NCBI GenBank assembly: GCA_945867155.1 | Contig: CAMBHL010000003.1 | Span: 1-64,000 of the forward strand | Reading direction: 5' to 3' | DNA from: an uncultured Eubacteriaceae bacterium | GTDB taxonomy: Bacteria; Bacillota; Clostridia; Eubacteriales; Eubacteriaceae | Length of the DNA: 64,000 nt | Shown here: positions 1-64,000 of the stretch, one piece after another | Layout: every line of letters starts with the position of its first letter | How positions within the stretch are numbered: the first letter of the stretch is position 1 | Translations under genes and position numbers: made by a program | The notes under the pieces: generated by a model | Told to the model about the DNA's origin: nothing | Seen by the model: the letters and a program-made list of their open reading frames with translations, nothing else | The model's database searches: none

Positions 1-8
1 ATATAAAA

Positions 9-39
9 AACCACATCCGAATATTTTTCGAATGCGGTT
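9..39 (-). terminator. Intrinsic terminator of the plasmid-type gene set
   Basis: The arms 9-21 and 27-39 form a 13-bp stem (with G-T pairs) around a 5-base loop. On the minus strand it is followed by a run of six T (positions 10-5). It ends transcription of the 85-867 gene. Confidence 0.7.
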
Positions 40-52
40 TGTCGACAGTCTG

Positions 53-80
53 AGACTTGAGTATAACCTCAAGTCTTTTT
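53..80 (+). terminator. Intrinsic terminator on the plus strand
   Basis: AGACTTGAG (53-61) and CTCAAGTCT (68-76) form a perfect 9-bp stem with a 6-base loop, followed on the plus strand by a T-rich tail. It would stop plus-strand transcription entering from the left and so is back to back with the minus-strand terminator at 9-39. Confidence 0.65.
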
Positions 81-84
81 ATTT

Positions 85-867
85 TCAGTTTGAAGACTTA
101 TGAGCTGCAGATCCAAACATTGTATCAAAATCCACATTCGGTTCAGGTTCACACCGATCAAGATCAACAGTCTTCAAATCAGGATCTGGATGATTAAACA
201 AGAAATTATAAGATACTCGTAATTGTGGGTAATGCTTCCAAAAGTTAGTATCACACTGATCTAAATCGTCAATTTCTAAATCACGGCCTGTCATACAACC
301 TTTCCAATTTTTAACATCACTTAACTTCATTGGGTCCATGGCTGGTTTTAGCACTTCGTCTGCCATTCGAATATAAGCAACATCATTAAATAGTGATGGG
401 CCCCACACTGCAGGAGTAAGAGCATTATCCAGAAAAGTAATTAAAACACGACCAGACAATTTTGACAACGATCGAGCTTCAAGATCAGTAATAGCAAGCC
501 CACCATAGTCTAAATCAAACGAAGGTAACGGCTCTTGTTTCTTCACCATTCGCTTAATCTCTCGACGAATTTCGTTATTCATAGCGAAATGCCCTTTCCG
601 AAGATAACTCAGCTGGTCTTTATAGGAATACGCCTCAAAATCGTCAAGTTTTGGAGGTGTGATACCTTGATACTGATATTCCTCTTCCAGGTAGTTTTGT
701 CTATCCTCAAAGTTAGTCAAATATTTTATTGCTTCCTTTTCTTCTTTCAACGCTTGCAAAGTACCTGAATCCAACTGTTCACCAACTTTTTTCAAGAAAT
801 ATACTTGGCGAGCATCTAAAACATATATAGATTCGTTTTCGCCCCATCCAGTACGAACAATATCCAT
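85..867 (-). CDS. Unknown plasmid-type protein, 260 aa
   Basis: I do not recognise this protein. It is hydrophilic and acidic, with no signal peptide or membrane segment. The N-terminal half has charged helix-like stretches; the middle has a short aromatic/hydrophobic stretch around residues 135-170; the C-terminus is rich in Asp and Pro with repeated D-L-D-x-C-like motifs. It is the last gene of a three-gene minus-strand set behind a DUF536-like protein and a MobV relaxase, ending at a terminator, so it may be a plasmid accessory or maintenance protein. That role is inferred only from position. The frame is intact. Confidence 0.6.
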   Translation of the reverse strand: MDIVRTGWGENESIYVLDARQVYFLKKVGEQLDSGTLQALKEEKEAIKYLTNFEDRQNYLEEEYQYQGITPPKLDDFEAYSYKDQLSYLRKGHFAMNNEIRREIKRMVKKQEPLPSFDLDYGGLAITDLEARSLSKLSGRVLITFLDNALTPAVWGPSLFNDVAYIRMADEVLKPAMDPMKLSDVKNWKGCMTGRDLEIDDLDQCDTNFWKHYPQLRVSYNFLFNHPDPDLKTVDLDRCEPEPNVDFDTMFGSAAHKSSN

Positions 868-904
868 TATTACTTATCCTCCTCATTCTTATCTACAATA
901 GTTT

Positions 905-1399
905 CTAAAACCAGTTGAAAATTCCATGCTTATGTTTGGGTTCGTCTGTTGGTTGTGACTTCTGTTCTAGCAGCTCTTGATGTTGCGTGTGAGTTGCTAA
1001 GTCTAATTGTTGGGCTTGGTTTGTTAAATCCTGCAACTTATCAATTTGAGAATTCTTAATTTTTAATTCATTTTGCAGGATTTTAATTGTTGATTTTGCA
1101 ATTTCGAGTTCGTTACGAAGTAACTCATTCTCAGCGTTTGAAACTGCCAATTGCGTTCTCAAATCTTGCGTGTTGGTGGTTTTATCACGTTTTTGCTTTG
1201 ACTTGTCATAATGCCGCTCTAACCGCTCAAAAACCGCCATATCATAGTATTTTGAGTTATTATTTCCGGTTTTAACTGGTTTTAAGTTCCACTTTTTAAT
1301 CAAAGTAGAAATAGAACCAACAGACACGCCAAAAACGCTTGCTAATTCTGAAGTTGTATAGGTTTTAGTTTTGGTTTTAACTTGGTTTTTATCATTCAT
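905..1399 (-). CDS. DUF536-like plasmid protein (HTH plus coiled coil)
   Basis: A 164-aa protein. Residues about 14-45 look like a winged or MerR-like helix-turn-helix (TTSELASVFGVSVGSISTLI). A long coiled coil follows (about 80-130, rich in Leu, Glu, Asn, Gln), then a Gln-rich linker and a short aromatic tail ending in NWF. This architecture matches the DUF536 proteins common beside replication and mobilisation genes on lactobacillus and lactococcus plasmids; their role is not settled and is presumed regulatory. The gene starts 13 bases after the relaxase stop codon and is probably co-transcribed with it. The family call rests on architecture, not on a search. Confidence 0.7.
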   Translation of the reverse strand: MNDKNQVKTKTKTYTTSELASVFGVSVGSISTLIKKWNLKPVKTGNNNSKYYDMAVFERLERHYDKSKQKRDKTTNTQDLRTQLAVSNAENELLRNELEIAKSTIKILQNELKIKNSQIDKLQDLTNQAQQLDLATHTQHQELLEQKSQPTDEPKHKHGIFNWF

Positions 1400-1412
1400 T
1401 GCTTAAAACCTT

Positions 1413-3095
1413 CTATCGTTCCAAATCACTACCATCGTCATTCTTACCACCACTATCATTCTTATTTTGTAGGTTGAGCTCGTGGCTAATCAATTGTTCA
1501 GCACTAACATTCTTAGCTTCATCAGTGTAATACCGATCGTTTTGTGCTTTGCCTTGATAGAATGCTTTAAGGTGGTTACGACGGTCAACGGTATCAACTT
1601 TATTAAGTTCACTAACAAAATAATCTTTAATCTTGGTAGTAACCCTCTTAACAAGTGTTGTTAAGTTACGTTGTAAGCTATTAACAACCTTTGTTAGTGC
1701 CTCTTTTTGATTAGTTAAATTAGCAACCGCTTGTTCTTCCTTTTCACGATTTCGCCGAACTTGTTGGTATCGTTGGTTCTCCTGTTCAAACTGTTTTTGA
1801 GCCGCTGTGACGTCCTTAAGCAATTCTTTGCGTTGTTTGGTCAATGCATCTAATTGCTGTTGAATGGTCTTGAGTTCGTTCTCACGGCTTGTCACAAGTG
1901 CCTCACGTTTGCTCAATTGTGCTTTCCGTTGGTTATACGTCTGACGTTGTTGTTGGAGCTTCTGTTCTAGTCGCTGATGTTCTTTACCCATATCAACCAG
2001 ATAATCGTGATTATGCTTAACCCAATCATCAATCAAAGAAGCAGCATCTTCCACATTGTCAACTGGTTCTGCTCCATGCTTCCGATTGGCAAGTTCGATC
2101 AACGAATTGGCAGTATTATTAACAACTTTCTTCTCATCTTGAAACTTCTTCTTACGATCTGCCAAGTCAGCTTCTTGTTTTGCTAATAGCTCACTCCGTG
2201 CATCATTCTTTTGTTTTGCCTTGCCAACAGCGGACTTTTGGGCTTGTGTTTTCTTATAATCTGCCATGGATTGACCACCTGGCCGACCAGTACGAATTAA
2301 GTCCAAATGCAAATCATAACCTTGTGCTTTGGCAACTTGGTTAAATGAATCCACCAAAGCATTATCAGTCAACTTACGAAACTTTGAAAAATTTTCTCGA
2401 TTATCCTTTGTCGGTTTAATGTTATGATCTTCAAGGGTTTCACGTACTGCATTATTCGAATTTTGGCTCAACTTGCCACCTTTCGTATGACCAGCACACA
2501 CCCCTTCAAAGTGAACATGTGGGGCACCGCCTTCATCTAAATGTGTCCAATATTGTGGAACCACGAATCGGGTGTTGTCGTTGATCCAATTAACATATTT
2601 ATCAAATGAATCATTACAAAACTTTGACCATCGTTTTTGATCTTCCGGCAACACATGAGGCTCAGATGCTTTGTCACCAAATTCATTAATATAGTCACGC
2701 ATCTCGTAATGGATATTGAGCCGGTCCATGATTGTTCTAGTCGTCTCCACGTTGCCCAGGGTACCAATAAACCCCATCACCGGTTGCTTAGTTCCTCCAG
2801 TATAACTGTCAACGTCACGCAACCGATTTTTGTAGTTGTAAGTTGACAATTTTCCGGCTTCAAGTTGTAACTTTAAGTTATCGTTATACTTGTCAATCTC
2901 AGGGCCCCAAACGTCATTTAACGTTTGCTCCAATGTACCATTAACCATCACATGTTGATTCATTTTTGTTTCGTCTGGTTGAATGGTTTTGTTTGAATGA
3001 GTACGCTCTGGATCGTGTTCGTTATGATTCTTTTCTAGTTGGCCTGCTGCCTCTTTTGTGTAACGATCACCACGCGTCGTTGCTGTCACATTCAT
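1413..3095 (-). CDS. mobV: MobV-family plasmid relaxase (Mob/Pre)
   Basis: A 560-aa relaxase that would nick oriT and pilot plasmid DNA during mobilisation. The diagnostic MobV motif H-x-D-E-x-x-x-P-H-x-H is at residues 185-195 (HLDEGGAPHVH), the metal-binding histidine motif; an N-terminal HN...SNK stretch at about 24-37 matches the family's first motif. From about 290 to 480 the protein is a long Gln/Lys/Glu-rich coiled coil, as in other MobV proteins. A strong Shine-Dalgarno (GGGGAGGAG) precedes the ATG. It is intact, but the DNA just upstream, where oriT normally lies, is replaced by thrS sequence. Confidence 0.9.
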   Translation of the reverse strand: MNVTATTRGDRYTKEAAGQLEKNHNEHDPERTHSNKTIQPDETKMNQHVMVNGTLEQTLNDVWGPEIDKYNDNLKLQLEAGKLSTYNYKNRLRDVDSYTGGTKQPVMGFIGTLGNVETTRTIMDRLNIHYEMRDYINEFGDKASEPHVLPEDQKRWSKFCNDSFDKYVNWINDNTRFVVPQYWTHLDEGGAPHVHFEGVCAGHTKGGKLSQNSNNAVRETLEDHNIKPTKDNRENFSKFRKLTDNALVDSFNQVAKAQGYDLHLDLIRTGRPGGQSMADYKKTQAQKSAVGKAKQKNDARSELLAKQEADLADRKKKFQDEKKVVNNTANSLIELANRKHGAEPVDNVEDAASLIDDWVKHNHDYLVDMGKEHQRLEQKLQQQRQTYNQRKAQLSKREALVTSRENELKTIQQQLDALTKQRKELLKDVTAAQKQFEQENQRYQQVRRNREKEEQAVANLTNQKEALTKVVNSLQRNLTTLVKRVTTKIKDYFVSELNKVDTVDRRNHLKAFYQGKAQNDRYYTDEAKNVSAEQLISHELNLQNKNDSGGKNDDGSDLER

Positions 3096-3136
3096 GACTA
3101 AACTCCTCCCCTCATTTTCACGGTCAATTATACCCT

Positions 3137-4614
3137 AACCGGTGTTTTTAATTCCCCGTCTTTGTCCATATAGGTTAAATCGAAATTCCGCGGCAATTGG
3201 AAATCAACCTGAATTGTTCCCATCTGCCAGGTCCGGTCTAAAGCATCTTTCATCATAATATCAATTTTAGGACCATAGAATGCACCATCTCCTTCGTTGA
3301 TATCATAACCGCCTTTGCCATAACGCTTATCAAGAATTTCTTTTAAAGCTGCTTCTGCTTTGTCCCATAATTTAATATCTCACATAAATTCATCCGGTCT
3401 CGTAGACAATTCAGGGCGATATTCTAAATTGAAGATGCCATAGAATCGATCAGCAATATCTAAAATACTGTTAATTTCATCATAGATCTGATCTTCTCTA
3501 ATAAAATTGTGCGATTCATCCTGACGGAACATCTGAACGCGAAGTAAGCCGTGAAGTTCGCCTGATTTTTCTTTGCGGTGAAGAACGTCACAATCAGACA
3601 ACCGCAGTGGGAGATCACGATAACTTCTTGTCTTTCTTTTATAAACAACAATAGCATTCGGACAGTTCATCGGTTTAACACCGTATACTTCATTTTCTGA
3701 AACTGGGATAACAAACATATTTTCACGATAATGATCCCAATGTCCTGAACGAATCCACAAACTATTATAATTGATTTGAGGAGAAGAAATTTCCTGATAC
3801 CCTCGTTTTTCGTGTTCTTCTCTCCAGAATTCAAGCAAGGTGTTAAATAATTTCCATCCTTTTGGAAGCCAATAAGGCATTATTTTCTATGGTCACGTTT
3901 TTTCGCTTCTTCCAGTTTTTTCAGGTTATCGTCTAAAAGCGATTTTTTAGGATAAGCCACGCCATAAACACGCTGAAGCATTTTATTGTTTTCATCGCCG
4001 TGCCAGTATGCGCCAGCTAAGCTCATGATCTTAAATGCTTTAATCTGACCTGTGGAGCGGACATGCGGTCCAGCACACAAATCTGCCCATTCTCCTTGTT
4101 TATAAAAAGAAATAACAGAATCTTCCGGCAATTCGTTGATCAGTTCTGTCTTGTAAGTTTCATGATGCTGATCAGCCCATTCCAATGCTTCTTTACGATT
4201 TTTTGTGCAATATTCAATTGGATAATCTGCTTTGACAATTTTGCGCATTTCAGCTTCTATCCGATCGTAATCGTCTGGTGTAATGGTATAATCCAAATCG
4301 ATATCATAATAAAAGCCATTATCGATAGCTGGACCAATCGTCAACTGCGCCTGCGGCCAAATGTGTTTAATGGCCTACCCCATAACGTGAGATGCAGAAT
4401 GCCAAAAAGCTTTTTTGCCTTCCTGATCATCAAATGTTAAAAATTTTAAAGTGCAGTCTTCATTAATTTTATGCCGCTGATCGACAACTTCACCATCGAC
4501 CATGCCCGCCATGACTTTTTTAGATAAACCGATGCTAATTTCTTTTGCAATTTCATAGACAGATAATCCATCTTGAAATGTTCTTGAACTACCATCTAAC
4601 AATGTGATTTCCAT
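3137..4614 (-). pseudogene. thrS: Threonyl-tRNA synthetase, decayed and 3'-truncated
   Basis: Reading from 4614 down, the TGS and editing-domain start are intact to a TAG at 4377-4375, where the family has Gln (HVMG-Q-A becomes a stop). The editing domain resumes in the same frame to RDHRK at about 3885. Roughly 45-50 bases that would encode the linker before the catalytic core are deleted, shifting the frame. The core resumes at PYWLPKGW and is stopped by a TGA at 3382-3380 in place of Gly. After that the frame still reads recognisable ThrS ([12 protein letters not shown]) until about 3137, where it meets plasmid-type DNA. The rest of the core and the anticodon-binding domain are missing. 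The cell must have another threonyl-tRNA synthetase. Confidence 0.93.
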
Positions 4615-4635
4615 ACAAGAATACCTACTAAATAA

Positions 4636-4865
4636 AAAATCCCTTTATATCTTATATTTAATAAGATATAAAGGGACGTTTAAACAAAACGCCGTTCCAC
4701 CCTATTTGACAAATAACAATTTGTCTGCTTGTTAATGCTTAACGCGCATTCATGAAAACAATTATTTCTTGCTTTAACTCCAGAGCGGTCGAATCGATAA
4801 TTTTGTTCAGATCTTTCCAGCAAACGATCTGTCTCTGTAAGCAAATGATTATCATTCTCTCTTTC
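4636..4865 (-). promoter_or_regulatory. T-box riboswitch leader of thrS
   Basis: On the minus strand the leader contains the T-box sequence AGGGTGGAACGGCG (4703-4690), which base-pairs with uncharged tRNA. Upstream is a Stem I region with an AGAGA-type start and a GACCGCTCTGG stretch that could present an ACC (Thr) specifier. Downstream is the regulatory terminator. The specifier assignment is inferred from position and agrees with the gene. It remains well preserved even though the gene it controls is dead. Confidence 0.88.
4640..4676 (-). terminator. Regulatory terminator inside the thrS T-box
   Basis: The arms 4640-4655 and 4661-4676 form a perfect 16-bp stem followed on the minus strand by TTTTTTATTT. 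In T-box leaders this hairpin forms when the tRNA is charged and is replaced by an antiterminator with the T-box sequence when it is not. Confidence 0.85.
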
Positions 4866-4893
4866 ATTGTTTAATTTTCAATTGTTGGTTTGC

Positions 4894-4922
4894 ATAATAA
4901 TGCAAACTATTTATAAAATCAA
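4894..4922 (-). promoter_or_regulatory. Promoter of the thrS leader
   Basis: On the minus strand TTGATT and TATTAT are separated by 17 bases, placed just upstream of the T-box Stem I. Confidence 0.6.
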
Positions 4923-4934
4923 TGCTTTTTTCAT

Positions 4935-5513
4935 TTATTTGCCCTTTTGTGAATTTCCGGCATATCCACCATTATTCATATTTGTATCCTGAGCTGAAAA
5001 AGAGAAAACTTTATAAGATTTTCCCGCTTTTTTAAAACCTACTCGTGCTTCATAATCATCTGACAATTTTAACGTTACTTCATACTCAAGATCATTTGCA
5101 ATGACAACTGGGTCTTCCACTGAAGACGGTGTTTTTACTGTCGTATAGGATGCAATATCTTTTGCAACTGAAGCATCATTGTTTTGATTTTTGTTAATTG
5201 CTTGATCTAAATTTTTTGAAAAATCAGAAGTCATATACTGTTTGGCCTGATCATAATTGCCAGCGTAAATCAATTCGTAAAAAGACTTTGCATCAGTTTT
5301 CATTTGATTTAATGAGTCTGTTGTTGTTTTTTTACTTGCTGTTGCCTTTTGTGTCGATTTGTTTTTGGGAATTTTTACATTCGGCGAATTGACACTCTTT
5401 GATTTATTAATATTAAAAGAAAAGTGCGTCGGATGTGTTCGCCAATACCCATATCCAGCAAAAACTGCTGCAATCAAAACAACAATTATCCCGATCAAGA
5501 CCTTCTTCTTCAT
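4935..5513 (-). CDS. Membrane-anchored secreted protein of unknown function
   Basis: A 192-aa protein. Residues 5-24 form a single hydrophobic segment after MKKK, so it is anchored with its bulk outside the cell. A Lys/Ser/Thr-rich low-complexity linker covers about 35-70. The C-terminal part (about 70-180), with FYELIYAGNYDQAKQYMTSDF and alternating strands, resembles a small NTF2-like/DUF4878-type fold; that comparison is by eye. There is no lipobox cysteine. It stands alone between the tRNA-Pro terminator and the thrS leader. Function unknown. Confidence 0.75.
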   Translation of the reverse strand: MKKKVLIGIIVVLIAAVFAGYGYWRTHPTHFSFNINKSKSVNSPNVKIPKNKSTQKATASKKTTTDSLNQMKTDAKSFYELIYAGNYDQAKQYMTSDFSKNLDQAINKNQNNDASVAKDIASYTTVKTPSSVEDPVVIANDLEYEVTLKLSDDYEARVGFKKAGKSYKVFSFSAQDTNMNNGGYAGNSQKGK

Positions 5514-5539
5514 GGAACGCTCCTATCGTTATAATTAAA

Positions 5540-5569
5540 AAGCTGTTGAGCTTAAAGGCTCAACAGCTT
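5540..5569 (-). terminator. Terminator after tRNA-Pro
   Basis: AAGCTGTTGAGC (5540-5551) pairs with 5558-5569 around a 6-base loop. The minus-strand T-run TTTTTAATT follows. Confidence 0.8.
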
Positions 5570-5578
5570 AAAATCAAA

Positions 5579-5655
5579 TGGTCGGAGTGAGAGGATTTGA
5601 ACCTCCGGCCTCATGGTCCCGAACCATGCGCTCTACCAAGCTGAGCCACACCCCG
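5579..5655 (-). tRNA. tRNA-Pro (anticodon CGG)
   Basis: The minus strand gives a full cloverleaf: acceptor stem CGGGGTG/CACTCCG, a D-arm with GGCTCAGCTTGGTAGAGC, anticodon stem CATGG/CCATG with loop TTCGGGA, T-arm with GGTTCAAATCC, discriminator A and an encoded CCA (5581-5579). The anticodon is CGG, reading CCG proline codons. Confidence 0.95.
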
Positions 5656-5674
5656 ATTGAATTAATAATGTGAT

Positions 5675-5703
5675 TTGCAAATCAACGATGTTTATTATAG
5701 AAT
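5675..5703 (+). promoter_or_regulatory. Promoter of the yjbQ-like/proA operon
   Basis: TTGCAA and TAGAAT with a 17-base spacer, 40 bases upstream of the ATG at 5744. Confidence 0.6.
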
Positions 5704-5743
5704 AAGGTGAAAATAAAATCAAGTACTTTTATCGAGGTTTTTT

Positions 5744-6364
5744 ATGAAAATTATAAAATTTTCTTCAGAGCAGTTTGAAGATATGGCTAATATAACATCT
5801 CAAGTCTATCAATATGTTGAAGATGAAAGAATAAAAGATGGTGAAATATTATTGCAAACGCCTGAAAACAGCGTAGGGATCACTTTAGCGGATCCTAAAA
5901 ATAAAGATATGACTAAGGATTATCTCAAAGCTCTAGACCACGCTTTTCCAAGATTCAACGGAATGCAGTATACCGGGCCATCAACTCCTGGCATAAAAGC
6001 TGCAATGGTCGGACAATCTTTACGGTTAACTGTTCATGAAGGCAGTCTTGTATTAGGACTTCATCAGGGCATTTTTGCCGCTGATTTTGGTGGTCCTAAA
6101 AAAGATCGAATGATCTTCATTTCTCATGTTGGCTCAACATTAAAACCTGGAGAAGAAGCTAAAGGTTCTCCTCTTCTAAGAGCTTATAATGAAAAAGTCA
6201 CTGAAGAAGAGCGAAAAGCAAAAGAAGAAGAAAAAAAAGTGATCGAAGATATGCGCCGGGAATACAGGGAACAACATCCTGAATATTTTAAAAATGACGG
6301 AAAATCAATTTTAAAAGAACATATGAAGCCGCAAAACAAGCCCAATAATCAGGACAACAATTAA
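5744..6364 (+). CDS. YjbQ/UPF0047-family protein with C-terminal helical extension
   Basis: A 206-aa protein. Residues about 10-140 match the UPF0047/YjbQ family (reported as a secondary thiamin-phosphate synthase activity in some members): a GITLAD stretch, a central HAFPRFNGMQYTGPSTPGIKAA segment (shown here only as landmarks) where the family has its conserved H-x-D-x-N-A-x-x-H region, and the hallmark LVLGLHQGIFAADF near 100-113. The conserved metal-site histidines look partly replaced, so activity is uncertain. Residues 145-206 are a highly charged Glu/Lys helix and a Pro/Asn tail not usual in the roughly 130-aa family. It is first in an operon with a 53-aa membrane protein, proA and a degV gene. 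Confidence 0.75.
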   Translation: MKIIKFSSEQFEDMANITSQVYQYVEDERIKDGEILLQTPENSVGITLADPKNKDMTKDYLKALDHAFPRFNGMQYTGPSTPGIKAAMVGQSLRLTVHEGSLVLGLHQGIFAADFGGPKKDRMIFISHVGSTLKPGEEAKGSPLLRAYNEKVTEEERKAKEEEKKVIEDMRREYREQHPEYFKNDGKSILKEHMKPQNKPNNQDNN

Positions 6365-6373
6365 AGGGGTATT

Positions 6374-6535
6374 ATGATGTCTAAATCCAAAAAAAGAAAG
6401 AAAAAAATAAATTATTCGAGTCAATATCAAACGTCTCACCAAACGATTAAGCCTTGGCACCGCGTTGGCGCTATTATTTTAATTGTTGCATTGGTGGCCG
6501 GGATGATCGTAATGTACGGTTTCAGCTATATGTAA
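6374..6535 (+). CDS. Small single-span membrane protein, 53 aa
   Basis: ATGATG start after an AAAGGGG ribosome site, 9 bases behind the yjbQ-like gene and 20 before proA. The N-terminus is strongly basic (SKSKKRKKKI). A hydrophobic segment at about residues 31-52 (VGAIILIVALVAGMIVMYGF) is one membrane helix. Basic-in topology is expected. No known family is recognised with confidence. The ribosome site, spacing and clear topology support that it is real. Confidence 0.7.
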   Translation: MMSKSKKRKKKINYSSQYQTSHQTIKPWHRVGAIILIVALVAGMIVMYGFSYM

Positions 6536-6555
6536 ACTAAATACTAGAGGAAAAA

Positions 6556-7860
6556 ATGAATAAAATATCAATAAAAGATAAAAGCAAAATGGCAAGCCAA
6601 GCCGCTTTTAAACTTTCAGCTATTGACATCGAGACCAGGAATCGAGCACTTCAAAATATTATTAAGCATTTAAAAGAAAATACTGAACAGCTTCAAAAAA
6701 TCAACCAGAAAGATTTAGAGTACGCTCAAAATAATCATCTCGCATTGCCATTATTCAAGCGCTTAAAATTAGATGATCAAAAACTTAATGATGCGGTTGA
6801 TGGAATCAAACAATTAATTCAACTGCCCGATCCAGTTGGCGTCACACAAATGGCCACAGAATTAGACAAAGGGCTTGAATTATTTCGTGTAACCTGCCCA
6901 ATTGGCGTCATCGGTGTCATCTTTGAATCGCGTCCTGATGCTTTCATTCAAATTGCATCTTTATGTTTAAAATCTGGAAATGCCGTATTATTAAAAGGCG
7001 GACACGAAGCACAAAATACCAATCAATTTCTATTTCAAGTTTTTAAAGAAGCTAGCGAAGAAAGCGGCATTCCCTCAGGGTGGATACAAATTTTAGAAAC
7101 CCGAGACGACGTCGACGAAATGTTAAAACAACGTGACGACATTGATTTAATCATCCCCAGAGGTTCAAATCAATTTGTACAATACATTATGGATCATACG
7201 AGTATACCGGTTATGGGCCACTCTGAAGGTATTTGTCATGTCTATATCGATAAAGATGCAGATTTAGAAAAAGCGCTCCGCATAGCGGTTGATTCTAAAG
7301 CACAATCTGTATCCGTCTGCAATGCTGCAGAAACCTTTTTATTACATCGCGATCTCCCCGTTTCGTTTATCAAATCTTTAAAAGAAGCATTAAAAAAAGT
7401 AAACATTTCGATTCGCGGCGATGAACAGATTTCTAAAATTATCTCGTGCGATCATGCTACTAAAGAAGATTGGCGTACTGAATACCTTGATCGTATCGTT
7501 TCGATAAAAATGGTAAATAATGTCGATGAAGCCATTTGGCATATTAATCATTATGGCAGTAAGCATACGGATACAATCGTAACTGAAAATAATGAAACTG
7601 CCCATAAATTTTTATTAGAAGTTGATTCAGCTGGCGTTTATCAAAATGCTTCTACACGTTTTGCAGATGGTTATCGTTATGGATTTGGTGCTGAAGTCGG
7701 TATTTCAACAGGTAAATTGCACGCCCGGGGACCAGTTGGATTGGAAGGGCTTGTTACTTATAAATATAAATTAATCGGGCACGGACAAATTGTTGCGGAT
7801 TATGCTAATGGAAAAGCCCATTTTACTCATCAATCTCTGAATAAAAATTGTCCACTTTAA
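6556..7860 (+). CDS. proA: Gamma-glutamyl phosphate reductase
   Basis: A 434-aa enzyme of the aldehyde dehydrogenase superfamily that reduces gamma-glutamyl phosphate to glutamate semialdehyde with NADPH in proline synthesis. Family landmarks are GVIGVIFESRPDA near 115, LKGGHEA, the DLIIPRGSN stretch, and the catalytic cysteine at about residue 255 in SVCNAAET. Length is standard for ProA. A ribosome site (AGAGGA) precedes the ATG. The usual partner proB (glutamate kinase) is not in this window; the neighbours are a yjbQ-like operon head and a DegV protein. Confidence 0.96.
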   Translation: MNKISIKDKSKMASQAAFKLSAIDIETRNRALQNIIKHLKENTEQLQKINQKDLEYAQNNHLALPLFKRLKLDDQKLNDAVDGIKQLIQLPDPVGVTQMATELDKGLELFRVTCPIGVIGVIFESRPDAFIQIASLCLKSGNAVLLKGGHEAQNTNQFLFQVFKEASEESGIPSGWIQILETRDDVDEMLKQRDDIDLIIPRGSNQFVQYIMDHTSIPVMGHSEGICHVYIDKDADLEKALRIAVDSKAQSVSVCNAAETFLLHRDLPVSFIKSLKEALKKVNISIRGDEQISKIISCDHATKEDWRTEYLDRIVSIKMVNNVDEAIWHINHYGSKHTDTIVTENNETAHKFLLEVDSAGVYQNASTRFADGYRYGFGAEVGISTGKLHARGPVGLEGLVTYKYKLIGHGQIVADYANGKAHFTHQSLNKNCPL

Positions 7861-7891
7861 ATCCTCAATATCAAATAATAGGAGTTCTTTT

Positions 7892-8755
7892 ATGTCTGTA
7901 ACTCATAATGCTTTCCCATCTTACCGCTCAAAAATTATTGTAGATGGATGCTCTGAAGTGTCCCTTCAATCTGACTGTGAAAATATCCAAATGGCGCGCG
8001 TCCCTTTTAAAATTTATATTGATGATGAAGAAATAGATAGTCATAGTATGAATCGATCAGAGCTGATCGACCGTATGCATTTAACAAAAAATAAAGTTCA
8101 AACGGCTTGCCCTGCCCCACAGACTTTTTTTAACGAATTAGATCCTGAAGCTACAAACTTTATTGTGACCATTTCCAGCAAACTAAGCAGTTCTTACAAT
8201 TCAGCTTGTTTGGCAAAAAAAATGGCTGAGGAAAAAGGGTTTGGTCAAAATGTTTATGTTTTTGATTCCCTTTCTGCCGTCAGCGGCGAAGATCTAACTG
8301 TTCTTTATATTATTGAAATGCTAAAACGCGGTTTTATGCCTAATGATTTATTTCATATGGTTAGAGATTATATTACCCATATGTCGACTTACTTTATTTT
8401 AAATTCATTTGAAAATTTAGTAAAAAACGGAAGAATCAAGCACTCTGTTGCTCTAGTTGGCAAACTTCTTAAAATCAATCCAATTATGGAAGGTGTAAAC
8501 GGAGAAATCGAATTAAAAGAAAAATGCAGAGGCCATAAAAAGGCTTTATGTTCTTTAGTTGAAATCATCGCACAAAACGTCAAAGAGGCAGAATTAAAAA
8601 ATATTGCCATTACGCATGTAAATGCACCAGAAAAAGCCATTAAGTTAAAAGATATGATTAAAAAAAGAATTCCTTTTAAAAAAATTATGATTTTTGAATC
8701 AGACGGAATTAGCACGGTTTATGCAGATCAGGGCGGACTTGTTATTTCTTTTTAA
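7892..8755 (+). CDS. DegV-family fatty-acid-binding protein
   Basis: A 287-aa protein. DegV proteins bind a fatty acid between two alpha/beta domains and in Firmicutes can act as FakB carriers for fatty acid kinase. Visible signs are the IIVDGCSE N-terminal strand (S/T-D motif region), TACPAPQTF where the family has the TSQPS loop, TISSKLSSSYNSA (the SSGLSGTYQ-like loop), and LVKNGRIK (the RL.GGR-type motif). It is last in the yjbQ-proA operon, 31 bases after proA. A second DegV protein is at 54592-55455. Confidence 0.85.
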   Translation: MSVTHNAFPSYRSKIIVDGCSEVSLQSDCENIQMARVPFKIYIDDEEIDSHSMNRSELIDRMHLTKNKVQTACPAPQTFFNELDPEATNFIVTISSKLSSSYNSACLAKKMAEEKGFGQNVYVFDSLSAVSGEDLTVLYIIEMLKRGFMPNDLFHMVRDYITHMSTYFILNSFENLVKNGRIKHSVALVGKLLKINPIMEGVNGEIELKEKCRGHKKALCSLVEIIAQNVKEAELKNIAITHVNAPEKAIKLKDMIKKRIPFKKIMIFESDGISTVYADQGGLVISF

Positions 8756-8786
8756 ATCTTTTTAAATTTGTTTTCTTCAAAAAAAT

Positions 8787-8799
8787 AACGCCAGCAACT
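8787..8799. repeat. Left arm of an IS-split terminator hairpin
   Basis: ATAACGCCAGCAA here and its exact inverted copy TTGCTGGCGTTAT just past the far end of the IS (10125-10137) would form a 13-bp stem with a 6-base loop if the IS (8803-10123) were removed. On the minus strand a run of seven T follows the stem. This is the likely original terminator of pgm, convergent with degV. Confidence 0.8.
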
Positions 8800-8846
8800 T
8801 CATGATATGTACCCAGAATCCTGGACACATTAATTAGCGGCTTTGC

Positions 8847-9565
8847 TCAACAACTGGATGCTAACCTGTACCTTACAGGCGCATCCAGTTTGTTTTTTTC
8901 TGAATCCGCTTGTTGTTGTAATACTGCATATATTTTCTTATTGCCTTGCTGAACACTTCAAATGATTTATATTTCTTTTCCTCGCCATAATACATTTCGT
9001 TTTTTAATCGTCCGAAGAAGGTTTCCATGATGCAGTTGTCATAACAGTTTCCTTTTCTGGACATTGACTGAATAATTCCGTGCTCTCTTAAAGTTTTTCG
9101 ATAGAACCAGTGTTAGTACTGCCAGCCCTGATCCAAGTGCATAATTAGTCCTTCGACATGAGGAAACTTTTTGAAGGCCTGCTGTAGCATTCTTTTAATC
9201 TGTTCTATATTGGGACTTAAAGATAAATCGTACGCAATGATCTCGTTCGTGTGCATGTCAAGAATGGGAGAAAGGCAGCATTTCCCCCAGGAGAAGTTGA
9301 ACTGGCTGACATCGGTTGTCCATTTCTCTAACGGTGCTTTCGTGCTGAAATCTCTGTCAATGATATTGTCGGCAATCTTCCCAACAGTCCCTATATAGGA
9401 ATGATATTTTTCCTTCGGACGTTTGCCGCAGAGGCTCATTTGATGCATCAGTCTCTGGACCCTTTTATTGTTGACCTTATGGCCCTGATTCACCAACTCT
9501 TGGAATCCTTTTTCCCGGAGGTCTTTGATGATCGCTGCTTTTTCGCCCTGAGTTACGCAGCTTCC
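8847..9565 (-). pseudogene. IS3-family OrfB (DDE integrase), broken
   Basis: This carries the integrase core of the transposase: the first catalytic Asp in WTTDVSQF, the second in ILDMHTNEII, and the Glu in NCIMETFFGRLK. A TAA at about 9115-9113 replaces a Gln between GWQY and HWFY. Near the end a poly-A run seems one base short: restoring one A gives the normal family ending APVRYRLAS to a stop at 8847. The reading frame is -1 relative to OrfA, so translation would need the usual IS3 frameshift. Both lesions make this copy inactive. Confidence 0.9.
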
Positions 9566-10077
9566 TTTTCTTCTCTTAAGGCGATCTCTTTTTTTATGAC
9601 TGCGTTCTCCGCTTTGATATAGGCGTTCTTGGCTCTCAGCCTTATCAGTTCCTCATACTCAGACTCTTTTATTGGTCGTCTAGGATTATTGATGTTGATT
9701 TTTTTCTTCATGGTCATGGACGGTTTCCTCGATTTTCTTCCTTTGCGTTTGTTTACCAGTCCATTATACCCCTCTTCTTTATATTTGCGCACCCATTGGC
9801 AAAGCATGCCGCTATTAATCCCAGCAAAGCAAGCAACTGAGCAAAGTGAATTCCCGGCAAGCACCTGTGACACCAAAACCAGTTTGTCTTCAGAGGACCA
9901 CTTTCTTTGGTGTTTTGAATGCTTTAATGCTTCAGGTCCATTCCTTTTTTCAATTTCTGACCATGTGCGAATCGTGTTATGAAAGTTATGAGTAGAAATA
10001 CCATCTGGCGTTTTAGGCCATCTTCCAGATCTGTAAAGTTCTACACATTTCAACTTAAACTCAAAACTATAACGCAT
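9553..10077 (-). CDS. IS3-family OrfA
   Basis: A 174-aa DNA-binding protein of the IS. The start at 10077 (MRYSFEFK) has an AAGGAGG site and lies inside the IS; the longer frame to 10158 would run outside the element. There are two helix-turn-helix units, about residues 8-45 and 75-110, then a Lys-rich linker and a leucine-zipper-like C-terminus (RLRAKNAYIKAENAVIKKEI). Close to its end an A4G run in GAAGAAAAGGAA is a candidate -1 slippage site leading into OrfB. The frame is intact. Confidence 0.88.
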   Translation of the reverse strand: MRYSFEFKLKCVELYRSGRWPKTPDGISTHNFHNTIRTWSEIEKRNGPEALKHSKHQRKWSSEDKLVLVSQVLAGNSLCSVACFAGINSGMLCQWVRKYKEEGYNGLVNKRKGRKSRKPSMTMKKKININNPRRPIKESEYEELIRLRAKNAYIKAENAVIKKEIALREEKEAA

Positions 10078-10124
10078 AAAATTACCCTCCTTACTGGTTG
10101 TCCAGTAAAGAGGGTACATATCAA

Positions 10125-10137
10125 TTGCTGGCGTTAT
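10125..10137. repeat. Right arm of an IS-split terminator hairpin
   Basis: TTGCTGGCGTTAT, the exact inverted complement of 8787-8799, directly after the IS end and 10 bases before the pgm stop codon. Confidence 0.8.
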
Positions 10138-10147
10138 ATCATAAAAT

Positions 10148-11632
10148 TTATTTTTCAATCATCTTATATTGACTTAAAAATTCATCAATCTTGCTTAAAA
10201 TTGTTTGACAGCCACCTTTTTCTTCTGACTCAATATTGGTAGGCAGTTTGGGCTCATGCAGGCTAAGCCGCATTAAACACCAGCCATTACCATGATCTTG
10301 GTCACAATTTACGCGAACACCTTCGTAATTAGGTTGAACTAAAGACCATCCTGGTTGCTGGTCAGCAAACGCTTTAAAATCTTCTAAAACCTTTTCTCCG
10401 CTTTTTCTAAAGTGATCTCCTGTAATGTGATAACGAACTTCCAATGATTCCTGTGGTTCTTTTAAATCATCCACAAAACTTGAAATCGGCTTTCCTTCTT
10501 GTTTCATGTTATACAGTTCAACCAATGCTAATGTCGCTAAATATGCGCCATCGTCTAAGAAATAGTTATCTTTCAGAGCGCCATGGCCACTTGTTTCCAT
10601 TGCCAAATAAGCGGGATTTCCTTCTTCATTTAAACGGATGGCCTCATTAATGACATTTCGGTATCCTCTCTTAAAACGATGATGATGCCCACCGAGTTTT
10701 TCAATAAAATCAGTTAAACCCGTTGACGTTACCGAGTCCGTAACAATCGTCGATCCTGGATACTTCTTAAGTACAATTTTAGAAATAAAAGCAATAAATG
10801 CATTGCGATTAATTGGATTGCCTTTTTCATCAATAATTGCACTTCTATCGACATCTGTGTCAAAAATGATTCCCATATCCGCATGATTTTTTTTCACCAT
10901 TTTTACTGCAGATGCCATCGCTTCTGGATCTTCAGGATTCGGAATATGATGAGGGAAATGACCATCTGGGTTCAAATATTGAGAGCCCTTTGTTTCAGCT
11001 CCTAATGGTTTTAAAACGTCATCAACAAAGAAACCGCCTGCACCGTTCCCAGCATCAACTACAATGTGCAAACCATCCAATGGCTTGATCTTTTTAGTCG
11101 TCGTTCGAATGATGCCCACAATGTTTGCCGCGTAAGCTTTAAGGAAATCTGAAGCTATTCTCTTTCCACCTAAAAAAGAAGTTTCAATTTCTTCTGCTTC
11201 GTGTAAAAGGCTTGACAATTGATTTTTTTCTATCCCGCCACGTTTTGTAAAAAATTTTATCCCATTTCGATTAGCAGGCAAATGACTGGCCGTAATCATC
11301 ACTGCACCATCACACTTTAAGTATGGATCAACTGTTGTCATAAACATCGCTGGCGTCGTTGAAAGCCCACAGTCATATACAATAGCACCAGAGCACACAG
11401 CGCCAACACACGCTGCTTGTGCTAAAAATTCACCTGATACTCTGCTGTCTCTGCCAATTGCCAATTTGATATGCTGCTTTCCTGTCTGTTTTTTAATTCT
11501 TTCAGCAAAAGTATAAACAATTTTCATTGTTTTATTATCATCAAGATTTACTTCTTCGCCAGGTACTCCCTTTGCTGCTACACCGCGAACATCCGTTCCG
11601 TTTTGCAGCTCCACAATGCCCCGTAAAATCAT
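10148..11632 (-). CDS. Phosphoglucomutase/phosphomannomutase family protein
   Basis: A 494-aa alpha-D-phosphohexomutase that moves phosphate between C1 and C6 of a hexose (glucose, mannose or an amino sugar). The four-domain signature is visible: active-site loop TASHLPANRNG near 117, metal-binding loop DTDVDRSAI near 260, sugar-binding METSGHG near 345, and a phosphate-binding C-terminal domain. The exact sugar cannot be told; the active-site loop has TASHLP rather than the common TASHNP. It starts 13 bases after argF, so the two are co-transcribed. Its terminator has been split by the IS. Confidence 0.88.
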   Translation of the reverse strand: MILRGIVELQNGTDVRGVAAKGVPGEEVNLDDNKTMKIVYTFAERIKKQTGKQHIKLAIGRDSRVSGEFLAQAACVGAVCSGAIVYDCGLSTTPAMFMTTVDPYLKCDGAVMITASHLPANRNGIKFFTKRGGIEKNQLSSLLHEAEEIETSFLGGKRIASDFLKAYAANIVGIIRTTTKKIKPLDGLHIVVDAGNGAGGFFVDDVLKPLGAETKGSQYLNPDGHFPHHIPNPEDPEAMASAVKMVKKNHADMGIIFDTDVDRSAIIDEKGNPINRNAFIAFISKIVLKKYPGSTIVTDSVTSTGLTDFIEKLGGHHHRFKRGYRNVINEAIRLNEEGNPAYLAMETSGHGALKDNYFLDDGAYLATLALVELYNMKQEGKPISSFVDDLKEPQESLEVRYHITGDHFRKSGEKVLEDFKAFADQQPGWSLVQPNYEGVRVNCDQDHGNGWCLMRLSLHEPKLPTNIESEEKGGCQTILSKIDEFLSQYKMIEK

Positions 11633-11645
11633 ATCTTTCCTCTCT

Positions 11646-12647
11646 TTATTTTATCAAATTATCATCGTTCACTAATGTCGCAACCATGATTGCTTTTATA
11701 GCATGCATTCGATTTTCTGCTTCATCAAATACTTTCGAATATGAAGCTCTAAAGACTTGATCCGTAACCTCCATTTCTTTTAAGCCATATTTTTGGTAAA
11801 TATCTTGTGAAACTTTTGTATTCAAATCATGAAATGAAGGCAAACAATGCAGGAAAATGACGTCTGGGTTATGTGTCAACTGAATCATCTTTTCATTCAC
11901 TTGAAAATCTTTTAATAACTTAATTCGCTCTTCAGTTTTGTCTTCTTCTCCCATCGAGACCCAAACATCTGTATAAATCACGTCGGCGCCTTCTACTGCT
12001 TCTGCAATGTCACTTGTTAATAATACCGATCCTCCGGTTCGTTGCGCAATTTTTTTCATTTCAGAGGTTAACTCTTCGCTCGGGAACAACGCTTCAGGAG
12101 CTAATGCAACAAAATGCATTCCTAATTTTGCACATCCAATCATTAAAGAATTTCCCATATTATTTCTGGCATCACCAACAAAGACCAGTTTTTTCCCTTT
12201 CAGTTCACCAAAGTTTTCACGAATGGTTAACATATCAGCCAAAATCTGAGTCGGATGATAAAGATCTGTCAAACCATTCCACACTGGAACGCCGGAAAAA
12301 TCTGCCAACGTTTGAACTGTCTGCTGTGAAAATCCACGAAATGCAATACCATCGTAAAATCTACCCAAAACTTTTGCTGTATCTTCGATTGATTCTTTTT
12401 TGCCCATTTGACTATTTGTCAGATAAGTGACATTAGCGCCTTCATCATATGCACCAATTTCAAAAGAACAACGTGTTCTCGTAGAGGTTTTTTCAAAAAT
12501 GATGACGATATTTTTACCATCAAGTAAGTGTCCGCGAATACCTTGTTTTTTCTTTTCTTTTAAATTTGATGCTAAATCTAATAAATAGGTAATTTCTTCT
12601 GGTGAGTAATCCCGTAATGTCAAAAAATTTCTATGGTACAGATTCAT
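11646..12647 (-). CDS. argF: Ornithine carbamoyltransferase
   Basis: A 333-aa enzyme making citrulline from ornithine and carbamoyl phosphate (or the reverse in the arginine deiminase route). The carbamoyl-phosphate loop STRTR is at residues 55-59, the HPTQ-type motif is YHPTQILAD near 132, and the ornithine loop HCLPSFHD is near 270. No other arginine genes (arcA, arcC, argG, argH) are in the window, so a biosynthetic or catabolic role cannot be decided. It has its own promoter (12687-12715) and leads into the phosphohexomutase gene. Confidence 0.95.
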   Translation of the reverse strand: MNLYHRNFLTLRDYSPEEITYLLDLASNLKEKKKQGIRGHLLDGKNIVIIFEKTSTRTRCSFEIGAYDEGANVTYLTNSQMGKKESIEDTAKVLGRFYDGIAFRGFSQQTVQTLADFSGVPVWNGLTDLYHPTQILADMLTIRENFGELKGKKLVFVGDARNNMGNSLMIGCAKLGMHFVALAPEALFPSEELTSEMKKIAQRTGGSVLLTSDIAEAVEGADVIYTDVWVSMGEEDKTEERIKLLKDFQVNEKMIQLTHNPDVIFLHCLPSFHDLNTKVSQDIYQKYGLKEMEVTDQVFRASYSKVFDEAENRMHAIKAIMVATLVNDDNLIK

Positions 12648-12686
12648 TTTTTAGGCCCCCTTGTGATACATAACATTAATGTTTTT

Positions 12687-12715
12687 ATTTTATCGAAAAA
12701 AGACACGCTTATCAA
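12687..12715 (-). promoter_or_regulatory. Promoter of argF-pgm
   Basis: The minus strand has TTGATA and TAAAAT separated by 17 bases, about 40 bases upstream of the argF start codon and just after the cyclophilin terminator. Confidence 0.65.
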
Positions 12716-12722
12716 CTGAAAA

Positions 12723-12748
12723 AACCGAAGGATCTTATTCCTTCGGTT
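12723..12748 (-). terminator. Terminator of the fur-ppi operon
   Basis: AACCGAAGGA (12723-12732) pairs with 12739-12748 around TCTTAT. The minus-strand tail is TTTTTTCAG. Confidence 0.85.
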
Positions 12749-12763
12749 ATATGAATTCTATTA

Positions 12764-13264
12764 TCATTCTTTTTCAATTCGAATCGTTGCAATTTGCTGA
12801 TCTTCTAAAGGTTTATCCCACATATCTCTTTCTGCAGAAACAATTTTATCAACTGTTTCCATACCTTCCGTTACTTTGCCAAATGCTGCATAATCGCCAT
12901 CTAAATGCGGCGCATCAGCAACCATAATAAAGAACTGAGAACCTGCAGAATTAGGATCCATAGCTCTTGCCATGGACAAAACGCCACGTTCATGCTTAAG
13001 ATTATTGACAACGCCGTTCGAAGCAAACTCACCCTTAATGGAATATCCAGGGCCACCCATACCATTTCCATCTGGATCTCCGCCCTGAATCATAAAGCCT
13101 GGGATAACACGATGAAAAATAAGTCCATCATAAAATTTTTCATCTATCAGTTTTACAAAATTTTCAACTGTAATCGGAGCAACATCCGGATATAATTCTG
13201 CTTTAATGACGCCGCCATCTTTCATTTCGATTTTAATATTAACAGGGTTCTTTGCATTTTCCAT
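12764..13264 (-). CDS. Cyclophilin-type peptidyl-prolyl cis-trans isomerase
   Basis: A 166-aa cytoplasmic cyclophilin (no signal peptide) that speeds proline isomerisation in protein folding. The core motifs are FHRVIPGFMIQGGDP (catalytic Arg, near 52-66), GVLSMAR near 94, and SAGSQFFIM near 107. Length is that of a single-domain bacterial enzyme. It starts 14 bases after the Fur-family gene and ends at a good terminator, so it forms a two-gene operon with the regulator. Confidence 0.95.
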   Translation of the reverse strand: MENAKNPVNIKIEMKDGGVIKAELYPDVAPITVENFVKLIDEKFYDGLIFHRVIPGFMIQGGDPDGNGMGGPGYSIKGEFASNGVVNNLKHERGVLSMARAMDPNSAGSQFFIMVADAPHLDGDYAAFGKVTEGMETVDKIVSAERDMWDKPLEDQQIATIRIEKE

Positions 13265-13278
13265 TTTTATTCTCCATA

Positions 13279-13692
13279 TTATTTATAAAGTGTAACCTCA
13301 ATCCGTGCACTTTGCATATCCTGAGGTAATTTATCTGCTAATTTTTTACGAATAAGATCCTCTAACTCACGGTCAAATAAATCAGAAATATGATTATGAT
13401 CTACAAGGTGAATATGAAAATCTGTATTGCCATCATATCGCATCACATCATTTTCATCGTGAACGCGAATAATCAAATGGTGCTTTTCAAAACATTCCAG
13501 CGTATTATAGATTGTTCCCATTGACAGATGCAATCCTTGCTCTTTAATTTTTTTCATCAACATTTCTGCTGTGGGGTGACGTTTTGAGTTTAAGATAATT
13601 TTTAATAATGCGGTTCTTTGAAGCGTAGCTCGTAAGCCAGATCTACGGATGAGTCTAGCGACTTCCTCATGGGTATATTCTCTTTCTTCCAT
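13279..13692 (-). CDS. Fur/PerR-family regulator lacking structural zinc cysteines
   Basis: A 137-aa metalloregulator. The N-terminal winged helix (about 10-80) has GLRATLQRTALLKIIL and the recognition-helix motif LSMGTIYNTLECF. Compared by eye with B. subtilis PerR, the regulatory metal ligands are kept (H39, D87, H93, H95 and an Asp at 104 or 107). The four cysteines of the structural zinc site are absent: the first pair is replaced by Asp98 and His101 (VDHNH), and the C-terminal pair is missing. The only Cys is at 67 in the DNA-binding domain. A perfect palindrome lies just upstream, suggesting autoregulation. Whether it senses peroxide or a metal is unknown. Confidence 0.85.
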   Translation of the reverse strand: MEEREYTHEEVARLIRRSGLRATLQRTALLKIILNSKRHPTAEMLMKKIKEQGLHLSMGTIYNTLECFEKHHLIIRVHDENDVMRYDGNTDFHIHLVDHNHISDLFDRELEDLIRKKLADKLPQDMQSARIEVTLYK

Positions 13693-13708
13693 AAAATCTC
13701 CTCTAGCG

Positions 13709-13733
13709 CTTTATTAGATATATTCTAATAAAG
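13709..13733. promoter_or_regulatory. Perfect palindrome, probable Fur/PerR-type operator
   Basis: CTTTATTAGA, TATAT, TCTAATAAAG: two 10-base arms with no mismatch around a 5-base centre, between the mutS2 stop codon and the fur-like start. It is AT-rich with TTATTAGA/TCTAATAA arms, in the style of PerR/Fur boxes. It lacks a G+C-rich stem or T tail for a strong terminator, although it could also form a weak hairpin after mutS2. Confidence 0.65.
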
Positions 13734-13749
13734 AATCCTTAAAAATCCA

Positions 13750-16131
13750 TTATGATAAACTGACAAATGTTGCGCCTGTTCCGCCTTCTGAAGGATTACC
13801 ATAACGAAATGATTGAACCACACTAGATTGTTTCAAATAATCGCGAACAACTTTTTGTAAAACACCAGTTCCCTTACCATGAATTATTATCAAGTGGTTG
13901 GTTTTTGAAACCACTGCATCAGACAAAAATTTTTCGACCGCAAATCGTGCTTCATCACCTGTCATTCCCCTAATATCCAATGTATTATTCATTTTATGGC
14001 GATCTGATGCCTTTATTTTTTTGGCTATTGGCTTTTTCTCTGTATTTAAATGCTGAATTTGAGACAACTCTCTTAATTTCACCTGAATCTTCATTGGGCC
14101 TATTTGCACGAGTGCTTTCTTTTCATGGGGATTAACTTCAAGAATTTCTCCTTCTTTATTCAGACTTTCAACTAATACAGTGTCTCCAGGCATAATTTTT
14201 TTGGATGAAACTGCCTTTTTCTTATACTTATCCTGACGCTCTTTTTGAATCTGCTTTTGGGATAATTTGGACTGCCGATTAATTTCTTTCCGAAGAGCCT
14301 CTAATTTTTTATTATCAATCGTAGCCTGTGTATTTTCCTGAATAGCCCTAATTTCTTGATAAATTTGTTCGGATTTGTCTTTTGTTTTTTCAATTAAATG
14401 TGCTGCATCATGATGCGCTTTTTGAAGAATTTGATCTCTTTGTTTGTAAATTTCACTGACTTTTTTTTCTGCCGCCTCTACTTTGCGTTCGGCTTCACGC
14501 TCTTTTTGCTGAGCTTGAGCCAAAGTTGTTTCCATTTCTTTTCTCTTTTGGTCGATTAAATCCAGTGTTTCTGAAAATTGGCTGGAATCTGTATCGATAT
14601 AATGCTTAGCCTGTGAAATGATGTCATCACTTAATCCAAGACGATTTGCTATTTCAAAAGCATTTGATTTGCCAGGAACTCCAATTACTAATCGATAAGT
14701 CGGTCGCAGTGTTTTTACATCAAATTCAACAGATGCATTCGTAATCCCCGGCGTCGTCAATGCATATTCCTTCAGTTCAGAGTAATGCGTAGTTGCCACA
14801 GTGATAACGCTGCGGCGATGAAGTTCATTGAGTATAGCCATTGCTAAAGCGGCACCTTCTGTCGGATCTGTACCTGCTCCCAATTCATCGAAAAGAACAA
14901 GATCTCCCTTTTTGGCCCTCTTCATGAAATAAACAATATTGTGCATGTGTGCAGAAAAAGTCGAAAGTGACTGTTCAATACTCTGTTCATCCCCAATATC
15001 TGCAAAAACATCTTGAAACAATCCTGTTGAACTCCCTTCTCGTACGGGAACAAACAAACCGGACTGAATCATTAAAGTTAACAAACCAATGGTCTTAAGA
15101 GTAACCGTCTTTCCGCCAGTATTTGGACCAGTGATCACAATAACTTGAATATTTTTTTGAAAAATAATATTGCTCGCTACAGCTTTTTTCGGATCTAACA
15201 GTGGATGCTTCGCATGAATAAACGAAATATTGCCTTGAGGATTAATCTTTACGCGTACATATCCATTTGATAATGCAAAACTTGCTTTTGCGAAAATAAA
15301 ATCTAATTTAGAAATCATTTTACAGTCTCGTTCGATAACAGCATGATATGCTGCTACTTTAGATGTTAAATCTTCTAAAATTTTAAAGATTTCTTTTTCT
15401 TCTTCTCCTTTTAGTAATTTAAGATCGTTATTCAAATTGACGATGGATAATGGTTCGATGAAAACAGTAGATCCAGTTGACGATTTATCTAAAATAATCC
15501 CTGGAATGCGGTTTCGATATTCTTGCTTTACAGGAATTACATATCGATTATCTCGAATAGTCACTAGGCGGTCTTGTAATATACTCTCATAAGCAGAAGA
15601 TGTTACAATACGATTTAATTTATGAGAAATTTGATTGTTTTTATCAATAATTTCTTTGCGAATATTTGCTAATTTAAGAGAAGCATGATCTGCCATTTCA
15701 TTTGGACCCAAAATTTTTTTTGAAATTTCTTTTTCCAAATCATGACAATCATCAAGCGATTCAAAAAATGGAAGAAGCCGCTGAAGCTCTGATCTTCCCA
15801 TATCGTGATCAAAATAATCTATTAAATCCTTTGACAATCGGAGTAATGATGCGACTTCCAATAAAGATCCCATATCTAAAACAGAGCCGATCTCTGCTTT
15901 ATGTAATATATCTTCAATTTCATTTGTTCGAACCAATGGCGGTTTGCCATTTCTTAAAGACATATTAACCGCTTCTTCTGTTTCATCCAATGCCTTTTCA
16001 ATATCTTCGTATTGATTCATTGGCGTTAACATTAAAGCGTTATTTTTACCTTCTGCTGTTACACAAAAATTTGCCAATTGATTTAATATTTTAGGATACT
16101 CTAAAATATTAAGACTTCTTTTGTTCATCAA
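13750..16131 (-). CDS. mutS2: Endonuclease MutS2
   Basis: A 793-aa MutS-family ATPase. The N-terminal core and clamp (about 1-310) precede the ATPase with Walker A GPNTGGKT near 335, Walker B in DLVLFDELGAGTDPTEGAAL near 410 and a TTHYSELK signature. A coiled coil spans about 515-635. The C-terminal Smr nuclease domain has LDIRG near 717 and HGKGTG near 758. MutS2 proteins act on recombination intermediates and on collided ribosomes. It is last in the rarA-M16C-dacF-U32-mutS2 operon and its start codon directly follows the U32 stop. Confidence 0.95.
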   Translation of the reverse strand: MMNKRSLNILEYPKILNQLANFCVTAEGKNNALMLTPMNQYEDIEKALDETEEAVNMSLRNGKPPLVRTNEIEDILHKAEIGSVLDMGSLLEVASLLRLSKDLIDYFDHDMGRSELQRLLPFFESLDDCHDLEKEISKKILGPNEMADHASLKLANIRKEIIDKNNQISHKLNRIVTSSAYESILQDRLVTIRDNRYVIPVKQEYRNRIPGIILDKSSTGSTVFIEPLSIVNLNNDLKLLKGEEEKEIFKILEDLTSKVAAYHAVIERDCKMISKLDFIFAKASFALSNGYVRVKINPQGNISFIHAKHPLLDPKKAVASNIIFQKNIQVIVITGPNTGGKTVTLKTIGLLTLMIQSGLFVPVREGSSTGLFQDVFADIGDEQSIEQSLSTFSAHMHNIVYFMKRAKKGDLVLFDELGAGTDPTEGAALAMAILNELHRRSVITVATTHYSELKEYALTTPGITNASVEFDVKTLRPTYRLVIGVPGKSNAFEIANRLGLSDDIISQAKHYIDTDSSQFSETLDLIDQKRKEMETTLAQAQQKEREAERKVEAAEKKVSEIYKQRDQILQKAHHDAAHLIEKTKDKSEQIYQEIRAIQENTQATIDNKKLEALRKEINRQSKLSQKQIQKERQDKYKKKAVSSKKIMPGDTVLVESLNKEGEILEVNPHEKKALVQIGPMKIQVKLRELSQIQHLNTEKKPIAKKIKASDRHKMNNTLDIRGMTGDEARFAVEKFLSDAVVSKTNHLIIIHGKGTGVLQKVVRDYLKQSSVVQSFRYGNPSEGGTGATFVSLS

Positions 16132-18519
16132 TTATTTTATTCCTCTATAAAAATTTCCAGTTGTAAATCTTACTCGCTTATTTTTGATACTATTTATAAG
16201 GTCGTCTTGTTTCTCTATTTTTTTATAGGCCAAAACAACCTTCATGATCTCTTCTACATCTTCATTTAATACATTAATTCGATATGTGTCAATACTCTCT
16301 AGGCCTTTAAGTTCTCGGGAAGTCATACACAACTTGCTCGCATTAAAAATATGAACTTTACCAGAATCTAACAGCATTGGAAAGGAAGCATCGGTCTGAT
16401 CTGTTAGATAATATAATCCTTCATGTTCACAATATCTGCATCTATGATTTTTACAATCAATGATACAATTGTCAGAAACCATTACTTCTTGAAATCCATA
16501 TACGTTAAGCGTTAACGGGAATGCACTCAACTGATTGAGTTTTTTTAATGATTTGCGGTCCAACTCGGGGGAAACAACTCCGCGATCACATCCCCACTGT
16601 TTAAAAGCAAGTGTAGAAACAGCATTAAAAATTTGCAAATTTGTATCTGCCTCAACTGAATGTTTTGTATGATGCTTTTGACACATCCTAAGACTTTCAT
16701 AATTCCGAACAAGATAGCCGTCAATTTCTTCAGAATCGACAGTATCAAAAATATTATGCCATTCCCGCTCTGACTGAATATTCATAATTTCCGGAAAAGC
16801 CAATCGCACGCGCTGACCTTTTTTGTGAATATGTTTTATTATCCTTCTGCATTCTTCTATATCATTGGCATGTTCTAAAGGAATAACCCACTCATCTGCC
16901 GGAATATGAGCATAAGACTCGTACTGCTTTAATTTTTTTATCTGAATGGATATTTTAGGTGTTTTATTCTCACTCTTAAAATGCTGTTTTTTTAATCGAG
17001 CACGAAGCTCCTGAATATTTTGTTGAACTGTATCCTGGTCTTCATCTGGATCTATCATCCTAATGATTTCCCGACGGATTTGATTTAAATTTGAACGCGA
17101 TAAAAATAGTCCACCATCAAGATTGACATCAAGATGCAAAAGTTCAAAATCAGTATCGCCCATCTTTTGCAGCTGTTGCGTAATCATTTCTTTATCTAGT
17201 GCGTGTTTCTTTGCACTTTGAGGTATGATATTTTCAAGTTTAAACGCTCTTTTTTTACCATTCACCCCTTGTTTAACCCAGCCTGTAACAGGCGAATTAT
17301 TGGAAAACATGATATAAATAGAGATTGGAATTTTATTAAAAGGCAATGGTCTTTCTGCCTTCTCTGTAAGAGACTGCATTAATTCAATATTTTTATTTCG
17401 AAAGACAGGCATTCCTTCCCTAACTTTCGGAATTCTTTCTATTCGTATGATTTTCCCACGCTGTGAAAAACGATTGAGATTGCTTCCAATGCCTGCATCT
17501 TCACCAAAAGCCAAACCATCACCACAACGTAATTGAACGTCGTCATTCAGGAGAAACTCCATCCATTCCTTGTTGATTTTAACAATTTTTCCAATATAAG
17601 ATCCGCGTTTTTTTTGGACATGAATATTTGTTAAATGATGTGTTTCAAACATCCTGCCCGGCGTAAAATCGCGTCCAAATACAGAAGCTAATTCCTGATG
17701 CTCTTTTTGTTCATCTTTACCATCTACAGCATTGCGATACATTTGCGTCACTTGATAGACATATTGCGGACTTTTCAGACGGCCTTCAATTTTAAAAGCA
17801 TCAACTCCCGCATCAATGAGTTCTCTGATATGATGAACTGTATTTAAGTCCTTCATTGAAAGTAAAAAGCCGTTTCGGATAACCTTTCCGTTCGTATCAG
17901 TTAAACGATAGTACTTTCTGCAAGGTTGTGCACACATACCGCGATTTCCACTTCGGCCGCCGATTAAACTGCTCATTAAACATTGACCGGATCGCGAAAA
18001 ACACAAAGCACCATGAACAAAAACTTTTATTTCAATGCGTGTATTTTTTTTGATCTCCTTAATTTCATCCAAAGGCATTTCTCTTGGCAATACCACACGA
18101 TAAAAACCAAGATCTTCAAAAAAGCGAACGCCATCCAATCCCCCAATAGATGCCTGAGTGCTGGTTTGAAGCTTTATTTCTGGATAATGTTTTCTGATCC
18201 AGGCTATTAAACCTGGATCCTGTATGATCATCCCATCTATGTCAGCATGGTATAGAAAATCAACATAACGAATCACATCATCCCATTCCTGATCTTTGAT
18301 TAATATATTGAGTGTAATATATGCCTTAACTTTATTTTGGTGGCACAAACGTACAATATGCTTAATAGACCGGAGTTCTATGTTTTCTGCTCTTAGTCGT
18401 GCATTAAATAATGGACCGCCAAAATATACAGCATCAGCGCCAGCCCGTATGGCAGCTATCACTTCAGCATAATTACCAGCTGGTGCTAATACTTCAGGAA
18501 AATGACTTGATTCTTTCAT
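16132..18519 (-). CDS. U32-family peptidase with C-terminal DUF3656-type region
   Basis: A 795-aa protein. The N-terminal part (about 1-320) is the U32/collagenase-like TIM barrel: APAGNYAEVIAAIRAGADAV near 11, then SLIGGRSGNRGMCAQPCR near 185 with the Cys residues conserved in the family. The long C-terminal region (about 380-795), with a second cysteine cluster CKNHRCRYCEH near 705, corresponds to the large form of these proteins. Some relatives (RlhA, TrhP) work in RNA hydroxylation, so a protease role should not be assumed. It is in the operon between dacF and mutS2. Confidence 0.88.
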   Translation of the reverse strand: MKESSHFPEVLAPAGNYAEVIAAIRAGADAVYFGGPLFNARLRAENIELRSIKHIVRLCHQNKVKAYITLNILIKDQEWDDVIRYVDFLYHADIDGMIIQDPGLIAWIRKHYPEIKLQTSTQASIGGLDGVRFFEDLGFYRVVLPREMPLDEIKEIKKNTRIEIKVFVHGALCFSRSGQCLMSSLIGGRSGNRGMCAQPCRKYYRLTDTNGKVIRNGFLLSMKDLNTVHHIRELIDAGVDAFKIEGRLKSPQYVYQVTQMYRNAVDGKDEQKEHQELASVFGRDFTPGRMFETHHLTNIHVQKKRGSYIGKIVKINKEWMEFLLNDDVQLRCGDGLAFGEDAGIGSNLNRFSQRGKIIRIERIPKVREGMPVFRNKNIELMQSLTEKAERPLPFNKIPISIYIMFSNNSPVTGWVKQGVNGKKRAFKLENIIPQSAKKHALDKEMITQQLQKMGDTDFELLHLDVNLDGGLFLSRSNLNQIRREIIRMIDPDEDQDTVQQNIQELRARLKKQHFKSENKTPKISIQIKKLKQYESYAHIPADEWVIPLEHANDIEECRRIIKHIHKKGQRVRLAFPEIMNIQSEREWHNIFDTVDSEEIDGYLVRNYESLRMCQKHHTKHSVEADTNLQIFNAVSTLAFKQWGCDRGVVSPELDRKSLKKLNQLSAFPLTLNVYGFQEVMVSDNCIIDCKNHRCRYCEHEGLYYLTDQTDASFPMLLDSGKVHIFNASKLCMTSRELKGLESIDTYRINVLNEDVEEIMKVVLAYKKIEKQDDLINSIKNKRVRFTTGNFYRGIK

Positions 18520-18550
18520 TGATTAAAACTTATCCTCACACCATGAATTT

Positions 18551-19891
18551 CTATTTTCTTCGTCTTCTAATCGCCTGTACTTGATAATAGCGAAAAACTA
18601 AAGCACACGGAATTAGTATAATAAGAAAAATGATGAAATAATCAAAAAATCCGCGACGATGAACTGTTTTAGATGCGTACAGCGGCACTTGTTTCACAAT
18701 TCGGCCATTCTTCTTCACCACAAAACTTCCAACTCTTTGCTTTTTTTTGACTGTCTGCAGCAATTTATACGATTGCCCTTCTTTTTTAAACTCTGCTGAG
18801 TTTAGTTTTAATTGTGTTTTATAAGCTTTCTTTTGATTTTTGTCAACATATGACGAAATTTGCTTATTTGCCGTTAACGTCAAGTTTTTTGAATTGGCAA
18901 TTCGAACATGTTTGAGGTGAACCGTTTTATAAGTGCCATCTTTTTTTGTCCAATTTACCTTTTGATAGTCTATATTAAATGTATTCACCACGCCATTGGC
19001 TTGATTCCAAAGATTATTATCGCCATGCAAGATAACCGCAATCATCGTTTTGTCTTTATATTTTGAAGAAAAGACCAGACAATGTCCCGCTTTATCAGTG
19101 TGACCTGTTTTTACTCCTGTGACATATGGATTATATTCTTTGCCGTCATAGGAAGACCCTGTGACTTGCGGCAAATCTTCGGTACTGATAAGCAATGCAT
19201 TGGTATTAATCCACTTTTTATCTCCGCTTTTTAAATGACAAGTATATACTTTTGTTTTAACAATATTGTCAATTTCCTTGTATTTCATCAAATGAATGGC
19301 GATTTTTGCCAAATCTGCTGCAGTTGTATAGTGATTGTCATCGTGATAACCATGCGGATTCACAAAATGAGAATTTTTCAGCTTTAATTTTTTTGCTTCT
19401 TTATTCATTAAAGCCACAAATCGTGCGATTGCTTTGTCTGTACTCAATTTTGAATTATGTGCATCCATACGGCCAATATTCGTTGCAATAGTCATCGCAG
19501 CGTCATTACCTGACGGAAGCAACAAGCCATAAAGCAATTGACGCCATGTTAAAACATCGCCCTTACGAATATCCGCCTTTGAAGAATCTCCGCTAATTTC
19601 ATTGACTTCATCTCCAACTTTAACTTTCTGATTCAATTTATTCTTTACATAATGCATGGCAACTAAAGCTGTCATCGTTTTAGTCGTACTCGCGGGATAC
19701 ATCTTTTGATATGCATTTTGTTGCACAATAACGTCTCCTGTCTTAGTATCAACCGCATATACAGCTTCATCTCCATTAAAAGCTGGCATTGCAGCCATAA
19801 CGGGGGAACCAGCCAATACCAAAACAAAAAACAACGAAAGAAAAGTAACGATAATTTTATTTCGATTCTTTTTGGATATATGTAAGTTCAT
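18551..19891 (-). CDS. D-alanyl-D-alanine carboxypeptidase (DacF/PBP5 type)
   Basis: A secreted, membrane-anchored class C low-molecular-weight PBP that trims the terminal D-Ala of peptidoglycan pentapeptides. With the start at 19891 (MNLHISKK, preceded by CAGGAAA) it has a classic signal peptide ending in PVMA-AMP. The longer frame to 19933 adds 14 residues and is less likely. Active-site motifs are S-T-T-K in YPASTTKT, SGN in LLPSGNDAA, and KTG in GVKTGHTDKAG. A C-terminal membrane helix (FFDYFIIFLIILIPCALVF) follows the PBP5_C domain. It overlaps the M16 protease gene end by 35 bases. Confidence 0.95.
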   Translation of the reverse strand: MNLHISKKNRNKIIVTFLSLFFVLVLAGSPVMAAMPAFNGDEAVYAVDTKTGDVIVQQNAYQKMYPASTTKTMTALVAMHYVKNKLNQKVKVGDEVNEISGDSSKADIRKGDVLTWRQLLYGLLLPSGNDAAMTIATNIGRMDAHNSKLSTDKAIARFVALMNKEAKKLKLKNSHFVNPHGYHDDNHYTTAADLAKIAIHLMKYKEIDNIVKTKVYTCHLKSGDKKWINTNALLISTEDLPQVTGSSYDGKEYNPYVTGVKTGHTDKAGHCLVFSSKYKDKTMIAVILHGDNNLWNQANGVVNTFNIDYQKVNWTKKDGTYKTVHLKHVRIANSKNLTLTANKQISSYVDKNQKKAYKTQLKLNSAEFKKEGQSYKLLQTVKKKQRVGSFVVKKNGRIVKQVPLYASKTVHRRGFFDYFIIFLIILIPCALVFRYYQVQAIRRRRK

Positions 19892-22787
19892 CAAAAATTT
19901 CCTGATTCTGTCGAATTTTTTCTTCATTTCCAATTACGCAAAGGGCATTTTGATCAACAACCGCATTAATTATATCTCCGCAGTCTCTTAGGTCATTGAC
20001 TGTTGTCCCTAAAATTTGATCTCTTTCTTCCTGGATCCAATCCGGCGTTTGATCTGTAAAGAATTGACGGTCTTCAACATATGACTGCATGGCTAAGGAT
20101 AATGGGTGATCTTTGGTTGAGATAGAACCAATAATTGCCTTTTCTAATTCTCTCTGACTCATTTGCATTTCTTTCACATATGCACCAGCTTGATTATAGG
20201 CTTGAATTGTTTGCTTAACATGTGGATCCCGATAAGAAGTGAAAATCAAGTCTCCTGATTTTGATATTGACAGACCTGTTCCATAAGCACCACCCTTGAC
20301 TCGGACTCGATTCCATAAATATCCCATGTCCATTATCGTTTTGAGGACGAATAAAGTTCCATTATAATCATGCCCTAATTCTTGAATGTTAAATCCTTTT
20401 GCAACATAATTCACTTTTGATGAAGTCATAATCCCTTCATTCAATTTTTCAGTTACAAAATGATAATCATAATTATCTAAAATGTTATTTTTCAGCTTTT
20501 CTAGGATTGTGCGCACAGCATGGTAAACTTTATTTTGATTTTCTTCCTCGCAACTAATAGATAATGTCAGATTCTGTAAATTAAATATACGATCGAAGAC
20601 GCTTGTTAACTGAGTGGACAGCTGTTCAAACTTTACGTCAAATTGCTGACAGATTGAAGATAAGAAGCGGCCAAAATCAATACCGCCTAATTGTTGATAT
20701 AAGGCTGCCGATTGTGAATAATATGACTGAAGCCGCTGAGAAGCCAATACATTTCCAGATGTTAAAAACTGATTTTCAAATTTGATCTGATGTTCTTGCA
20801 AAATTGCTTTGATAATGTCCTTTTCATCAAAGTGTGAAGCTGTCATCCCCTGAATCATTAATTGAAGTAAAACATCTAATTGATCAATTAATGCTTTCCC
20901 ACCAATGGACAAATAAGCGCGATACTGTCCTGCTTTCTGTACGCTGTCCAGAACTTCCAAATTTGTTGAAATTCCGCCTGTATAGATTTGAATTGCTTGG
21001 TCCATTTCATTAACTGAATACAAATCTGTACGAACGTTAAAAAGCAGTTTATTTAGTATTCCTAATATAGGCAAATCTTCTTGCGGAATTGCATGAATAT
21101 CAAAATAGAATTTAAGATAAACAACACCATTTGTCGGTACCGGATGCCACAACACAAAACGATCATTTAATAATCCCCGTGTTAATTTGGATGCTTTTGC
21201 TTTTGTATCTAAGTCAGAAAGCTCCAATTTAGGAATAGTCGCAAGTTGTTCTGGCGTATCTTCACGATTTTGATACGCTGCCAATTCATGCGTTTCTTGT
21301 ATGATGGCATCAATTTCTTTGTCAGATAGGCTTGCACGATAACAATTTAATTTTTCGGATAATTTTTTCGCATTCTTCGACGCCAAATCTGGATCCGGTA
21401 TTAAAGTCACTACCGCTTGGTGCGGATTGTGAATTAAAAATTGAGCGATCATTTTTTCAAATCCGCCATGGTGAGCCATTTGATTGACATGTTCCAGAGC
21501 TTGATCTGTTCTCAAATGGTTCAGTGGATCTTGATGATAAAGCCAGGTATCCATCAATTCCAAACCAAACATTAAGCCAGAAGGATAAGTGCCAAAATCC
21601 TTTTCTTTTAAGGCAAACGCTGTCGAATTGATACCTGCTTTGAGCAATTGGGGATCAATACCTTCCTGACAGATTTGTTTAAGAACTTTATCAATTGTCG
21701 ATAAAACTTTCTTTTTACTTCCCGTTTCAACATTTTTCAATGTGATTGAAAAATAAGGCTGCTGCATCGATGTTGTGTAAGAATAATTGATATCATCACA
21801 AATATTTAAATCCAGCAAAGCTTTTTTCAGAGGATAAGAATTTTCTCCTAATAAAATACCTGCTAAAATATCAAATGCCAGCCAGGAATCTTTTAAATCA
21901 TTTAATACCCAGCCTACCGTCAGATAATTTTTGTGATCTAATTGTTTTTGCCCAGACAATGGATAATAGCCTTTTGATTCTACTGGATGTGAAAAAGGTT
22001 CTTGAATTTTGATTTCAGAATCAATGGCTTTATATTCATAATTTGACAAATATTCCTGATCCAAATAGGCAAGATGTTTTTGAATATCGCCGTTTCCATA
22101 AAAATAAATAAAAGCATTTGAAGGATGGTAAAATGTACGATGAAAATTCAAAAATTCTTCATAGCTAAGATCTGGAATTTCATCTGGAAATCCACCTGAC
22201 TCCTTTCCGTAAATGGTATCAGGATACAGCTGTTTCATGAGCTCATTTTGAAGAATTTCCTCTGGACTCGAATAAACACCTTTCATTTCATTGTAAACCA
22301 CACCATTATACGTTAATGGATCCTGACGGCTATTTAACTGATAATGCCAGCCTTCCTGTTCAAATATTTTTTTATTATTATAAATATTAGGATAAAAAAC
22401 GCCATCCAGATAAACATCAATTAAATTCATAAAATCTTTATCATTTGTGCTTGCGACCGGATAGACTGTCTTATCAGGATATGTCATGGCATTTAAAAAC
22501 GTATTCACCGACCCTTTTACAAGTTCAACAAATGGTTCTTTAACTGGATATTTTCTAGAGCCATCCAACACAGAATGTTCTGTAATATGGGCAACGCCAG
22601 TACTATTGTCTGATGGCGTTTTAAAAGCAATATGAAATACCTTATTATTGTCATCATTGGATAAATACAAAAGTGGCGTTTGCGTCTTTTCGTAAATAAA
22701 ATAATACGCAGTCCCATGAATTTCTTCTAAATACTCCTTGTAACACAGCCTAAAGCCATGAACGATTTCATTGTTTTTTTCTTTCAT
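19857..22787 (-). CDS. M16C-family zinc metalloprotease (presequence protease-like)
   Basis: About 976 aa. The inverted zinc motif H-x-x-E-H is in HITEHSVL near residue 67-71, with the downstream Glu region NEMKGVYS near 160, typical of the PreP/insulinase-like M16C group. The C-terminal half repeats the two inactive M16 domains. No signal peptide is seen, so it is probably cytoplasmic and degrades peptides. The start at 22787 has an AGGAG site at proper distance; the ATG 18 bases upstream overlaps the rarA stop and lacks one. It is second in the rarA operon. Confidence 0.92.
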   Translation of the reverse strand: MKEKNNEIVHGFRLCYKEYLEEIHGTAYYFIYEKTQTPLLYLSNDDNNKVFHIAFKTPSDNSTGVAHITEHSVLDGSRKYPVKEPFVELVKGSVNTFLNAMTYPDKTVYPVASTNDKDFMNLIDVYLDGVFYPNIYNNKKIFEQEGWHYQLNSRQDPLTYNGVVYNEMKGVYSSPEEILQNELMKQLYPDTIYGKESGGFPDEIPDLSYEEFLNFHRTFYHPSNAFIYFYGNGDIQKHLAYLDQEYLSNYEYKAIDSEIKIQEPFSHPVESKGYYPLSGQKQLDHKNYLTVGWVLNDLKDSWLAFDILAGILLGENSYPLKKALLDLNICDDINYSYTTSMQQPYFSITLKNVETGSKKKVLSTIDKVLKQICQEGIDPQLLKAGINSTAFALKEKDFGTYPSGLMFGLELMDTWLYHQDPLNHLRTDQALEHVNQMAHHGGFEKMIAQFLIHNPHQAVVTLIPDPDLASKNAKKLSEKLNCYRASLSDKEIDAIIQETHELAAYQNREDTPEQLATIPKLELSDLDTKAKASKLTRGLLNDRFVLWHPVPTNGVVYLKFYFDIHAIPQEDLPILGILNKLLFNVRTDLYSVNEMDQAIQIYTGGISTNLEVLDSVQKAGQYRAYLSIGGKALIDQLDVLLQLMIQGMTASHFDEKDIIKAILQEHQIKFENQFLTSGNVLASQRLQSYYSQSAALYQQLGGIDFGRFLSSICQQFDVKFEQLSTQLTSVFDRIFNLQNLTLSISCEEENQNKVYHAVRTILEKLKNNILDNYDYHFVTEKLNEGIMTSSKVNYVAKGFNIQELGHDYNGTLFVLKTIMDMGYLWNRVRVKGGAYGTGLSISKSGDLIFTSYRDPHVKQTIQAYNQAGAYVKEMQMSQRELEKAIIGSISTKDHPLSLAMQSYVEDRQFFTDQTPDWIQEERDQILGTTVNDLRDCGDIINAVVDQNALCVIGNEEKIRQNQEIFDELTYIQKESK

Positions 22788-22805
22788 GAATTCTCCTGTC
22801 GACAT

Positions 22806-24134
22806 TTATTTTAATTTTTTCAACTCATCCAAACGGTGCTTTATCTTTTTTTCAAAACCATTTTCTGTTGGTAAATAAAATGATTTTTCATAAAGATCAT
22901 CAGGCAAATACTGTTGTACAACATAATGGTTGGGATAATCGTGGGGAAATTTATACACAGCTCCATTATTAAGCTCTTTTGACCCCTTATAATGTGTATC
23001 TCTCAAATGAGGTGGGACTTGGCCATCCGACTCATATCGAACGGCATGATTTGCTTTCTGAATTGCAACATTTGAAGCATTCGATTTTGGAGCAGACGCT
23101 AAAAAAGTTGCTGCCTGTGACAGATTAATTTGCGCTTCAGGCAGGCCAACACGGTCTAACGCTTGAGCAGCTGCTACAGCCACAACCAAAGCTAAAGGCT
23201 GCGCATTTCCGATATCTTCTGACGCTGAAATAATCATTCGGCGTGCAATAAATTTAGGGTCTTCTCCGGAATCCAGCATTTTCGCCATCCAAAATACTGC
23301 TGCATCAGGATCTGAGCCACGAATGCTTTTGATGAATGCAGAAATTGTATCGTAGTGAGCATTTCCGTTTTTATCATAGTTCAAAGCTTTTCTCTGGATG
23401 CATTCTTGCGCAGTGCTTAAATCAATGTGGATTTTCCCATCAGCATCCTTATCGGAAGTTAATACGGCTAATTCCAAGGCATTGAGGGCTTTACGAACAT
23501 CCCCATTAGACATTTCGGCAAAATGCTCTTTCGCTTCTTCTGTGATTTCGACATGCATCATTCCCAATCCTTTATCTTGGTCTGCAATCGCATGATCAAT
23601 CACTTTTTTGATATCTTTTTTCTCAAGAGGTAAAAATTTGAAAATCGTCGACCTCGATATTAATGCTGAATTGATTTCAAAATACGGATTTTCGGTTGTC
23701 GCGCCAATTAAGATAATCTCACCTTTTTCAACGCTGGGAAGCAATGCATCTTGCTGAGATTTGTTAAAACGGTGAATTTCATCTATAAATAAAATTGTTT
23801 TGCGATTGTACAATACAATATTTTGCTGCGCTTGCTTAACGGCTTTTTCAATCTCTTTTTTCCCTGAGGTAACAGCATTTAAAATTTGGAAATCTGCCTT
23901 TGTTTGATTTGCAATAATATTCGCAAGTGTTGTCTTTCCTGTACCAGGCGGCCCATAAAATATGGCTGAAGTCAAGTGATCACTTTGAATAAGCCGGCTT
24001 AATAACTTTCCTTTTCCAACCACTTGCTGCTGTCCATAAAATTCTTCAAGTGTTGTCGGTCGCATTCGTGCAGCTAAAGGCTCGTTTTGCTTCATAGTTT
24101 TTTTATAAGACAAATCAAAAATACTCGCTTGCAT
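22806..24134 (-). CDS. rarA: Replication-associated recombination protein A
   Basis: A 442-aa AAA+ ATPase of the RarA/MgsA/WRNIP1 family, acting at stalled replication forks. Walker A GPPGTGKT is at residues 61-68, Walker B ILFIDEIHRFNKSQQDALLP near 115, sensor GATTENPYFEIN near 143, and the family-specific C-terminal domain with LPDDLYEKSFYLPTENGFE near its end. The length matches the family. It heads an operon with M16C, dacF, U32 and mutS2; its stop codon touches the next gene. Confidence 0.95.
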   Translation of the reverse strand: MQASIFDLSYKKTMKQNEPLAARMRPTTLEEFYGQQQVVGKGKLLSRLIQSDHLTSAIFYGPPGTGKTTLANIIANQTKADFQILNAVTSGKKEIEKAVKQAQQNIVLYNRKTILFIDEIHRFNKSQQDALLPSVEKGEIILIGATTENPYFEINSALISRSTIFKFLPLEKKDIKKVIDHAIADQDKGLGMMHVEITEEAKEHFAEMSNGDVRKALNALELAVLTSDKDADGKIHIDLSTAQECIQRKALNYDKNGNAHYDTISAFIKSIRGSDPDAAVFWMAKMLDSGEDPKFIARRMIISASEDIGNAQPLALVVAVAAAQALDRVGLPEAQINLSQAATFLASAPKSNASNVAIQKANHAVRYESDGQVPPHLRDTHYKGSKELNNGAVYKFPHDYPNHYVVQQYLPDDLYEKSFYLPTENGFEKKIKHRLDELKKLK

Positions 24135-24167
24135 CGTAGCTTCGAATATCTCCCTTCATACAAAAAA

Positions 24168-24190
24168 AATCCGGAAATAAATCCCGGAAT
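24168..24190 (-). terminator. Probable terminator of secG
   Basis: A short stem ATCCGG/CCGGAAT-type (5 GC-rich pairs plus a flanking mismatch) with a 9-base loop; the minus-strand tail is a run of eight T. It is less strong than other terminators in the window. Confidence 0.5.
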
Positions 24191-24201
24191 CTTTTTTAAT
24201 A

Positions 24202-24432
24202 TTATGCAGCAATCACAGCGTACATAAAAGCTGATAACATGAATACAATTGCTGAAATAATGGTCACCTTTTCGAGGAAAGCATCAAATCCTCGCGCTTT
24301 ATGTTTGCCAAAAAGAGTTTCTGCACCGCCTTCAATTGCACCAAGCCCTTGAGTTTTAACCGGTGACATCAACACACTAATGATCACTGCAAAGCTCGAT
24401 ATGATCATCAATGCAACTAAAAAAGTATCCAA
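24202..24432 (-). CDS. secG: Preprotein translocase subunit SecG
   Basis: A 76-aa membrane protein of the SecYEG export channel. Two hydrophobic segments (about 3-22 and 52-74) flank a cytoplasmic loop with GLGAIEGGAETLFGKHKARG, the SecG signature region. The likely start is a TTG at 24432, eight bases behind GGAGG; the frame extends to another TTG at 24447, but that codon overlaps the ribosome site itself. It has its own promoter and follows the tpiA terminator. The usual neighbours gpmI, eno, rnr and smpB are not here. Confidence 0.93.
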   Translation of the reverse strand: MDTFLVALMIISSFAVIISVLMSPVKTQGLGAIEGGAETLFGKHKARGFDAFLEKVTIISAIVFMLSAFMYAVIAA

Positions 24433-24461
24433 TACTCTAACCTCCAACTTTTTATTTTTTT

Positions 24462-24489
24462 ATTGTATCATACGGAGCGTAAATTGCAA
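24462..24489 (-). promoter_or_regulatory. Promoter of secG
   Basis: The minus strand has TTGCAA and TACAAT with a 16-base spacer, about 30 bases upstream of the secG start. Confidence 0.6.
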
Positions 24490-24511
24490 GCTGAGAAATA
24501 GCCCAAAAATA

Positions 24512-24540
24512 AAGGAGCTGTACATCAAGTACAGCTCCTT
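24512..24540 (-). terminator. Terminator of the cggR-gap-pgk-tpiA operon
   Basis: AAGGAGCTGTAC (24512-24523) pairs perfectly with 24529-24540 around ATCAA. The minus-strand tail is TTATTTTTG. Confidence 0.85.
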
Positions 24541-24553
24541 ATTATTCTCATGA

Positions 24554-25297
24554 TTATTCGAAGTTCACAATTTTTGCAAAATCAGCTGTTAAACTTGCAC
24601 CGCCGACCAGTGCCCCATCGATATTTTCCATGCTCATCAGTGATTGAACATTGTTTGGTTTTACTGATCCGCCATATTGAATGCGTGTTGCTTCTGCCGC
24701 CGCTTCACCGAACATCTTGCTGATCGCTTCACGAATCCAGCCGCAAACTTCATCTGCTTGTTCTTTGCTGGCTGTTTTTCCTGTACCAATTGCCCAGATC
24801 GGTTCATAAGCAACAATAACTTTTGTAACATCTTCAACATTGGCTAAATCTTTTTTAATTTGTCCAACTACTTTTTCCTGAGCCTTGCCCGCTTCACGTT
24901 CTTCTAAAGTTTCACCGCAGCAAACAATAGGTGTTAAGCCGAGCTTTAATGCTTTAAGAACTTTTTTATTGACGCTGTCATCTGTTTCAGCAAAATACTG
25001 TCTTCTTTCGCTGTGTCCAATAATGACGTAGCGAACCCCAAGATCTTTTAACATTTCTCCGGAAACTTCACCAGTATATGCACCCTTTTCTTCATAGAAC
25101 ATATTTTGAGCACCGATCCCGACATTCGTTCCCTTTGTTAATTCAACAGCCTTCGGTAAATCAATAAATGGTGGTGCAAAAACAACTTCTGCCTTTGCAT
25201 CTTTCACCAGAGGAATCAGCGTCTTAATTAATTCTTCCGTTTCCGCCACATTTTTGTTCATTTTCCAGTTTCCTGCTATAACAGGTCTTCTTGCCAT
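24554..25297 (-). CDS. tpiA: Triosephosphate isomerase
   Basis: A TIM-barrel glycolytic enzyme interconverting dihydroxyacetone phosphate and glyceraldehyde 3-phosphate. Key residues: Asn/Lys in GNWKMNK at the N-terminus, catalytic His in IIGHSERR near 95, catalytic Glu in VAYEPIWAIGTG near 165, and the phosphate loop near GGSVKP. About 247 aa, normal length. The second ATG (25297) suits the AGAGAGG site better than the first (25303). It is the last gene of the cggR operon, nine bases after pgk. Confidence 0.97.
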   Translation of the reverse strand: MARRPVIAGNWKMNKNVAETEELIKTLIPLVKDAKAEVVFAPPFIDLPKAVELTKGTNVGIGAQNMFYEEKGAYTGEVSGEMLKDLGVRYVIIGHSERRQYFAETDDSVNKKVLKALKLGLTPIVCCGETLEEREAGKAQEKVVGQIKKDLANVEDVTKVIVAYEPIWAIGTGKTASKEQADEVCGWIREAISKMFGEAAAEATRIQYGGSVKPNNVQSLMSMENIDGALVGGASLTADFAKIVNFE

Positions 25298-25311
25298 AAT
25301 CATACACCTCT

Positions 25312-26499
25312 CTATTTATCTTCTAACACAGCAATACCTGGTAATACTTTGCCTTCCATGAATTCCAACGAAGCGCCGCCGCCTGTTGAAATATGGCTGA
25401 TTTTATCAGCAAATCCCAATTGTTTGACCGCAGCTGCAGAGTCACCACCGCCAATGATCGTAGTTGCCTGGGATTCTGCCATCGCCTTCGCTACTGCCTT
25501 CGTGCCTTCAGCATACGTCGGGAATTCAAATACCCCCATTGGACCATTCCAAATAACGGTTTTTGCTTTCTTAATAACATCAGCATAAAGTTCCCGTGTT
25601 TTAGGCCCGATATCCATTCCCATTTGATCGTTTGGCATCGCATTAGAAGCTACAACTGTCGGTTCCGCATCGGCTGCAAATTCATGTGCCACAACATTAT
25701 CAAGTGGAAGATAAAGTTTTACACCTTTTTCTCCTGCTTGTTTTAACAATCCAGCTGCAAGGTCCACTTTGTCTTCTTCTAAAAGAGAAGTCCCAATTTC
25801 ATACCCTTGTGCTTTATAAAAAGTGTAGGCCATGCCACCGCCAATAATCAGCGCATCGACTTTATCAAGCAAGTTCGTGATGACGCCAATTTTGTCAGAA
25901 ACTTTAGCACCACCCAAAATCGCAACAAATGGATGTTCCGGATTATCTAACGCACCGCCAATAAATTTTAATTCTTTTTGAATTAAGAAACCTGAAACTG
26001 CTGGCAAGTATTTCGCGATGCCTTCCGTCGAAGCGTGAGCACGGTGGCAGGAGCCAAATGCATCATCCACATAAATATCTGCAAGGCTCGCTAAATCTTT
26101 TGCAAAGGCCGGATCATTCTTCTTTTCTTCAGGACGAAATCTTGTATTCTGAAGCAACAGGACTTCTCCTGGCTTCAATGACGCAGCTGCTTTTTTCGTC
26201 ACATCGCCAACAACTTCTCCATCATCATTGAAAATAACAGAAAGTCCCAATTTGTCTGATAATGCTTTCGCAACAGGTGCTAAAGAATACTTAGCTTCCG
26301 GTTTATTCGCCGGTCTGCCCAAATGGCTCATCAAGATCAATGCAGCACCTTGATCAAGAATATATTTGATGGTTGGCAAAGCTGCTTCAATTCTGGTATC
26401 ATCAGTGATTTCACCTGCTTCGTTTAATGGCACATTAAAATCAGCACGCATGATCACTTTTTTGTTTTTCAGATCGATATCTTTTACAGTTTTCTTCAT
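25312..26499 (-). CDS. pgk: Phosphoglycerate kinase
   Basis: A 395-aa glycolytic kinase making ATP from 1,3-bisphosphoglycerate. Visible landmarks: RADFNVPLN near 18, HLGRP near 59, GGAKVSDK near 196, the nucleotide loop WNGPMGVFE near 315, and the C-terminal GGGDSAAAV and [10 protein letters not shown]. Full length. It lies downstream of gap after an intercistronic hairpin and upstream of tpiA. Confidence 0.98.
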
Positions 26500-26521
26500 T
26501 TTTTATCCTCTGTGAAAAAAT

Positions 26522-26546
26522 AAGGGCCGCAATAAAAACGGCCCTT
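26522..26546 (-). terminator. Hairpin between gap and pgk
   Basis: AAGGGCCG (26522-26529) pairs with CGGCCCTT (26539-26546) around a 9-base loop; the minus-strand tail is TTATTTTTTC. It could be a partial terminator or an mRNA-stabilising end that sets gap expression above pgk. Confidence 0.7.
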
Positions 26547-26586
26547 CGTCCCACTAACACCGTTTAGCGTGTTCTAAATCCAGCTG

Positions 26587-27600
26587 TTAGTTTAATTCTG
26601 CAAAATATTTAATGGTTCTGACCATCTGGCTTGTGTATGAATTTTCGTTATCATACCAAGAAACCACTTGAACTTCTGTTGTACCATTATCTAATGGCAG
26701 TACCATGGTCTGGGTTGCATCGAATAATGAACCGTAGCGCATGCCAACAATATCAGAAGAAACAATTTCATCTGTATTATAACCAAATGATTCATTGGAC
26801 GCTGCTTTCATCGCTGCATTCACCTGATCAACAGTGACATCACCTTTAACGACTGCTGTCAAAATAGTTGTTGATCCGTCTGGAGTCGGTACGCGCTGTG
26901 CGGCACCAATTAATTTGCCGTTTAATTCTGGAATAACCAGACCGATTGCCTTTGCAGCACCCGAAGAAGTCGGTACAATGTTAGCTGCTGCAGCACGTGA
27001 TCTTCTCAAATTGCCTTTTCTCTGCGGGCCATCAAGTGTCATCTGATCGCCAGTATAAGCGTGAATCGTGCACATGATCCCTGACTGAACTTCTGCAAGA
27101 TCATTTAATGCTTTTGCCATTGGAGCCAAGCAGTTTGTTGTACAGGATGCTGCAGAGATAATCTTGTCATCAGGCGTTAATGTCTTGTGATTGACGTTAT
27201 AAACGATTGTCGGTAAATCTTTTCCAGCTGGAGCAGAAATAACAACTTTCTTTGCGCCTGCTTTTAAGTGAGCGCTTGCCTTTTCTTTAGAAGTAAAGAA
27301 GCCTGTGCATTCCAGTACAACATCAACATCTAAATCACCCCAAGGCAATTCAGAAGGATCTGGCTTGGAATAAATTTCAATTTCAGTGCCGTTAACAACG
27401 ATAGAATGTTCTTTTGCTTCAACGCTATCTGCATATTTATAATTGCCGTGTGCTGTATCATATTTCAGCAAATAAGCCAGCATCTTTGGGCTGGTCAAAT
27501 CGTTGATTGCAACAACTTCATAGCCTTCGGCATCAAACATTTGTCTAAATGCGAGACGACCGATTCTACCAAAACCATTAATAGCAACTTTTACAGACAT
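26587..27600 (-). CDS. gap: Glyceraldehyde-3-phosphate dehydrogenase (NAD, glycolytic)
   Basis: A 337-aa dehydrogenase making 1,3-bisphosphoglycerate. N-terminal NAD fold with [13 protein letters not shown]; catalytic Cys at residue 153 in SAASCTTNC; catalytic His in IHAYTGDQ near 180; C-terminal [15 protein letters not shown]. Asp in AINDLT near 34 fits NAD preference. It directly follows cggR, as in many Firmicutes, and has an intercistronic hairpin behind it. Confidence 0.98.
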
Positions 27601-27625
27601 AATTGCCTCCTTAAAAATAATAAAC

Positions 27626-28675
27626 TCATTTATTTAACTCACGGACGATTTTCTTTGCAGCAGATTCATCCGTAATTAACGTAACACCAGACTGAAGTCT
27701 GCAAACGCCGATAATGGCATCTACCTTTCCTTCTCCGCCTGCAATCGCAATTTTTTCTGGAATATTTTTATAATCATCGATATCAACACCGATCGTGCTG
27801 GATGGTTTTACAATATGGCCATTATAATCAAAATAATAACCAAATGCCTCACCCACTGCACCAGCTTCAATTAAGGCTTGACGTTCTTCTAAAGAAACAT
27901 TTCGCCATTCAGACAACACATCTGCTCTACCTACACCAAATATAAAGACATCGATATGTTCCATTTTATCAAAAACGCGTTTGATTTCTGGATAATCCTT
28001 AAGCGCATCCAACAAATGTATATCTATATTATCTGGTAAGTGCAGTAGCTCATACTTAGCGTGCAGCTTTAAGGCCATTTCAGCAACGACATTATTAGCT
28101 TGAGTGGCATGGCTTTTCCCGATTCCACCTCTCGCCGGTATGATATAAAGATCCGGATAAAGCGCATCTTTCATCTGGTCTGCAACAGCAGCTGTGCTTA
28201 CGCCTCCAGTAAGTGCCAAAACATCTTGATATTTTAGAACAGTCATCAAATAATCTGCTGCCGACTTTCCCATGAAATTAATCACTTGATAATTCTTGTC
28301 AATATTTCCTGGGCACACAATTGCTTTGTTGAGATTGAGCAATTTGCACAACGTGCTTTCTAATTGTTCAATGCCATTGTATGTATACAGCATAGACTTC
28401 ATATCTTCAATGATGCTGTCACCTAACTCCGTTAAAATGACACCTTGTCGCTCCACATCTATCAGCTTTTGTTCTTGAAGAAACTCAATTTCATTACGAA
28501 TTTGTCGTTCACTCATGTCTAAAGTATAGGCAAGATTTCTTCTTCCGACAGGGCCTTCGCTTTTTATGGTAGATAAAATATCATACCTAAGTTCAATCAA
28601 TGCGCTGATTTCTGGCACAACAAGTCGTTGTAGATCAACTAGCTTTCTGCTGATTTCCAAATGATTATCGGCCAT
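27626..28675 (-). CDS. cggR: Central glycolytic genes regulator (SorC family)
   Basis: A 349-aa repressor. The N-terminal winged helix (about 25-85, with [20 protein letters not shown]) binds DNA; the sugar-binding SorC domain (about 90-345) holds [30 protein letters not shown] and GVGRAD-type loops that in CggR bind fructose 1,6-bisphosphate. Gene order cggR-gap-pgk-tpiA is the classic target operon. The operator between its promoter and start is not obvious; a GGGAC-type palindrome lies upstream at 28893-28908. Confidence 0.94.
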
Positions 28676-28754
28676 TCTAACTCTCCTGTATCTCCTATGT
28701 CGATTATCAATAAGTAAACAAGATGGTTAATTGCGTTCCCACCTTTCACGGCTT

Positions 28755-28783
28755 ATTATAAATAATTTTTTCGCAGATTTCAA
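28755..28783 (-). promoter_or_regulatory. Promoter of the cggR-gap-pgk-tpiA operon
   Basis: The minus strand has TTGAAA and a perfect TATAAT with a 17-base spacer. It lies 80 bases upstream of cggR. Together with 28893-28972 it accounts for the 331-base gap between cggR and the ACT gene. Confidence 0.8.
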
Positions 28784-28892
28784 GAGTTTTTATAAATAAA
28801 TATAATTTTTTGAACTTTTTTGGAATTTTTTAATCATTATTTTTTATTTACAGTATTTTTACCTTTAGATGATTTTTATTTGTATTTTTATT

Positions 28893-28908
28893 GGGACAAT
28901 TTTGTCCC
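28893..28908. promoter_or_regulatory. GGGACAA-TT-TTGTCCC palindrome, candidate operator
   Basis: Perfect 7-base arms around TT in the AT-rich divergent region between cggR and the ACT-domain gene. The half-sites resemble CggR sites, which contain GGGAC and TGTC. It is 110 bases upstream of the cggR -35 box and about 36 bases upstream of the -35 box of the plus-strand promoter, so which gene it serves is unclear. It could alternatively be a small hairpin. Confidence 0.5.
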
Positions 28909-28943
28909 GCATTTTTTTGCTGATATTAAGCGCGAATAGCCAC

Positions 28944-28972
28944 TTGTATTCTAACCATGCTTTGAATATAAT
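28944..28972 (+). promoter_or_regulatory. Promoter of the ACT-UPF0210 operon
   Basis: TTGTAT and TATAAT with a 17-base spacer, 35 bases before the ATG at 29007. Confidence 0.75.
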
Positions 28973-29006
28973 GTAAATATTATATCTATACAAAAGGGAG
29001 TTTAAT

Positions 29007-29276
29007 ATGAGAGCTGTTGTAACCGTTATAGGCAAAGATAAAATCGGTGTTATTTATCGGGTTTCTGAAATATTATCGCAGTCAAAAGTAAATATTGAAG
29101 ACATCAGTCAGACCATCCTTCAAGATGTGTTTACAATGGTCATGCTGGTAGACCTTTCAAAATCTAATTGTCAGTTTTCTGAACTCAAAGATCGTTTAGA
29201 CGCTTTAGGCAAGGAAATTGGAATGACAATCCGGATCCAAAATGAAGACATTTTTAATGCAATGCATACAATTTAA
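29007..29276 (+). CDS. ACT-domain protein (UPF0237 type)
   Basis: An 89-aa stand-alone ACT domain: [20 protein letters not shown] at the start is the first strand and the ligand-binding loop, followed by [11 protein letters not shown] and the second beta-alpha-beta unit. Such small ACT proteins bind small ligands, often amino acids, as regulators. The next gene (11 bases on) encodes UPF0210, and this pairing is common in bacteria and archaea. Ligand and role are unknown. AAGGGAG precedes the ATG. Confidence 0.92.
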
Positions 29277-29287
29277 AAGGAGATATT

Positions 29288-30646
29288 ATGGCATTATTTA
29301 AAGATATTATGGAAACCGTTCGAATGATTGATAAAGAAAATCTTGACATTCGAACCACAACAATGGGCATTTCCTTATTAGATTGTATTGATCATGATCC
29401 GCATAAATCCCAAACACGTATTTATGATAAAATCACTCATTCTGCTGAACACTTGGTTGAAGAAGCGGATAAAATTGCATCTGAAATTGGCATCCCAATT
29501 GTGAATAAGCGCATTTCAGTAACACCGATGGCATTAATTGCAGGCGCCACCGATCTTAAAAATTATGCACCTTTTGCTGAAACACTTGACCGTGCAGCAG
29601 CCGAAGTCGGGGTGAATTATATTGGCGGCTTTTCAGCTCTCGTCCCTAAAGGCGCAACAAAAGCTGATAATATCTTAATCCAGTCCATTCCAGAAGCGTT
29701 AGCCTCAACAGAACATGTCTGTGCTTCTGTCAATATCGGCTCGACAAAAGCTGGCATTAATATGGATTGTGTAAAACTAATGGGCCATATTGTAAAGCAA
29801 TGTGCTGAATTGACAAAAGATAATGAATCTGTTGGCGCTTCAAAACTTGTAGTATTTTGCAATGCCGTTGAAGATAATCCCTTCATGGCGGGTGCTTTTC
29901 ACGGTGTAGGGCAGCCGGATAAGGTGTTGCATGTCGGCGTCAGCGGACCTGGGGTTGTAAAAGTCGCTCTTGAAAAAAATCAACATGCGACAATGGATGA
30001 ATTAGCCGAAATCATTAAAAAAACCGCTTTTAAAATCACGCGGGCCGGTCAATTTGTCGGGACAACTGTTGCGAAGCGTTTAAATATTCCATTCGGAATT
30101 TTAGATCTTTCACTGGCACCTACTCCTGCAATCGGAGATTCTGTAGCAAGAATTATCGAAGAGATGGGAATCCAACATTGTGGAGGGCCTGGTACGACAG
30201 CAGCATTAGCCATGCTCAATGATGCCGTAAAAAAAGGCGGTATCATGGCTTCTACTTCTGTAGGCGGACTTTCAGGCGCTTTTATCCCAGTCTCTGAAGA
30301 TGAAGGTATGATTAGTGCCGCTCGGAACGGACACATTACAATAGAAAAACTGGAAGCGATGACCTGTGTCTGTTCTGTAGGGCTCGATATGATTGCCATT
30401 CCAGGAGATACACCCGATGATACGATTTCAGCGATAATCGCTGATGAAGCTGCCATTGGGATGGTAAATAACAAAACAACAGCATGCCGTCTCATCCCTG
30501 CGATTGGAAAAACTGTTGGTGATGAAGTCACTTATGGTGGACTTTTTGGATCAGCTCCCGTTATGCCTGTTAACTTATCCGATGCTTCTGTTTTTGTTAA
30601 TCGCGGTGGAAAAATTCCTGCACCAATTCATTCGTTTAAAAACTAA
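29288..30646 (+). CDS. UPF0210/DUF711 family protein
   Basis: A 452-aa protein matching the UPF0210 (DUF711, PFL-fold) family, whose members fold like pyruvate formate-lyase/ribonucleotide reductase enzymes but have no confirmed reaction. Typical stretches are [14 protein letters not shown] near 20, [15 protein letters not shown] near 78, [12 protein letters not shown] near 218, and [15 protein letters not shown] with [11 protein letters not shown] near 385-405. Full length. It is coupled to the ACT protein, suggesting ligand control of a still unknown activity. Confidence 0.93.
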
Positions 30647-30665
30647 TTGATTATACGGTACGAAA

Positions 30666-31520
30666 GTGAAAAATATGGAAAATACAGAAAATATGCGGTT
30701 AAATAATAATACTTCTTATGTCGCATCCCAAGAACTGTTAGATGTTGTGAATATTGCCATTACGCTTGAAAAGCCATTGCTCATTAAAGGCGAACCTGGA
30801 ACCGGAAAAACGATGTTGGCCCATGCCATTGCCGAATCAATGAACAAGCCCCTACTCATATGGAATATTAAATCAACAACAAAAGCTCAGGATGGACTAT
30901 ACACTTATGATGTTGTTCAGCGTCTTTATGACAGCCAATTTGGTGAAAATGTTGATGATATTCGAAAATACATCCATTATGGGAAAATGGGTGAAGCTTT
31001 TATGTCAGACGAACAGGTTGTGCTGTTAATCGATGAAATCGACAAAGCAGACTTGGAGTTCCCTAACGACTTGCTTTGGGAAATGGATCAAATGGAATTT
31101 TACGTCAAAGAAACACACGAAACCATTCGCGCCAATCATCGGCCAATCGTCATTATTACCTCTAACGCCGAAAAAGAACTTCCTGATGCTTTTTTACGGC
31201 GCTGCATTTTTCATTATATTCAATTTCCTGATGCAAATCAGATGAAAAAAATCATCAGCGCTCATTTTGATCATATTGACGAAGACCTCGTCAATCAGGC
31301 CATGCAGACTTTTTATAAAATTCGAGAGGTAAAAAACCTTTCAAAGCGGCCGAGTACCTCTGAACTCATTGACTGGCTTCGCGCACTCATCGCAGGCGGT
31401 ATTAATCCTGACGTGATCCGGAAAGCACTTCCATACAGTGGTGTTCTTCTAAAAAAAGACCAGGATATTGATCTCGTAGAAAAAGAATTCCATCCCAATA
31501 TTCGCCGCCATGTTCATTGA
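30666..31520 (+). CDS. MoxR-family AAA+ ATPase
   Basis: A 284-aa AAA+ protein. Walker A GEPGTGKTMLA near 42, Walker B VVLLIDEIDKAD near 117, sensor ITSNAEKELPDAFLRRC near 160, and a C-terminal lid. MoxR ATPases work as chaperones with a VWA-domain partner, here the next gene, which overlaps by 11 bases. The annotated start is a GTG at 30666; ATGs at 30675 and 30696 are alternatives and none has a strong ribosome site. The substrate of this pair is unknown. Confidence 0.92.
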   Translation: MKNMENTENMRLNNNTSYVASQELLDVVNIAITLEKPLLIKGEPGTGKTMLAHAIAESMNKPLLIWNIKSTTKAQDGLYTYDVVQRLYDSQFGENVDDIRKYIHYGKMGEAFMSDEQVVLLIDEIDKADLEFPNDLLWEMDQMEFYVKETHETIRANHRPIVIITSNAEKELPDAFLRRCIFHYIQFPDANQMKKIISAHFDHIDEDLVNQAMQTFYKIREVKNLSKRPSTSELIDWLRALIAGGINPDVIRKALPYSGVLLKKDQDIDLVEKEFHPNIRRHVH

Positions 31521-32613
31521 TTTTTTCTTTTTTCTCCGCAGTCATGGTATCCGCGTTTCAATTGGAGAATGGCTTGTCTTGTTGGACGGAATGCATAAAA
31601 ATTTACATTGCAATACACTTCATGGTTTTTACATTTTGTGTCGCTCAATTGTGGTAAGAAATGAAAGTGAATACGATCTTTTTGACGTTGCCTTTGATGA
31701 GTATTTTCATAATTTGCCTCCTCAATCGACATTGCCAAAAGAGCTTCAGCAGCTTAACCAAATTGACATTATTGATCTAGAAATGGAATTAAAAGATCAA
31801 ATGAACACAATGGAGATTGACAGCTCTGACAGTGAAGATACAAACATCAATTCAACAGGACTGCAGATGCCGGGATCTGCTTCAGGCGGCGGCCGCTCTT
31901 CCATTCGGGGCAGACGAAAATTCAGAGATTTCCGAAAAGACAATCATTTAGATACACGCCAATTTCAAATGGCCTTTCGTCTATTAAGAAATCTCTCAAC
32001 TCAAAATGACACTTCTGAATTGGAATTCGATATTGATCAAACGATCAAAAGTACTTGCGATATGGGCGGCATGTTAAAAGTTGAATATCGAAAACCAAGA
32101 CGCAATAGTATTCGTGTCTTGCTGTTTATTGACAGTGGCGGTTCAATGAGCGGCTATGCGAGACTGTGCTCTGAACTTTTTCAAGCTGCAACAGCTTCAC
32201 GTCATTTAAAAGAACTGCAGACCTATTATTTTCATAACTGCATTTACTCTGCTATTGACAAAGAACCAACACTTTCGATGAAAAAGGGAGTCTCTCTTGA
32301 TCAGCTTATTGCTCAATGCAATGAAAAGTACAGAGTCATTATTGTCGGAGATGCTGAAATGCATCCTTATGAGCTTTCCGGAAGTGAATACGACTGGGTG
32401 GCAAATAAGCCTGGAGAACCTGGTATAGCGTGCTTAAAAAAAATCAAGCTTCATTTTCCTCATACGATTTGGCTCAATCCCACACCGATGCCTACTGTTC
32501 ATGATGCTTGGACCGATACCCATTTTGAAATTGCAGATCTCATTGATATGTATGATTTAACGCTGCAGGGTCTTGAAGATGGGTTTAAGTTTTTACTTTC
32601 TGGCCGTAAATAA
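31510..32613 (+). CDS. VWA-domain protein (CoxE-like), partner of MoxR ATPase
   Basis: A 367-aa cytoplasmic protein. The N-terminal third is all-helical; a Ser/Asp-rich, Gly-rich and basic linker (SGGGRSSIRGRRKFRDFR) covers about 115-145; the von Willebrand A-type fold from about 190 carries the metal-ion site DSGGSMSGYAR, close to the D-x-S-x-S consensus. This matches CoxE-like proteins that pair with MoxR ATPases to assemble metalloenzymes. No obvious metalloenzyme target sits nearby. Translationally coupled to the ATPase gene. Confidence 0.9.
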   Translation: MFIDFFFFLRSHGIRVSIGEWLVLLDGMHKNLHCNTLHGFYILCRSIVVRNESEYDLFDVAFDEYFHNLPPQSTLPKELQQLNQIDIIDLEMELKDQMNTMEIDSSDSEDTNINSTGLQMPGSASGGGRSSIRGRRKFRDFRKDNHLDTRQFQMAFRLLRNLSTQNDTSELEFDIDQTIKSTCDMGGMLKVEYRKPRRNSIRVLLFIDSGGSMSGYARLCSELFQAATASRHLKELQTYYFHNCIYSAIDKEPTLSMKKGVSLDQLIAQCNEKYRVIIVGDAEMHPYELSGSEYDWVANKPGEPGIACLKKIKLHFPHTIWLNPTPMPTVHDAWTDTHFEIADLIDMYDLTLQGLEDGFKFLLSGRK

Positions 32614-32615
32614 GA

Positions 32616-33809
32616 TTATGCTTCCCGGGATGGCAAAGATACAATTGCCTCTGCATTTGTATGCACAACGCCATCCTGACGAGTTGCTTTCATATCCAAT
32701 TCAATAAGATGTTCTTTCCCATTTGTCAATTTTCCAACTACAACGCCACTTTGAATGGATAAATCTCCATAATATAATGCACGTCTACAATGGCAATCCA
32801 ACACTTTCAAAAATCCCTGATCTCCCATCCAATCGCTAATGGTCTTTGCTATGATCGCCTGATTATGAATACCATAAGCAATTGCACGCTTGGAACCTTC
32901 AGTCTGTGCAATTAGATCTGTCGCATGACGATCAATTGGATTTCTGTATGCTCCCGTCTGAGGATCTATGATTCCACGTGCTTTCCATTTTCGAAGAGCA
33001 CCCCATTTTGTTGAAAAAGCATTAGACACACCAATTGCCGCCATTAATGATATCCCATCCGATTCATCGTAAGGACCTATCCATTCTTCCGAGATTTTTT
33101 CGCCGATTTCGACATCTTCCCAATATCGTGGAATTGCTCCTCTTCTAAAATCACCATCAAATTGTTGGTCTAGATTATGATAGAGTTGTTTCAATATTTT
33201 TTCTGAATAATGCGGCCGTTTTTCCACAGCTTTAGGTTTTTTCTCAGATTTTGACTTTTCGGGGGAAAGACATTTAATAATCGTTCTCGCGGTTAATGTT
33301 GCGACTCTTTGATCTTTTGAATTCATCAGCGTGATAGAATGCCTCCGCATTAATATTCTGTTTTCAGATTCCGGCCGAGAAATCTCTTCAATTCCCAGAT
33401 AACGGTTTTCCGCCCAAAAGGAATCATCCGGTCTGATTTGTTCCCATCTCTCCCATTTTGTTCCAGCATCATAAATTTTTATTCCCGGAACACGGGGATA
33501 TTCTCCCTTGATAAAAGTCGAAACAATGCAGCTTTCCAGTAGAGGCGGTGCGATTATCCCATGCCATTGGCTTTTCTTTGCATAAAGGGGATTGGTATAA
33601 AGAGGGTTAGAATCGCCCAACGCTCTCGCAAAACGTCCTATGGTATCGATGGTCACGGTTTGATTATAAAGTCCTCCTCCTGAGCGGTCACGGTCATCTT
33701 GACAATAAATACGGTAAATTGGCAATATCTTTCCAATTTTTTCATTCTCGCTTTTTATATAATGATTTATACGTGCCTGCCATTCACTATTTTCCATATA
33801 TGCCTCCAA
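32616..33809 (-). CDS. MaoC/FAS1-type double-hotdog dehydratase-like protein
   Basis: A 397-aa protein of two hotdog folds. The N-terminal domain (about 30-190) has FARALGDSNPLYTNPLYAKK, the FAS1-like dehydratase version of the R-hydratase motif, with Asp and Asn but Tyr where many hydratases have His. The second domain (about 225-390) has a MaoC-like layout but no clear catalytic pair. It may hydrate or dehydrate an acyl-CoA; the substrate is unknown. It is convergent with the VWA gene (2 bases apart) and divergent from the TIM-barrel gene. Confidence 0.75.
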   Translation of the reverse strand: MEAYMENSEWQARINHYIKSENEKIGKILPIYRIYCQDDRDRSGGGLYNQTVTIDTIGRFARALGDSNPLYTNPLYAKKSQWHGIIAPPLLESCIVSTFIKGEYPRVPGIKIYDAGTKWERWEQIRPDDSFWAENRYLGIEEISRPESENRILMRRHSITLMNSKDQRVATLTARTIIKCLSPEKSKSEKKPKAVEKRPHYSEKILKQLYHNLDQQFDGDFRRGAIPRYWEDVEIGEKISEEWIGPYDESDGISLMAAIGVSNAFSTKWGALRKWKARGIIDPQTGAYRNPIDRHATDLIAQTEGSKRAIAYGIHNQAIIAKTISDWMGDQGFLKVLDCHCRRALYYGDLSIQSGVVVGKLTNGKEHLIELDMKATRQDGVVHTNAEAIVSLPSREA

Positions 33810-33892
33810 ATAATTGCCAATTTATAATGCTAAATCTTATTTTTTTTATGCTATAATAAATCAAATTCTTTTTCAAGATTTGAGGAGCGATT

Positions 33893-34690
33893 ATGACTGA
33901 AAATAATTTATTAAATTCACCAGATAACGAAAAAATTCCTTCTCGCAAAACGCCAAATATTCAAACCAAATTGCGGCATCAAATCCTTCATATGCCTGAA
34001 ATCATTCAAGAAGCAAGCGGCATTCGCATTTATGGAAGAACAATAAAAAGCATCATTTTTACAACGGATTTAGCCATCATCAAAAATTGTGATGCTGATG
34101 CTGTTTTCGCCGTTTATCCTTTTACGCCTCAGCAGTCGATTAGTGACGCCATTATTAAAGCGTCAAGTATTCCTGTTTTCTGCGGATGCGGTGGAGGCAC
34201 AACCAGAGGACTGCGTACGATTTCACTTGCAAAAGATGTTGAATGCCAAGGCGCTTTCGGAGTCGTTCTTAATTCACCGATTACAAATGCCAATTTAAAA
34301 GCCGTCTCATCTTCTATTGATATCCCAACAATTATTACAGTCGTCAGTCCGAAAACAAATATTGAAGCCCGCATCAATGCGGGAGCTGCCATACTGAATG
34401 TTGCTGGTGGAAAAAACACCCGTGATATTGTAAGCCGCATTAGAGAAACACATCCTGATATTCCGATCATTGCTACCGGCGGCAATACGAAATCTGATAT
34501 TTTATCTACCATTAATGCCGGTGCCAATGCTGTGACCATTACACCGCCAAATACTGCCGATCTCTTTACTGAAATGATGAACAACTATCGGGAAAATGCA
34601 GATCAATATATACACAATGATGACAAAGGATTTGCTCAACTCGTATACGAATATGTTTCGAAAGCACACTCAGACCGCCATCATGATTAA
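33893..34690 (+). CDS. TIM-barrel protein of unknown substrate
   Basis: A 265-aa protein. After a polar N-terminus of about 35 residues it shows a phosphate-binding TIM-barrel pattern: TDLAIIKNCDADAVFAVYPF, PVFCGCGGGTTRG, GAFGVVLNSP, PTIITVVS, GAAILNVAGGKNT, PIIATGGNTKSDI, and GANAVTITPP at successive strands, with the ATGG phosphate loop near 200. Similar proteins are usually labelled only as putative TIM-barrel hydrolases. No substrate can be named. A -10 TATAAT is at 33852 but its -35 is weak. Ends at a strong bidirectional terminator. Confidence 0.75.
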   Translation: MTENNLLNSPDNEKIPSRKTPNIQTKLRHQILHMPEIIQEASGIRIYGRTIKSIIFTTDLAIIKNCDADAVFAVYPFTPQQSISDAIIKASSIPVFCGCGGGTTRGLRTISLAKDVECQGAFGVVLNSPITNANLKAVSSSIDIPTIITVVSPKTNIEARINAGAAILNVAGGKNTRDIVSRIRETHPDIPIIATGGNTKSDILSTINAGANAVTITPPNTADLFTEMMNNYRENADQYIHNDDKGFAQLVYEYVSKAHSDRHHD

Positions 34691-34695
34691 ACAAA

Positions 34696-34724
34696 AAACG
34701 TGACAGCTTTTAGCTGCCACGTTT
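34696..34724. terminator. Bidirectional terminator between TIM-barrel and HIT genes
   Basis: AAACGTGACAGC and GCTGCCACGTTT pair over 12 positions with one A-C mismatch around TTTTA; T-runs follow on both strands. Confidence 0.85.
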
Positions 34725-34753
34725 TTCTCGTAATTATTCGCAAACTGATAAAA

Positions 34754-35098
34754 TCAGCCTGGAGGCCACTTCATACTGCGGCCTGCTAAAAAATGGAAAT
34801 GCAAATGCGGAACAGTCTGCCCGCCATCTTGTCCACAATTGTTGACAACACGAAATCCATCTTCTGCAACTCCCATTTTAATGGCTAGACGGCTAATGAC
34901 CGTCTGGACTTTACCCATAATAGGATCTCCGGCTGGAACCGCTAAAATAGAATCGTAATGCTGTTTTGGAATGATGACAAGATGAATAGGCGCCTGGGGA
35001 TCGATATCTTTAAAGACTAAAATATCATCATCCTCATATACCTTGTCAGACGGCACTTCACCGTCGACAATTTTGCAGAAAAGACATTCTTCTGCCAC
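34754..35098 (-). CDS. HIT-family nucleotide hydrolase
   Basis: A 114-aa histidine-triad protein. The catalytic H-x-H-x-H triad is in PHLHFHFLAG near 96-105, and the N-terminal ECLFCKIVDGEVPS is typical of HinT-type enzymes that cleave AMP-linked substrates. It is last of the prmA-rsmE-mtaB-HIT operon, a common Firmicutes order downstream of the heat-shock genes. Fourteen bases separate it from mtaB. Confidence 0.95.
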   Translation of the reverse strand: MAEECLFCKIVDGEVPSDKVYEDDDILVFKDIDPQAPIHLVIIPKQHYDSILAVPAGDPIMGKVQTVISRLAIKMGVAEDGFRVVNNCGQDGGQTVPHLHFHFLAGRSMKWPPG

Positions 35099-35112
35099 AA
35101 TTGTTCTCCTTT

Positions 35113-36426
35113 CTATTTTTTGATTTCAGTGCCTCTCATAAGATCACTGCCTTTTGTATAGTGTAACACAATTTCTTTAATTTTGCCCAAGCTCTTTAAT
35201 TCCGCGGGCATTTCCACCGGAATATAATTAGGCGTATGTCCCGTCATTTGTCCATTATCATGGATTTGTTCAAATAATACTGGCTGTACGCGCCCATCAT
35301 TTTCCAATAAAAAGTTTTCTTCCTGGGTTTTAGACAAAGCAATCAATTCCTGACTTCTTTGATGCTGTACTTCTGCATCAACCTGATTTGGGAAATCGTA
35401 AGCTGGTGTTCCTTTTCGGCGGGAATATTTAAAAACGTGAATTTTATAAAAATTAATCTTCTCAAGGGTTTCCTTTGTCTGACAAAACTCTTCATCTGTC
35501 TCCCCTGGAAAGCCAACAATAATATCTGTCGTTAAAGCCGGAAATGTAAAATAGCGCCGAATATAACCCACAATTTCTTGAAATTGCTGAATGGTATATT
35601 TTCTATTCATCCGCTTTAATGTCGCATCACAACCGCTTTGGAGGGAAAGATGAAATTGAGGGCAGATGCCTGGAATAGTTGCCATTTTTTTGACAAATGC
35701 CTCTGTCATCAGTAAAGGTTCAATAGAACCCAAGCGAATTCTTTCCACCCCATTTATTTTTGATACGGCTTCTAACAGGGTCAATAAATTAATCTCCTTA
35801 TGCAAATCTTTGCCATAAGAAGCAATATGAATCCCAGAGAAAACAAATTCACGGTATCCATCTTCAGCTAATTTTGTTACTTCCTCGCATACAGATTGAA
35901 TCGAACGGCTGCGAACCGGTCCCCGAGCATAAGGAATAATACAATATGAACAGAATTGATTGCAGCCATCCTGAACTTTTATAAAAGCCCGTGTATGGTG
36001 CCGCTGTTCGGCAATCGGCATATCTTCGAATGTACGATTGTCCCATACATTTTCCACATAACTTTCTCGATGATGATCATTTAAAAATTTTTCAACCTCA
36101 TCTACAATTTTACCACGATGGGTTGTTCCTAATATGATATCAACTTCATCAACCGCTGCAACTTCATCAGGCGCAACTTGGGCATAACAGCCTGTGGCTA
36201 CGATAACCGCATTTGGATTTTTCCGTTTTGCGCGCCGCAGAATCTGCCGGCTTTTTCGATCTCCCAAATGCGTCACTGTGCAGGTATTAATGACATAGAT
36301 ATCCGCTGCGTCGTTAAAATCAACATTTTGATACCCTGCTTTCTGAAAAAGTGCGCACATTGATTCTGTATCAAAATCATTGACCTTACATCCTAAATTA
36401 TAAAAAGCGACTTTCTTTTTTTCCAT
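35113..36426 (-). CDS. mtaB: tRNA t6A37 methylthiotransferase
   Basis: A 437-aa radical-SAM enzyme that adds a methylthio group to t6A37 in tRNAs reading ANN codons. The UPF0004 domain has NLGCKVNDFDTE and NTCTVTH; the radical-SAM cluster motif is CNQFCSYC near 148; a C-terminal TRAM domain ends the protein. The GCKVN form and operon position favour MtaB over MiaB. It lies 9 bases after rsmE. Confidence 0.95.
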   Translation of the reverse strand: MEKKKVAFYNLGCKVNDFDTESMCALFQKAGYQNVDFNDAADIYVINTCTVTHLGDRKSRQILRRAKRKNPNAVIVATGCYAQVAPDEVAAVDEVDIILGTTHRGKIVDEVEKFLNDHHRESYVENVWDNRTFEDMPIAEQRHHTRAFIKVQDGCNQFCSYCIIPYARGPVRSRSIQSVCEEVTKLAEDGYREFVFSGIHIASYGKDLHKEINLLTLLEAVSKINGVERIRLGSIEPLLMTEAFVKKMATIPGICPQFHLSLQSGCDATLKRMNRKYTIQQFQEIVGYIRRYFTFPALTTDIIVGFPGETDEEFCQTKETLEKINFYKIHVFKYSRRKGTPAYDFPNQVDAEVQHQRSQELIALSKTQEENFLLENDGRVQPVLFEQIHDNGQMTGHTPNYIPVEMPAELKSLGKIKEIVLHYTKGSDLMRGTEIKK

Positions 36427-36435
36427 ATTTTCCTT

Positions 36436-37167
36436 TTATTCTAATGCAAAATTAAGCTGAGAACAGCATACAATTCCAGCTGTTTCTGTTCTTAATATTC
36501 TTCTCCCCAATGTAATGCATTCGACTCCAAGATTTTTTAATGCTTCAATTTCATCTTCAGAGAATCCACCTTCCGGCCCAACAAATAAATTGATCCGGTC
36601 TTGATGTCCCTGCCATTTTTGAATAACTTCTTTTAATGAAGTCCTTTGCTCATTCTCATAGGCGACAAGGCTTGTTCCCTTTAATTGGCCAACTGATGAC
36701 AATTGTATAGGGTAATGAATTTTGGGAATAATTCCACGCTTCGACTGCTGAGCCGCAGATTTTGCTATTTTCTGCCATCGTTCAACCTTTTTTTCAGACG
36801 CCTTTTCATTTAAATGAACAACACAAAACTTCGAGTCAAAAGGAACAAAGTCGCACACGCCCAGTTCTGTTCCCTTTTGGATAATGTCATCCATCTTTTT
36901 TCCCTTTGCCAGCCCCTGAAAAAGAATCAAGCGGTAAGGCAGTTCGCCTTTAGAAGGATAGGTATCTAATACCCTCGCTCTGATCACTTTTTGAGAAGAT
37001 AACTTTTCTTGAATACAGCAGATATAATCTTTTCCCAAGCCATCACAGACTTCAAACGTTTCTTGTTCTCTAATACGCAGGACATCTGTTAAATGATGAT
37101 AATTTTCCCCGCTGATTTCAATTTCATGATCTCGTATCTGATCTGGTGCCACAAAAAAACGATGCAT
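36436..37167 (-). CDS. rsmE: 16S rRNA m3U1498 methyltransferase
   Basis: A 243-aa SPOUT methyltransferase: N-terminal PUA-like domain (RFFVAPDQIRD) and a C-terminal knotted domain with FVGPEGGFSEDEIEAL near 194 and LGRRILRTETA near 222, which binds SAM. It modifies U1498 in 16S rRNA. The ATG overlaps the prmA stop by one base, and mtaB follows. Confidence 0.95.
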   Translation of the reverse strand: MHRFFVAPDQIRDHEIEISGENYHHLTDVLRIREQETFEVCDGLGKDYICCIQEKLSSQKVIRARVLDTYPSKGELPYRLILFQGLAKGKKMDDIIQKGTELGVCDFVPFDSKFCVVHLNEKASEKKVERWQKIAKSAAQQSKRGIIPKIHYPIQLSSVGQLKGTSLVAYENEQRTSLKEVIQKWQGHQDRINLFVGPEGGFSEDEIEALKNLGVECITLGRRILRTETAGIVCCSQLNFALE

Positions 37168-38132
37168 TATTTTTCCTTTTTCTTAGCAATAATCGAATAC
37201 CATTCTCCTTGATTGTTCACCTCAAGAACTTCAAACTCATTGTGAATTAAATGATTCTTGACATCATCGACATATTTTTTGATGATTCCGGAAGCGATAA
37301 AAATCCCGCCATCTTTTAAATAATCTCGAATCGATTGAATCAACCGGATAATGACTTCAGCTAAAATATTTGAAACAATCAGATCTGCATTCTGATCTTT
37401 AGGAATGACTTCAAGCAAATCCCCTTTCTTGATTTCAACTTTATCCTGCAAATCATTCAGTTTAACATCTGCATTGGCCGCATCAACTGCAACGGGGTCC
37501 ATGTCAACCCCAACGACTTTCTTTGCTCCCAACTTGGCTGCGATAATCGAAAGAATGCCCGAACCGCATCCTACATCATAAACACAATCTGATGGTTGAA
37601 TATACCGATCCAAGGCACGTGTGCATAATTGAGTGGTCTCGTGGGTGCCTGTTCCAAATGCCATGCCAGGATCCATTTTGACTACAACTTCGTTTTCAGA
37701 GGGTTGATAATCTTCCCAAATTGGCACAATGACAACACGCTTGCCAATTTTAGTTGGCTTATAAAATGTTTGCCATGCCGTCGCCCAGTCTTCTTCTTTT
37801 ACTGGGTAAATATGAATTTGATAGTTTCCAGGGTCTAAGCCATATTGACTGATATGTGCTATTCTCGTTTTAATCGTTTGGCATTTTTCATCAAAGTCAC
37901 TGTCATCTGGCAAATAGCCCGTGATTTTTGAAATATTCGGGTCGGTATTTAATATCTTTTCATCAAAATAATTAATGGTCGGATCATCTTGAACTGCGAT
38001 CAGATTATCAACTGATTCGACAGAGGTTCCTTTTATTCCAACTTCGTACAAAATATTGTTTACTGCTTCCTCGGCTTCTCTTTTAACAATAATTTCAATG
38101 CCTTTCCAATCCATAAATCGTTTTCCTTTCAA
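37167..38132 (-). CDS. prmA: Ribosomal protein L11 methyltransferase
   Basis: A 321-aa SAM enzyme. The C-terminal Rossmann domain has VYDVGCGSGILSIIAAKLGA near 184-203 (motif I), GVDMDPVAVDAA near 208, and the substrate motif DLIVSNILAEVI near 251. The N-terminal L11-recognition domain is degenerate, as usual. It heads the prmA-rsmE-mtaB-HIT operon; the first ATG at 38132 is followed by MDWKGIEI at codon 7, which is an alternative start. dnaK/dnaJ, the usual upstream genes, are not here. Confidence 0.94.
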   Translation of the reverse strand: MKGKRFMDWKGIEIIVKREAEEAVNNILYEVGIKGTSVESVDNLIAVQDDPTINYFDEKILNTDPNISKITGYLPDDSDFDEKCQTIKTRIAHISQYGLDPGNYQIHIYPVKEEDWATAWQTFYKPTKIGKRVVIVPIWEDYQPSENEVVVKMDPGMAFGTGTHETTQLCTRALDRYIQPSDCVYDVGCGSGILSIIAAKLGAKKVVGVDMDPVAVDAANADVKLNDLQDKVEIKKGDLLEVIPKDQNADLIVSNILAEVIIRLIQSIRDYLKDGGIFIASGIIKKYVDDVKNHLIHNEFEVLEVNNQGEWYSIIAKKKEK

Positions 38133-38261
38133 CTGTATAAAGCATCATACTAAAACTTGAGTATTTTGTCCTTTTCCCACAAAAATCCGTTATTTTATCC
38201 TATTTTACAATAAATATGGTAGAATATAGTTAATTATTAATCAACAAGGAGAGCTTTATTT

Positions 38262-38630
38262 ATGCCAAGTTTAGATAAAGACAGAGAAGGGATTTCTCGT
38301 TCCATTCAAGAATACGTTCCCGGTAAACAGGTCACTTTAGCTCATGTCATCGCAAATCCCAAACACGACGTTTATGTAAAATTAGGGCTTGAATCTGACA
38401 GAGATGATGCGATCGGGATTTTAACCATCACTCCAAGTGAAGCTGCTATTATTTCTGCTGATGTCGGAACGAAAGCAGCGGATGTTCAGATCGGATTTTT
38501 AGATCGTTTCAGCGGTTCACTGGTTATTACAGGAAAAATCAGTGATGTGAATTCTTCAGTTCGGGAAATCATCAATTTTCTGCGCAACACACTCGGTTTT
38601 GATGTTCCGGACCATATCACCCACTCCTAA
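38262..38630 (+). CDS. eutS: EutS/PduU-type bacterial microcompartment shell protein
   Basis: A 122-aa circularly permuted BMC-domain protein. [17 protein letters not shown] near 18-34 forms the beta-barrel start seen in EutS and Pdu[21 protein letters not shown] near 51 and [15 protein letters not shown] near 77-91 are the permuted BMC core. Such hexamers sit in ethanolamine or propanediol microcompartment shells. Here only eutP follows (3 bases on) and no enzyme, other shell or transport gene is close, so its present use is unknown. An AAGGAGAG site precedes the ATG. Confidence 0.93.
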
Positions 38631-38633
38631 CCC

Positions 38634-39107
38634 ATGGCTAGTAATAAAAATCGTGTTGCGCTTATGGGGCGAATCAGAAGCGGCAAAACAACCTTAATGC
38701 AAGCGCTGCAGAAAAAAGAGCTTGTCTATGCCAAAACACAGCAAGTGACTTATTCAGACAACTTTATTGATACGCCTGGCGAATTCATTGAAATGTCGAT
38801 CTTTGCACATCAGGCCGTTTCCGTTTCACTTGATGCGTCATTAATTATCATGGTCAGTTCATGCATCGATACGCAAAATTCTATTCGGCCGAATTTCATC
38901 ACCATGTTTAACCTTCCTGCCATTGGTGTTGTAACAAAAATTGACCGTGAAGACGGGAACCGTTCAAGGAGCCGCCATTATCTCCAGTATGCCGGCATCC
39001 CAGATAATAAAATATTTGAAGTTTCGTCTTATTCAGGCCAAGGCTTGGAAACCTTGTCACAAGAAATTCACAAGTATGTGAATCGCGACGGTCAAGCTTT
39101 TTCTTAA
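38634..39107 (+). CDS. eutP: EutP/PduV-type GTPase-like protein
   Basis: A 157-aa small P-loop NTPase. Walker A GRIRSGKT at residues 12-19, a DTPGEFIE switch region near 46, TKIDRE near 103 (NKxD-type specificity motif with Thr in place of Asn), and an SSYSGQG G5-like loop near 135. EutP/PduV proteins accompany microcompartment operons; acetate kinase activity has been reported for some EutP. It is coupled to eutS and ends 22 bases before a bidirectional terminator. Confidence 0.92.
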   Translation: MASNKNRVALMGRIRSGKTTLMQALQKKELVYAKTQQVTYSDNFIDTPGEFIEMSIFAHQAVSVSLDASLIIMVSSCIDTQNSIRPNFITMFNLPAIGVVTKIDREDGNRSRSRHYLQYAGIPDNKIFEVSSYSGQGLETLSQEIHKYVNRDGQAFS

Positions 39108-39129
39108 TATCTGTTAATCATGACAAAGT

Positions 39130-39156
39130 AAACCGCAATCTGTTGGATTGCGGTTT
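39130..39156. terminator. Bidirectional terminator between eutP and flavodoxin genes
   Basis: AAACCGCAATC pairs perfectly with GATTGCGGTTT around TGTTG; the plus-strand tail is ATTTTATATT and the minus-strand tail TACTTTG. Confidence 0.75.
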
Positions 39157-39167
39157 ATTTTATATTC

Positions 39168-39638
39168 TTACATTGTACGAACCCACGTGTCAATTTCATC
39201 TTGAAAAGCCGTATCAGCGAAGCGTTTAGCTGCAACTAAAACGCTGCCTGGGGCAGATGATTTTAATTTTTCCCAGACACCATCAATACCGCTAGATCCA
39301 GAAGTTGCAAAAAGGCCGATTTGTTTTCCCTTCCAATCCGCTGCTTCAAAAAAAGTGTTTACAATTTTAGGTGCCTGATACCACCAAATGGGAAAGCCAA
39401 CATAAATGCGGTCGTAATCATGAAGATCTGGCACTTGCCCCTGAATGGCCGGTCTGGATGAAGGATCTTGCATTTCTACAGATGATCGGCTCTGATCATT
39501 TTTCCAGTCCAGGTCCTCAACTGTGTACGGCGTTTCCGGTTTGATTTCAAAAACATCTGATTTCGTTGACTTCGCAATCATTTCCGCGATTTTTTTGGTT
39601 TTTCCTGTTGCACTAAAAAAAGCGACCAATGTTTTCAT
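39168..39638 (-). CDS. Flavodoxin-like protein
   Basis: A 156-aa FMN-binding protein. The phosphate loop is FFSATGKTKKIAE near 8-20, and IYVGFPIWWYQAPKIVNTFFE near 81 is the flavin-stacking region typical of the WrbA/flavodoxin_4 group. FATSGSSGIDG near 115 is the third loop. It probably carries electrons for a reductase. Last gene of the COG2426-HAD-pepP-trxB-flavodoxin operon, 18 bases after trxB. Confidence 0.92.
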   Translation of the reverse strand: MKTLVAFFSATGKTKKIAEMIAKSTKSDVFEIKPETPYTVEDLDWKNDQSRSSVEMQDPSSRPAIQGQVPDLHDYDRIYVGFPIWWYQAPKIVNTFFEAADWKGKQIGLFATSGSSGIDGVWEKLKSSAPGSVLVAAKRFADTAFQDEIDTWVRTM

Positions 39639-39656
39639 AATAGTCCTCCTAACACT

Positions 39657-40577
39657 TTACCATTTTCGAGTATTCAAATAGCGTTCAACAGAAGCGATGG
39701 CGTTGGCACCATCTCCCACTGCTGTAGCTACTTGACGTACTTCTTTTGTTCGAACATCTCCTGCTGCAAAAAATCCAGGCGCAGAAGTTCTGCAGTCTTC
39801 CCCGGCAACTATATAGCCTTTCTGATCGCATGCGCAAATATGTTCATACCCCTTAGAATTCGGTACAATTCCAACTGCAACAAATACGCCGGATACTTCC
39901 AAGCATTTATCCGTACCTATTGATTTGTCATGGACCAAGAGACCGCTCGTCTTTCCATCTTCTCCAACAATTTTAACTGGTGTATGGTGCCACACCATTT
40001 CGACATTATCAAATTCAAAGAGTTTGTCCTGAAGGGCCTTCTGTGCGCGAAGCTGATCCCGACGGTGCACCACATAGACTTTTCGGCATGTCCGCGCCAG
40101 GAAAATGGCATCTTCAATGGCAACATTGCCGCCGCCAATAACCGCGACATCTTTATTCTTGTAAAAAGCACCATCACAGGTCGCACAGTAAGAGACACCC
40201 TTTCCTGCGTATTCTGCTTCACCTGGAATATTTAAAGAACTGTGATGCGCCCCGGTCGCAAAAAGAACCGTTTTTGTCAAAAGTGTTTCTTCTGAGGTAT
40301 GGACTTTTTTTGTATCTCCCAAGTCTTCCACCTGCTGTACTTCTGCCATCTTAAACGCAACACCCAGCTGATCAGCATGTTCGCGCATTTTCTGAGCCAG
40401 ATCAAAACCATTAATTCCCATCAGTCCTGGATAATTATCAATTTCATAGGTATCAATAATTTGACCACCGCTCATAAAATTACGTTCCAGCACCAAGGCC
40501 TTTAACCCTGCCCGTTCTGCATAAATCCCTGCCGTAAGTCCTGCAGGGCCTGAACCAATAATAATTAAATCGTACAT
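39657..40577 (-). CDS. trxB: Thioredoxin-disulfide reductase
   Basis: A 306-aa FAD enzyme passing electrons from NAD(P)H to thioredoxin. FAD loop IIGSGPAGLTAGIYAERAG at the N-terminus, redox-active Cys pair CATCDG near 135, NAD(P) loop VIGGGNVAIEDAIF near 153, and FFAAGDVRTKEVRQVATAVG near 275. Normal length. No thioredoxin gene is adjacent; a flavodoxin follows, so the two may work in one redox route (inference). Confidence 0.97.
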   Translation of the reverse strand: MYDLIIIGSGPAGLTAGIYAERAGLKALVLERNFMSGGQIIDTYEIDNYPGLMGINGFDLAQKMREHADQLGVAFKMAEVQQVEDLGDTKKVHTSEETLLTKTVLFATGAHHSSLNIPGEAEYAGKGVSYCATCDGAFYKNKDVAVIGGGNVAIEDAIFLARTCRKVYVVHRRDQLRAQKALQDKLFEFDNVEMVWHHTPVKIVGEDGKTSGLLVHDKSIGTDKCLEVSGVFVAVGIVPNSKGYEHICACDQKGYIVAGEDCRTSAPGFFAAGDVRTKEVRQVATAVGDGANAIASVERYLNTRKW

Positions 40578-40596
40578 GCTTTTTTCTCTTTCTTTA

Positions 40597-41802
40597 TTAA
40601 TACATCATGCTTTCAATTGCATCCACTGTTTTGGGAATTTCTTTTGAAAGCACTACAGGGCCTTCTTCTGTAATCAGAATATCATCTTCAATTCGAACAC
40701 CCATTCCGCGGTCAGCCATATAAAGTCCCGGTTCACAAGTAATCACCATTCCCGGCTTTAAATCAATTCTGCGGTTTTCACCGCAGAGATCGTGCGTATC
40801 AAGTCCCAGGGAATGCCCAATACCGTGATAATAGTAATCATCAATGGTTTTATTTGGGTCAAACAGTCCTGTTTCGAATCCATAATGGCCAAGCCATTTT
40901 TTTGAGATTTCCTGAACTTCTTTCATATTCCGGCCAGACTGATAATAAGGGATGATTTTTTCTTGTGCTTGAAGTACGGCTTCGTACAAGGCTCTTTGTT
41001 CTTTTGTATAATGGCCGCCAACTGGAAAGGTTCTGCTGATATCTGAGCAATAGCCGTGATACCGCGCACCAAGATCAAAAAGAATCATCGTTTGATTCTG
41101 CATTTTTTTGCGATTGGTCATATAATGAAGAATCGGCGCATCTTCTCCTGAAACGGCAATCGTATCAAACGCCGTTTCTTCTGCCCCGCAATCAAAAATT
41201 GTGGATTCAAAAACGTTTTGTGCCTGATATTCATAATCGCCCGGGCGCAAATTCGCCAATATTTGATTAATCCCCAAATGTGTTAAATGGATAGCATGGC
41301 GGATTAATGCAATTTCTTCCTCCGATTTAATCAGCCTTAATTCTGATAACCATTGGGATAAGGGCCGTTTTTCTTCGAATCCATAGTCTTGTTTCTGGTG
41401 TTCCGGAATTGTATCGTCTTCAAAATATTGGAGTTCTTTCCATTGATCGATAAAATGTTCAAATTCTTCCAGATAACGAATGTCTTTTATTCCTGATTTT
41501 TCATGAGCTGCGTCGATGGTCATATACCGGCCAAACCATTTTTCTTTAAATGGATCTGGTTTTCGAATAAACAAAACACTTTTATTTTGATCTTGTGTTT
41601 TAATTAAAACTAAAATACCCTCTGGTTCTGACAAACCCGTCAAATAAAAATAATTATTATTGACATAAAATCTGTAATTTTCGTCCAGAGATTTGACGAC
41701 TTCTTGGCCTGCTGGGATAATGGCCACACTTTGTTCCGGCAACAACTGCAATAAAGCTTTTCTTTTTTTCTGATAAAATTTTGATGTTAATGCTTGTGTC
41801 AT
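40597..41802 (-). CDS. Xaa-Pro aminopeptidase (M24B)
   Basis: A 401-aa metallopeptidase removing N-terminal residues before proline. The N-terminal domain (about 1-165) precedes the pita-bread fold with metal ligands in ILFDLGARYHGYCSDISRTF near 242-260 (two Asp), HGIGHSLGLDTHD near 328 (His), TCEPGLY near 355 (Glu) and GVRIEDDILI near 371 (Glu). All five ligands appear present. In the operon between the HAD phosphatase and trxB. Confidence 0.94.
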   Translation of the reverse strand: MTQALTSKFYQKKRKALLQLLPEQSVAIIPAGQEVVKSLDENYRFYVNNNYFYLTGLSEPEGILVLIKTQDQNKSVLFIRKPDPFKEKWFGRYMTIDAAHEKSGIKDIRYLEEFEHFIDQWKELQYFEDDTIPEHQKQDYGFEEKRPLSQWLSELRLIKSEEEIALIRHAIHLTHLGINQILANLRPGDYEYQAQNVFESTIFDCGAEETAFDTIAVSGEDAPILHYMTNRKKMQNQTMILFDLGARYHGYCSDISRTFPVGGHYTKEQRALYEAVLQAQEKIIPYYQSGRNMKEVQEISKKWLGHYGFETGLFDPNKTIDDYYYHGIGHSLGLDTHDLCGENRRIDLKPGMVITCEPGLYMADRGMGVRIEDDILITEEGPVVLSKEIPKTVDAIESMMY

Positions 41803-41822
41803 TTTATGCTTCTTTATTTAAA

Positions 41823-42626
41823 CTATAATAAATATTGTTTAATGATATGTGAAACACCCTCATGATCATTATCGTATTGACCAATAATGTCTGCAGCTTC
41901 TTTTAATTGGCTGGTCCCGTTTTGCATAGCTATGCCAAGGCCAGCTTTTTGAATCATGCCAATATCATTTTCATCATCGCCAATCGCGGCGACTTGATCC
42001 ATATCAATGCGATAATGATCACAAATTCGTTTTAAGGCGTTGTATTTATTTAAACTTTTGGGGGTAATTTCCACCACTCTGTCCCCGGCATCATATGTAA
42101 CAGCTCCAGGCATCTGAAACTGATGTGCCATCGCCACTTCATCACCATCTTTACAATAAAAAATAATGCGCACTGGGTGCTTTATTTTTTGGACTTCGCT
42201 TATTGAATGGATGTAGGGCTGCTCGAGCAATTTTTGAGCTGTCTGACTTGGTTGAAAGCGAAAACCTCTTTCACAATAAACTTCAGAAATGGTATCAATA
42301 AAATAAAATAACGGTGTTCTCCGAATTTTATTTAACAGTTCAAGAAAAAGTTCTGGTGCAAAACTTTTCTCTCTCCATATCAGCTGCCGGCCGTCGTATA
42401 TACCGCCTCCACCATTACAAACATGCCAGTTATTTCGAATGTTCTGGCTTAATTGTTCCGTAAATTGAATTTGTGACCGAAAGAGCCGACCGCTTGCCGT
42501 GACCACGCGAATGCCTGCTTGTTCACATAAAGATAAGATGTACTTACTCTGACTGGAAATCATCTTTTTCGATGTTAGCAGCGTATTGTCTAAATCCAAT
42601 GCTAACAGCTTTATCGTACGTTTCAT
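41823..42626 (-). CDS. Cof-type HAD phosphatase
   Basis: About 267 aa. Nucleophile motif LALDLDNTLL near residue 6-15, motif II TASGR near 45, and motif IV AAIGDDENDIGMIQKAGLGIAM near 205 mark a HAD subfamily IIB (Cof) sugar-phosphate or flavin phosphatase. The start at 42626 (MKRTIKLL) overlaps the upstream stop in TAATG, so it is translationally coupled; the longer frame to 42659 is less likely. Substrate unknown. Confidence 0.92.
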   Translation of the reverse strand: MKRTIKLLALDLDNTLLTSKKMISSQSKYILSLCEQAGIRVVTASGRLFRSQIQFTEQLSQNIRNNWHVCNGGGGIYDGRQLIWREKSFAPELFLELLNKIRRTPLFYFIDTISEVYCERGFRFQPSQTAQKLLEQPYIHSISEVQKIKHPVRIIFYCKDGDEVAMAHQFQMPGAVTYDAGDRVVEITPKSLNKYNALKRICDHYRIDMDQVAAIGDDENDIGMIQKAGLGIAMQNGTSQLKEAADIIGQYDNDHEGVSHIIKQYLL

Positions 42627-43120
42627 TATACACCAGCTGCCATTAATCCAAATGCACAAAGTGCCGTTACGATTACACCTGCTATTGCCGAGCCTAAAAC
42701 AGCTGACAAAACACCTTGCTTAAAGTCCATTTCTATAAGAGATGCAGCCAAACATCCTGTCCATACGCCAGTCCCCGGGAGAGGAATAGCAATAAAGATC
42801 ATCAAACCCCAAAATTTATATTTTGTAATGCTTTTTGATTTATTGATTCCCCGTTCATGGAGCCATTCAGCAAATCTTCCCAATACACCTTTTTTGCTTC
42901 TCATCCATTTTAAGAAAGCCGGTAGTAATTTCAGAATAAATGGCGCCGGGACAATCGATCCTGCCCAGGCAAGTAAAAAGGTCTGCAAATAAGGCATACG
43001 CATGAGCAAGGTGCCAACGGGAATGGCGCCGCGCAGTTCCACAATAGGTATCATTGAAATAATAAAAACTTCCAGCCAATGCGGTAAAAAAGAAAAAAAC
43101 TGAATAATTGAATGTGCCAA
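42626..43120 (-). CDS. COG2426-type small membrane transport protein
   Basis: A 164-aa membrane protein with four to five hydrophobic segments. PIVELRGAIPVG near 25-36 and FIAIPLPGTGVWTGCLAASL near 110 are the signatures of the COG2426 family (often labelled small multidrug export protein on thin evidence). First gene of the operon ending in flavodoxin; a weak TTGTAA/TACAAT promoter pair (16-base spacer) lies in the divergent region toward the ttcA-like gene. Confidence 0.88.
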   Translation of the reverse strand: MAHSIIQFFSFLPHWLEVFIISMIPIVELRGAIPVGTLLMRMPYLQTFLLAWAGSIVPAPFILKLLPAFLKWMRSKKGVLGRFAEWLHERGINKSKSITKYKFWGLMIFIAIPLPGTGVWTGCLAASLIEMDFKQGVLSAVLGSAIAGVIVTALCAFGLMAAGV

Positions 43121-43252
43121 AAAAAATGCTCCTTTTGTGTTATTTTGTTATTAATGATAGAATGTTAAAGACTTTGACATATATTGTACACCAAATAAAA
43201 CAAATTACAATTATTACTTCTATATACTTCATAAAAAGAAAGAGAGTCCGTA

Positions 43253-43996
43253 ATGAAAAAAATTTTAGGTCCAATGCGCCGTGCCATTCAGCAATTTCAG
43301 ATGATCAGCGACGGTGACCGTGTCGCTGTTGGTCTGTCCGGCGGCAAGGACAGCATTGCATTATTAGCCGCTCTGGCAAGATATCAAAAATTTGCACCTG
43401 TTCACTTTGAACTTGAAGCAATAACCATTGACGCTGGACTTGAAGGAATGGACTATACGCCATTAATTGAATACTGCCATCAAATTCATGTGCCCTATAC
43501 GATCCTCAAAACTTCTATCGCTGCGGTTGTGTTCAATATTCGAAAAGAACAAAATCCTTGTTCCTTATGCGCGCGCATGCGCCGCGGCGCGCTTCACAAT
43601 CTCTGCAACGACCTGCATTGCAATAAGCTTGCCCTTGGGCATCATGCAGATGACGCCATTGAAACCTTTTTTCTAAGCCTCTTTTATGAAGGACGGTTAA
43701 ATACCTTTCAGCCAGTGACTTATCTCAATCGAAAGAAAATCACTTTAATCCGCCCTTTGGTTTTTGTCAACGAAAAAGACATTATTTACGACTCCGACTG
43801 CCGCCATCTGCCTATTATCGGTTCAACCTGTCCAGCCGATGGCTTTACAAAACGTGAAGAAGTTAAAGAATTTGTATCGAAAATGCGCACAGAAGTCCCT
43901 GATTTTAATCGAAAAATTCTTTCAGCTATTCAAAATCCTCATCTGTTTTCGCCTTGGATGACCGCAGCCAAAAATAAAGGACATTCTAATCAATAG
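43253..43996 (+). CDS. TtcA-like ATP-pyrophosphatase (tRNA 2-thiolation type)
   Basis: A 247-aa PP-loop protein. SGGKDS in VGLSGGKDSIALLAALAR near 27-45 is the ATP-pyrophosphatase loop; CSLCARMRRGAL near 103 supplies a CxxC, and a third Cys is in GSTCPAD near 187, the layout of iron-sulfur TtcA-type tRNA sulfur transferases. Members in Firmicutes lack proven tRNA positions, so TtcA-like is preferred to ttcA. Single gene ended by a strong terminator. Confidence 0.9.
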   Translation: MKKILGPMRRAIQQFQMISDGDRVAVGLSGGKDSIALLAALARYQKFAPVHFELEAITIDAGLEGMDYTPLIEYCHQIHVPYTILKTSIAAVVFNIRKEQNPCSLCARMRRGALHNLCNDLHCNKLALGHHADDAIETFFLSLFYEGRLNTFQPVTYLNRKKITLIRPLVFVNEKDIIYDSDCRHLPIIGSTCPADGFTKREEVKEFVSKMRTEVPDFNRKILSAIQNPHLFSPWMTAAKNKGHSNQ

Positions 43997-44006
43997 AATG
44001 TCCTTT
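43976..44006 (+). terminator. Terminator of the ttcA-like gene
   Basis: AAAGGACATTCTA pairs perfectly with TAGAATGTCCTTT around ATCAA; it overlaps the end of the coding region. Tail ATTAAATTT on the plus strand, TATTTTT on the minus strand, so it may also stop the Uma2 transcript. Confidence 0.75.
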
Positions 44007-44014
44007 ATTAAATT

Positions 44015-44551
44015 TCACGCTTTAAAAATATTTGAAAATGAAATAAAAAGATCACGATAAATTGAAACTTTAATGCGCTGAGGTGAATTGTATATTTTAG
44101 GGATAAATCCATCTTTCTTAAAATTATAATCTAAAATCACCTGTTTCTGCGGGTCAATGATCCAATATTCCTTTACGCCGCCTTCCGCATAAATGCCTGT
44201 TTTCATCAAATAGACCATTTCTTCTTCTTCTGGAGAAACCACTTCAATCACCCAGTCTGGAAAAGAGCTGCCATTAACGGTCACGGTTAAAGAAGGACGC
44301 AGCTGCGTGCGCTGCATTTTTCCTACCATGAGCACTTCATAAGGGTCTGATAATTGGTCAAGAGGCCGATGGCTCAAATGATACTGCTTCAATATAGATG
44401 ACAGATACTTAACAATGGCTTTCGCTTTCGGATCTGTCGTATTTTTAGCATATTCTTCGCCATTAATGATTTCGCCCTGAGGTTTGAAAAGCTGGGATTC
44501 CTGACTTTTTTCTTCGATTGTCTTATCTTCTAATTTCTGATCGTTACTCAT
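44015..44551 (-). CDS. Uma2-family (DUF820) putative nuclease
   Basis: About 178 aa. The PD-(D/E)xK-like Uma2 fold is marked by SFPDWVIEVVSPEEEEM near 95-110 (Asp and Glu ligands), a following Lys, and GVKEYWIIDPQKQVIL near 128. These proteins are widespread and their role is unproven. The second ATG (44551) has AGGTGG at proper spacing. It is the last gene behind the SAS synthetase gene (15 bases). Confidence 0.88.
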   Translation of the reverse strand: MSNDQKLEDKTIEEKSQESQLFKPQGEIINGEEYAKNTTDPKAKAIVKYLSSILKQYHLSHRPLDQLSDPYEVLMVGKMQRTQLRPSLTVTVNGSSFPDWVIEVVSPEEEEMVYLMKTGIYAEGGVKEYWIIDPQKQVILDYNFKKDGFIPKIYNSPQRIKVSIYRDLFISFSNIFKA

Positions 44552-44572
44552 GTCCATTCCACCTATACTCCT

Positions 44573-45412
44573 TTATTTCATTTCTTTGATGTGGCCAACT
44601 TCTGACTCGATTTCTCGTTTAAGTAAAATTAGCTGTATCAAATCTTCCTGAGAAGAGATGCGATTAAATTCCTTGTTGTACTCATCCGCCAGTTCCGGCC
44701 GCTGCAGCCGGCGCAGCATTTCAATATTGTCTACGATATCGTTAACTGTACTGGATTTCATTCTAAAAAGCTTCTGGGCTGAAAGAATTTCATCACGAAT
44801 CGTCGACATTTCTGTATCTAATGACTGAACCGTGCTGGCCGTTTTGGTTAAGCGCTTTTTAATCACTTCCGGCAGCTTCGCCTTGTATTTATAATTGAGT
44901 GAATGTTCCACAACAGCCCAAAAGTTCATAGCTAAGGTTCGAATTTGAATTTCAACAAAAACCTCCCGGTATCCTATACTGCTGAACACCGGATACTTGA
45001 CAATAATGTGGTAGCTTTGATATCCGCTGGCTTTCGGATGACCTTCACCGCTATGAAAAGCGGAACGATCTTCCCCTTCTAAATAATTTTTCACTTGAAA
45101 GACCGTCAAATCCTTATTATTGCGTGAATAAATCATGTCGGCCACTTCATAAATATCTTCTACAAACTGGCAGATAATGCGGATTCCCGCAAGATCCCGA
45201 ATTTTTTCTTCTACATCATCAACATCGTAGTGGTATTTATTGATTTTTTCAAGAATGCTGGATAATGATTTAACTCGCCCTGTAACTGATTCGATCGGAG
45301 ATGTCTCTCCCAGCTGAGCCTTTTGTTCTTTCAGTTGATTAAATTTCAATAACAGTTCATCAACTGCCTGATGGTATGGCATTAATATTCTCTGCCAATC
45401 TTTCGCTTTCAT
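44573..45412 (-). CDS. Small alarmone synthetase-type GTP pyrophosphokinase (YjbM/RelQ-like)
   Basis: A 279-aa RelA/SpoT-type synthetase domain protein without hydrolase or TGS/ACT domains. EEKIRDLAGIRIICQFVEDIY near 65-85 and GYQSYHIIVKYPVF near 130, with EIQIRTLAMNFWAVVEHSLNYK near 150, are the ppGpp-synthetase motifs (landmarks only). It makes (p)ppGpp from GTP/GDP and ATP. The C-terminal helix (about 200-275) fits tetramer formation in RelQ. Starts 30 bases after the radical-SAM gene. Confidence 0.93.
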   Translation of the reverse strand: MKAKDWQRILMPYHQAVDELLLKFNQLKEQKAQLGETSPIESVTGRVKSLSSILEKINKYHYDVDDVEEKIRDLAGIRIICQFVEDIYEVADMIYSRNNKDLTVFQVKNYLEGEDRSAFHSGEGHPKASGYQSYHIIVKYPVFSSIGYREVFVEIQIRTLAMNFWAVVEHSLNYKYKAKLPEVIKKRLTKTASTVQSLDTEMSTIRDEILSAQKLFRMKSSTVNDIVDNIEMLRRLQRPELADEYNKEFNRISSQEDLIQLILLKREIESEVGHIKEMK

Positions 45413-45442
45413 CTCTCACCTTTTCACTCATATTATAACCGA

Positions 45443-46411
45443 TTAACACATTTTGCCAATTACTTTCTTAGAATTTTTCTGGAAAGCGACGCCTTGCATC
45501 AAATGATCTTTTCGCATTCTATCGATCAGCATTTCTCTGACTTTCCACCAACTGATGTTCCAATTCGTCTGAATGGAATCTTCTTCAGGAATGCGCCCGA
45601 TAATGCGCTGAAGGGCTATATCTGGAGATAAATGTGTCAAAAAAAGAATAGCTCGGTCAATATAATCATCAATATCTAATAAATGAATCTTTTCTTGCTG
45701 ATACATTTTTGCCAATACAGTGCCGCGTTCAACGTATAAAGCATGACATTTGACAAAATCATTTTTTAATACCGAAAGCAATTCAGCCCCTTCAATGACG
45801 TCTATTTCATCATCCCAAGGCAGATCCAGAATCATATGCGTGCATAATTGAAATTGATGCGCTTTTATACGCAGTGCCGCGTTAATATAATCCGATAATA
45901 AATGACCGCGATTAAGCTTCATTAAGGTATGTGAATTGGTTGTCTGAAGTCCCAATTCCAAACAAATATCAATCTGATGCTGCTCACTGATTTCGCTTAA
46001 ATAGTCTAATTGCTGATCACTGATGCAGTCCGGGCGCGTCGAAATGGCAATTCCAACGACATGTTTCCCAAGACAAGCCTCAATATTTTTTTGAAATGTT
46101 TCAAAATCAACATAGGTATTGGAAAAATCCTGGAGAAAAGGGATAAACAGATTGGCATGGTAACGCTTACTGATATAAGCCTCGTTTTGCTTAATCTGTT
46201 CTTCAATGGGAATAGAAGCCGATAAGGTTTCGTTTCCAGCCCCCTTTGCCCCACAAAAAATACAGCCGCCTTTTGATATGGTCCCGTCACGATTGGGACA
46301 AGTTCCGCCTGTATTGACTGGAATTTTGTAAACTTTTTGTCCGTATTTTTTTTTCAGCCATGAAGCATATGTCTGATAAGGCAAATGATTCTGATAAGGA
46401 TCTTTATTCAT
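45443..46411 (-). CDS. TIGR01212-family radical SAM protein (YtqA-like)
   Basis: A 322-aa radical-SAM protein. The N-terminal CPNRDGTISKGGCIFC near 34-49 supplies the three cluster cysteines in the spacing of this family (Cys, 11 residues, Cys-x2-Cys). LELGLQTTNSHTLMKLNRGH near 150 is the strand 5-6 region. B. subtilis YtqA-like proteins lack a proven reaction. Heads the three-gene unit with the SAS synthetase and Uma2. Confidence 0.92.
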   Translation of the reverse strand: MNKDPYQNHLPYQTYASWLKKKYGQKVYKIPVNTGGTCPNRDGTISKGGCIFCGAKGAGNETLSASIPIEEQIKQNEAYISKRYHANLFIPFLQDFSNTYVDFETFQKNIEACLGKHVVGIAISTRPDCISDQQLDYLSEISEQHQIDICLELGLQTTNSHTLMKLNRGHLLSDYINAALRIKAHQFQLCTHMILDLPWDDEIDVIEGAELLSVLKNDFVKCHALYVERGTVLAKMYQQEKIHLLDIDDYIDRAILFLTHLSPDIALQRIIGRIPEEDSIQTNWNISWWKVREMLIDRMRKDHLMQGVAFQKNSKKVIGKMC

Positions 46412-46437
46412 CGTCGTGTCTCAATTTATAAACAGAT

Positions 46438-46473
46438 AAACGCCGAATGTATGATTTCACACAGTCGGCGTTT
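46438..46473. terminator. Hairpin terminator after the P-loop protein gene
   Basis: AAACGCCGA and TCGGCGTTT form a 9-bp stem with a loop of 18 bases. T-tails are short on both strands, so it is a moderate terminator candidate. Confidence 0.5.
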
Positions 46474-46512
46474 TAAATAACATAAACCCGTTGAAAGTAA
46501 CGAATCGCGAAT

Positions 46513-46932
46513 TTATTTATAGTTTTTTACCCATTCTGGAATTTCTTTTTCGTCGCAGCTCAGACTTAAAACAAATTTAACATCCTGCTGTTTTTGAATG
46601 GCATCTAATCGCTTTAATAAGCCTTCAGCATCGTTTGGTCCATCGGCATTCAAGATTCTGAGAAGGTTGTCAATATAAACCGTGTCGACATCATAATTAC
46701 TGCCTAAAACACCGCAGATAAAGCCGTATAATTCGTCTTCTCCTTTGATGCCAAAATCATCACTGTTAATGAAGCGGATTTGTGTGTCAACAGTCACGCG
46801 ATATTTATCTCTGTCATTTATAAAAAGAATTTGACCTTTGGAAGTTTCAAGTTCCGCATTCGCCATGTCGATCATTTTTTTCGTCTTGCCGCTTCCCTTT
46901 GCTCCATATACAAATTCAATCATTTGAGACAC
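46513..46932 (-). CDS. Small P-loop NTPase-like protein, unknown role
   Basis: A 139-aa protein. Walker A GAKGSGKTKK at residues 10-19; VDTVYIDNLLRIL near 79-91 is a Walker B-like strand, and KFVLSLSCDE near 118 a later strand. Such single-domain P-loop proteins occur in Clostridia and are sometimes labelled as PilT-like, which the sequence does not support. It stands alone between rex and the radical-SAM unit. Function unknown. Confidence 0.78.
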   Translation of the reverse strand: MSQMIEFVYGAKGSGKTKKMIDMANAELETSKGQILFINDRDKYRVTVDTQIRFINSDDFGIKGEDELYGFICGVLGSNYDVDTVYIDNLLRILNADGPNDAEGLLKRLDAIQKQQDVKFVLSLSCDEKEIPEWVKNYK

Positions 46933-47001
46933 CTACTTTCTACGTTGTTGTTTTTATTATAACGGTGAAAACGATATTATTCAATGCTTTTTTTTGTCTT
47001 T

Positions 47002-47640
47002 TTATGATCTCCTGCTTAACATATAGGTTAACGTATACAAGCTGTCAGAAATATTGACATCTTCAATGACCACGTCTTCAGGAAGGGTTAAATCAATTGG
47101 AACGAAATTCATAATCCCCTTAATGCCGGCCCGCACAACCTCATTGGCAACACTTTGGCCTATCGCTCTCGGGACACATAAAATCGCAATATTAATCATA
47201 TTTTCGTGGACGTATTCGTCCAAATAGTCCATATGAAAAATGGGAACGCCCTCATGAGTCTGTCCGACTTTCTCCGGATCAATATCGAACATGGCCCGAA
47301 TCCAGATCCCCTCATTTTTAAAGCCTTCATAATGTGAAATGGCGTGGCCTAAATTGCCAGCGCCCACAATAACACAGCGGTACGGACGATCCAAACCTAA
47401 TAAATCGTGAATAACATCTCTTAAATCCTGCACCCGATAGCCATATCCCTGCTGCCCATATGCACCAAAGGAATTAAGATCCTGACGAATTTGGGATGCC
47501 GTCAAACCCATCATTTTTGACAATTCCATCGATGAGATTTTCTGAAAACCTCTCTCATTCAAATCATTCAAGAACCGATAATACTTCGGAAGTCTCCTGA
47601 TAACGCTCATCGATACCTTTTTTGAACTCTTTCGCATAGA
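47002..47640 (-). CDS. rex: Redox-sensing transcriptional repressor Rex
   Basis: About 212 aa. The N-terminal winged helix (RRLPKYYRFLNDL, SSMELSKMMGLTASQIRQDLN, FGAYGQQGYGY) binds DNA; the Rossmann domain with VIVGAGNLGHAIS near 84 senses the NADH/NAD ratio and controls fermentation genes. The start at 47640 (MRKSSKK) has GGAG at proper distance; the ATG at 47670 is less likely. Single gene. Confidence 0.96.
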   Translation of the reverse strand, partial: SMRKSSKKVSMSVIRRLPKYYRFLNDLNERGFQKISSMELSKMMGLTASQIRQDLNSFGAYGQQGYGYRVQDLRDVIHDLLGLDRPYRCVIVGAGNLGHAISHYEGFKNEGIWIRAMFDIDPEKVGQTHEGVPIFHMDYLDEYVHENMINIAILCVPRAIGQSVANEVVRAGIKGIMNFVPIDLTLPEDVVIEDVNISDSLYTLTYMLSRRS

Positions 47641-47739
47641 TGCTCCATTTATTTTATAACTCAAATTCATCGTGCATTTCTCATGATTGTTATAATTATA
47701 ACAAAACCGTGTTTATAAATCAATTTTAACCATTAAAAA

Positions 47740-47771
47740 AAACTGTCTAAGCAAATTACCTTAAACAGTTT
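47740..47771 (-). terminator. Terminator of tRNA-Leu
   Basis: Minus-strand AAACTGTTTAAG and CTTAGACAGTTT form a 12-bp stem with one G-T pair and an 8-base loop, followed by eight T. Confidence 0.85.
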
Positions 47772-47780
47772 ATTTCAAAA

Positions 47781-47864
47781 TGGTGCGGATGAAAGGATTC
47801 GAACCTTCATACACGAAGTACCAGATCCTAAATCTGGCGCGTCTGCCAGTTCCGCCACATCCGC
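47781..47864 (-). tRNA. tRNA-Leu (anticodon TAG)
   Basis: The minus strand folds into a class II tRNA: acceptor GCGGATG/CATCCGC, anticodon stem CCAGA/TCTGG with loop TTTAGGA, a variable arm (TACTTCGTGTA region), T-loop GGTTCGAATCC, discriminator A and an encoded CCA (47783-47781). It reads CUA-family codons. Confidence 0.95.
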
Positions 47865-48375
47865 GAATATAACAAAATAATACAACATTTAGTTGTATAT
47901 AATACTAATTTTTATCTTTTACGCGTTAGATATTTTCAATTAACACGCTAGATTATTTTAGTCACCTTATGCATGAAATTGATACTATCTTATAGTATAT
48001 AATTATTTTTGTCAATCAGCTTTTATAATTCGTCTGATTTTTAATCCTCTTGAAATGGCCATTCCATAGGCAAAATATAATACATAAATTTGTCTTTTAG
48101 AGGGGTATTATAGTACCAGTTTTCCCAAAAGTATACTTCTGTTCTAGCGTCAGATTATCCTTATTATACATGGTTTCCTACATACAAAAGCCACCTCAAA
48201 CAAGGCTTATCCTTATCTGAAGTGGCCCTATCTCAATGGCGCTTTTAAAGCGCCACTTTATTTCCAAGGCAGCGTCACTCGAGACGGCTAGCGCTCGTAT
48301 GTAACGTGCTTAATTAAAATATCATACGCTTCCAACAAGATCAAGATAAAATTTTTACTAAGATCTAATAAAAAT
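47865..48375. other. 511-base stretch without a convincing gene
   Basis: AT-rich at both ends. It contains two stable hairpins, AGCCACCTCA/TGAAGTGGC (about 48188-48228, imperfect) and TGGCGCTTTTAAAGCGCCA (about 48236-48254), and an AT hairpin at about 48346-48374 that could end copA. On the minus strand an ATG at 48171 opens 24 codons, and after one TAA the same frame continues for 26 more, which suggests a decayed coding remnant. The tRNA-Leu promoter must be here but is not clear to me. Confidence 0.45.
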
Positions 48376-50916
48376 TTAATGTACGAAGCCTAATACCGTA
48401 TAATCTTTGTCTTCGATAGCTTTTTTAAGCTTTTCGTCATCTACATCTTGATTTAGTGAAACAACCGCTGTTCCCTTTTCGTGGCTCACTTCCGCATTTT
48501 CCACTTCAGGGAATTTTTCTAATGCCTTTTTGACCGTTGCTTCGCAGTGTTCACACATCATGCCTTTAATATTAATCGTTTCTTTTTTCATGTTTTGTTC
48601 TCCTGTTTGATCTTTAATTCTTTCTTCAAAAAGTTCTTCCGGAAGAGCAACCGCATTTTTAATGCGTTTATCTTTCTTTGAGTCTTTAAGCTTAAATAGA
48701 TTTAATCTTAGCGCATTCGACACCACACAAACGCTGGACAAACTCATGGCTGCTGCGCCGATCATTGGATTAAGCAGCCAGCCAAAAGCGTAGTAGTAGG
48801 CGCCTGCTGCCAAAGGAATGCAGATGACATTATAGAAAAATGCCCAAAACAAATTTTCATGAATATTCTTTAAGGTTTCCCGGCTTAAGCGTATCGCCTC
48901 TGCCACTTCCCGCAGATGGCTCTTCATCAGGACAACATCTGCCGATTCAATCGCAATATCCGTCCCTGCACCGATGGCAATGCCAATATCTGCCCGGGTC
49001 AGTGCTGGCGCGTCGTTTATCCCATCGCCAACCATGGCCACTTTTCCAAAGGTTTTAAGTTTTTTAATAATCGCTTCTTTTTCGTTCGGCGTAACGCCGG
49101 CAATCACATGATCAACACCGGCTTTTTTGCCAATCGCTTTTGCCGTCTGCAAGTTGTCTCCACTGAGCATGATGACTTGAATACCCATATGTTTTAATTG
49201 GGCAATCGCTTCTGGACTGTCTTGCTTCAATTCATCTGCAACAGCGATAATCCCAATTAATTGACCGTCTGCTGCAAAAAATAATGGGGTTTTCCCTGAA
49301 GAAGCTGCCCGATCCGCAATTTCAAGTGCCTTCGGTGTAATAGATACCACTTTTGAAATGAACGCGCGGTTGCCGGCCAACAGTGTTTTAGACGTCAAGG
49401 TACCTTTAACGCCCGATCCTGCTAATACTTCAAAATTCTGAACTGAATCTATGGCTAGGTTTCTCATTTTTGCTTCTTCAACAACGGCCTTCGCCAATGG
49501 ATGTTCGCTCTTGTATTCGAGTGAAGCTGCCACTTGAAGCAACGCTTCTTCTGTCATTTCGCTCGCCAAAGGATAAATATCCGTCACCTGAGGGGTCCCT
49601 GTTGTAATCGTCCCGGTTTTATCCAAAGCGACAATTTGAATTCTTCCTGTTTCTTCAAGGGACTCTGCTGTTTTAAACATGATCTCGTTCTTAGCGGCAA
49701 GGCCATTTCCGACCATAATGGCAACCGGTGTAGCAAGTCCTAAAGCGCACGGGCATGAAATAACCAGAACAGAAATCGCTCGGCCAATTGCCCAGCCAAC
49801 AGGCTGCCCCAGAGCCATCCAAATAATAAAGGTCAACACCGCCAAGCCAATGACGACAGGGACGAATACACCGGATACCTTATCTGCAATTTTAGCAATC
49901 GGCGCTTTTGTTGCAGCTGCATCCGAAACCGTCTGAATAATTTGGGACAACGTCGTGTCTTCTCCTACACGAACGGCTTTGCATTTGATATAGCCGGATT
50001 GATTGATGGTCGCTGCCGAGACTTCATCTCCGACTGTTTTGTCCGCCGGAATACTTTCTCCCGTTAATGCAGATTCATTAATCGCTGCATTGCCTTCGAC
50101 GATTACGCCGTCAACTGGAATATTTTCACCAGGCCGTACGACAAAGAAATCTCCCTTTTGGACTTCTTCAACCGGGACTTGAACTTCTTCCCCGTTTTTT
50201 TCAAGAGTTGCCATTTTAGGAGACAGTTGAATCAGGCTTTTTAATGCATTCGTTGTCTTCCCTTTTGACATTGCTTCCAGCATTTTTCCAATTGTAATCA
50301 ACGTCAAAATCATGGCCGCAGATTCAAAATAAAATCCAGGATGCATCCCAGAAGGCATCTGCTTTGTCATTTGAAACAAAACAACAAGGGAATACCCAAA
50401 AGCAACCGACGACCCCAATGCAACCAGTGCGTCCATATTAGGGGCCAAATGTGCCAAAGATTTAAACCCGTTGACGAAAAAGCGCTTGTTAATGATCATC
50501 ACAACAATAGCCAGCAGCATTTCGAGCATTCCAATTCCCAACATATTATTTTTGAAAAACGCTGGAACCGGCCAGTGCCACATGGTAACACCCATTGAAA
50601 AATACATCAGAACTAAAAGAAAACCAACAGATGCTATCAATCTTTTCTTAAGTTTTGGTGTTTCGTGATCTTCTAAGGCTTCAAGCGCTTCTTTTTGACG
50701 GCTCGTCTCTTCTTTTTTTCCTTGAAATGATGCAGTGTAGCCTGCATCCTCTACTGCTTTAATAATTGTTTCCGGAGATGCTGTGCCTTCAACACCCATG
50801 GAATTGGTTAAAAGACTTACCGCGCACGAAGTCACGCCTTGAACTTTTGACACGGCTTTTTCAACTCGCGTACTGCAAGCCGCACAGCTCATTCCGCCTA
50901 CATTGTATTTTTCCAT
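48376..50916 (-). CDS. copA: Copper-translocating P1B-type ATPase
   Basis: About 846 aa. An N-terminal heavy-metal domain has GMSCAACSTRVEKAV; eight membrane helices hold the CPC copper site in ISCPCALGLATPVAIM; DKTGTITTGT is the phosphorylated Asp loop and GDGINDAPAL the hinge. It exports Cu(I). Unusually a second heavy-metal domain (KGMMCEHCEATVKKAL) is fused at the C-terminus after a charged linker. The start at 50916 (MEKYNVGG) has AAAGGGAG; the longer frame to 50946 overlaps the upstream gene. Third gene of the csoR operon. Confidence 0.95.
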   Translation of the reverse strand: MEKYNVGGMSCAACSTRVEKAVSKVQGVTSCAVSLLTNSMGVEGTASPETIIKAVEDAGYTASFQGKKEETSRQKEALEALEDHETPKLKKRLIASVGFLLVLMYFSMGVTMWHWPVPAFFKNNMLGIGMLEMLLAIVVMIINKRFFVNGFKSLAHLAPNMDALVALGSSVAFGYSLVVLFQMTKQMPSGMHPGFYFESAAMILTLITIGKMLEAMSKGKTTNALKSLIQLSPKMATLEKNGEEVQVPVEEVQKGDFFVVRPGENIPVDGVIVEGNAAINESALTGESIPADKTVGDEVSAATINQSGYIKCKAVRVGEDTTLSQIIQTVSDAAATKAPIAKIADKVSGVFVPVVIGLAVLTFIIWMALGQPVGWAIGRAISVLVISCPCALGLATPVAIMVGNGLAAKNEIMFKTAESLEETGRIQIVALDKTGTITTGTPQVTDIYPLASEMTEEALLQVAASLEYKSEHPLAKAVVEEAKMRNLAIDSVQNFEVLAGSGVKGTLTSKTLLAGNRAFISKVVSITPKALEIADRAASSGKTPLFFAADGQLIGIIAVADELKQDSPEAIAQLKHMGIQVIMLSGDNLQTAKAIGKKAGVDHVIAGVTPNEKEAIIKKLKTFGKVAMVGDGINDAPALTRADIGIAIGAGTDIAIESADVVLMKSHLREVAEAIRLSRETLKNIHENLFWAFFYNVICIPLAAGAYYYAFGWLLNPMIGAAAMSLSSVCVVSNALRLNLFKLKDSKKDKRIKNAVALPEELFEERIKDQTGEQNMKKETINIKGMMCEHCEATVKKALEKFPEVENAEVSHEKGTAVVSLNQDVDDEKLKKAIEDKDYTVLGFVH

Positions 50917-50942
50917 TTCACTCTCCCTTTTAACCCGTGCAA

Positions 50943-51317
50943 TCAACCTTGAATCGGTTTAATATCAACGACCTGATAATCTAAGCGTTCGATGGTTCTT
51001 TTAATCGCACCATCTTCAATTGGCCGGTCCATTTTCACAAGTGCTTCTCCCTTTTTCCAATTAACATCTGCCGCTAAACCTTCAATCCGATTCAGCTGTC
51101 TTTGAATGCGGCGTTCACACTGTGCGCAATGCATCCCTTGAATTTCCACTTTCTTTTCAGCGATTTCTGGATGTTCCAATACCTTTTTTTCTTCAAGCAG
51201 CTCGTCACCTCCGCCGCCACAGCATCCGCCCCGGCCTGAAAGCCGTTTGCCTGCATTTTTAACTGCAATGATGACAACAACTGCCAAAACTAAAACAATT
51301 AATATTGTAACTATCAT
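50943..51317 (-). CDS. Membrane-anchored heavy-metal-binding (HMA) protein
   Basis: A 124-aa protein. Residues 2-20 form a membrane helix; GRGGCCGGGGDE near 28-39 is a Cys-Cys-containing Gly linker; the C-terminal heavy-metal domain (about 58-122) has GMHCAQCERRIQRQL with the copper-binding CxxC. It probably hands copper to CopA at the membrane, or buffers it (inference from the operon). It lies between csoR and copA, 11 bases after csoR. Confidence 0.9.
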   Translation of the reverse strand: MIVTILIVLVLAVVVIIAVKNAGKRLSGRGGCCGGGGDELLEEKKVLEHPEIAEKKVEIQGMHCAQCERRIQRQLNRIEGLAADVNWKKGEALVKMDRPIEDGAIKRTIERLDYQVVDIKPIQG

Positions 51318-51328
51318 TTGATTGCCTC

Positions 51329-51634
51329 TTACTTCATCAATTTCGAAATAACGCGTACCAGTTCTTCAACTGTCCCTTCTTTTCCATCCTGAATATCTTC
51401 AACAACACACGTTCTGATATGATCTTCGAGCAGAACTTTATTAAAAGATTTCATAGCAGCTGTCACTGCGGCACTTTGAATCAAAATATCCGGACAATAC
51501 GCATCATTTTCAACCATTCGCTTAATGCCGCGAACCTGACCTTCAATTCTGCTGAGCCGGTTTATCATATCCTTATATTTATCTGGTGATCTTTTTTTAT
51601 GACGCACGCAACAATTTTCTTTTTCTGTTGTCAT
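51329..51634 (-). CDS. csoR: Copper-sensing repressor CsoR
   Basis: A 101-aa all-helical repressor. The Cu(I) ligands Cys47, His72 and Cys76 (DAYCPD, LLEDHIRTC) are in place. The N-terminus also carries a CC pair (ENCCVRH). RIEGQVRGIKRMVE is the family core. Without copper it binds the operators upstream and represses csoR-HMA-copA; Cu(I) releases it. AAGGAGG precedes the ATG. Confidence 0.96.
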   Translation of the reverse strand: MTTEKENCCVRHKKRSPDKYKDMINRLSRIEGQVRGIKRMVENDAYCPDILIQSAAVTAAMKSFNKVLLEDHIRTCVVEDIQDGKEGTVEELVRVISKLMK

Positions 51635-51647
51635 CTCTTGCCTCCTT

Positions 51648-51665
51648 ATACCCCCTATGGGGTAT
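51648..51665. promoter_or_regulatory. CsoR-type operator, proximal
   Basis: ATACCCCCTATGGGGTAT, a near-perfect GC-centred palindrome of CsoR type. It ends right at the AAGGAGG ribosome site of csoR, downstream of the promoter. Confidence 0.85.
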
Positions 51666-51677
51666 TTCTTGATTTAG

Positions 51678-51707
51678 AGTATAATACCCCGGAGGGGGTA
51701 TTGTCAA
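51678..51707 (-). promoter_or_regulatory. csoR promoter with embedded operator
   Basis: The minus strand has TTGACA and TATACT with an 18-base spacer, and that spacer (51684-51701) is itself a CsoR-type palindrome, ATACCCCGGAGGGGGTAT on the plus strand. Binding there would block polymerase directly. Confidence 0.88.
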
Positions 51708-51720
51708 TATCAAAATAAAA

Positions 51721-51749
51721 AAACTTATCTTCAATTTGAAGATAAGTTT
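51721..51749 (-). terminator. Terminator of the recX-dehydrogenase operon
   Basis: AAACTTATCTTCA and TGAAGATAAGTTT pair perfectly around ATT; the minus-strand tail is TTTTTTTATTTTG. Confidence 0.88.
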
Positions 51750-52727
51750 TTAAATCATATTCTGAGGATGGCCTTCCAGCCAGCAGCGAATATTATCAAA
51801 TACGATCTCTGCGCGTTTATAGAGCGCTTCCTGAGTTGCATAAGCAATGTGCGGCGTAATGATGCAGTTCTTTGCTTGAAACAACGGATAAGCTTTAGGC
51901 AGCGGCGGTTCCTTTTCAAAGACATCAATCCCAGCTCCTGCAATTTTTCCTTGATTCAGTGCATCTGTCAATGCCTGATAATCAACTAATGAGCCACGGG
52001 CTGTATTAATCAATATTGCGTTGGACTTCATTTTAGCAATTTGATTTTTATCGATCATGTGTACCGTCTGTTTCGTTAGTGGTACATGGAGTGATATAAT
52101 ATCTGACTGCCGCATCACCTGATCCAATGAAACGTATTGAATCCCCAAATCCAGCGCCGCTTTTTTCTCACTTCGACTGTAGGCAATGATTTTTGTTCCA
52201 AAAGCCTTTGCAATTCTTGCAACTTGAAGACCAATTGTTCCAGTTCCAATGATTCCCAGCGTTTGATGGAAAAGCTCACTGCCTGTTGGAAATTGACTTT
52301 CTCCGCAAATGAGCCGCTTTTGACATTCAGAAATTTTTCTTTTGATATCAATCATTAATCCAATCGCTAGCTCCGCCACCGCGTGTGTTGAATAATCAGC
52401 AGCATTACATATCACAACGTTGTGTGCTTTTAAATAATCGACATCAACATGATCTACACCTGTAAAGGCAACGTCAACCATTTTCAAATGATGACAATAC
52501 TGTAAAACACTTTTCGTCAACTTCTGATTTGCCAGGACAATGACATCTGCATCCTGAACCCTTTCTATTAAAGCTGATGTAGATTCAGCCTTGTCTGCGT
52601 AAGCGATAATTTGATGTCCGTCAGCTTTCAGCAGCATTGTCAAAGCTTTAAAAGCATCCTCACTGATGCCCAAAGGTTCCATAATCACAATCTTTAGCCC
52701 TGATCTCGAACTAGAGGTCTTACTCAT
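51750..52727 (-). CDS. D-2-hydroxyacid dehydrogenase family protein
   Basis: About 325 aa. The NAD fold has LGIIGTGTIGLQVARIAKAFG near 148, then ISLHVPLTKQTVHMI, NTARGSLVD with the substrate Arg near 235, a catalytic Glu in FEKEPPLP near 268 and His in TPHIAYAT near 290. It resembles phosphoglycerate or hydroxyacid dehydrogenases; the substrate is unknown. The ATG at 52727 has AGAGGGAG and overlaps the recX stop by 8 bases, so it is coupled. Confidence 0.92.
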   Translation of the reverse strand: MSKTSSSRSGLKIVIMEPLGISEDAFKALTMLLKADGHQIIAYADKAESTSALIERVQDADVIVLANQKLTKSVLQYCHHLKMVDVAFTGVDHVDVDYLKAHNVVICNAADYSTHAVAELAIGLMIDIKRKISECQKRLICGESQFPTGSELFHQTLGIIGTGTIGLQVARIAKAFGTKIIAYSRSEKKAALDLGIQYVSLDQVMRQSDIISLHVPLTKQTVHMIDKNQIAKMKSNAILINTARGSLVDYQALTDALNQGKIAGAGIDVFEKEPPLPKAYPLFQAKNCIITPHIAYATQEALYKRAEIVFDNIRCWLEGHPQNMI

Positions 52728-53400
52728 CAAAATCTCCCTCTTCTTTTTTTTCATTTAATAAGGCATGTATCTCAGAACTGGAAAAGCCCCGCGATCTTAA
52801 ATTCCGCTGAACACGCATTCGAAGTTCATACCCATCATACCCCTTTAAACGCTGCATTCTCAAGTATTTTTGATAGGCAGTCTCTAGGCTGTCACGACGG
52901 CTTCCTCGATCTGACTCAGACGTTTTTTCCGGCAATTCTTCTAATTCATCTGACAGCAGTGTATGAACTAAATCATAAGTATACCCCCTGCGCATCATCC
53001 AATTCATGATTTTCCGGACCCGATTTATGGGTTCTTCACGATGATATCGTTTTAAAGCCTCTTCCAATAATTTTTGACAGCAGGATGTTTCTTCTTCATC
53101 AGAATAATATAAGTTCATATCTTCGATTTTGTCTTTTGGAATGCCCTTTTGAAGCAATTCCTGAGCCAGCCTTTTTTTCCCATAATACTTGGTTATTTTA
53201 TTCACTTCACAGGCATTTTTAATATAGCGGTCATCGTCAATATAACCATATTGAATGAGAAGTGCCAAACCTTCTGCAATTTCTTTTTCAGAATAATTTT
53301 TCTTTTGGAGATATTCAACGATCTCTGCTTCCGTTCGATCCCGGTAAGTCAAATAGTTCATCGCACGGTCAAAGGCTGACATTTGCGTTGATTTTTTCAT
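52720..53400 (-). CDS. recX: Regulatory protein RecX
   Basis: A 226-aa helical protein. Three tandem three-helix repeats, with AMNYLTYRDRTEAEIVEYLQ near 13, YGYIDDDRYIKNACEVN near 52, and a C-terminal LRSRGFSSSEIHALL, match RecX, which restrains RecA filaments. Its Asp/Glu-rich tail overlaps the next gene. It follows the prfA terminator; recA is not in the window. Confidence 0.9.
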   Translation of the reverse strand: MKKSTQMSAFDRAMNYLTYRDRTEAEIVEYLQKKNYSEKEIAEGLALLIQYGYIDDDRYIKNACEVNKITKYYGKKRLAQELLQKGIPKDKIEDMNLYYSDEEETSCCQKLLEEALKRYHREEPINRVRKIMNWMMRRGYTYDLVHTLLSDELEELPEKTSESDRGSRRDSLETAYQKYLRMQRLKGYDGYELRMRVQRNLRSRGFSSSEIHALLNEKKEEGDFDE

Positions 53401-53446
53401 ATGCTATTATCTTATTATTGATTTCGATTACAGTTTCAAGAAAAGA

Positions 53447-53468
53447 AAAAGCCTCATCAGAGGCTTTT
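53447..53468 (-). terminator. Terminator of prfA
   Basis: AAAAGCCTC and GAGGCTTTT pair around ATCA; the minus-strand tail is TTTTTCTTTTC. Confidence 0.85.
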
Positions 53469-53469
53469 A

Positions 53470-54540
53470 TCATTCAGCTAACTCTAATTTTCGCGCCTGA
53501 TCCGTTGTAATTAAAGCGCCAATCATTTCGTCAATTTCACCGTCTAAAAACGAATCCAGCTGATGTACGGTCAACCCAATCCGATGATCTGTCACACGGC
53601 CCTGGGGAAAATTATAAGTTCGAATCCGTTCACTGCGATCCCCGGTACCAATTTGGCTCTTTCTTTCTGCTGAAATGGCGTTTTGTTGTTTCTGACGTTC
53701 CATATCATACAGACGTGCTTTTAAAACCTTCATTGCTTTCGCTTTATTTTTAATTTGGGATTTTTCATCCTGACAGGTTACGACCAGCCCTGATGGAATA
53801 TGGGTAATGCGAACAGCAGAATCTGTCGTGTTGACACATTGTCCGCCATTTCCCGATGCGCGGTAGACATCAATTCTCAAATCATTCGGGTCCACATCAA
53901 CTTCTACATCCTCAACTTCCGGCAAAACAGCAACTGTAGCCGTTGATGTGTGAATACGACCGCCTGATTCCGTTTCGGGAACACGCTGTACACGGTGAAC
54001 ACCGCTTTCATATTTTAATCGGCTGTACGCGCCCTGGCCATTAATCGAAAATGTGATTTCCTTTATGCCGCCCAGATCTAAAACATTTGAGTTTAATATC
54101 TCTGTCTGCCACCTGTGCCGTTCTGCATATCGTACGTACATTCTAAAAAGATCGTGAGCAAAAAGTGCAGCTTCATCTCCGCCAGCACCTGCTCGGATTT
54201 CCACAATTACGTTTTTATCGTCGTTAGGGTCTTTGGGGATCAGCAATATTTTTAAATCTTTTTCCAACTGTTTTTGACGCGCACTTTGTGTTTTTATTTC
54301 TTCTTCACACATCGCTTTAAAATCAGCATCAATGGATTTGTCCATCAACATTTCCTGGCTTTCTTCAACGGCTTTTTCCGTTTGGCAGTATGCCTTGTAT
54401 TTTTTTACAATCGGTTCCATGTGCGCATGTTCTTTCATCAGGCGCTGCCATTTTTGCTGATCAGAAATAATTTCAGGATCTGCAATCTCCTTTGTTAGCT
54501 GAAGATACTTTTCTTCGACTGATTCTAATTTTTCAAACAT
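53470..54540 (-). CDS. prfA: Peptide chain release factor 1
   Basis: A 356-aa class I release factor for UAA and UAG. The catalytic GGQ is in [20 protein letters not shown] near 230 (most relatives have His, not Cys, after GGQ). [20 protein letters not shown] near 186 is the codon-recognition region of RF1, and the C-terminal [20 protein letters not shown] is typical. Full length. It follows degV by 51 bases. Confidence 0.97.
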
Positions 54541-54591
54541 AAATACACCTTTCGTTTAAATCCATTTGCCGCTGCATGACAAAGGATTTTG

Positions 54592-55455
54592 CTACAGAGG
54601 CGCTTCATCAAAGAAAAAGACTGTCATTGAACCTGGGCCAATATGCGTTCCGATTACAGGCGCTAACAGCTTTCTTGAGAAATTTGTATTGCCGTAGCGT
54701 GACGTCAGCTCCTTTTGAATGGCGTCAACCAAGCGATCCTGATAAGCATCGACAAAATAAATTTTCTGATTTGAAATATCGTAACTATGCGTTTCAATAT
54801 AATCGACAAATTTTTTGACCAGGCGCTTTTCGCCCCGGCATTTATCTGTAATTTCCAATTTGCCTTCTCGATCTACAATCATAAAAGGATGAATTTTAAG
54901 CGCATTGCCAATCCAGGCAGAAGGACGATTCAGCCTTCCACCGCGGCAGACGTATTCCAAATTGGTGACAGTGAAAATATGATGAATGTGTGCACTGCAG
55001 TGGTTCGTCAATTGGATTAAGTCCTGCATTGCCATGCCTTGCTGCGCCTGTTCTGCGACCACATCGACAATCATACCAAGACCGCCTGTAACCGCTTTTG
55101 TATCGACGACTTGAATGTCTGCCTTTGGATAATCCCTGCAGATATCTTGACGCGCTAAACAAGCCGTCTGATAAGTGCCTGACAGGCCACTGGAAAAACT
55201 TAAAAGCAAAGCTGGCTGGTCCGCTTCAGCATAAGTTTTAAAACAATCATAATAATCCTGATAAGGAATTTGAGAAGTCTTGTACACGACTCCCTTTTTC
55301 ATGTTTGCGTATATTTCTTCGGGTTGAATATCAATGCCATCCCGGTAAATATGTTCGCCGCACGTCACATAAAGAGGAAGAACTTTGACCCCTAATGCTT
55401 CTAAACGCGCTTTCGGCAAATCACACGCCGAATCTGTAATGATCTGAATGTGCAT
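54592..55455 (-). CDS. DegV-family fatty-acid-binding protein
   Basis: A 287-aa protein. ITDSACDLP near 5, TSQIPYQDY near 60 (Thr-Ser-Gln loop), SFSSGLSGTYQTACLA near 86, and VCRGGRLNRPSA near 168 are the full DegV/FakB signature, including the Arg that binds the fatty-acid carboxylate. It is a better match to FakB than the 7892-8755 paralogue. It lies between hprK and prfA. Confidence 0.93.
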   Translation of the reverse strand: MHIQIITDSACDLPKARLEALGVKVLPLYVTCGEHIYRDGIDIQPEEIYANMKKGVVYKTSQIPYQDYYDCFKTYAEADQPALLLSFSSGLSGTYQTACLARQDICRDYPKADIQVVDTKAVTGGLGMIVDVVAEQAQQGMAMQDLIQLTNHCSAHIHHIFTVTNLEYVCRGGRLNRPSAWIGNALKIHPFMIVDREGKLEITDKCRGEKRLVKKFVDYIETHSYDISNQKIYFVDAYQDRLVDAIQKELTSRYGNTNFSRKLLAPVIGTHIGPGSMTVFFFDEAPL

Positions 55456-55538
55456 TTTTTTCTCTCTTCAATAAAATAGATAAAATATTTGATTAGAAGT
55501 TTACCATAAGGAACTGTTTATCGCAACATCATCTCGGT

Positions 55539-56618
55539 TTAATACCAATCTTTCCCCGTTTCCTTATCCTGAATGTTTTGTACTTCTTCCTGCAAATCTT
55601 CTTTTTTTTCTTCTGCTTTTTTTTCTAAGCGCTGCATCTTTTCACGTTCTTTTTTTCGTGCTGCCTCTTTTGCTTTGCGCTGATCTTCTTCTTTATTATG
55701 AGCTTCAATATTATCGACAAAAATCTGAGCTGAACGATACCCTGTTTCTTTCATACGGTTATTAATCGCCGCAGTTTCTATAATAGCGGCTAAATTTCTT
55801 CCGCTTGATACTGGTATCGTCACCAAAGGAATATCAACACCTAAAATATTTGTTGTTTGATCATCTAAGCCTAAACGGTCATATGGTGAATGTTCATCCC
55901 AGTTTTCCAATCGAATGACCATATCAATATCAACAGATTTTTTAACGGATTTAGCGCCGAAAAGCATCCTGACATCTATGATGCCAATACCACGGACTTC
56001 CATATAATAGCGCAGCATTTCCGGTGCTTCCCCGATCAGGTGATTGCCATGATGGCACGTAATGTCCACAACATCATCTGCAATAAAGCTGTTGCCACGC
56101 TTAATTAATTCCAATGCTGTTTCACTTTTCCCAATGCCGCTGGCACCTGTGATGACAACCCCAACTCCCCGTACTTCTACGAGAACGCCATGAATACCCG
56201 TCTTAGGCGCAGTTTTGTTGTCGATATAATCAATCAATCGATAATTTAATGATGTCGTTTTTTCCTTGCTTTTTAATAAAATGACTTTATATTTCGCTGC
56301 AGCCTTCTCAAACAAAGCGGTTTCAGGTAAATCCCAGCACACAATGAGACATGGAATATCGTGGCTGAAGAAATCATCAATGCGTTTTTCACGAAGTCTC
56401 GGGTCCAAAGACATCAAGTATGAAATTTCTACTTTTCCAACGAGCTGAATTCTCCGATTGTCAAAGTATTCATAATAACCATGAAGCTGCAGTCCCGGGC
56501 GATTTGTTCCCGAATCCCATAATTCAAAATAGTCAATCGGCACAATAATCTTTTCCAAATTTAAAGATTTGCAAAATTCGTCAACTTCAATGGTACATAA
56601 TGGTTCCTTTTCAGTCAT
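55539..56618 (-). CDS. hprK: HPr kinase/phosphorylase with extended tail
   Basis: A 359-aa protein; typical members have about 310. The kinase core has Walker A VITGASGIGKSETALELI near 152, the HPrK signature EVRGIGIIDVRMLFGAKSVK near 207, and QIFVDNIEAHNKEED after it. HprK phosphorylates HPr on Ser46 for carbon catabolite control. Residues about 305-359 form an extra Lys/Glu/Arg-rich helix ending in KDWY, not part of the usual fold. The start overlaps the uvrC stop by 4 bases. Confidence 0.94.
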   Translation of the reverse strand: MTEKEPLCTIEVDEFCKSLNLEKIIVPIDYFELWDSGTNRPGLQLHGYYEYFDNRRIQLVGKVEISYLMSLDPRLREKRIDDFFSHDIPCLIVCWDLPETALFEKAAAKYKVILLKSKEKTTSLNYRLIDYIDNKTAPKTGIHGVLVEVRGVGVVITGASGIGKSETALELIKRGNSFIADDVVDITCHHGNHLIGEAPEMLRYYMEVRGIGIIDVRMLFGAKSVKKSVDIDMVIRLENWDEHSPYDRLGLDDQTTNILGVDIPLVTIPVSSGRNLAAIIETAAINNRMKETGYRSAQIFVDNIEAHNKEEDQRKAKEAARKKEREKMQRLEKKAEEKKEDLQEEVQNIQDKETGKDWY

Positions 56619-58525
56619 TTTTCTTCTCCTGCTTTATTAAAATACTGAAATACAGCGTCTGCCGCTTTCTGATTCATTCCTTTTACTTTTAATAATTCCT
56701 CCGGACGCGCTGTTTTGATATTTTCTATTGTTCGAAAATACGTCATCAATGCCGTTCTTCTCTTTTTTCCAATTCCCGGAATAGATTCCAATTCAGATGA
56801 CAGCATCCCTTTTTTTCTTAATTTTCTGTGGTAAGTAATTGCAAACCGATGAACTTCTTCAGAAATTTCATTGAGCAAAGTGCAAACCGGTGTACCATAA
56901 GTCAACTGATACTCCCGATCCTGATAGATCACACCCCGAAGCTGATGATGTTCGTCTTTTACCAGTCCGCATACAATGATATCCAACTCCGGATACATTG
57001 AAAGAATAGATTGGGCGGCTTCAACATGGGTCCTTCCGCCGTCAATCATAAAAATTTCAGGAAAGGGTAAAAAAGAACCTTCGTGCGGATTTTTCCCTTC
57101 TTTCTGTTCTTTCATCCCATGTTCAATTCTCCGGAAAAGCATTTCCTGCATACTCGCATAATCATTTTGCCCGTCTACAGTCTTAATTTTAAACCGGCGA
57201 TATGCCTTCGGGTTGGCTTTTCCTTCTTCAAAAACAACCATCCCCCCGACATTATCCGTTCCGGATATATTAGAAATATCGTAAGCTTCTATGCGATTGG
57301 GTACGGTATCCATGTCCAAGAGATTTTTTAATGAAGCGATCCTGTTTTCCTGCCGTTTCTTCTTTTGATGTCTTTCAATAAAATATTGTTCTAGTGTCAG
57401 TCTCGCATTTTTTTCAACCATCTTAATAAAGCGTTCTTTTTCTCCCTTTTGCGGGACCGTTAGCCGAACGCGGGAACCTCGCTGCGCAGAAAGCCATTCT
57501 TCCACCCCATTCATTTCTTCTTCCTCGAAGGGACAGGATAAAATGATCTCTTTTGGGAGAAAATGGGAACCGTTGTAATATTGTTTCACGACATTCGTCA
57601 TGATCAATGAATCAATCTCATCCTCTACGCCATCCATCATCAACGAATTTCTTCCGAGCAATTTGCCGTCTAGAACATTAAAAACCTGAACACACGCAAT
57701 ATTCGTATCAATGCTGTCGTCATCCTTAGACTGGTCATCTGTTTTGACACGGTAAAACGCAATGTAGTCCTGATTTCGCTGATTTTCACTGACAATTTTC
57801 TGACGTGAAACCACAAAATTGATCGCTTGAATTTTATCCCTGAAATCAGCAGCCTGCTCATAAGCCATCTTTTCCGACGCATTTTGCATCTCAATCATCA
57901 ACTGATCGACAATTGGTTTATTTTTACCGCTTAAAATATCGATATCTTTTTGTACATTCTCCCCATACTGCTCCGGAGAAACGTTTCCCAGACAAGGAGC
58001 CAGACACTGTCCCATATGAAAATAAATGCAGGGTCTGCCGCATTTTTTTCCCGGTTCGATTTTTCGTTTACACCGACGCAGCGGATAAACTTTCTGCAGT
58101 GCCTCTATGGTCTGGCGAACAGCCGTACTGTTTGTAAAAGGGCCAAAGTATTTTCCGCCATCTCGATGATGGTCTCTTGTCATGATAATCTGGGGGTATT
58201 TTTCCTGCGTCGTAATTTTAATATAGGGATAACTCTTATCGTCCTTCAACATAATATTGTATCGCGGACGGTGTTCTTTAATTAAATTGCATTCAAGAAT
58301 TAAGGCTTCCATTTCAGTATCTACAACAATGGTTTCGATTGATTCAATGTGAGAAACCTGAATTTGCGTCTTAATTGGAAGTTTCTTAGGATTTTGAAAA
58401 TAGGAATGAATGCGGTTAAACAAATTCTTTGCTTTTCCTACATAGATGATATCTCCAGCATAATTATGCATGATATAGATACCTGGTTTTTTAGGTATAT
58501 TTTTTAAATTTTTGCGATCGTACAT
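56615..58525 (-). CDS. uvrC: Excinuclease ABC subunit C
   Basis: A 636-aa nucleotide excision repair nuclease. The GIY-YIG domain is at the N-terminus (KPGIYIMHNYAGDIIYVGKA), with a Cys-rich insert near 150, the UVR motif near 205-240, an RNase H-like C-terminal nuclease (EAYDISNISGTDNVGGMVVF near 398), and tandem helix-hairpin-helix motifs (SIPGIGKKRRTAL near 585). Full length. First of the uvrC-hprK-degV-prfA run. Confidence 0.97.
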   Translation of the reverse strand: MYDRKNLKNIPKKPGIYIMHNYAGDIIYVGKAKNLFNRIHSYFQNPKKLPIKTQIQVSHIESIETIVVDTEMEALILECNLIKEHRPRYNIMLKDDKSYPYIKITTQEKYPQIIMTRDHHRDGGKYFGPFTNSTAVRQTIEALQKVYPLRRCKRKIEPGKKCGRPCIYFHMGQCLAPCLGNVSPEQYGENVQKDIDILSGKNKPIVDQLMIEMQNASEKMAYEQAADFRDKIQAINFVVSRQKIVSENQRNQDYIAFYRVKTDDQSKDDDSIDTNIACVQVFNVLDGKLLGRNSLMMDGVEDEIDSLIMTNVVKQYYNGSHFLPKEIILSCPFEEEEMNGVEEWLSAQRGSRVRLTVPQKGEKERFIKMVEKNARLTLEQYFIERHQKKKRQENRIASLKNLLDMDTVPNRIEAYDISNISGTDNVGGMVVFEEGKANPKAYRRFKIKTVDGQNDYASMQEMLFRRIEHGMKEQKEGKNPHEGSFLPFPEIFMIDGGRTHVEAAQSILSMYPELDIIVCGLVKDEHHQLRGVIYQDREYQLTYGTPVCTLLNEISEEVHRFAITYHRKLRKKGMLSSELESIPGIGKKRRTALMTYFRTIENIKTARPEELLKVKGMNQKAADAVFQYFNKAGEEK

Positions 58526-58531
58526 AGTATT

Positions 58532-58560
58532 ATCATAGTCAAAACGATGTACTTTTTCAA
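58532..58560 (-). promoter_or_regulatory. Promoter of uvrC
   Basis: The minus strand has TTGAAA and TATGAT with a 17-base spacer, just upstream of the uvrC start codon. Confidence 0.5.
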
Positions 58561-58608
58561 TCTTTTTGTTATAATAGTGACACGTTCAAATTACATAGGA
58601 GGTTGACC

Positions 58609-58860
58609 ATGTCAGAACACATCGAAGCGCTTATTAAAAGCGGAAAAAGTGCGACAATATCCAATCAGCATTTCGAAGTTGAAATTCGTCCCCGTATCTA
58701 TGATCACGGATTTACCATCACAAAACGCGCATTGAATAATCCGTTAAATATCATCGAAATTCGCGATATCCGCCTGCCATTATCTCTTTCACAGATCCTC
58801 CAATCTGCCAAAGAAATGCTCAATGCCCAGTATAAACTTTCGACCCATGCAACGGTATAA
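58609..58860 (+). CDS. Small conserved-looking protein of unknown function
   Basis: An 83-aa protein starting at the ATG 58609 with a perfect AGGAGG six bases away (a TTG at 58603 abuts that site and is not plausible). Soluble, mixed alpha/beta: beta-strand-like ISNQHFEVEIRPRIYDHGF then a C-terminal helix SLSQILQSAKEML. No family recognised. A TATAAT at 58570-58575 is its likely -10, with a weak -35. Its end overlaps the HAD gene start by 14 bases, so the two are coupled. Confidence 0.75.
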   Translation: MSEHIEALIKSGKSATISNQHFEVEIRPRIYDHGFTITKRALNNPLNIIEIRDIRLPLSLSQILQSAKEMLNAQYKLSTHATV

Positions 58861-59506
58861 AATCATATTATGGGATCTCGACGGGACGCTCATGGATACG
58901 GGACCCGGCATTTTTGCGGCCTTTCGTTATGTTCAAAAGCAAAACGGCTGGCACGAAATAGACGATAAGACCCTGCATACTTTGGTCGGACCGCCACTCA
59001 TCTCCTCCTACATGAAGACCTTTGATTTAACTGAAGAAAAGGCTGTTGAAGCCGCCCATTTGCACCGTCTTTACCAAAAGCGCTGCAGTTATCAATTATC
59101 GACCGCTTATCCCGGAATGGCTGATCTGCTGTACACTTTAAAAAAAAGGGGATATATTTTAGCCGTTTCGACGCTAAAAGGAGAAGAAATCGCCAGGAAA
59201 ACACTTTCCGCCGGCAAGCTCACTTCGTACTTTGATGGCATTTTTGGCGTTACCCCTGACCACCTTAAGGCTCGAAAGTCAGACATTATCAACCGAGCTT
59301 TAAAGGCGTTAAAAATAGAAAAACAGGATGCCATATTGATCGGCGACAGTCAATTTGACGGACTGGGCGCTTGGGAAAACAACATGCCGTTTGTTGCCGT
59401 AACTTACGGTTATGGTTTTCACAATTCAGAAGAAGCCTGTGTCTGGCATCCCTTACATGTTGCGCCTTCTGTGAAAGACTTATCCGCATTTTTATCCAAG
59501 ATATAA
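58847..59506 (+). CDS. HAD-superfamily phosphatase (phosphoglycolate phosphatase-like)
   Basis: About 219 aa. Nucleophile motif LWDLDGTLMDT near 8-18, a helical cap domain (about 20-90), motif II in AVSTLKGEE near 115, the Lys in HLKARKSD near 145, and motif III GDSQFDGLGAWENN near 174. Its cap and motif spacing resemble Gph/PpaX. The start at 58847 (MQRYKIIL) fits the family; an in-frame ATG at 58823 exists further inside the upstream gene. Substrate unknown; malQ follows. Confidence 0.88.
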   Translation: MQRYKIILWDLDGTLMDTGPGIFAAFRYVQKQNGWHEIDDKTLHTLVGPPLISSYMKTFDLTEEKAVEAAHLHRLYQKRCSYQLSTAYPGMADLLYTLKKRGYILAVSTLKGEEIARKTLSAGKLTSYFDGIFGVTPDHLKARKSDIINRALKALKIEKQDAILIGDSQFDGLGAWENNMPFVAVTYGYGFHNSEEACVWHPLHVAPSVKDLSAFLSKI

Positions 59507-59533
59507 AAATATGATTCATTTAGAGAAAAATAT

Positions 59534-61117
59534 ATGAAAAAATCACTCAATTCAAACCATACTGAAAATATCTGTCATTCACCTCTATTCAAACGCGCAT
59601 CCGGCATATTAATGCCGATCTCTGCACTGCCCGGAAAATTTGGGATTGGCACCTTTGGTCAATCCGCTAAAGATTTTGTAGACTTTCTCGTCAAAATAGG
59701 ATGCACTTACTGGCAAGTTCTGCCCTTTGGCCCAATAGACGATTTCAATTCTCCTTATCAGTCTCTTTCTGCATTTGCAGGAAATCCTTTTTTTATTGAT
59801 CCTCAAAAACTCAAAGACGACGCTTTACTTACAGATGATGAACTGCAAACCGCCGGCTACACTGAAACGCCGTGGTTAGTGGCTTACAATTTCATCCGCC
59901 AGACGCGAATGGACTTATTTAAAAAAGCTTTTGCCAGAATTGACTCGTCTTTAAAAGAAAAGATAAGCCGTTTTGAAAAATCACAGCCCTGGCTTAAGGA
60001 CTATGCGCTTTACACCGCTATTGCATCAAAAACACATGAGCCATGTTGGATCAACTGGGATCCTGAACTTCGCGACCGCGTTCCCCAGGCTTTGGAAAGG
60101 GCTAATAACGATCTGAAAGATGAAATCAATTTTCAAGTTTTCCTGCAGTATCTATTTTTCACCCAATGGCATGAAATCAAAACTTATGCCAATGATCACC
60201 ACATTAAAATTATTGGAGATATGCCCATGTATGTCGCCCTTCAAAGTCCTGACGTCTGGGCTCATCCTGAATGTTTTGATTTAGATTCTAAAGGTGCACC
60301 TAAAACAGTGGCCGGCGTTCCCCCTGATTATTTCTCGGAAGACGGGCAATTATGGGGAAATCCCCTTTATGACTGGGCCGCTCTTAAAAAGCAGGATTAC
60401 AAATGGTGGGTCGACCGTTTAGGCATGGCCCTTACGCTTTTTGATACCGTCAGAATTGATCATTTCAGAGCTTTCTCAGCCTATTGGTCTGTTCCAGCAA
60501 AAGAAAAAACAGCTAGAAATGGGAAATGGCTCCCTGGTCCGGGCACTGATTTATTCAAGCATTGGTTCCAGGCGTTTGATTTTTCCACGCCCCGAATTAT
60601 TGCAGAAGATCTTGGGGTTCAGGATGACGGCGTCCGGCAGCTTCTAAAAGATTCCGGTTTTCCTGGCATGCGTGTCCTGCAGTTTGCTTTTATTGATACG
60701 GGTGATGGCATCCACTGGCCCCACAATTACATCCCCAATACCGTCGCGTACACAGGAACTCACGATAATAACACTTTACTGGGATATCTGTGGGAATTAA
60801 ATGAGGGGGCTCGAAAATTTGCATTTGAATACTGCCATTATGACTGTCAAGGCGATGAATGGCAGCAGGGCGGACCGCAAAGTTCATCCTGCCACGCTTT
60901 TATCCGCTTGCTCTGGATGAGCTGTGCACGTCTCACCATTGTCCCTATTCAAGATGCGCTGGGATACGGTGCAGACTCCAGAATCAATGTTCCGGGAAGA
61001 GCTGAAGGCAACTGGGCATTTCGGCTCCCCCAAAGCGCCATTGATTCAATTGATACCCAATGGTTTTTTGAAATGAATCGAATTTACAAGCGCATGAACC
61101 CCTATACTGAAAAATAA
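59534..61117 (+). CDS. malQ: 4-alpha-glucanotransferase (amylomaltase)
   Basis: A 527-aa GH77 enzyme moving alpha-1,4-glucan segments between maltodextrins or glycogen. SALPGKFGIGTFG near 32, YWQVLPFGP near 58 and SPYQSLSAFAGNP near 73 are the N-terminal donor-site motifs; the nucleophile Asp is in VRIDHFRAF near 303, the acid Glu in IIAEDLG near 352, and the stabilising Asp in YTGTHDNNT near 405. Full length. It follows the HAD gene after 27 bases; no other glycogen gene is near, though a phosphohexomutase is at 10148. Confidence 0.96.
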   Translation: MKKSLNSNHTENICHSPLFKRASGILMPISALPGKFGIGTFGQSAKDFVDFLVKIGCTYWQVLPFGPIDDFNSPYQSLSAFAGNPFFIDPQKLKDDALLTDDELQTAGYTETPWLVAYNFIRQTRMDLFKKAFARIDSSLKEKISRFEKSQPWLKDYALYTAIASKTHEPCWINWDPELRDRVPQALERANNDLKDEINFQVFLQYLFFTQWHEIKTYANDHHIKIIGDMPMYVALQSPDVWAHPECFDLDSKGAPKTVAGVPPDYFSEDGQLWGNPLYDWAALKKQDYKWWVDRLGMALTLFDTVRIDHFRAFSAYWSVPAKEKTARNGKWLPGPGTDLFKHWFQAFDFSTPRIIAEDLGVQDDGVRQLLKDSGFPGMRVLQFAFIDTGDGIHWPHNYIPNTVAYTGTHDNNTLLGYLWELNEGARKFAFEYCHYDCQGDEWQQGGPQSSSCHAFIRLLWMSCARLTIVPIQDALGYGADSRINVPGRAEGNWAFRLPQSAIDSIDTQWFFEMNRIYKRMNPYTEK

Positions 61118-61159
61118 AAGAAATCCCCAATGCAAATGATTTGCATTGGGGATTTCTTT
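61117..61159. terminator. Bidirectional terminator between malQ and lepA
   Basis: Two 20-base arms (61117-61136 and 61140-61159), perfectly complementary around TGA. The arms begin in the malQ stop codon and end in the lepA stop codon; both sides have AAAG/CTTT ends. The strongest hairpin in the window. Confidence 0.85.
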
Positions 61160-62966
61160 AACTGTCTAATTTGAGGACTGACATAAAGGCTTCCTGTGGA
61201 ACTTCTACACTACCAACCTGACGCATCCGCTTCTTCCCAGCTTTTTGCTTTTCCAAAAGTTTTCTTTTCCTTGTGATGTCTCCGCCATAACACTTTGCCA
61301 ACACATCTTTTCTTAAAGCGGAGATGGTTTCTCTTGCGACAATGCGATTGCCGATCGCAGCCTGAATCGGGATCTCAAACATCTGCCGCGGGATTGTTTC
61401 CTTTAATTTCTTGCAAATCGCACGCCCGCGTGAAATGGCCTTTTCTCTTGGAAAGATGAACGACAGTGCATCGACCACCTCTCCGTTGAGCAAAATATCA
61501 AGTTTGACTAAATCTGCCGGTTGATAAGATTTGATTTCATAATCCAAAGAAGCATAGCCATGGGTTCTGGATTTAAGCGCATCGAAAAAGTCATATACAA
61601 TTTCATTTAACGGCATTTCATAATGAATGTCTACGCGTGTTTCTTCGAGGTATTCCATATTGATGTAAGTGCCGCGGCGTTCCTGACAAAGCTCCATAAC
61701 CTGTCCTAAATACTCACTGGGCACCATAATCGAAGCGTCGACAACGGGCTCTTCCATTTCTGAAATTTCAGAAGGATCAGGTAAATTCGCCGGGTTGTCG
61801 ACCATGACCGTCTGACCGTCTGTTTTAATGATCTTGTAAATAACAGACGGTGCCGTCGTGACAAGATCTAAATTAAATTCTCTTTCCAGCCGTTCCTGTA
61901 TGATTTCCATGTGCAGCAGTCCAAGGAAACCACATCGAAATCCAAAGCCCAGAGCAATAGAAGTTTCAGGTTCATATAAAAGTGAGGCGTCATTTAACTG
62001 CAGCTTTGCTAAAGCCTCTTTTAAATCTTCATATTTGGCACCATCCGCCGGATAAATCCCGCAATAAACCATCGGGATGACTTTTTTATACCCTGGCAGC
62101 GGTTCTGCCGCCGGTCTTTCTTTTTCAGTGATCGTGTCCCCGACTTCCGTATCTCCGACTGTTTTGACGCCGGCGACCACATAGCCGACATCCCCAGCCT
62201 GCAGTTTTTCACCGGGATAAAGTTTATTTTCAAAAAATCCGACTTCTTCTACATCAAAATCCAGCCCACCAGCCATCAAATACACTTTCATACCGGCCTT
62301 AATGGTTCCTTCGACAACGCGGACAGACACAATTACCCCGCGGTAAGTATCGTAATACGAATCGAAGATCAAAGCCTTGAGGGGGGCATTCGGGTCTCCT
62401 TCCGGCGCAGGCACATTTTTTACAATATCTTCCAGAACATCTTCAATATTGATATCCGCTTTGGCCGAAATGAGAGGAGCATCATCAGCGGGAAGTCCAA
62501 GAATATCGCTGATTTCTTCTTTCACCCGATCCGGTTCTGCAGATGGCAGATCTATTTTATTGATAACCGGCAGTATTTCCAAATCATTGTCTAATGCCAA
62601 ATAAGTATTGGCAATGGTTTGGGCCTCAATCCCCTGAGAAGCGTCTACAACTAAAACGGCCCCTTCACAAGCAGCTAAAGATCTCGACACTTCATAAGTG
62701 AAATCAACATGGCCTGGCGTATCAATTAAATTTAAGATATAGGACTCTCCATCTTTCGCCTTGTAAAGCAGCCGAATCGCCTGAAGCTTGATGGTGATGC
62801 CGCGTTCCCGTTCAATGTCCATATTATCAAGGACCTGATTTTCCATATCATGAGCTGAAATCAGTCCTGTCTTCTCGATTAATCTGTCTGCCAAAGTCGA
62901 TTTGCCGTGATCAATATGCGCTATAATCGAAAAATTGCGCGTTCTTTCCTGTTGTGTCTTTGCCAT
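61158..62966 (-). CDS. lepA: Elongation factor 4
   Basis: A 602-aa ribosome-associated GTPase that can back-translocate stalled ribosomes. G1 AHIDHGKST near 17, G2/G3 RERGITIK and DTPGHVDF near 80, G4 NKID near 134; domains II, III and V follow, and the LepA-specific C-terminal domain holds [20 protein letters not shown] near 560. Single gene, divergent from rpsT. Confidence 0.98.
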
Positions 62967-63061
62967 TTAATCCTCTTTTTTCTTTTTTTCAATCAATTTC
63001 TTTGTATTTTATCATACATCCTAAGACTTATCATCATTTTGTAGAAAGATTCATAATTATC

Positions 63062-63090
63062 TTGTACATGCACTTTTGTTGTGCTATAAT
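63062..63090 (+). promoter_or_regulatory. Promoter of rpsT
   Basis: TTGTAC and TATAAT with a 17-base spacer, about 38 bases before the rpsT ATG. Confidence 0.75.
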
Positions 63091-63128
63091 TCATACGTTA
63101 AACAATAAATGAGGAGGTCTGTTAAGAC

Positions 63129-63395
63129 ATGGCAAATATCAAATCTGCTATCAAGAGAGCTAAAACTAATGAAATCGCGAGAATGCGCAATAAGACGGTT
63201 CGTACCAGCTTAAAAACAGCTGAAAAACAGTTCAACAACGCTGTAGCTGAAGGCAACAAGGAAACTGCACAGCAGGCTTACAACGCAGCTGCAAAACAAC
63301 TTGACAAAGCCGTTGCAAAACACGTTATTCACAAAAATAAAGCATCTAACAAGAAAAGCCAATTAGCCAAAGCTCTCAATACCATCACTGACTAA
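63129..63395 (+). CDS. rpsT: 30S ribosomal protein S20
   Basis: An 88-aa basic helical protein: MANIKSAIKRAKTNEIARMR at the start and AVAKHVIHKNKASNKKSQLA near the end are the S20 core that binds 16S rRNA. GAGGAGG precedes the ATG. It is convergent with holA, the common arrangement in Firmicutes. Confidence 0.98.
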   Translation: MANIKSAIKRAKTNEIARMRNKTVRTSLKTAEKQFNNAVAEGNKETAQQAYNAAAKQLDKAVAKHVIHKNKASNKKSQLAKALNTITD

Positions 63396-63423
63396 TTCTC
63401 GTTTATTCCCTAACACGTGTCTC

Positions 63424-63445
63424 AAGGTGATCCTAGGATCACCTT
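63424..63445. terminator. Bidirectional terminator between rpsT and holA
   Basis: A fully palindromic AAGGTGATCC/GGATCACCTT stem with a TA centre (so a few central pairs open), followed on the plus strand by seven T. It lies over the holA stop region, so on the minus strand it may act with less strength. Confidence 0.8.
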
Positions 63446-64000
63446 TTTTTATTGGAAAGTTTAATGATGAGCAGTGAAGTTGCCAGTTCCGGATCGATTT
63501 TTCCTGTTTTCATTGATAAATCAAGATCCGCCAATGCCATCATTAAATGCTTTAATCGAGGCAAACCAATTTGGCGGCTTCTCATTGACATTTTTTTTAC
63601 GATAAACATAGGGCGCTTGATCTGACTTGCAATTTGAGAAGGCGAAATACGCCTTTCTGAAAGCATCGCGACCTCGGTCATGGTTCTAATCTGACTCGAC
63701 AATAAGCCAAAAACGCCAAACGGCGATTCACCCTGGTGATAAAAAAGATCCAGCATCGTCAGCGCCTGTCCGGTGTCGCCGGCTATGGCTGCATTAATCA
63801 TTTCAAAGATATTATCGTCAATGGCTTTTGGGATGACCGTTTCAACATCTCTGATCGAAATCGATTTTTTCTCTTTGGCATAATCGATCAATTGAGCTGT
63901 CCAATGGTCCATCATTTCGACATTTACATGATCGCTTTGAATATACCGGCTTCTTTCAATCGCTTGGCGCAGAGCCTGGGTGCCAATGGTTTTTCCTGCT
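63439..64000 (-). CDS. holA: DNA polymerase III subunit delta, 3' part (runs off window)
   Basis: The frame stays open from the stop at 63439 to the window end, beyond the first in-frame ATG at 63915. The C-terminal region of the clamp-loader delta subunit is recognisable: a helical segment around QALRQAIERSRYIQSDHVNV, DVETVIPKAIDDNIFEMINA, then GQALTMLDLFYHQGESPFGVFGLLSSQIR, and a final MALADLDLSMKTGKIDPELA. At least 186 residues are present; the N-terminal ATPase-like domain lies outside. It is convergent with rpsT. Confidence 0.88.
   Translation of the reverse strand, partial: AGKTIGTQALRQAIERSRYIQSDHVNVEMMDHWTAQLIDYAKEKKSISIRDVETVIPKAIDDNIFEMINAAIAGDTGQALTMLDLFYHQGESPFGVFGLLSSQIRTMTEVAMLSERRISPSQIASQIKRPMFIVKKMSMRSRQIGLPRLKHLMMALADLDLSMKTGKIDPELATSLLIIKLSNKKR

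Follow-up and report, generated by a model that had tools for sequence, protein, structure and literature searches.

The gene at positions 13279–13692 on the minus strand of the window (the window being the whole stretch of DNA analysed, 64,000 nucleotides or 64 kb from an uncultured member of the Eubacteriaceae) encodes a FUR-family regulator of 137 amino acids, here annotated as perR. Structural zinc is usually held to be necessary for the folding and dimerisation of PerR. In the product of this gene C67 is the sole cysteine, and a CxxC motif is lacking. The locus raises the question of what kind of FUR protein it encodes, and whether it can be a peroxide sensor without the structural zinc site. 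A sequence-only reading of this DNA had given the range as 13279–13733; the gene is shorter than this, and the remainder of the range takes in a palindrome at 13709–13733.

Membership of the FUR superfamily follows from the match to PF01475 (E 9.9e-20), which scores 71.3 bits against a curated cut-off of 23.1. AlphaFold2, run on a 49-row alignment of relatives, generates a metal-free monomer model with a mean pLDDT of 90.4 and a pTM of 0.82, so that the protein is confidently predicted to adopt a Fur fold. The closest structures are 1mzb (Z 13.0), 6h1c (12.9), 5fd6 (12.9), 5nl9 (12.4) and 4rb3 (12.3), which are tied within 1, and the top entries found by Foldseek are likewise FUR-family proteins. 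It is of interest that 5nl9, a PerR from Leptospira, is among the best full-length fold matches, with an rmsd of 2.6 over 128 residues.

Within the superfamily, two residues mark a PerR as opposed to a Fur, in B. subtilis PerR numbering: helix H4 carries an asparagine (N61), and position 104 is an aspartate; the Fur counterparts are arginine and glutamate (PMC8638851, in the text available). The regulatory ligands of PerR are given as H37, D85, H91, H93 and D104 in the available part of PMC4866751, in the same numbering. Both of the marking residues are found in the window protein, as N63 and D104, and all five ligands are matched, as H39, D87, H93, H95 and D104. All of these residues, and also D107, are identical in 25/25 of the proteins aligned for residue conservation (the window protein and 24 Eubacteriaceae-type relatives), which bears out the earlier statement that the regulatory ligands, with Asp 104/107, are kept. 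Searches against solved structures give a similar picture: a profile of 49 relatives has B. subtilis PerR as its top match (E 1.3e-30), while the single window sequence searched against the PDB has 5nl9 as its best hit (E 5.4e-12). All of the PerR and Irr models of NCBIfam score below their cut-offs, the best PerR model reaching 65.4 bits against 180; by their names, the PerR models listed look lineage-specific. The name PerR therefore rests on the residues, the boxes and the target genes, and not on a model.

The palindrome in front of perR consists of two 10-base arms and a 5-base centre, CTTTATTAGA-TATAT-TCTAATAAAG, and sits 16 bases ahead of the perR ATG, within the 57-base gap between perR and mutS2. 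It had been described as a perfect palindrome of 25 bases; the arms are indeed perfect, whereas the central TATAT is not self-complementary. A search allowing up to three mismatches finds it once in the window and in 0/100 shuffled versions, and we take it to be a candidate operator for autoregulation. Its core, TTAGATATATTCTAA (13714–13728, 21 bases before the start of perR), is identical in the nearest genome (G004), and resembles the B. subtilis PerR box, whose consensus is TTATAATNATTATAA in the available text of PMC545781: 12 of 14 positions agree if the G/T and C/A alternatives are allowed.

The sequence-only reading had suggested a genome search for the palindrome, and had named its being unique and unbound as a point against its view; a search across the genome shows that the core is not unique. 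The strict pattern TTAKAWNNNWTMTAA, which is partly post hoc because it was shaped after sites had been seen, occurs at five places in the 1.96-Mb genome, and three of the five precede perR, a thiol peroxidase gene (tpx) and a rubrerythrin gene (rbr). The box lies 28 bases before the tpx start (PRK00522, 205 bits, cut-off 123), and 98 bases from the MADP start of rbr (NF045767, 256.9 bits, cut-off 200). The other two strict boxes precede a ChW-repeat/transglutaminase-domain protein (63 bases before the gene, at C11:35687 of the window genome G000, or L049 4988–5002, the contig ending 158 bases further on) and a membrane protein that, from its sequence, resembles a mechanosensitive channel. At the contig edge next to the ChW-repeat protein box there is what reads as the end of a ribosomal RNA. 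A related site, TTATAGTCATTATAA, lies 22 bases before the gene of an NAD-binding oxidoreductase. The boxes are not enriched in the genome as a whole, the looser pattern TTAKANNNNNTMTAA occurring at 11 places against 29 for the reversed-pattern control, and the strict pattern at 5 against 6. A further site, TTATACCATGTATAA, was seen between genes that read as an HxlR-like regulator and a thioredoxin-like protein (L134 1501–1515; C3:127736 of the same genome), and is likely to be an operator of the HxlR-like regulator rather than a PerR box.

In the relatives, the same four genes (perR, tpx, rbr and that of the oxidoreductase) again have boxes in the nearest genome, some of them with base changes, and in G003 rbr is preceded by the box TTAGAACGACTCTAA. 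The rbr of Pseudoramibacter alactolyticus (G002) has no good box, its best score being 10/14. Ferritin genes are preceded by boxes scoring 13/14 in G002, G005 and G034 and 14/14 in G030, and the stretch upstream of ferritin in G004 scores 11/14. The box before perR itself is a family feature in part only. G004, E. barkeri, E. aggregans and Anaerofustis each have a clear one, whereas that of P. porci is degenerate and P. alactolyticus has none that is clear (9 and 11 of 14, not significant against single-base shuffles), and it is not clear in most Acetobacterium by the same scan and shuffles. Box-like sites found within coding sequence in G003 and G004 were put down to chance.

On the basis of these observations, we consider it very probable that the window protein is an autoregulated PerR peroxide sensor built without a structural zinc site. 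The earlier reading had left its type open as Fur/PerR; N63 and D104, the boxes and the genes behind them narrow this to PerR. It had also proposed a zinc-independent or differently built sensor, and this agrees with the lack of CxxC in the window protein and in 24/24 of its Eubacteriaceae-type relatives, with the absence of conserved replacement ligands (see below), and with the confident Fur fold; that both CxxC pairs of the structural site are gone had been read correctly. For the window PerR itself we infer DNA binding, the metal, the response to peroxide, the stability of the dimer and the operon. The dimer would load Fe(II) (or Mn) at H39-D87-H93-H95-D104, and in this state would bind the PerR boxes before perR, tpx, rbr and probably the NAD-binding oxidoreductase gene. 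Hydrogen peroxide would then oxidise a ligand histidine by way of the bound iron, and the oxidised repressor would release the DNA, allowing the peroxidases to be made. The packing of the dimerisation domain itself would keep it together, with no Zn(Cys)4 involved.

The distribution of such proteins was analysed using trees. The 80 relatives kept have no CxxC in 62 cases, one in 10 and two in 8, in a sample that favours cysteine-free proteins because it was drawn by likeness to the query. In a 92-row tree, the 25 rows of Eubacteriaceae type come out as a single clade (support 100/97) nested in a cysteine-poor clade (73 rows, 99/94). The row for 5nl9 falls outside the cysteine-poor clade in this tree, on a very long branch (2.28) whose placement is unsure. 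A 58-row tree that includes four Irr proteins separates 14 rows, comprising those with two CxxC and two partial rows, from all 44 others (99/93), which are either cysteine-free or have one CxxC pair. When the rows are cut after the regulatory HxH, so that the cysteine site is removed, the same split is found with weaker support (89/86). A clade joining the Eubacteriaceae proteins to the zinc-site proteins of the Firmicutes is rejected by the AU test, with p 0.0056 at full length and 0.034 without the cysteine-site half, for a group that was named after the first tree had been seen. With no CxxC, and with this joint clade rejected, the window protein is not a canonical zinc-site PerR of the Firmicutes. 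Among 245 genomes of the class, matches outside the family start at 32% identity, and of the 15 clostridial matches found outside the family, the 13 that were read to the end (all but L210 and L211) each have two CxxC. The pattern would suit a gain from outside the Firmicutes, the trees fixing neither direction nor root. Ten of the Bacteroidota relatives have the first CxxC pair and lack the second (L093, L098, L099, L101, L111, L119, L121, L122, L127 and L128); this half site is possibly an intermediate state, or possibly serves some other metal or redox use.

The trees also bear on the possibility that the protein is Irr-like: a FUR protein without structural cysteines, whose signal is haem or iron status and not peroxide. 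Irr has haem and iron as its targets, and its operator has TTTAGAA-type half-sites, which resemble the boxes described here. The IrrA model of NCBIfam scores 62.0 bits, near the 65.4 of the best PerR model, and the Irr/IrrA proteins of Alphaproteobacteria fall in the same half of the 58-row tree as the window protein; like it, they have the asparagine and the aspartate and no structural CxxC (PMC8638967, available text). However, the four Irr rows form a clade of their own (100/98) beside alphaproteobacterial and planctomycete rows, while the Eubacteriaceae proteins group with Bacteroidota (96/94), so that the window protein does not fall with the known Irr proteins. The boxes stand before peroxidase genes, and the sole cysteine, C67, lies outside any CP motif. 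An Irr-like function is thus improbable.

A second possibility is that the protein senses iron in the manner of Fur, with peroxidases and ferritin in its regulon by coincidence. The genome (1.96 Mb in 13 contigs) has only one FUR-family match, which is the window protein, and this might then carry iron control too; the ferritin boxes in the relatives would be in keeping with such a role, and Pseudomonas Fur is among the best structural matches (Z 13.0, tied with others). Against this, the two positions that separate the types hold asparagine and not arginine, and aspartate and not glutamate, in every one of the 25 proteins, which are the marks of PerR in the available text of PMC8638851, and no iron-uptake gene was seen behind any of the five strict boxes. 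We therefore regard a Fur-type iron sensor as a little less probable again.

Least probable of all is a structural zinc kept at a different site, for example by D98, H99 and H101 with C-terminal residues: these three residues do occupy the place of the first cysteine pair in the window protein, but a histidine is found at position 99 in only 2/25 proteins, and likewise at position 101 in only 2/25, the D98 column (aligned with the first cysteine position) is D in 9/25 and N in 16/25, a two-residue deletion in the closest group takes out the second cysteine position, and the 25-protein alignment holds no conserved stand-in ligands for the missing cysteines, which rules out a replacement zinc site as a conserved feature. 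The earlier description of the first pair as replaced by Asp98 and His101 thus holds for the window sequence, but not as a conserved substitution.

The surroundings of the zinc-site-free PerR were also analysed. A gene for a cyclophilin-type peptidyl-prolyl isomerase (12764–13264, minus strand; PF00160, E 7.6e-52) lies 14 bases downstream of perR, and is followed by a terminator-like hairpin at 12723–12748 on the minus strand (one found, against 0.5 expected in shuffles). Judging by this arrangement, it is plausible that perR and the cyclophilin gene are co-transcribed as an operon. Upstream is mutS2 (13750–16131, minus strand), in the same direction, which is given for context and not as a component of the switch. 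Across 101 loci (21 and 80 from two homologue searches, with some species in both), the regulator is accompanied by mutS2 in 22, cyclophilin in 17 and rubrerythrin in 3. A rubrerythrin gene was seen within the locus of a cysteine-free regulator in assemblies of Calditrichaceae, Bacteroidetes and Aminicenantes (L088, L105 and L117).

The nearest named relatives are P. porci (77% identity) and P. alactolyticus (53%), so that the host would be a Pseudoramibacter-like member of the Eubacteriaceae. The G+C content of its genome is strongly uneven, being 39% in the window and 55–56% in stretches of other contigs (L047, L048); at the perR locus it is low in relatives too (35% in G004 and 38% in G003). 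Elsewhere in the window, at 9113–10158 on the minus strand, two frames read as the two portions of an IS3-type transposase, of which the second seems to be truncated. A search against plasmid DNA gave no match.

Several characterised systems can be compared with the window protein. PerRA (5nl9) and PerRB of Leptospira interrogans are PerR proteins without a structural metal site, and act as repressors of the peroxide stress response (PMC8638851 and PMC8638967, both from available text). Like the window protein, they keep the asparagine and aspartate of PerR and lack both CxxC pairs, although PerRA comes from another phylum and is only some 23% identical over the fold alignment. Bacillus subtilis PerR (2fe3) has the same five ligands, N61 and D104, and a similar operator, but differs in its Zn(Cys)4 site of C96, C99, C136 and C139 (PMC4866751, in the part available). 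The PerR of Clostridioides difficile is that of a strict anaerobe and represses a rubrerythrin, according to the accessible text of PMC8546684, which has its gene within the rbr1 operon; the window perR, in contrast, lies between mutS2 and the cyclophilin gene, with rbr elsewhere. A PerR without structural zinc is thus already known from Leptospira, and the window protein is less exceptional than the sequence-only reading supposed. What appears to be new, from the alignments and trees, is a whole Eubacteriaceae lineage of zinc-site-free PerR, which groups with proteins from Bacteroidota and further phyla that also lack the zinc site, and apart from the zinc-site PerR proteins of the Firmicutes; literature searches of partial coverage found no report of a cysteine-free PerR in Eubacteriaceae.

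We tentatively suggest, as a reading with somewhat less than an even chance of being right, that the zinc-site-free PerR and Irr proteins make up one of two halves of this region of the FUR family, old and distinct from the other, and that the Eubacteriaceae gained theirs from outside the Firmicutes and use it to switch their peroxide response (the window genome having no other FUR protein), which would give them a dimer that neither zinc loss nor cysteine oxidation can break. On the same reading, the zinc-site-free half spans Bacteroidota, Ignavibacteriota, Calditrichota, Planctomycetota and Alphaproteobacteria. For annotation, the consequence is that a missing CxxC must not be taken as a missing PerR. 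The family contains cultured anaerobes, such as Eubacterium callanderi and Acetobacterium, that have the marks of PerR and no zinc site, and in these the need for zinc can be tested. A PerR of this kind may also matter for the oxygen tolerance of acetogens.
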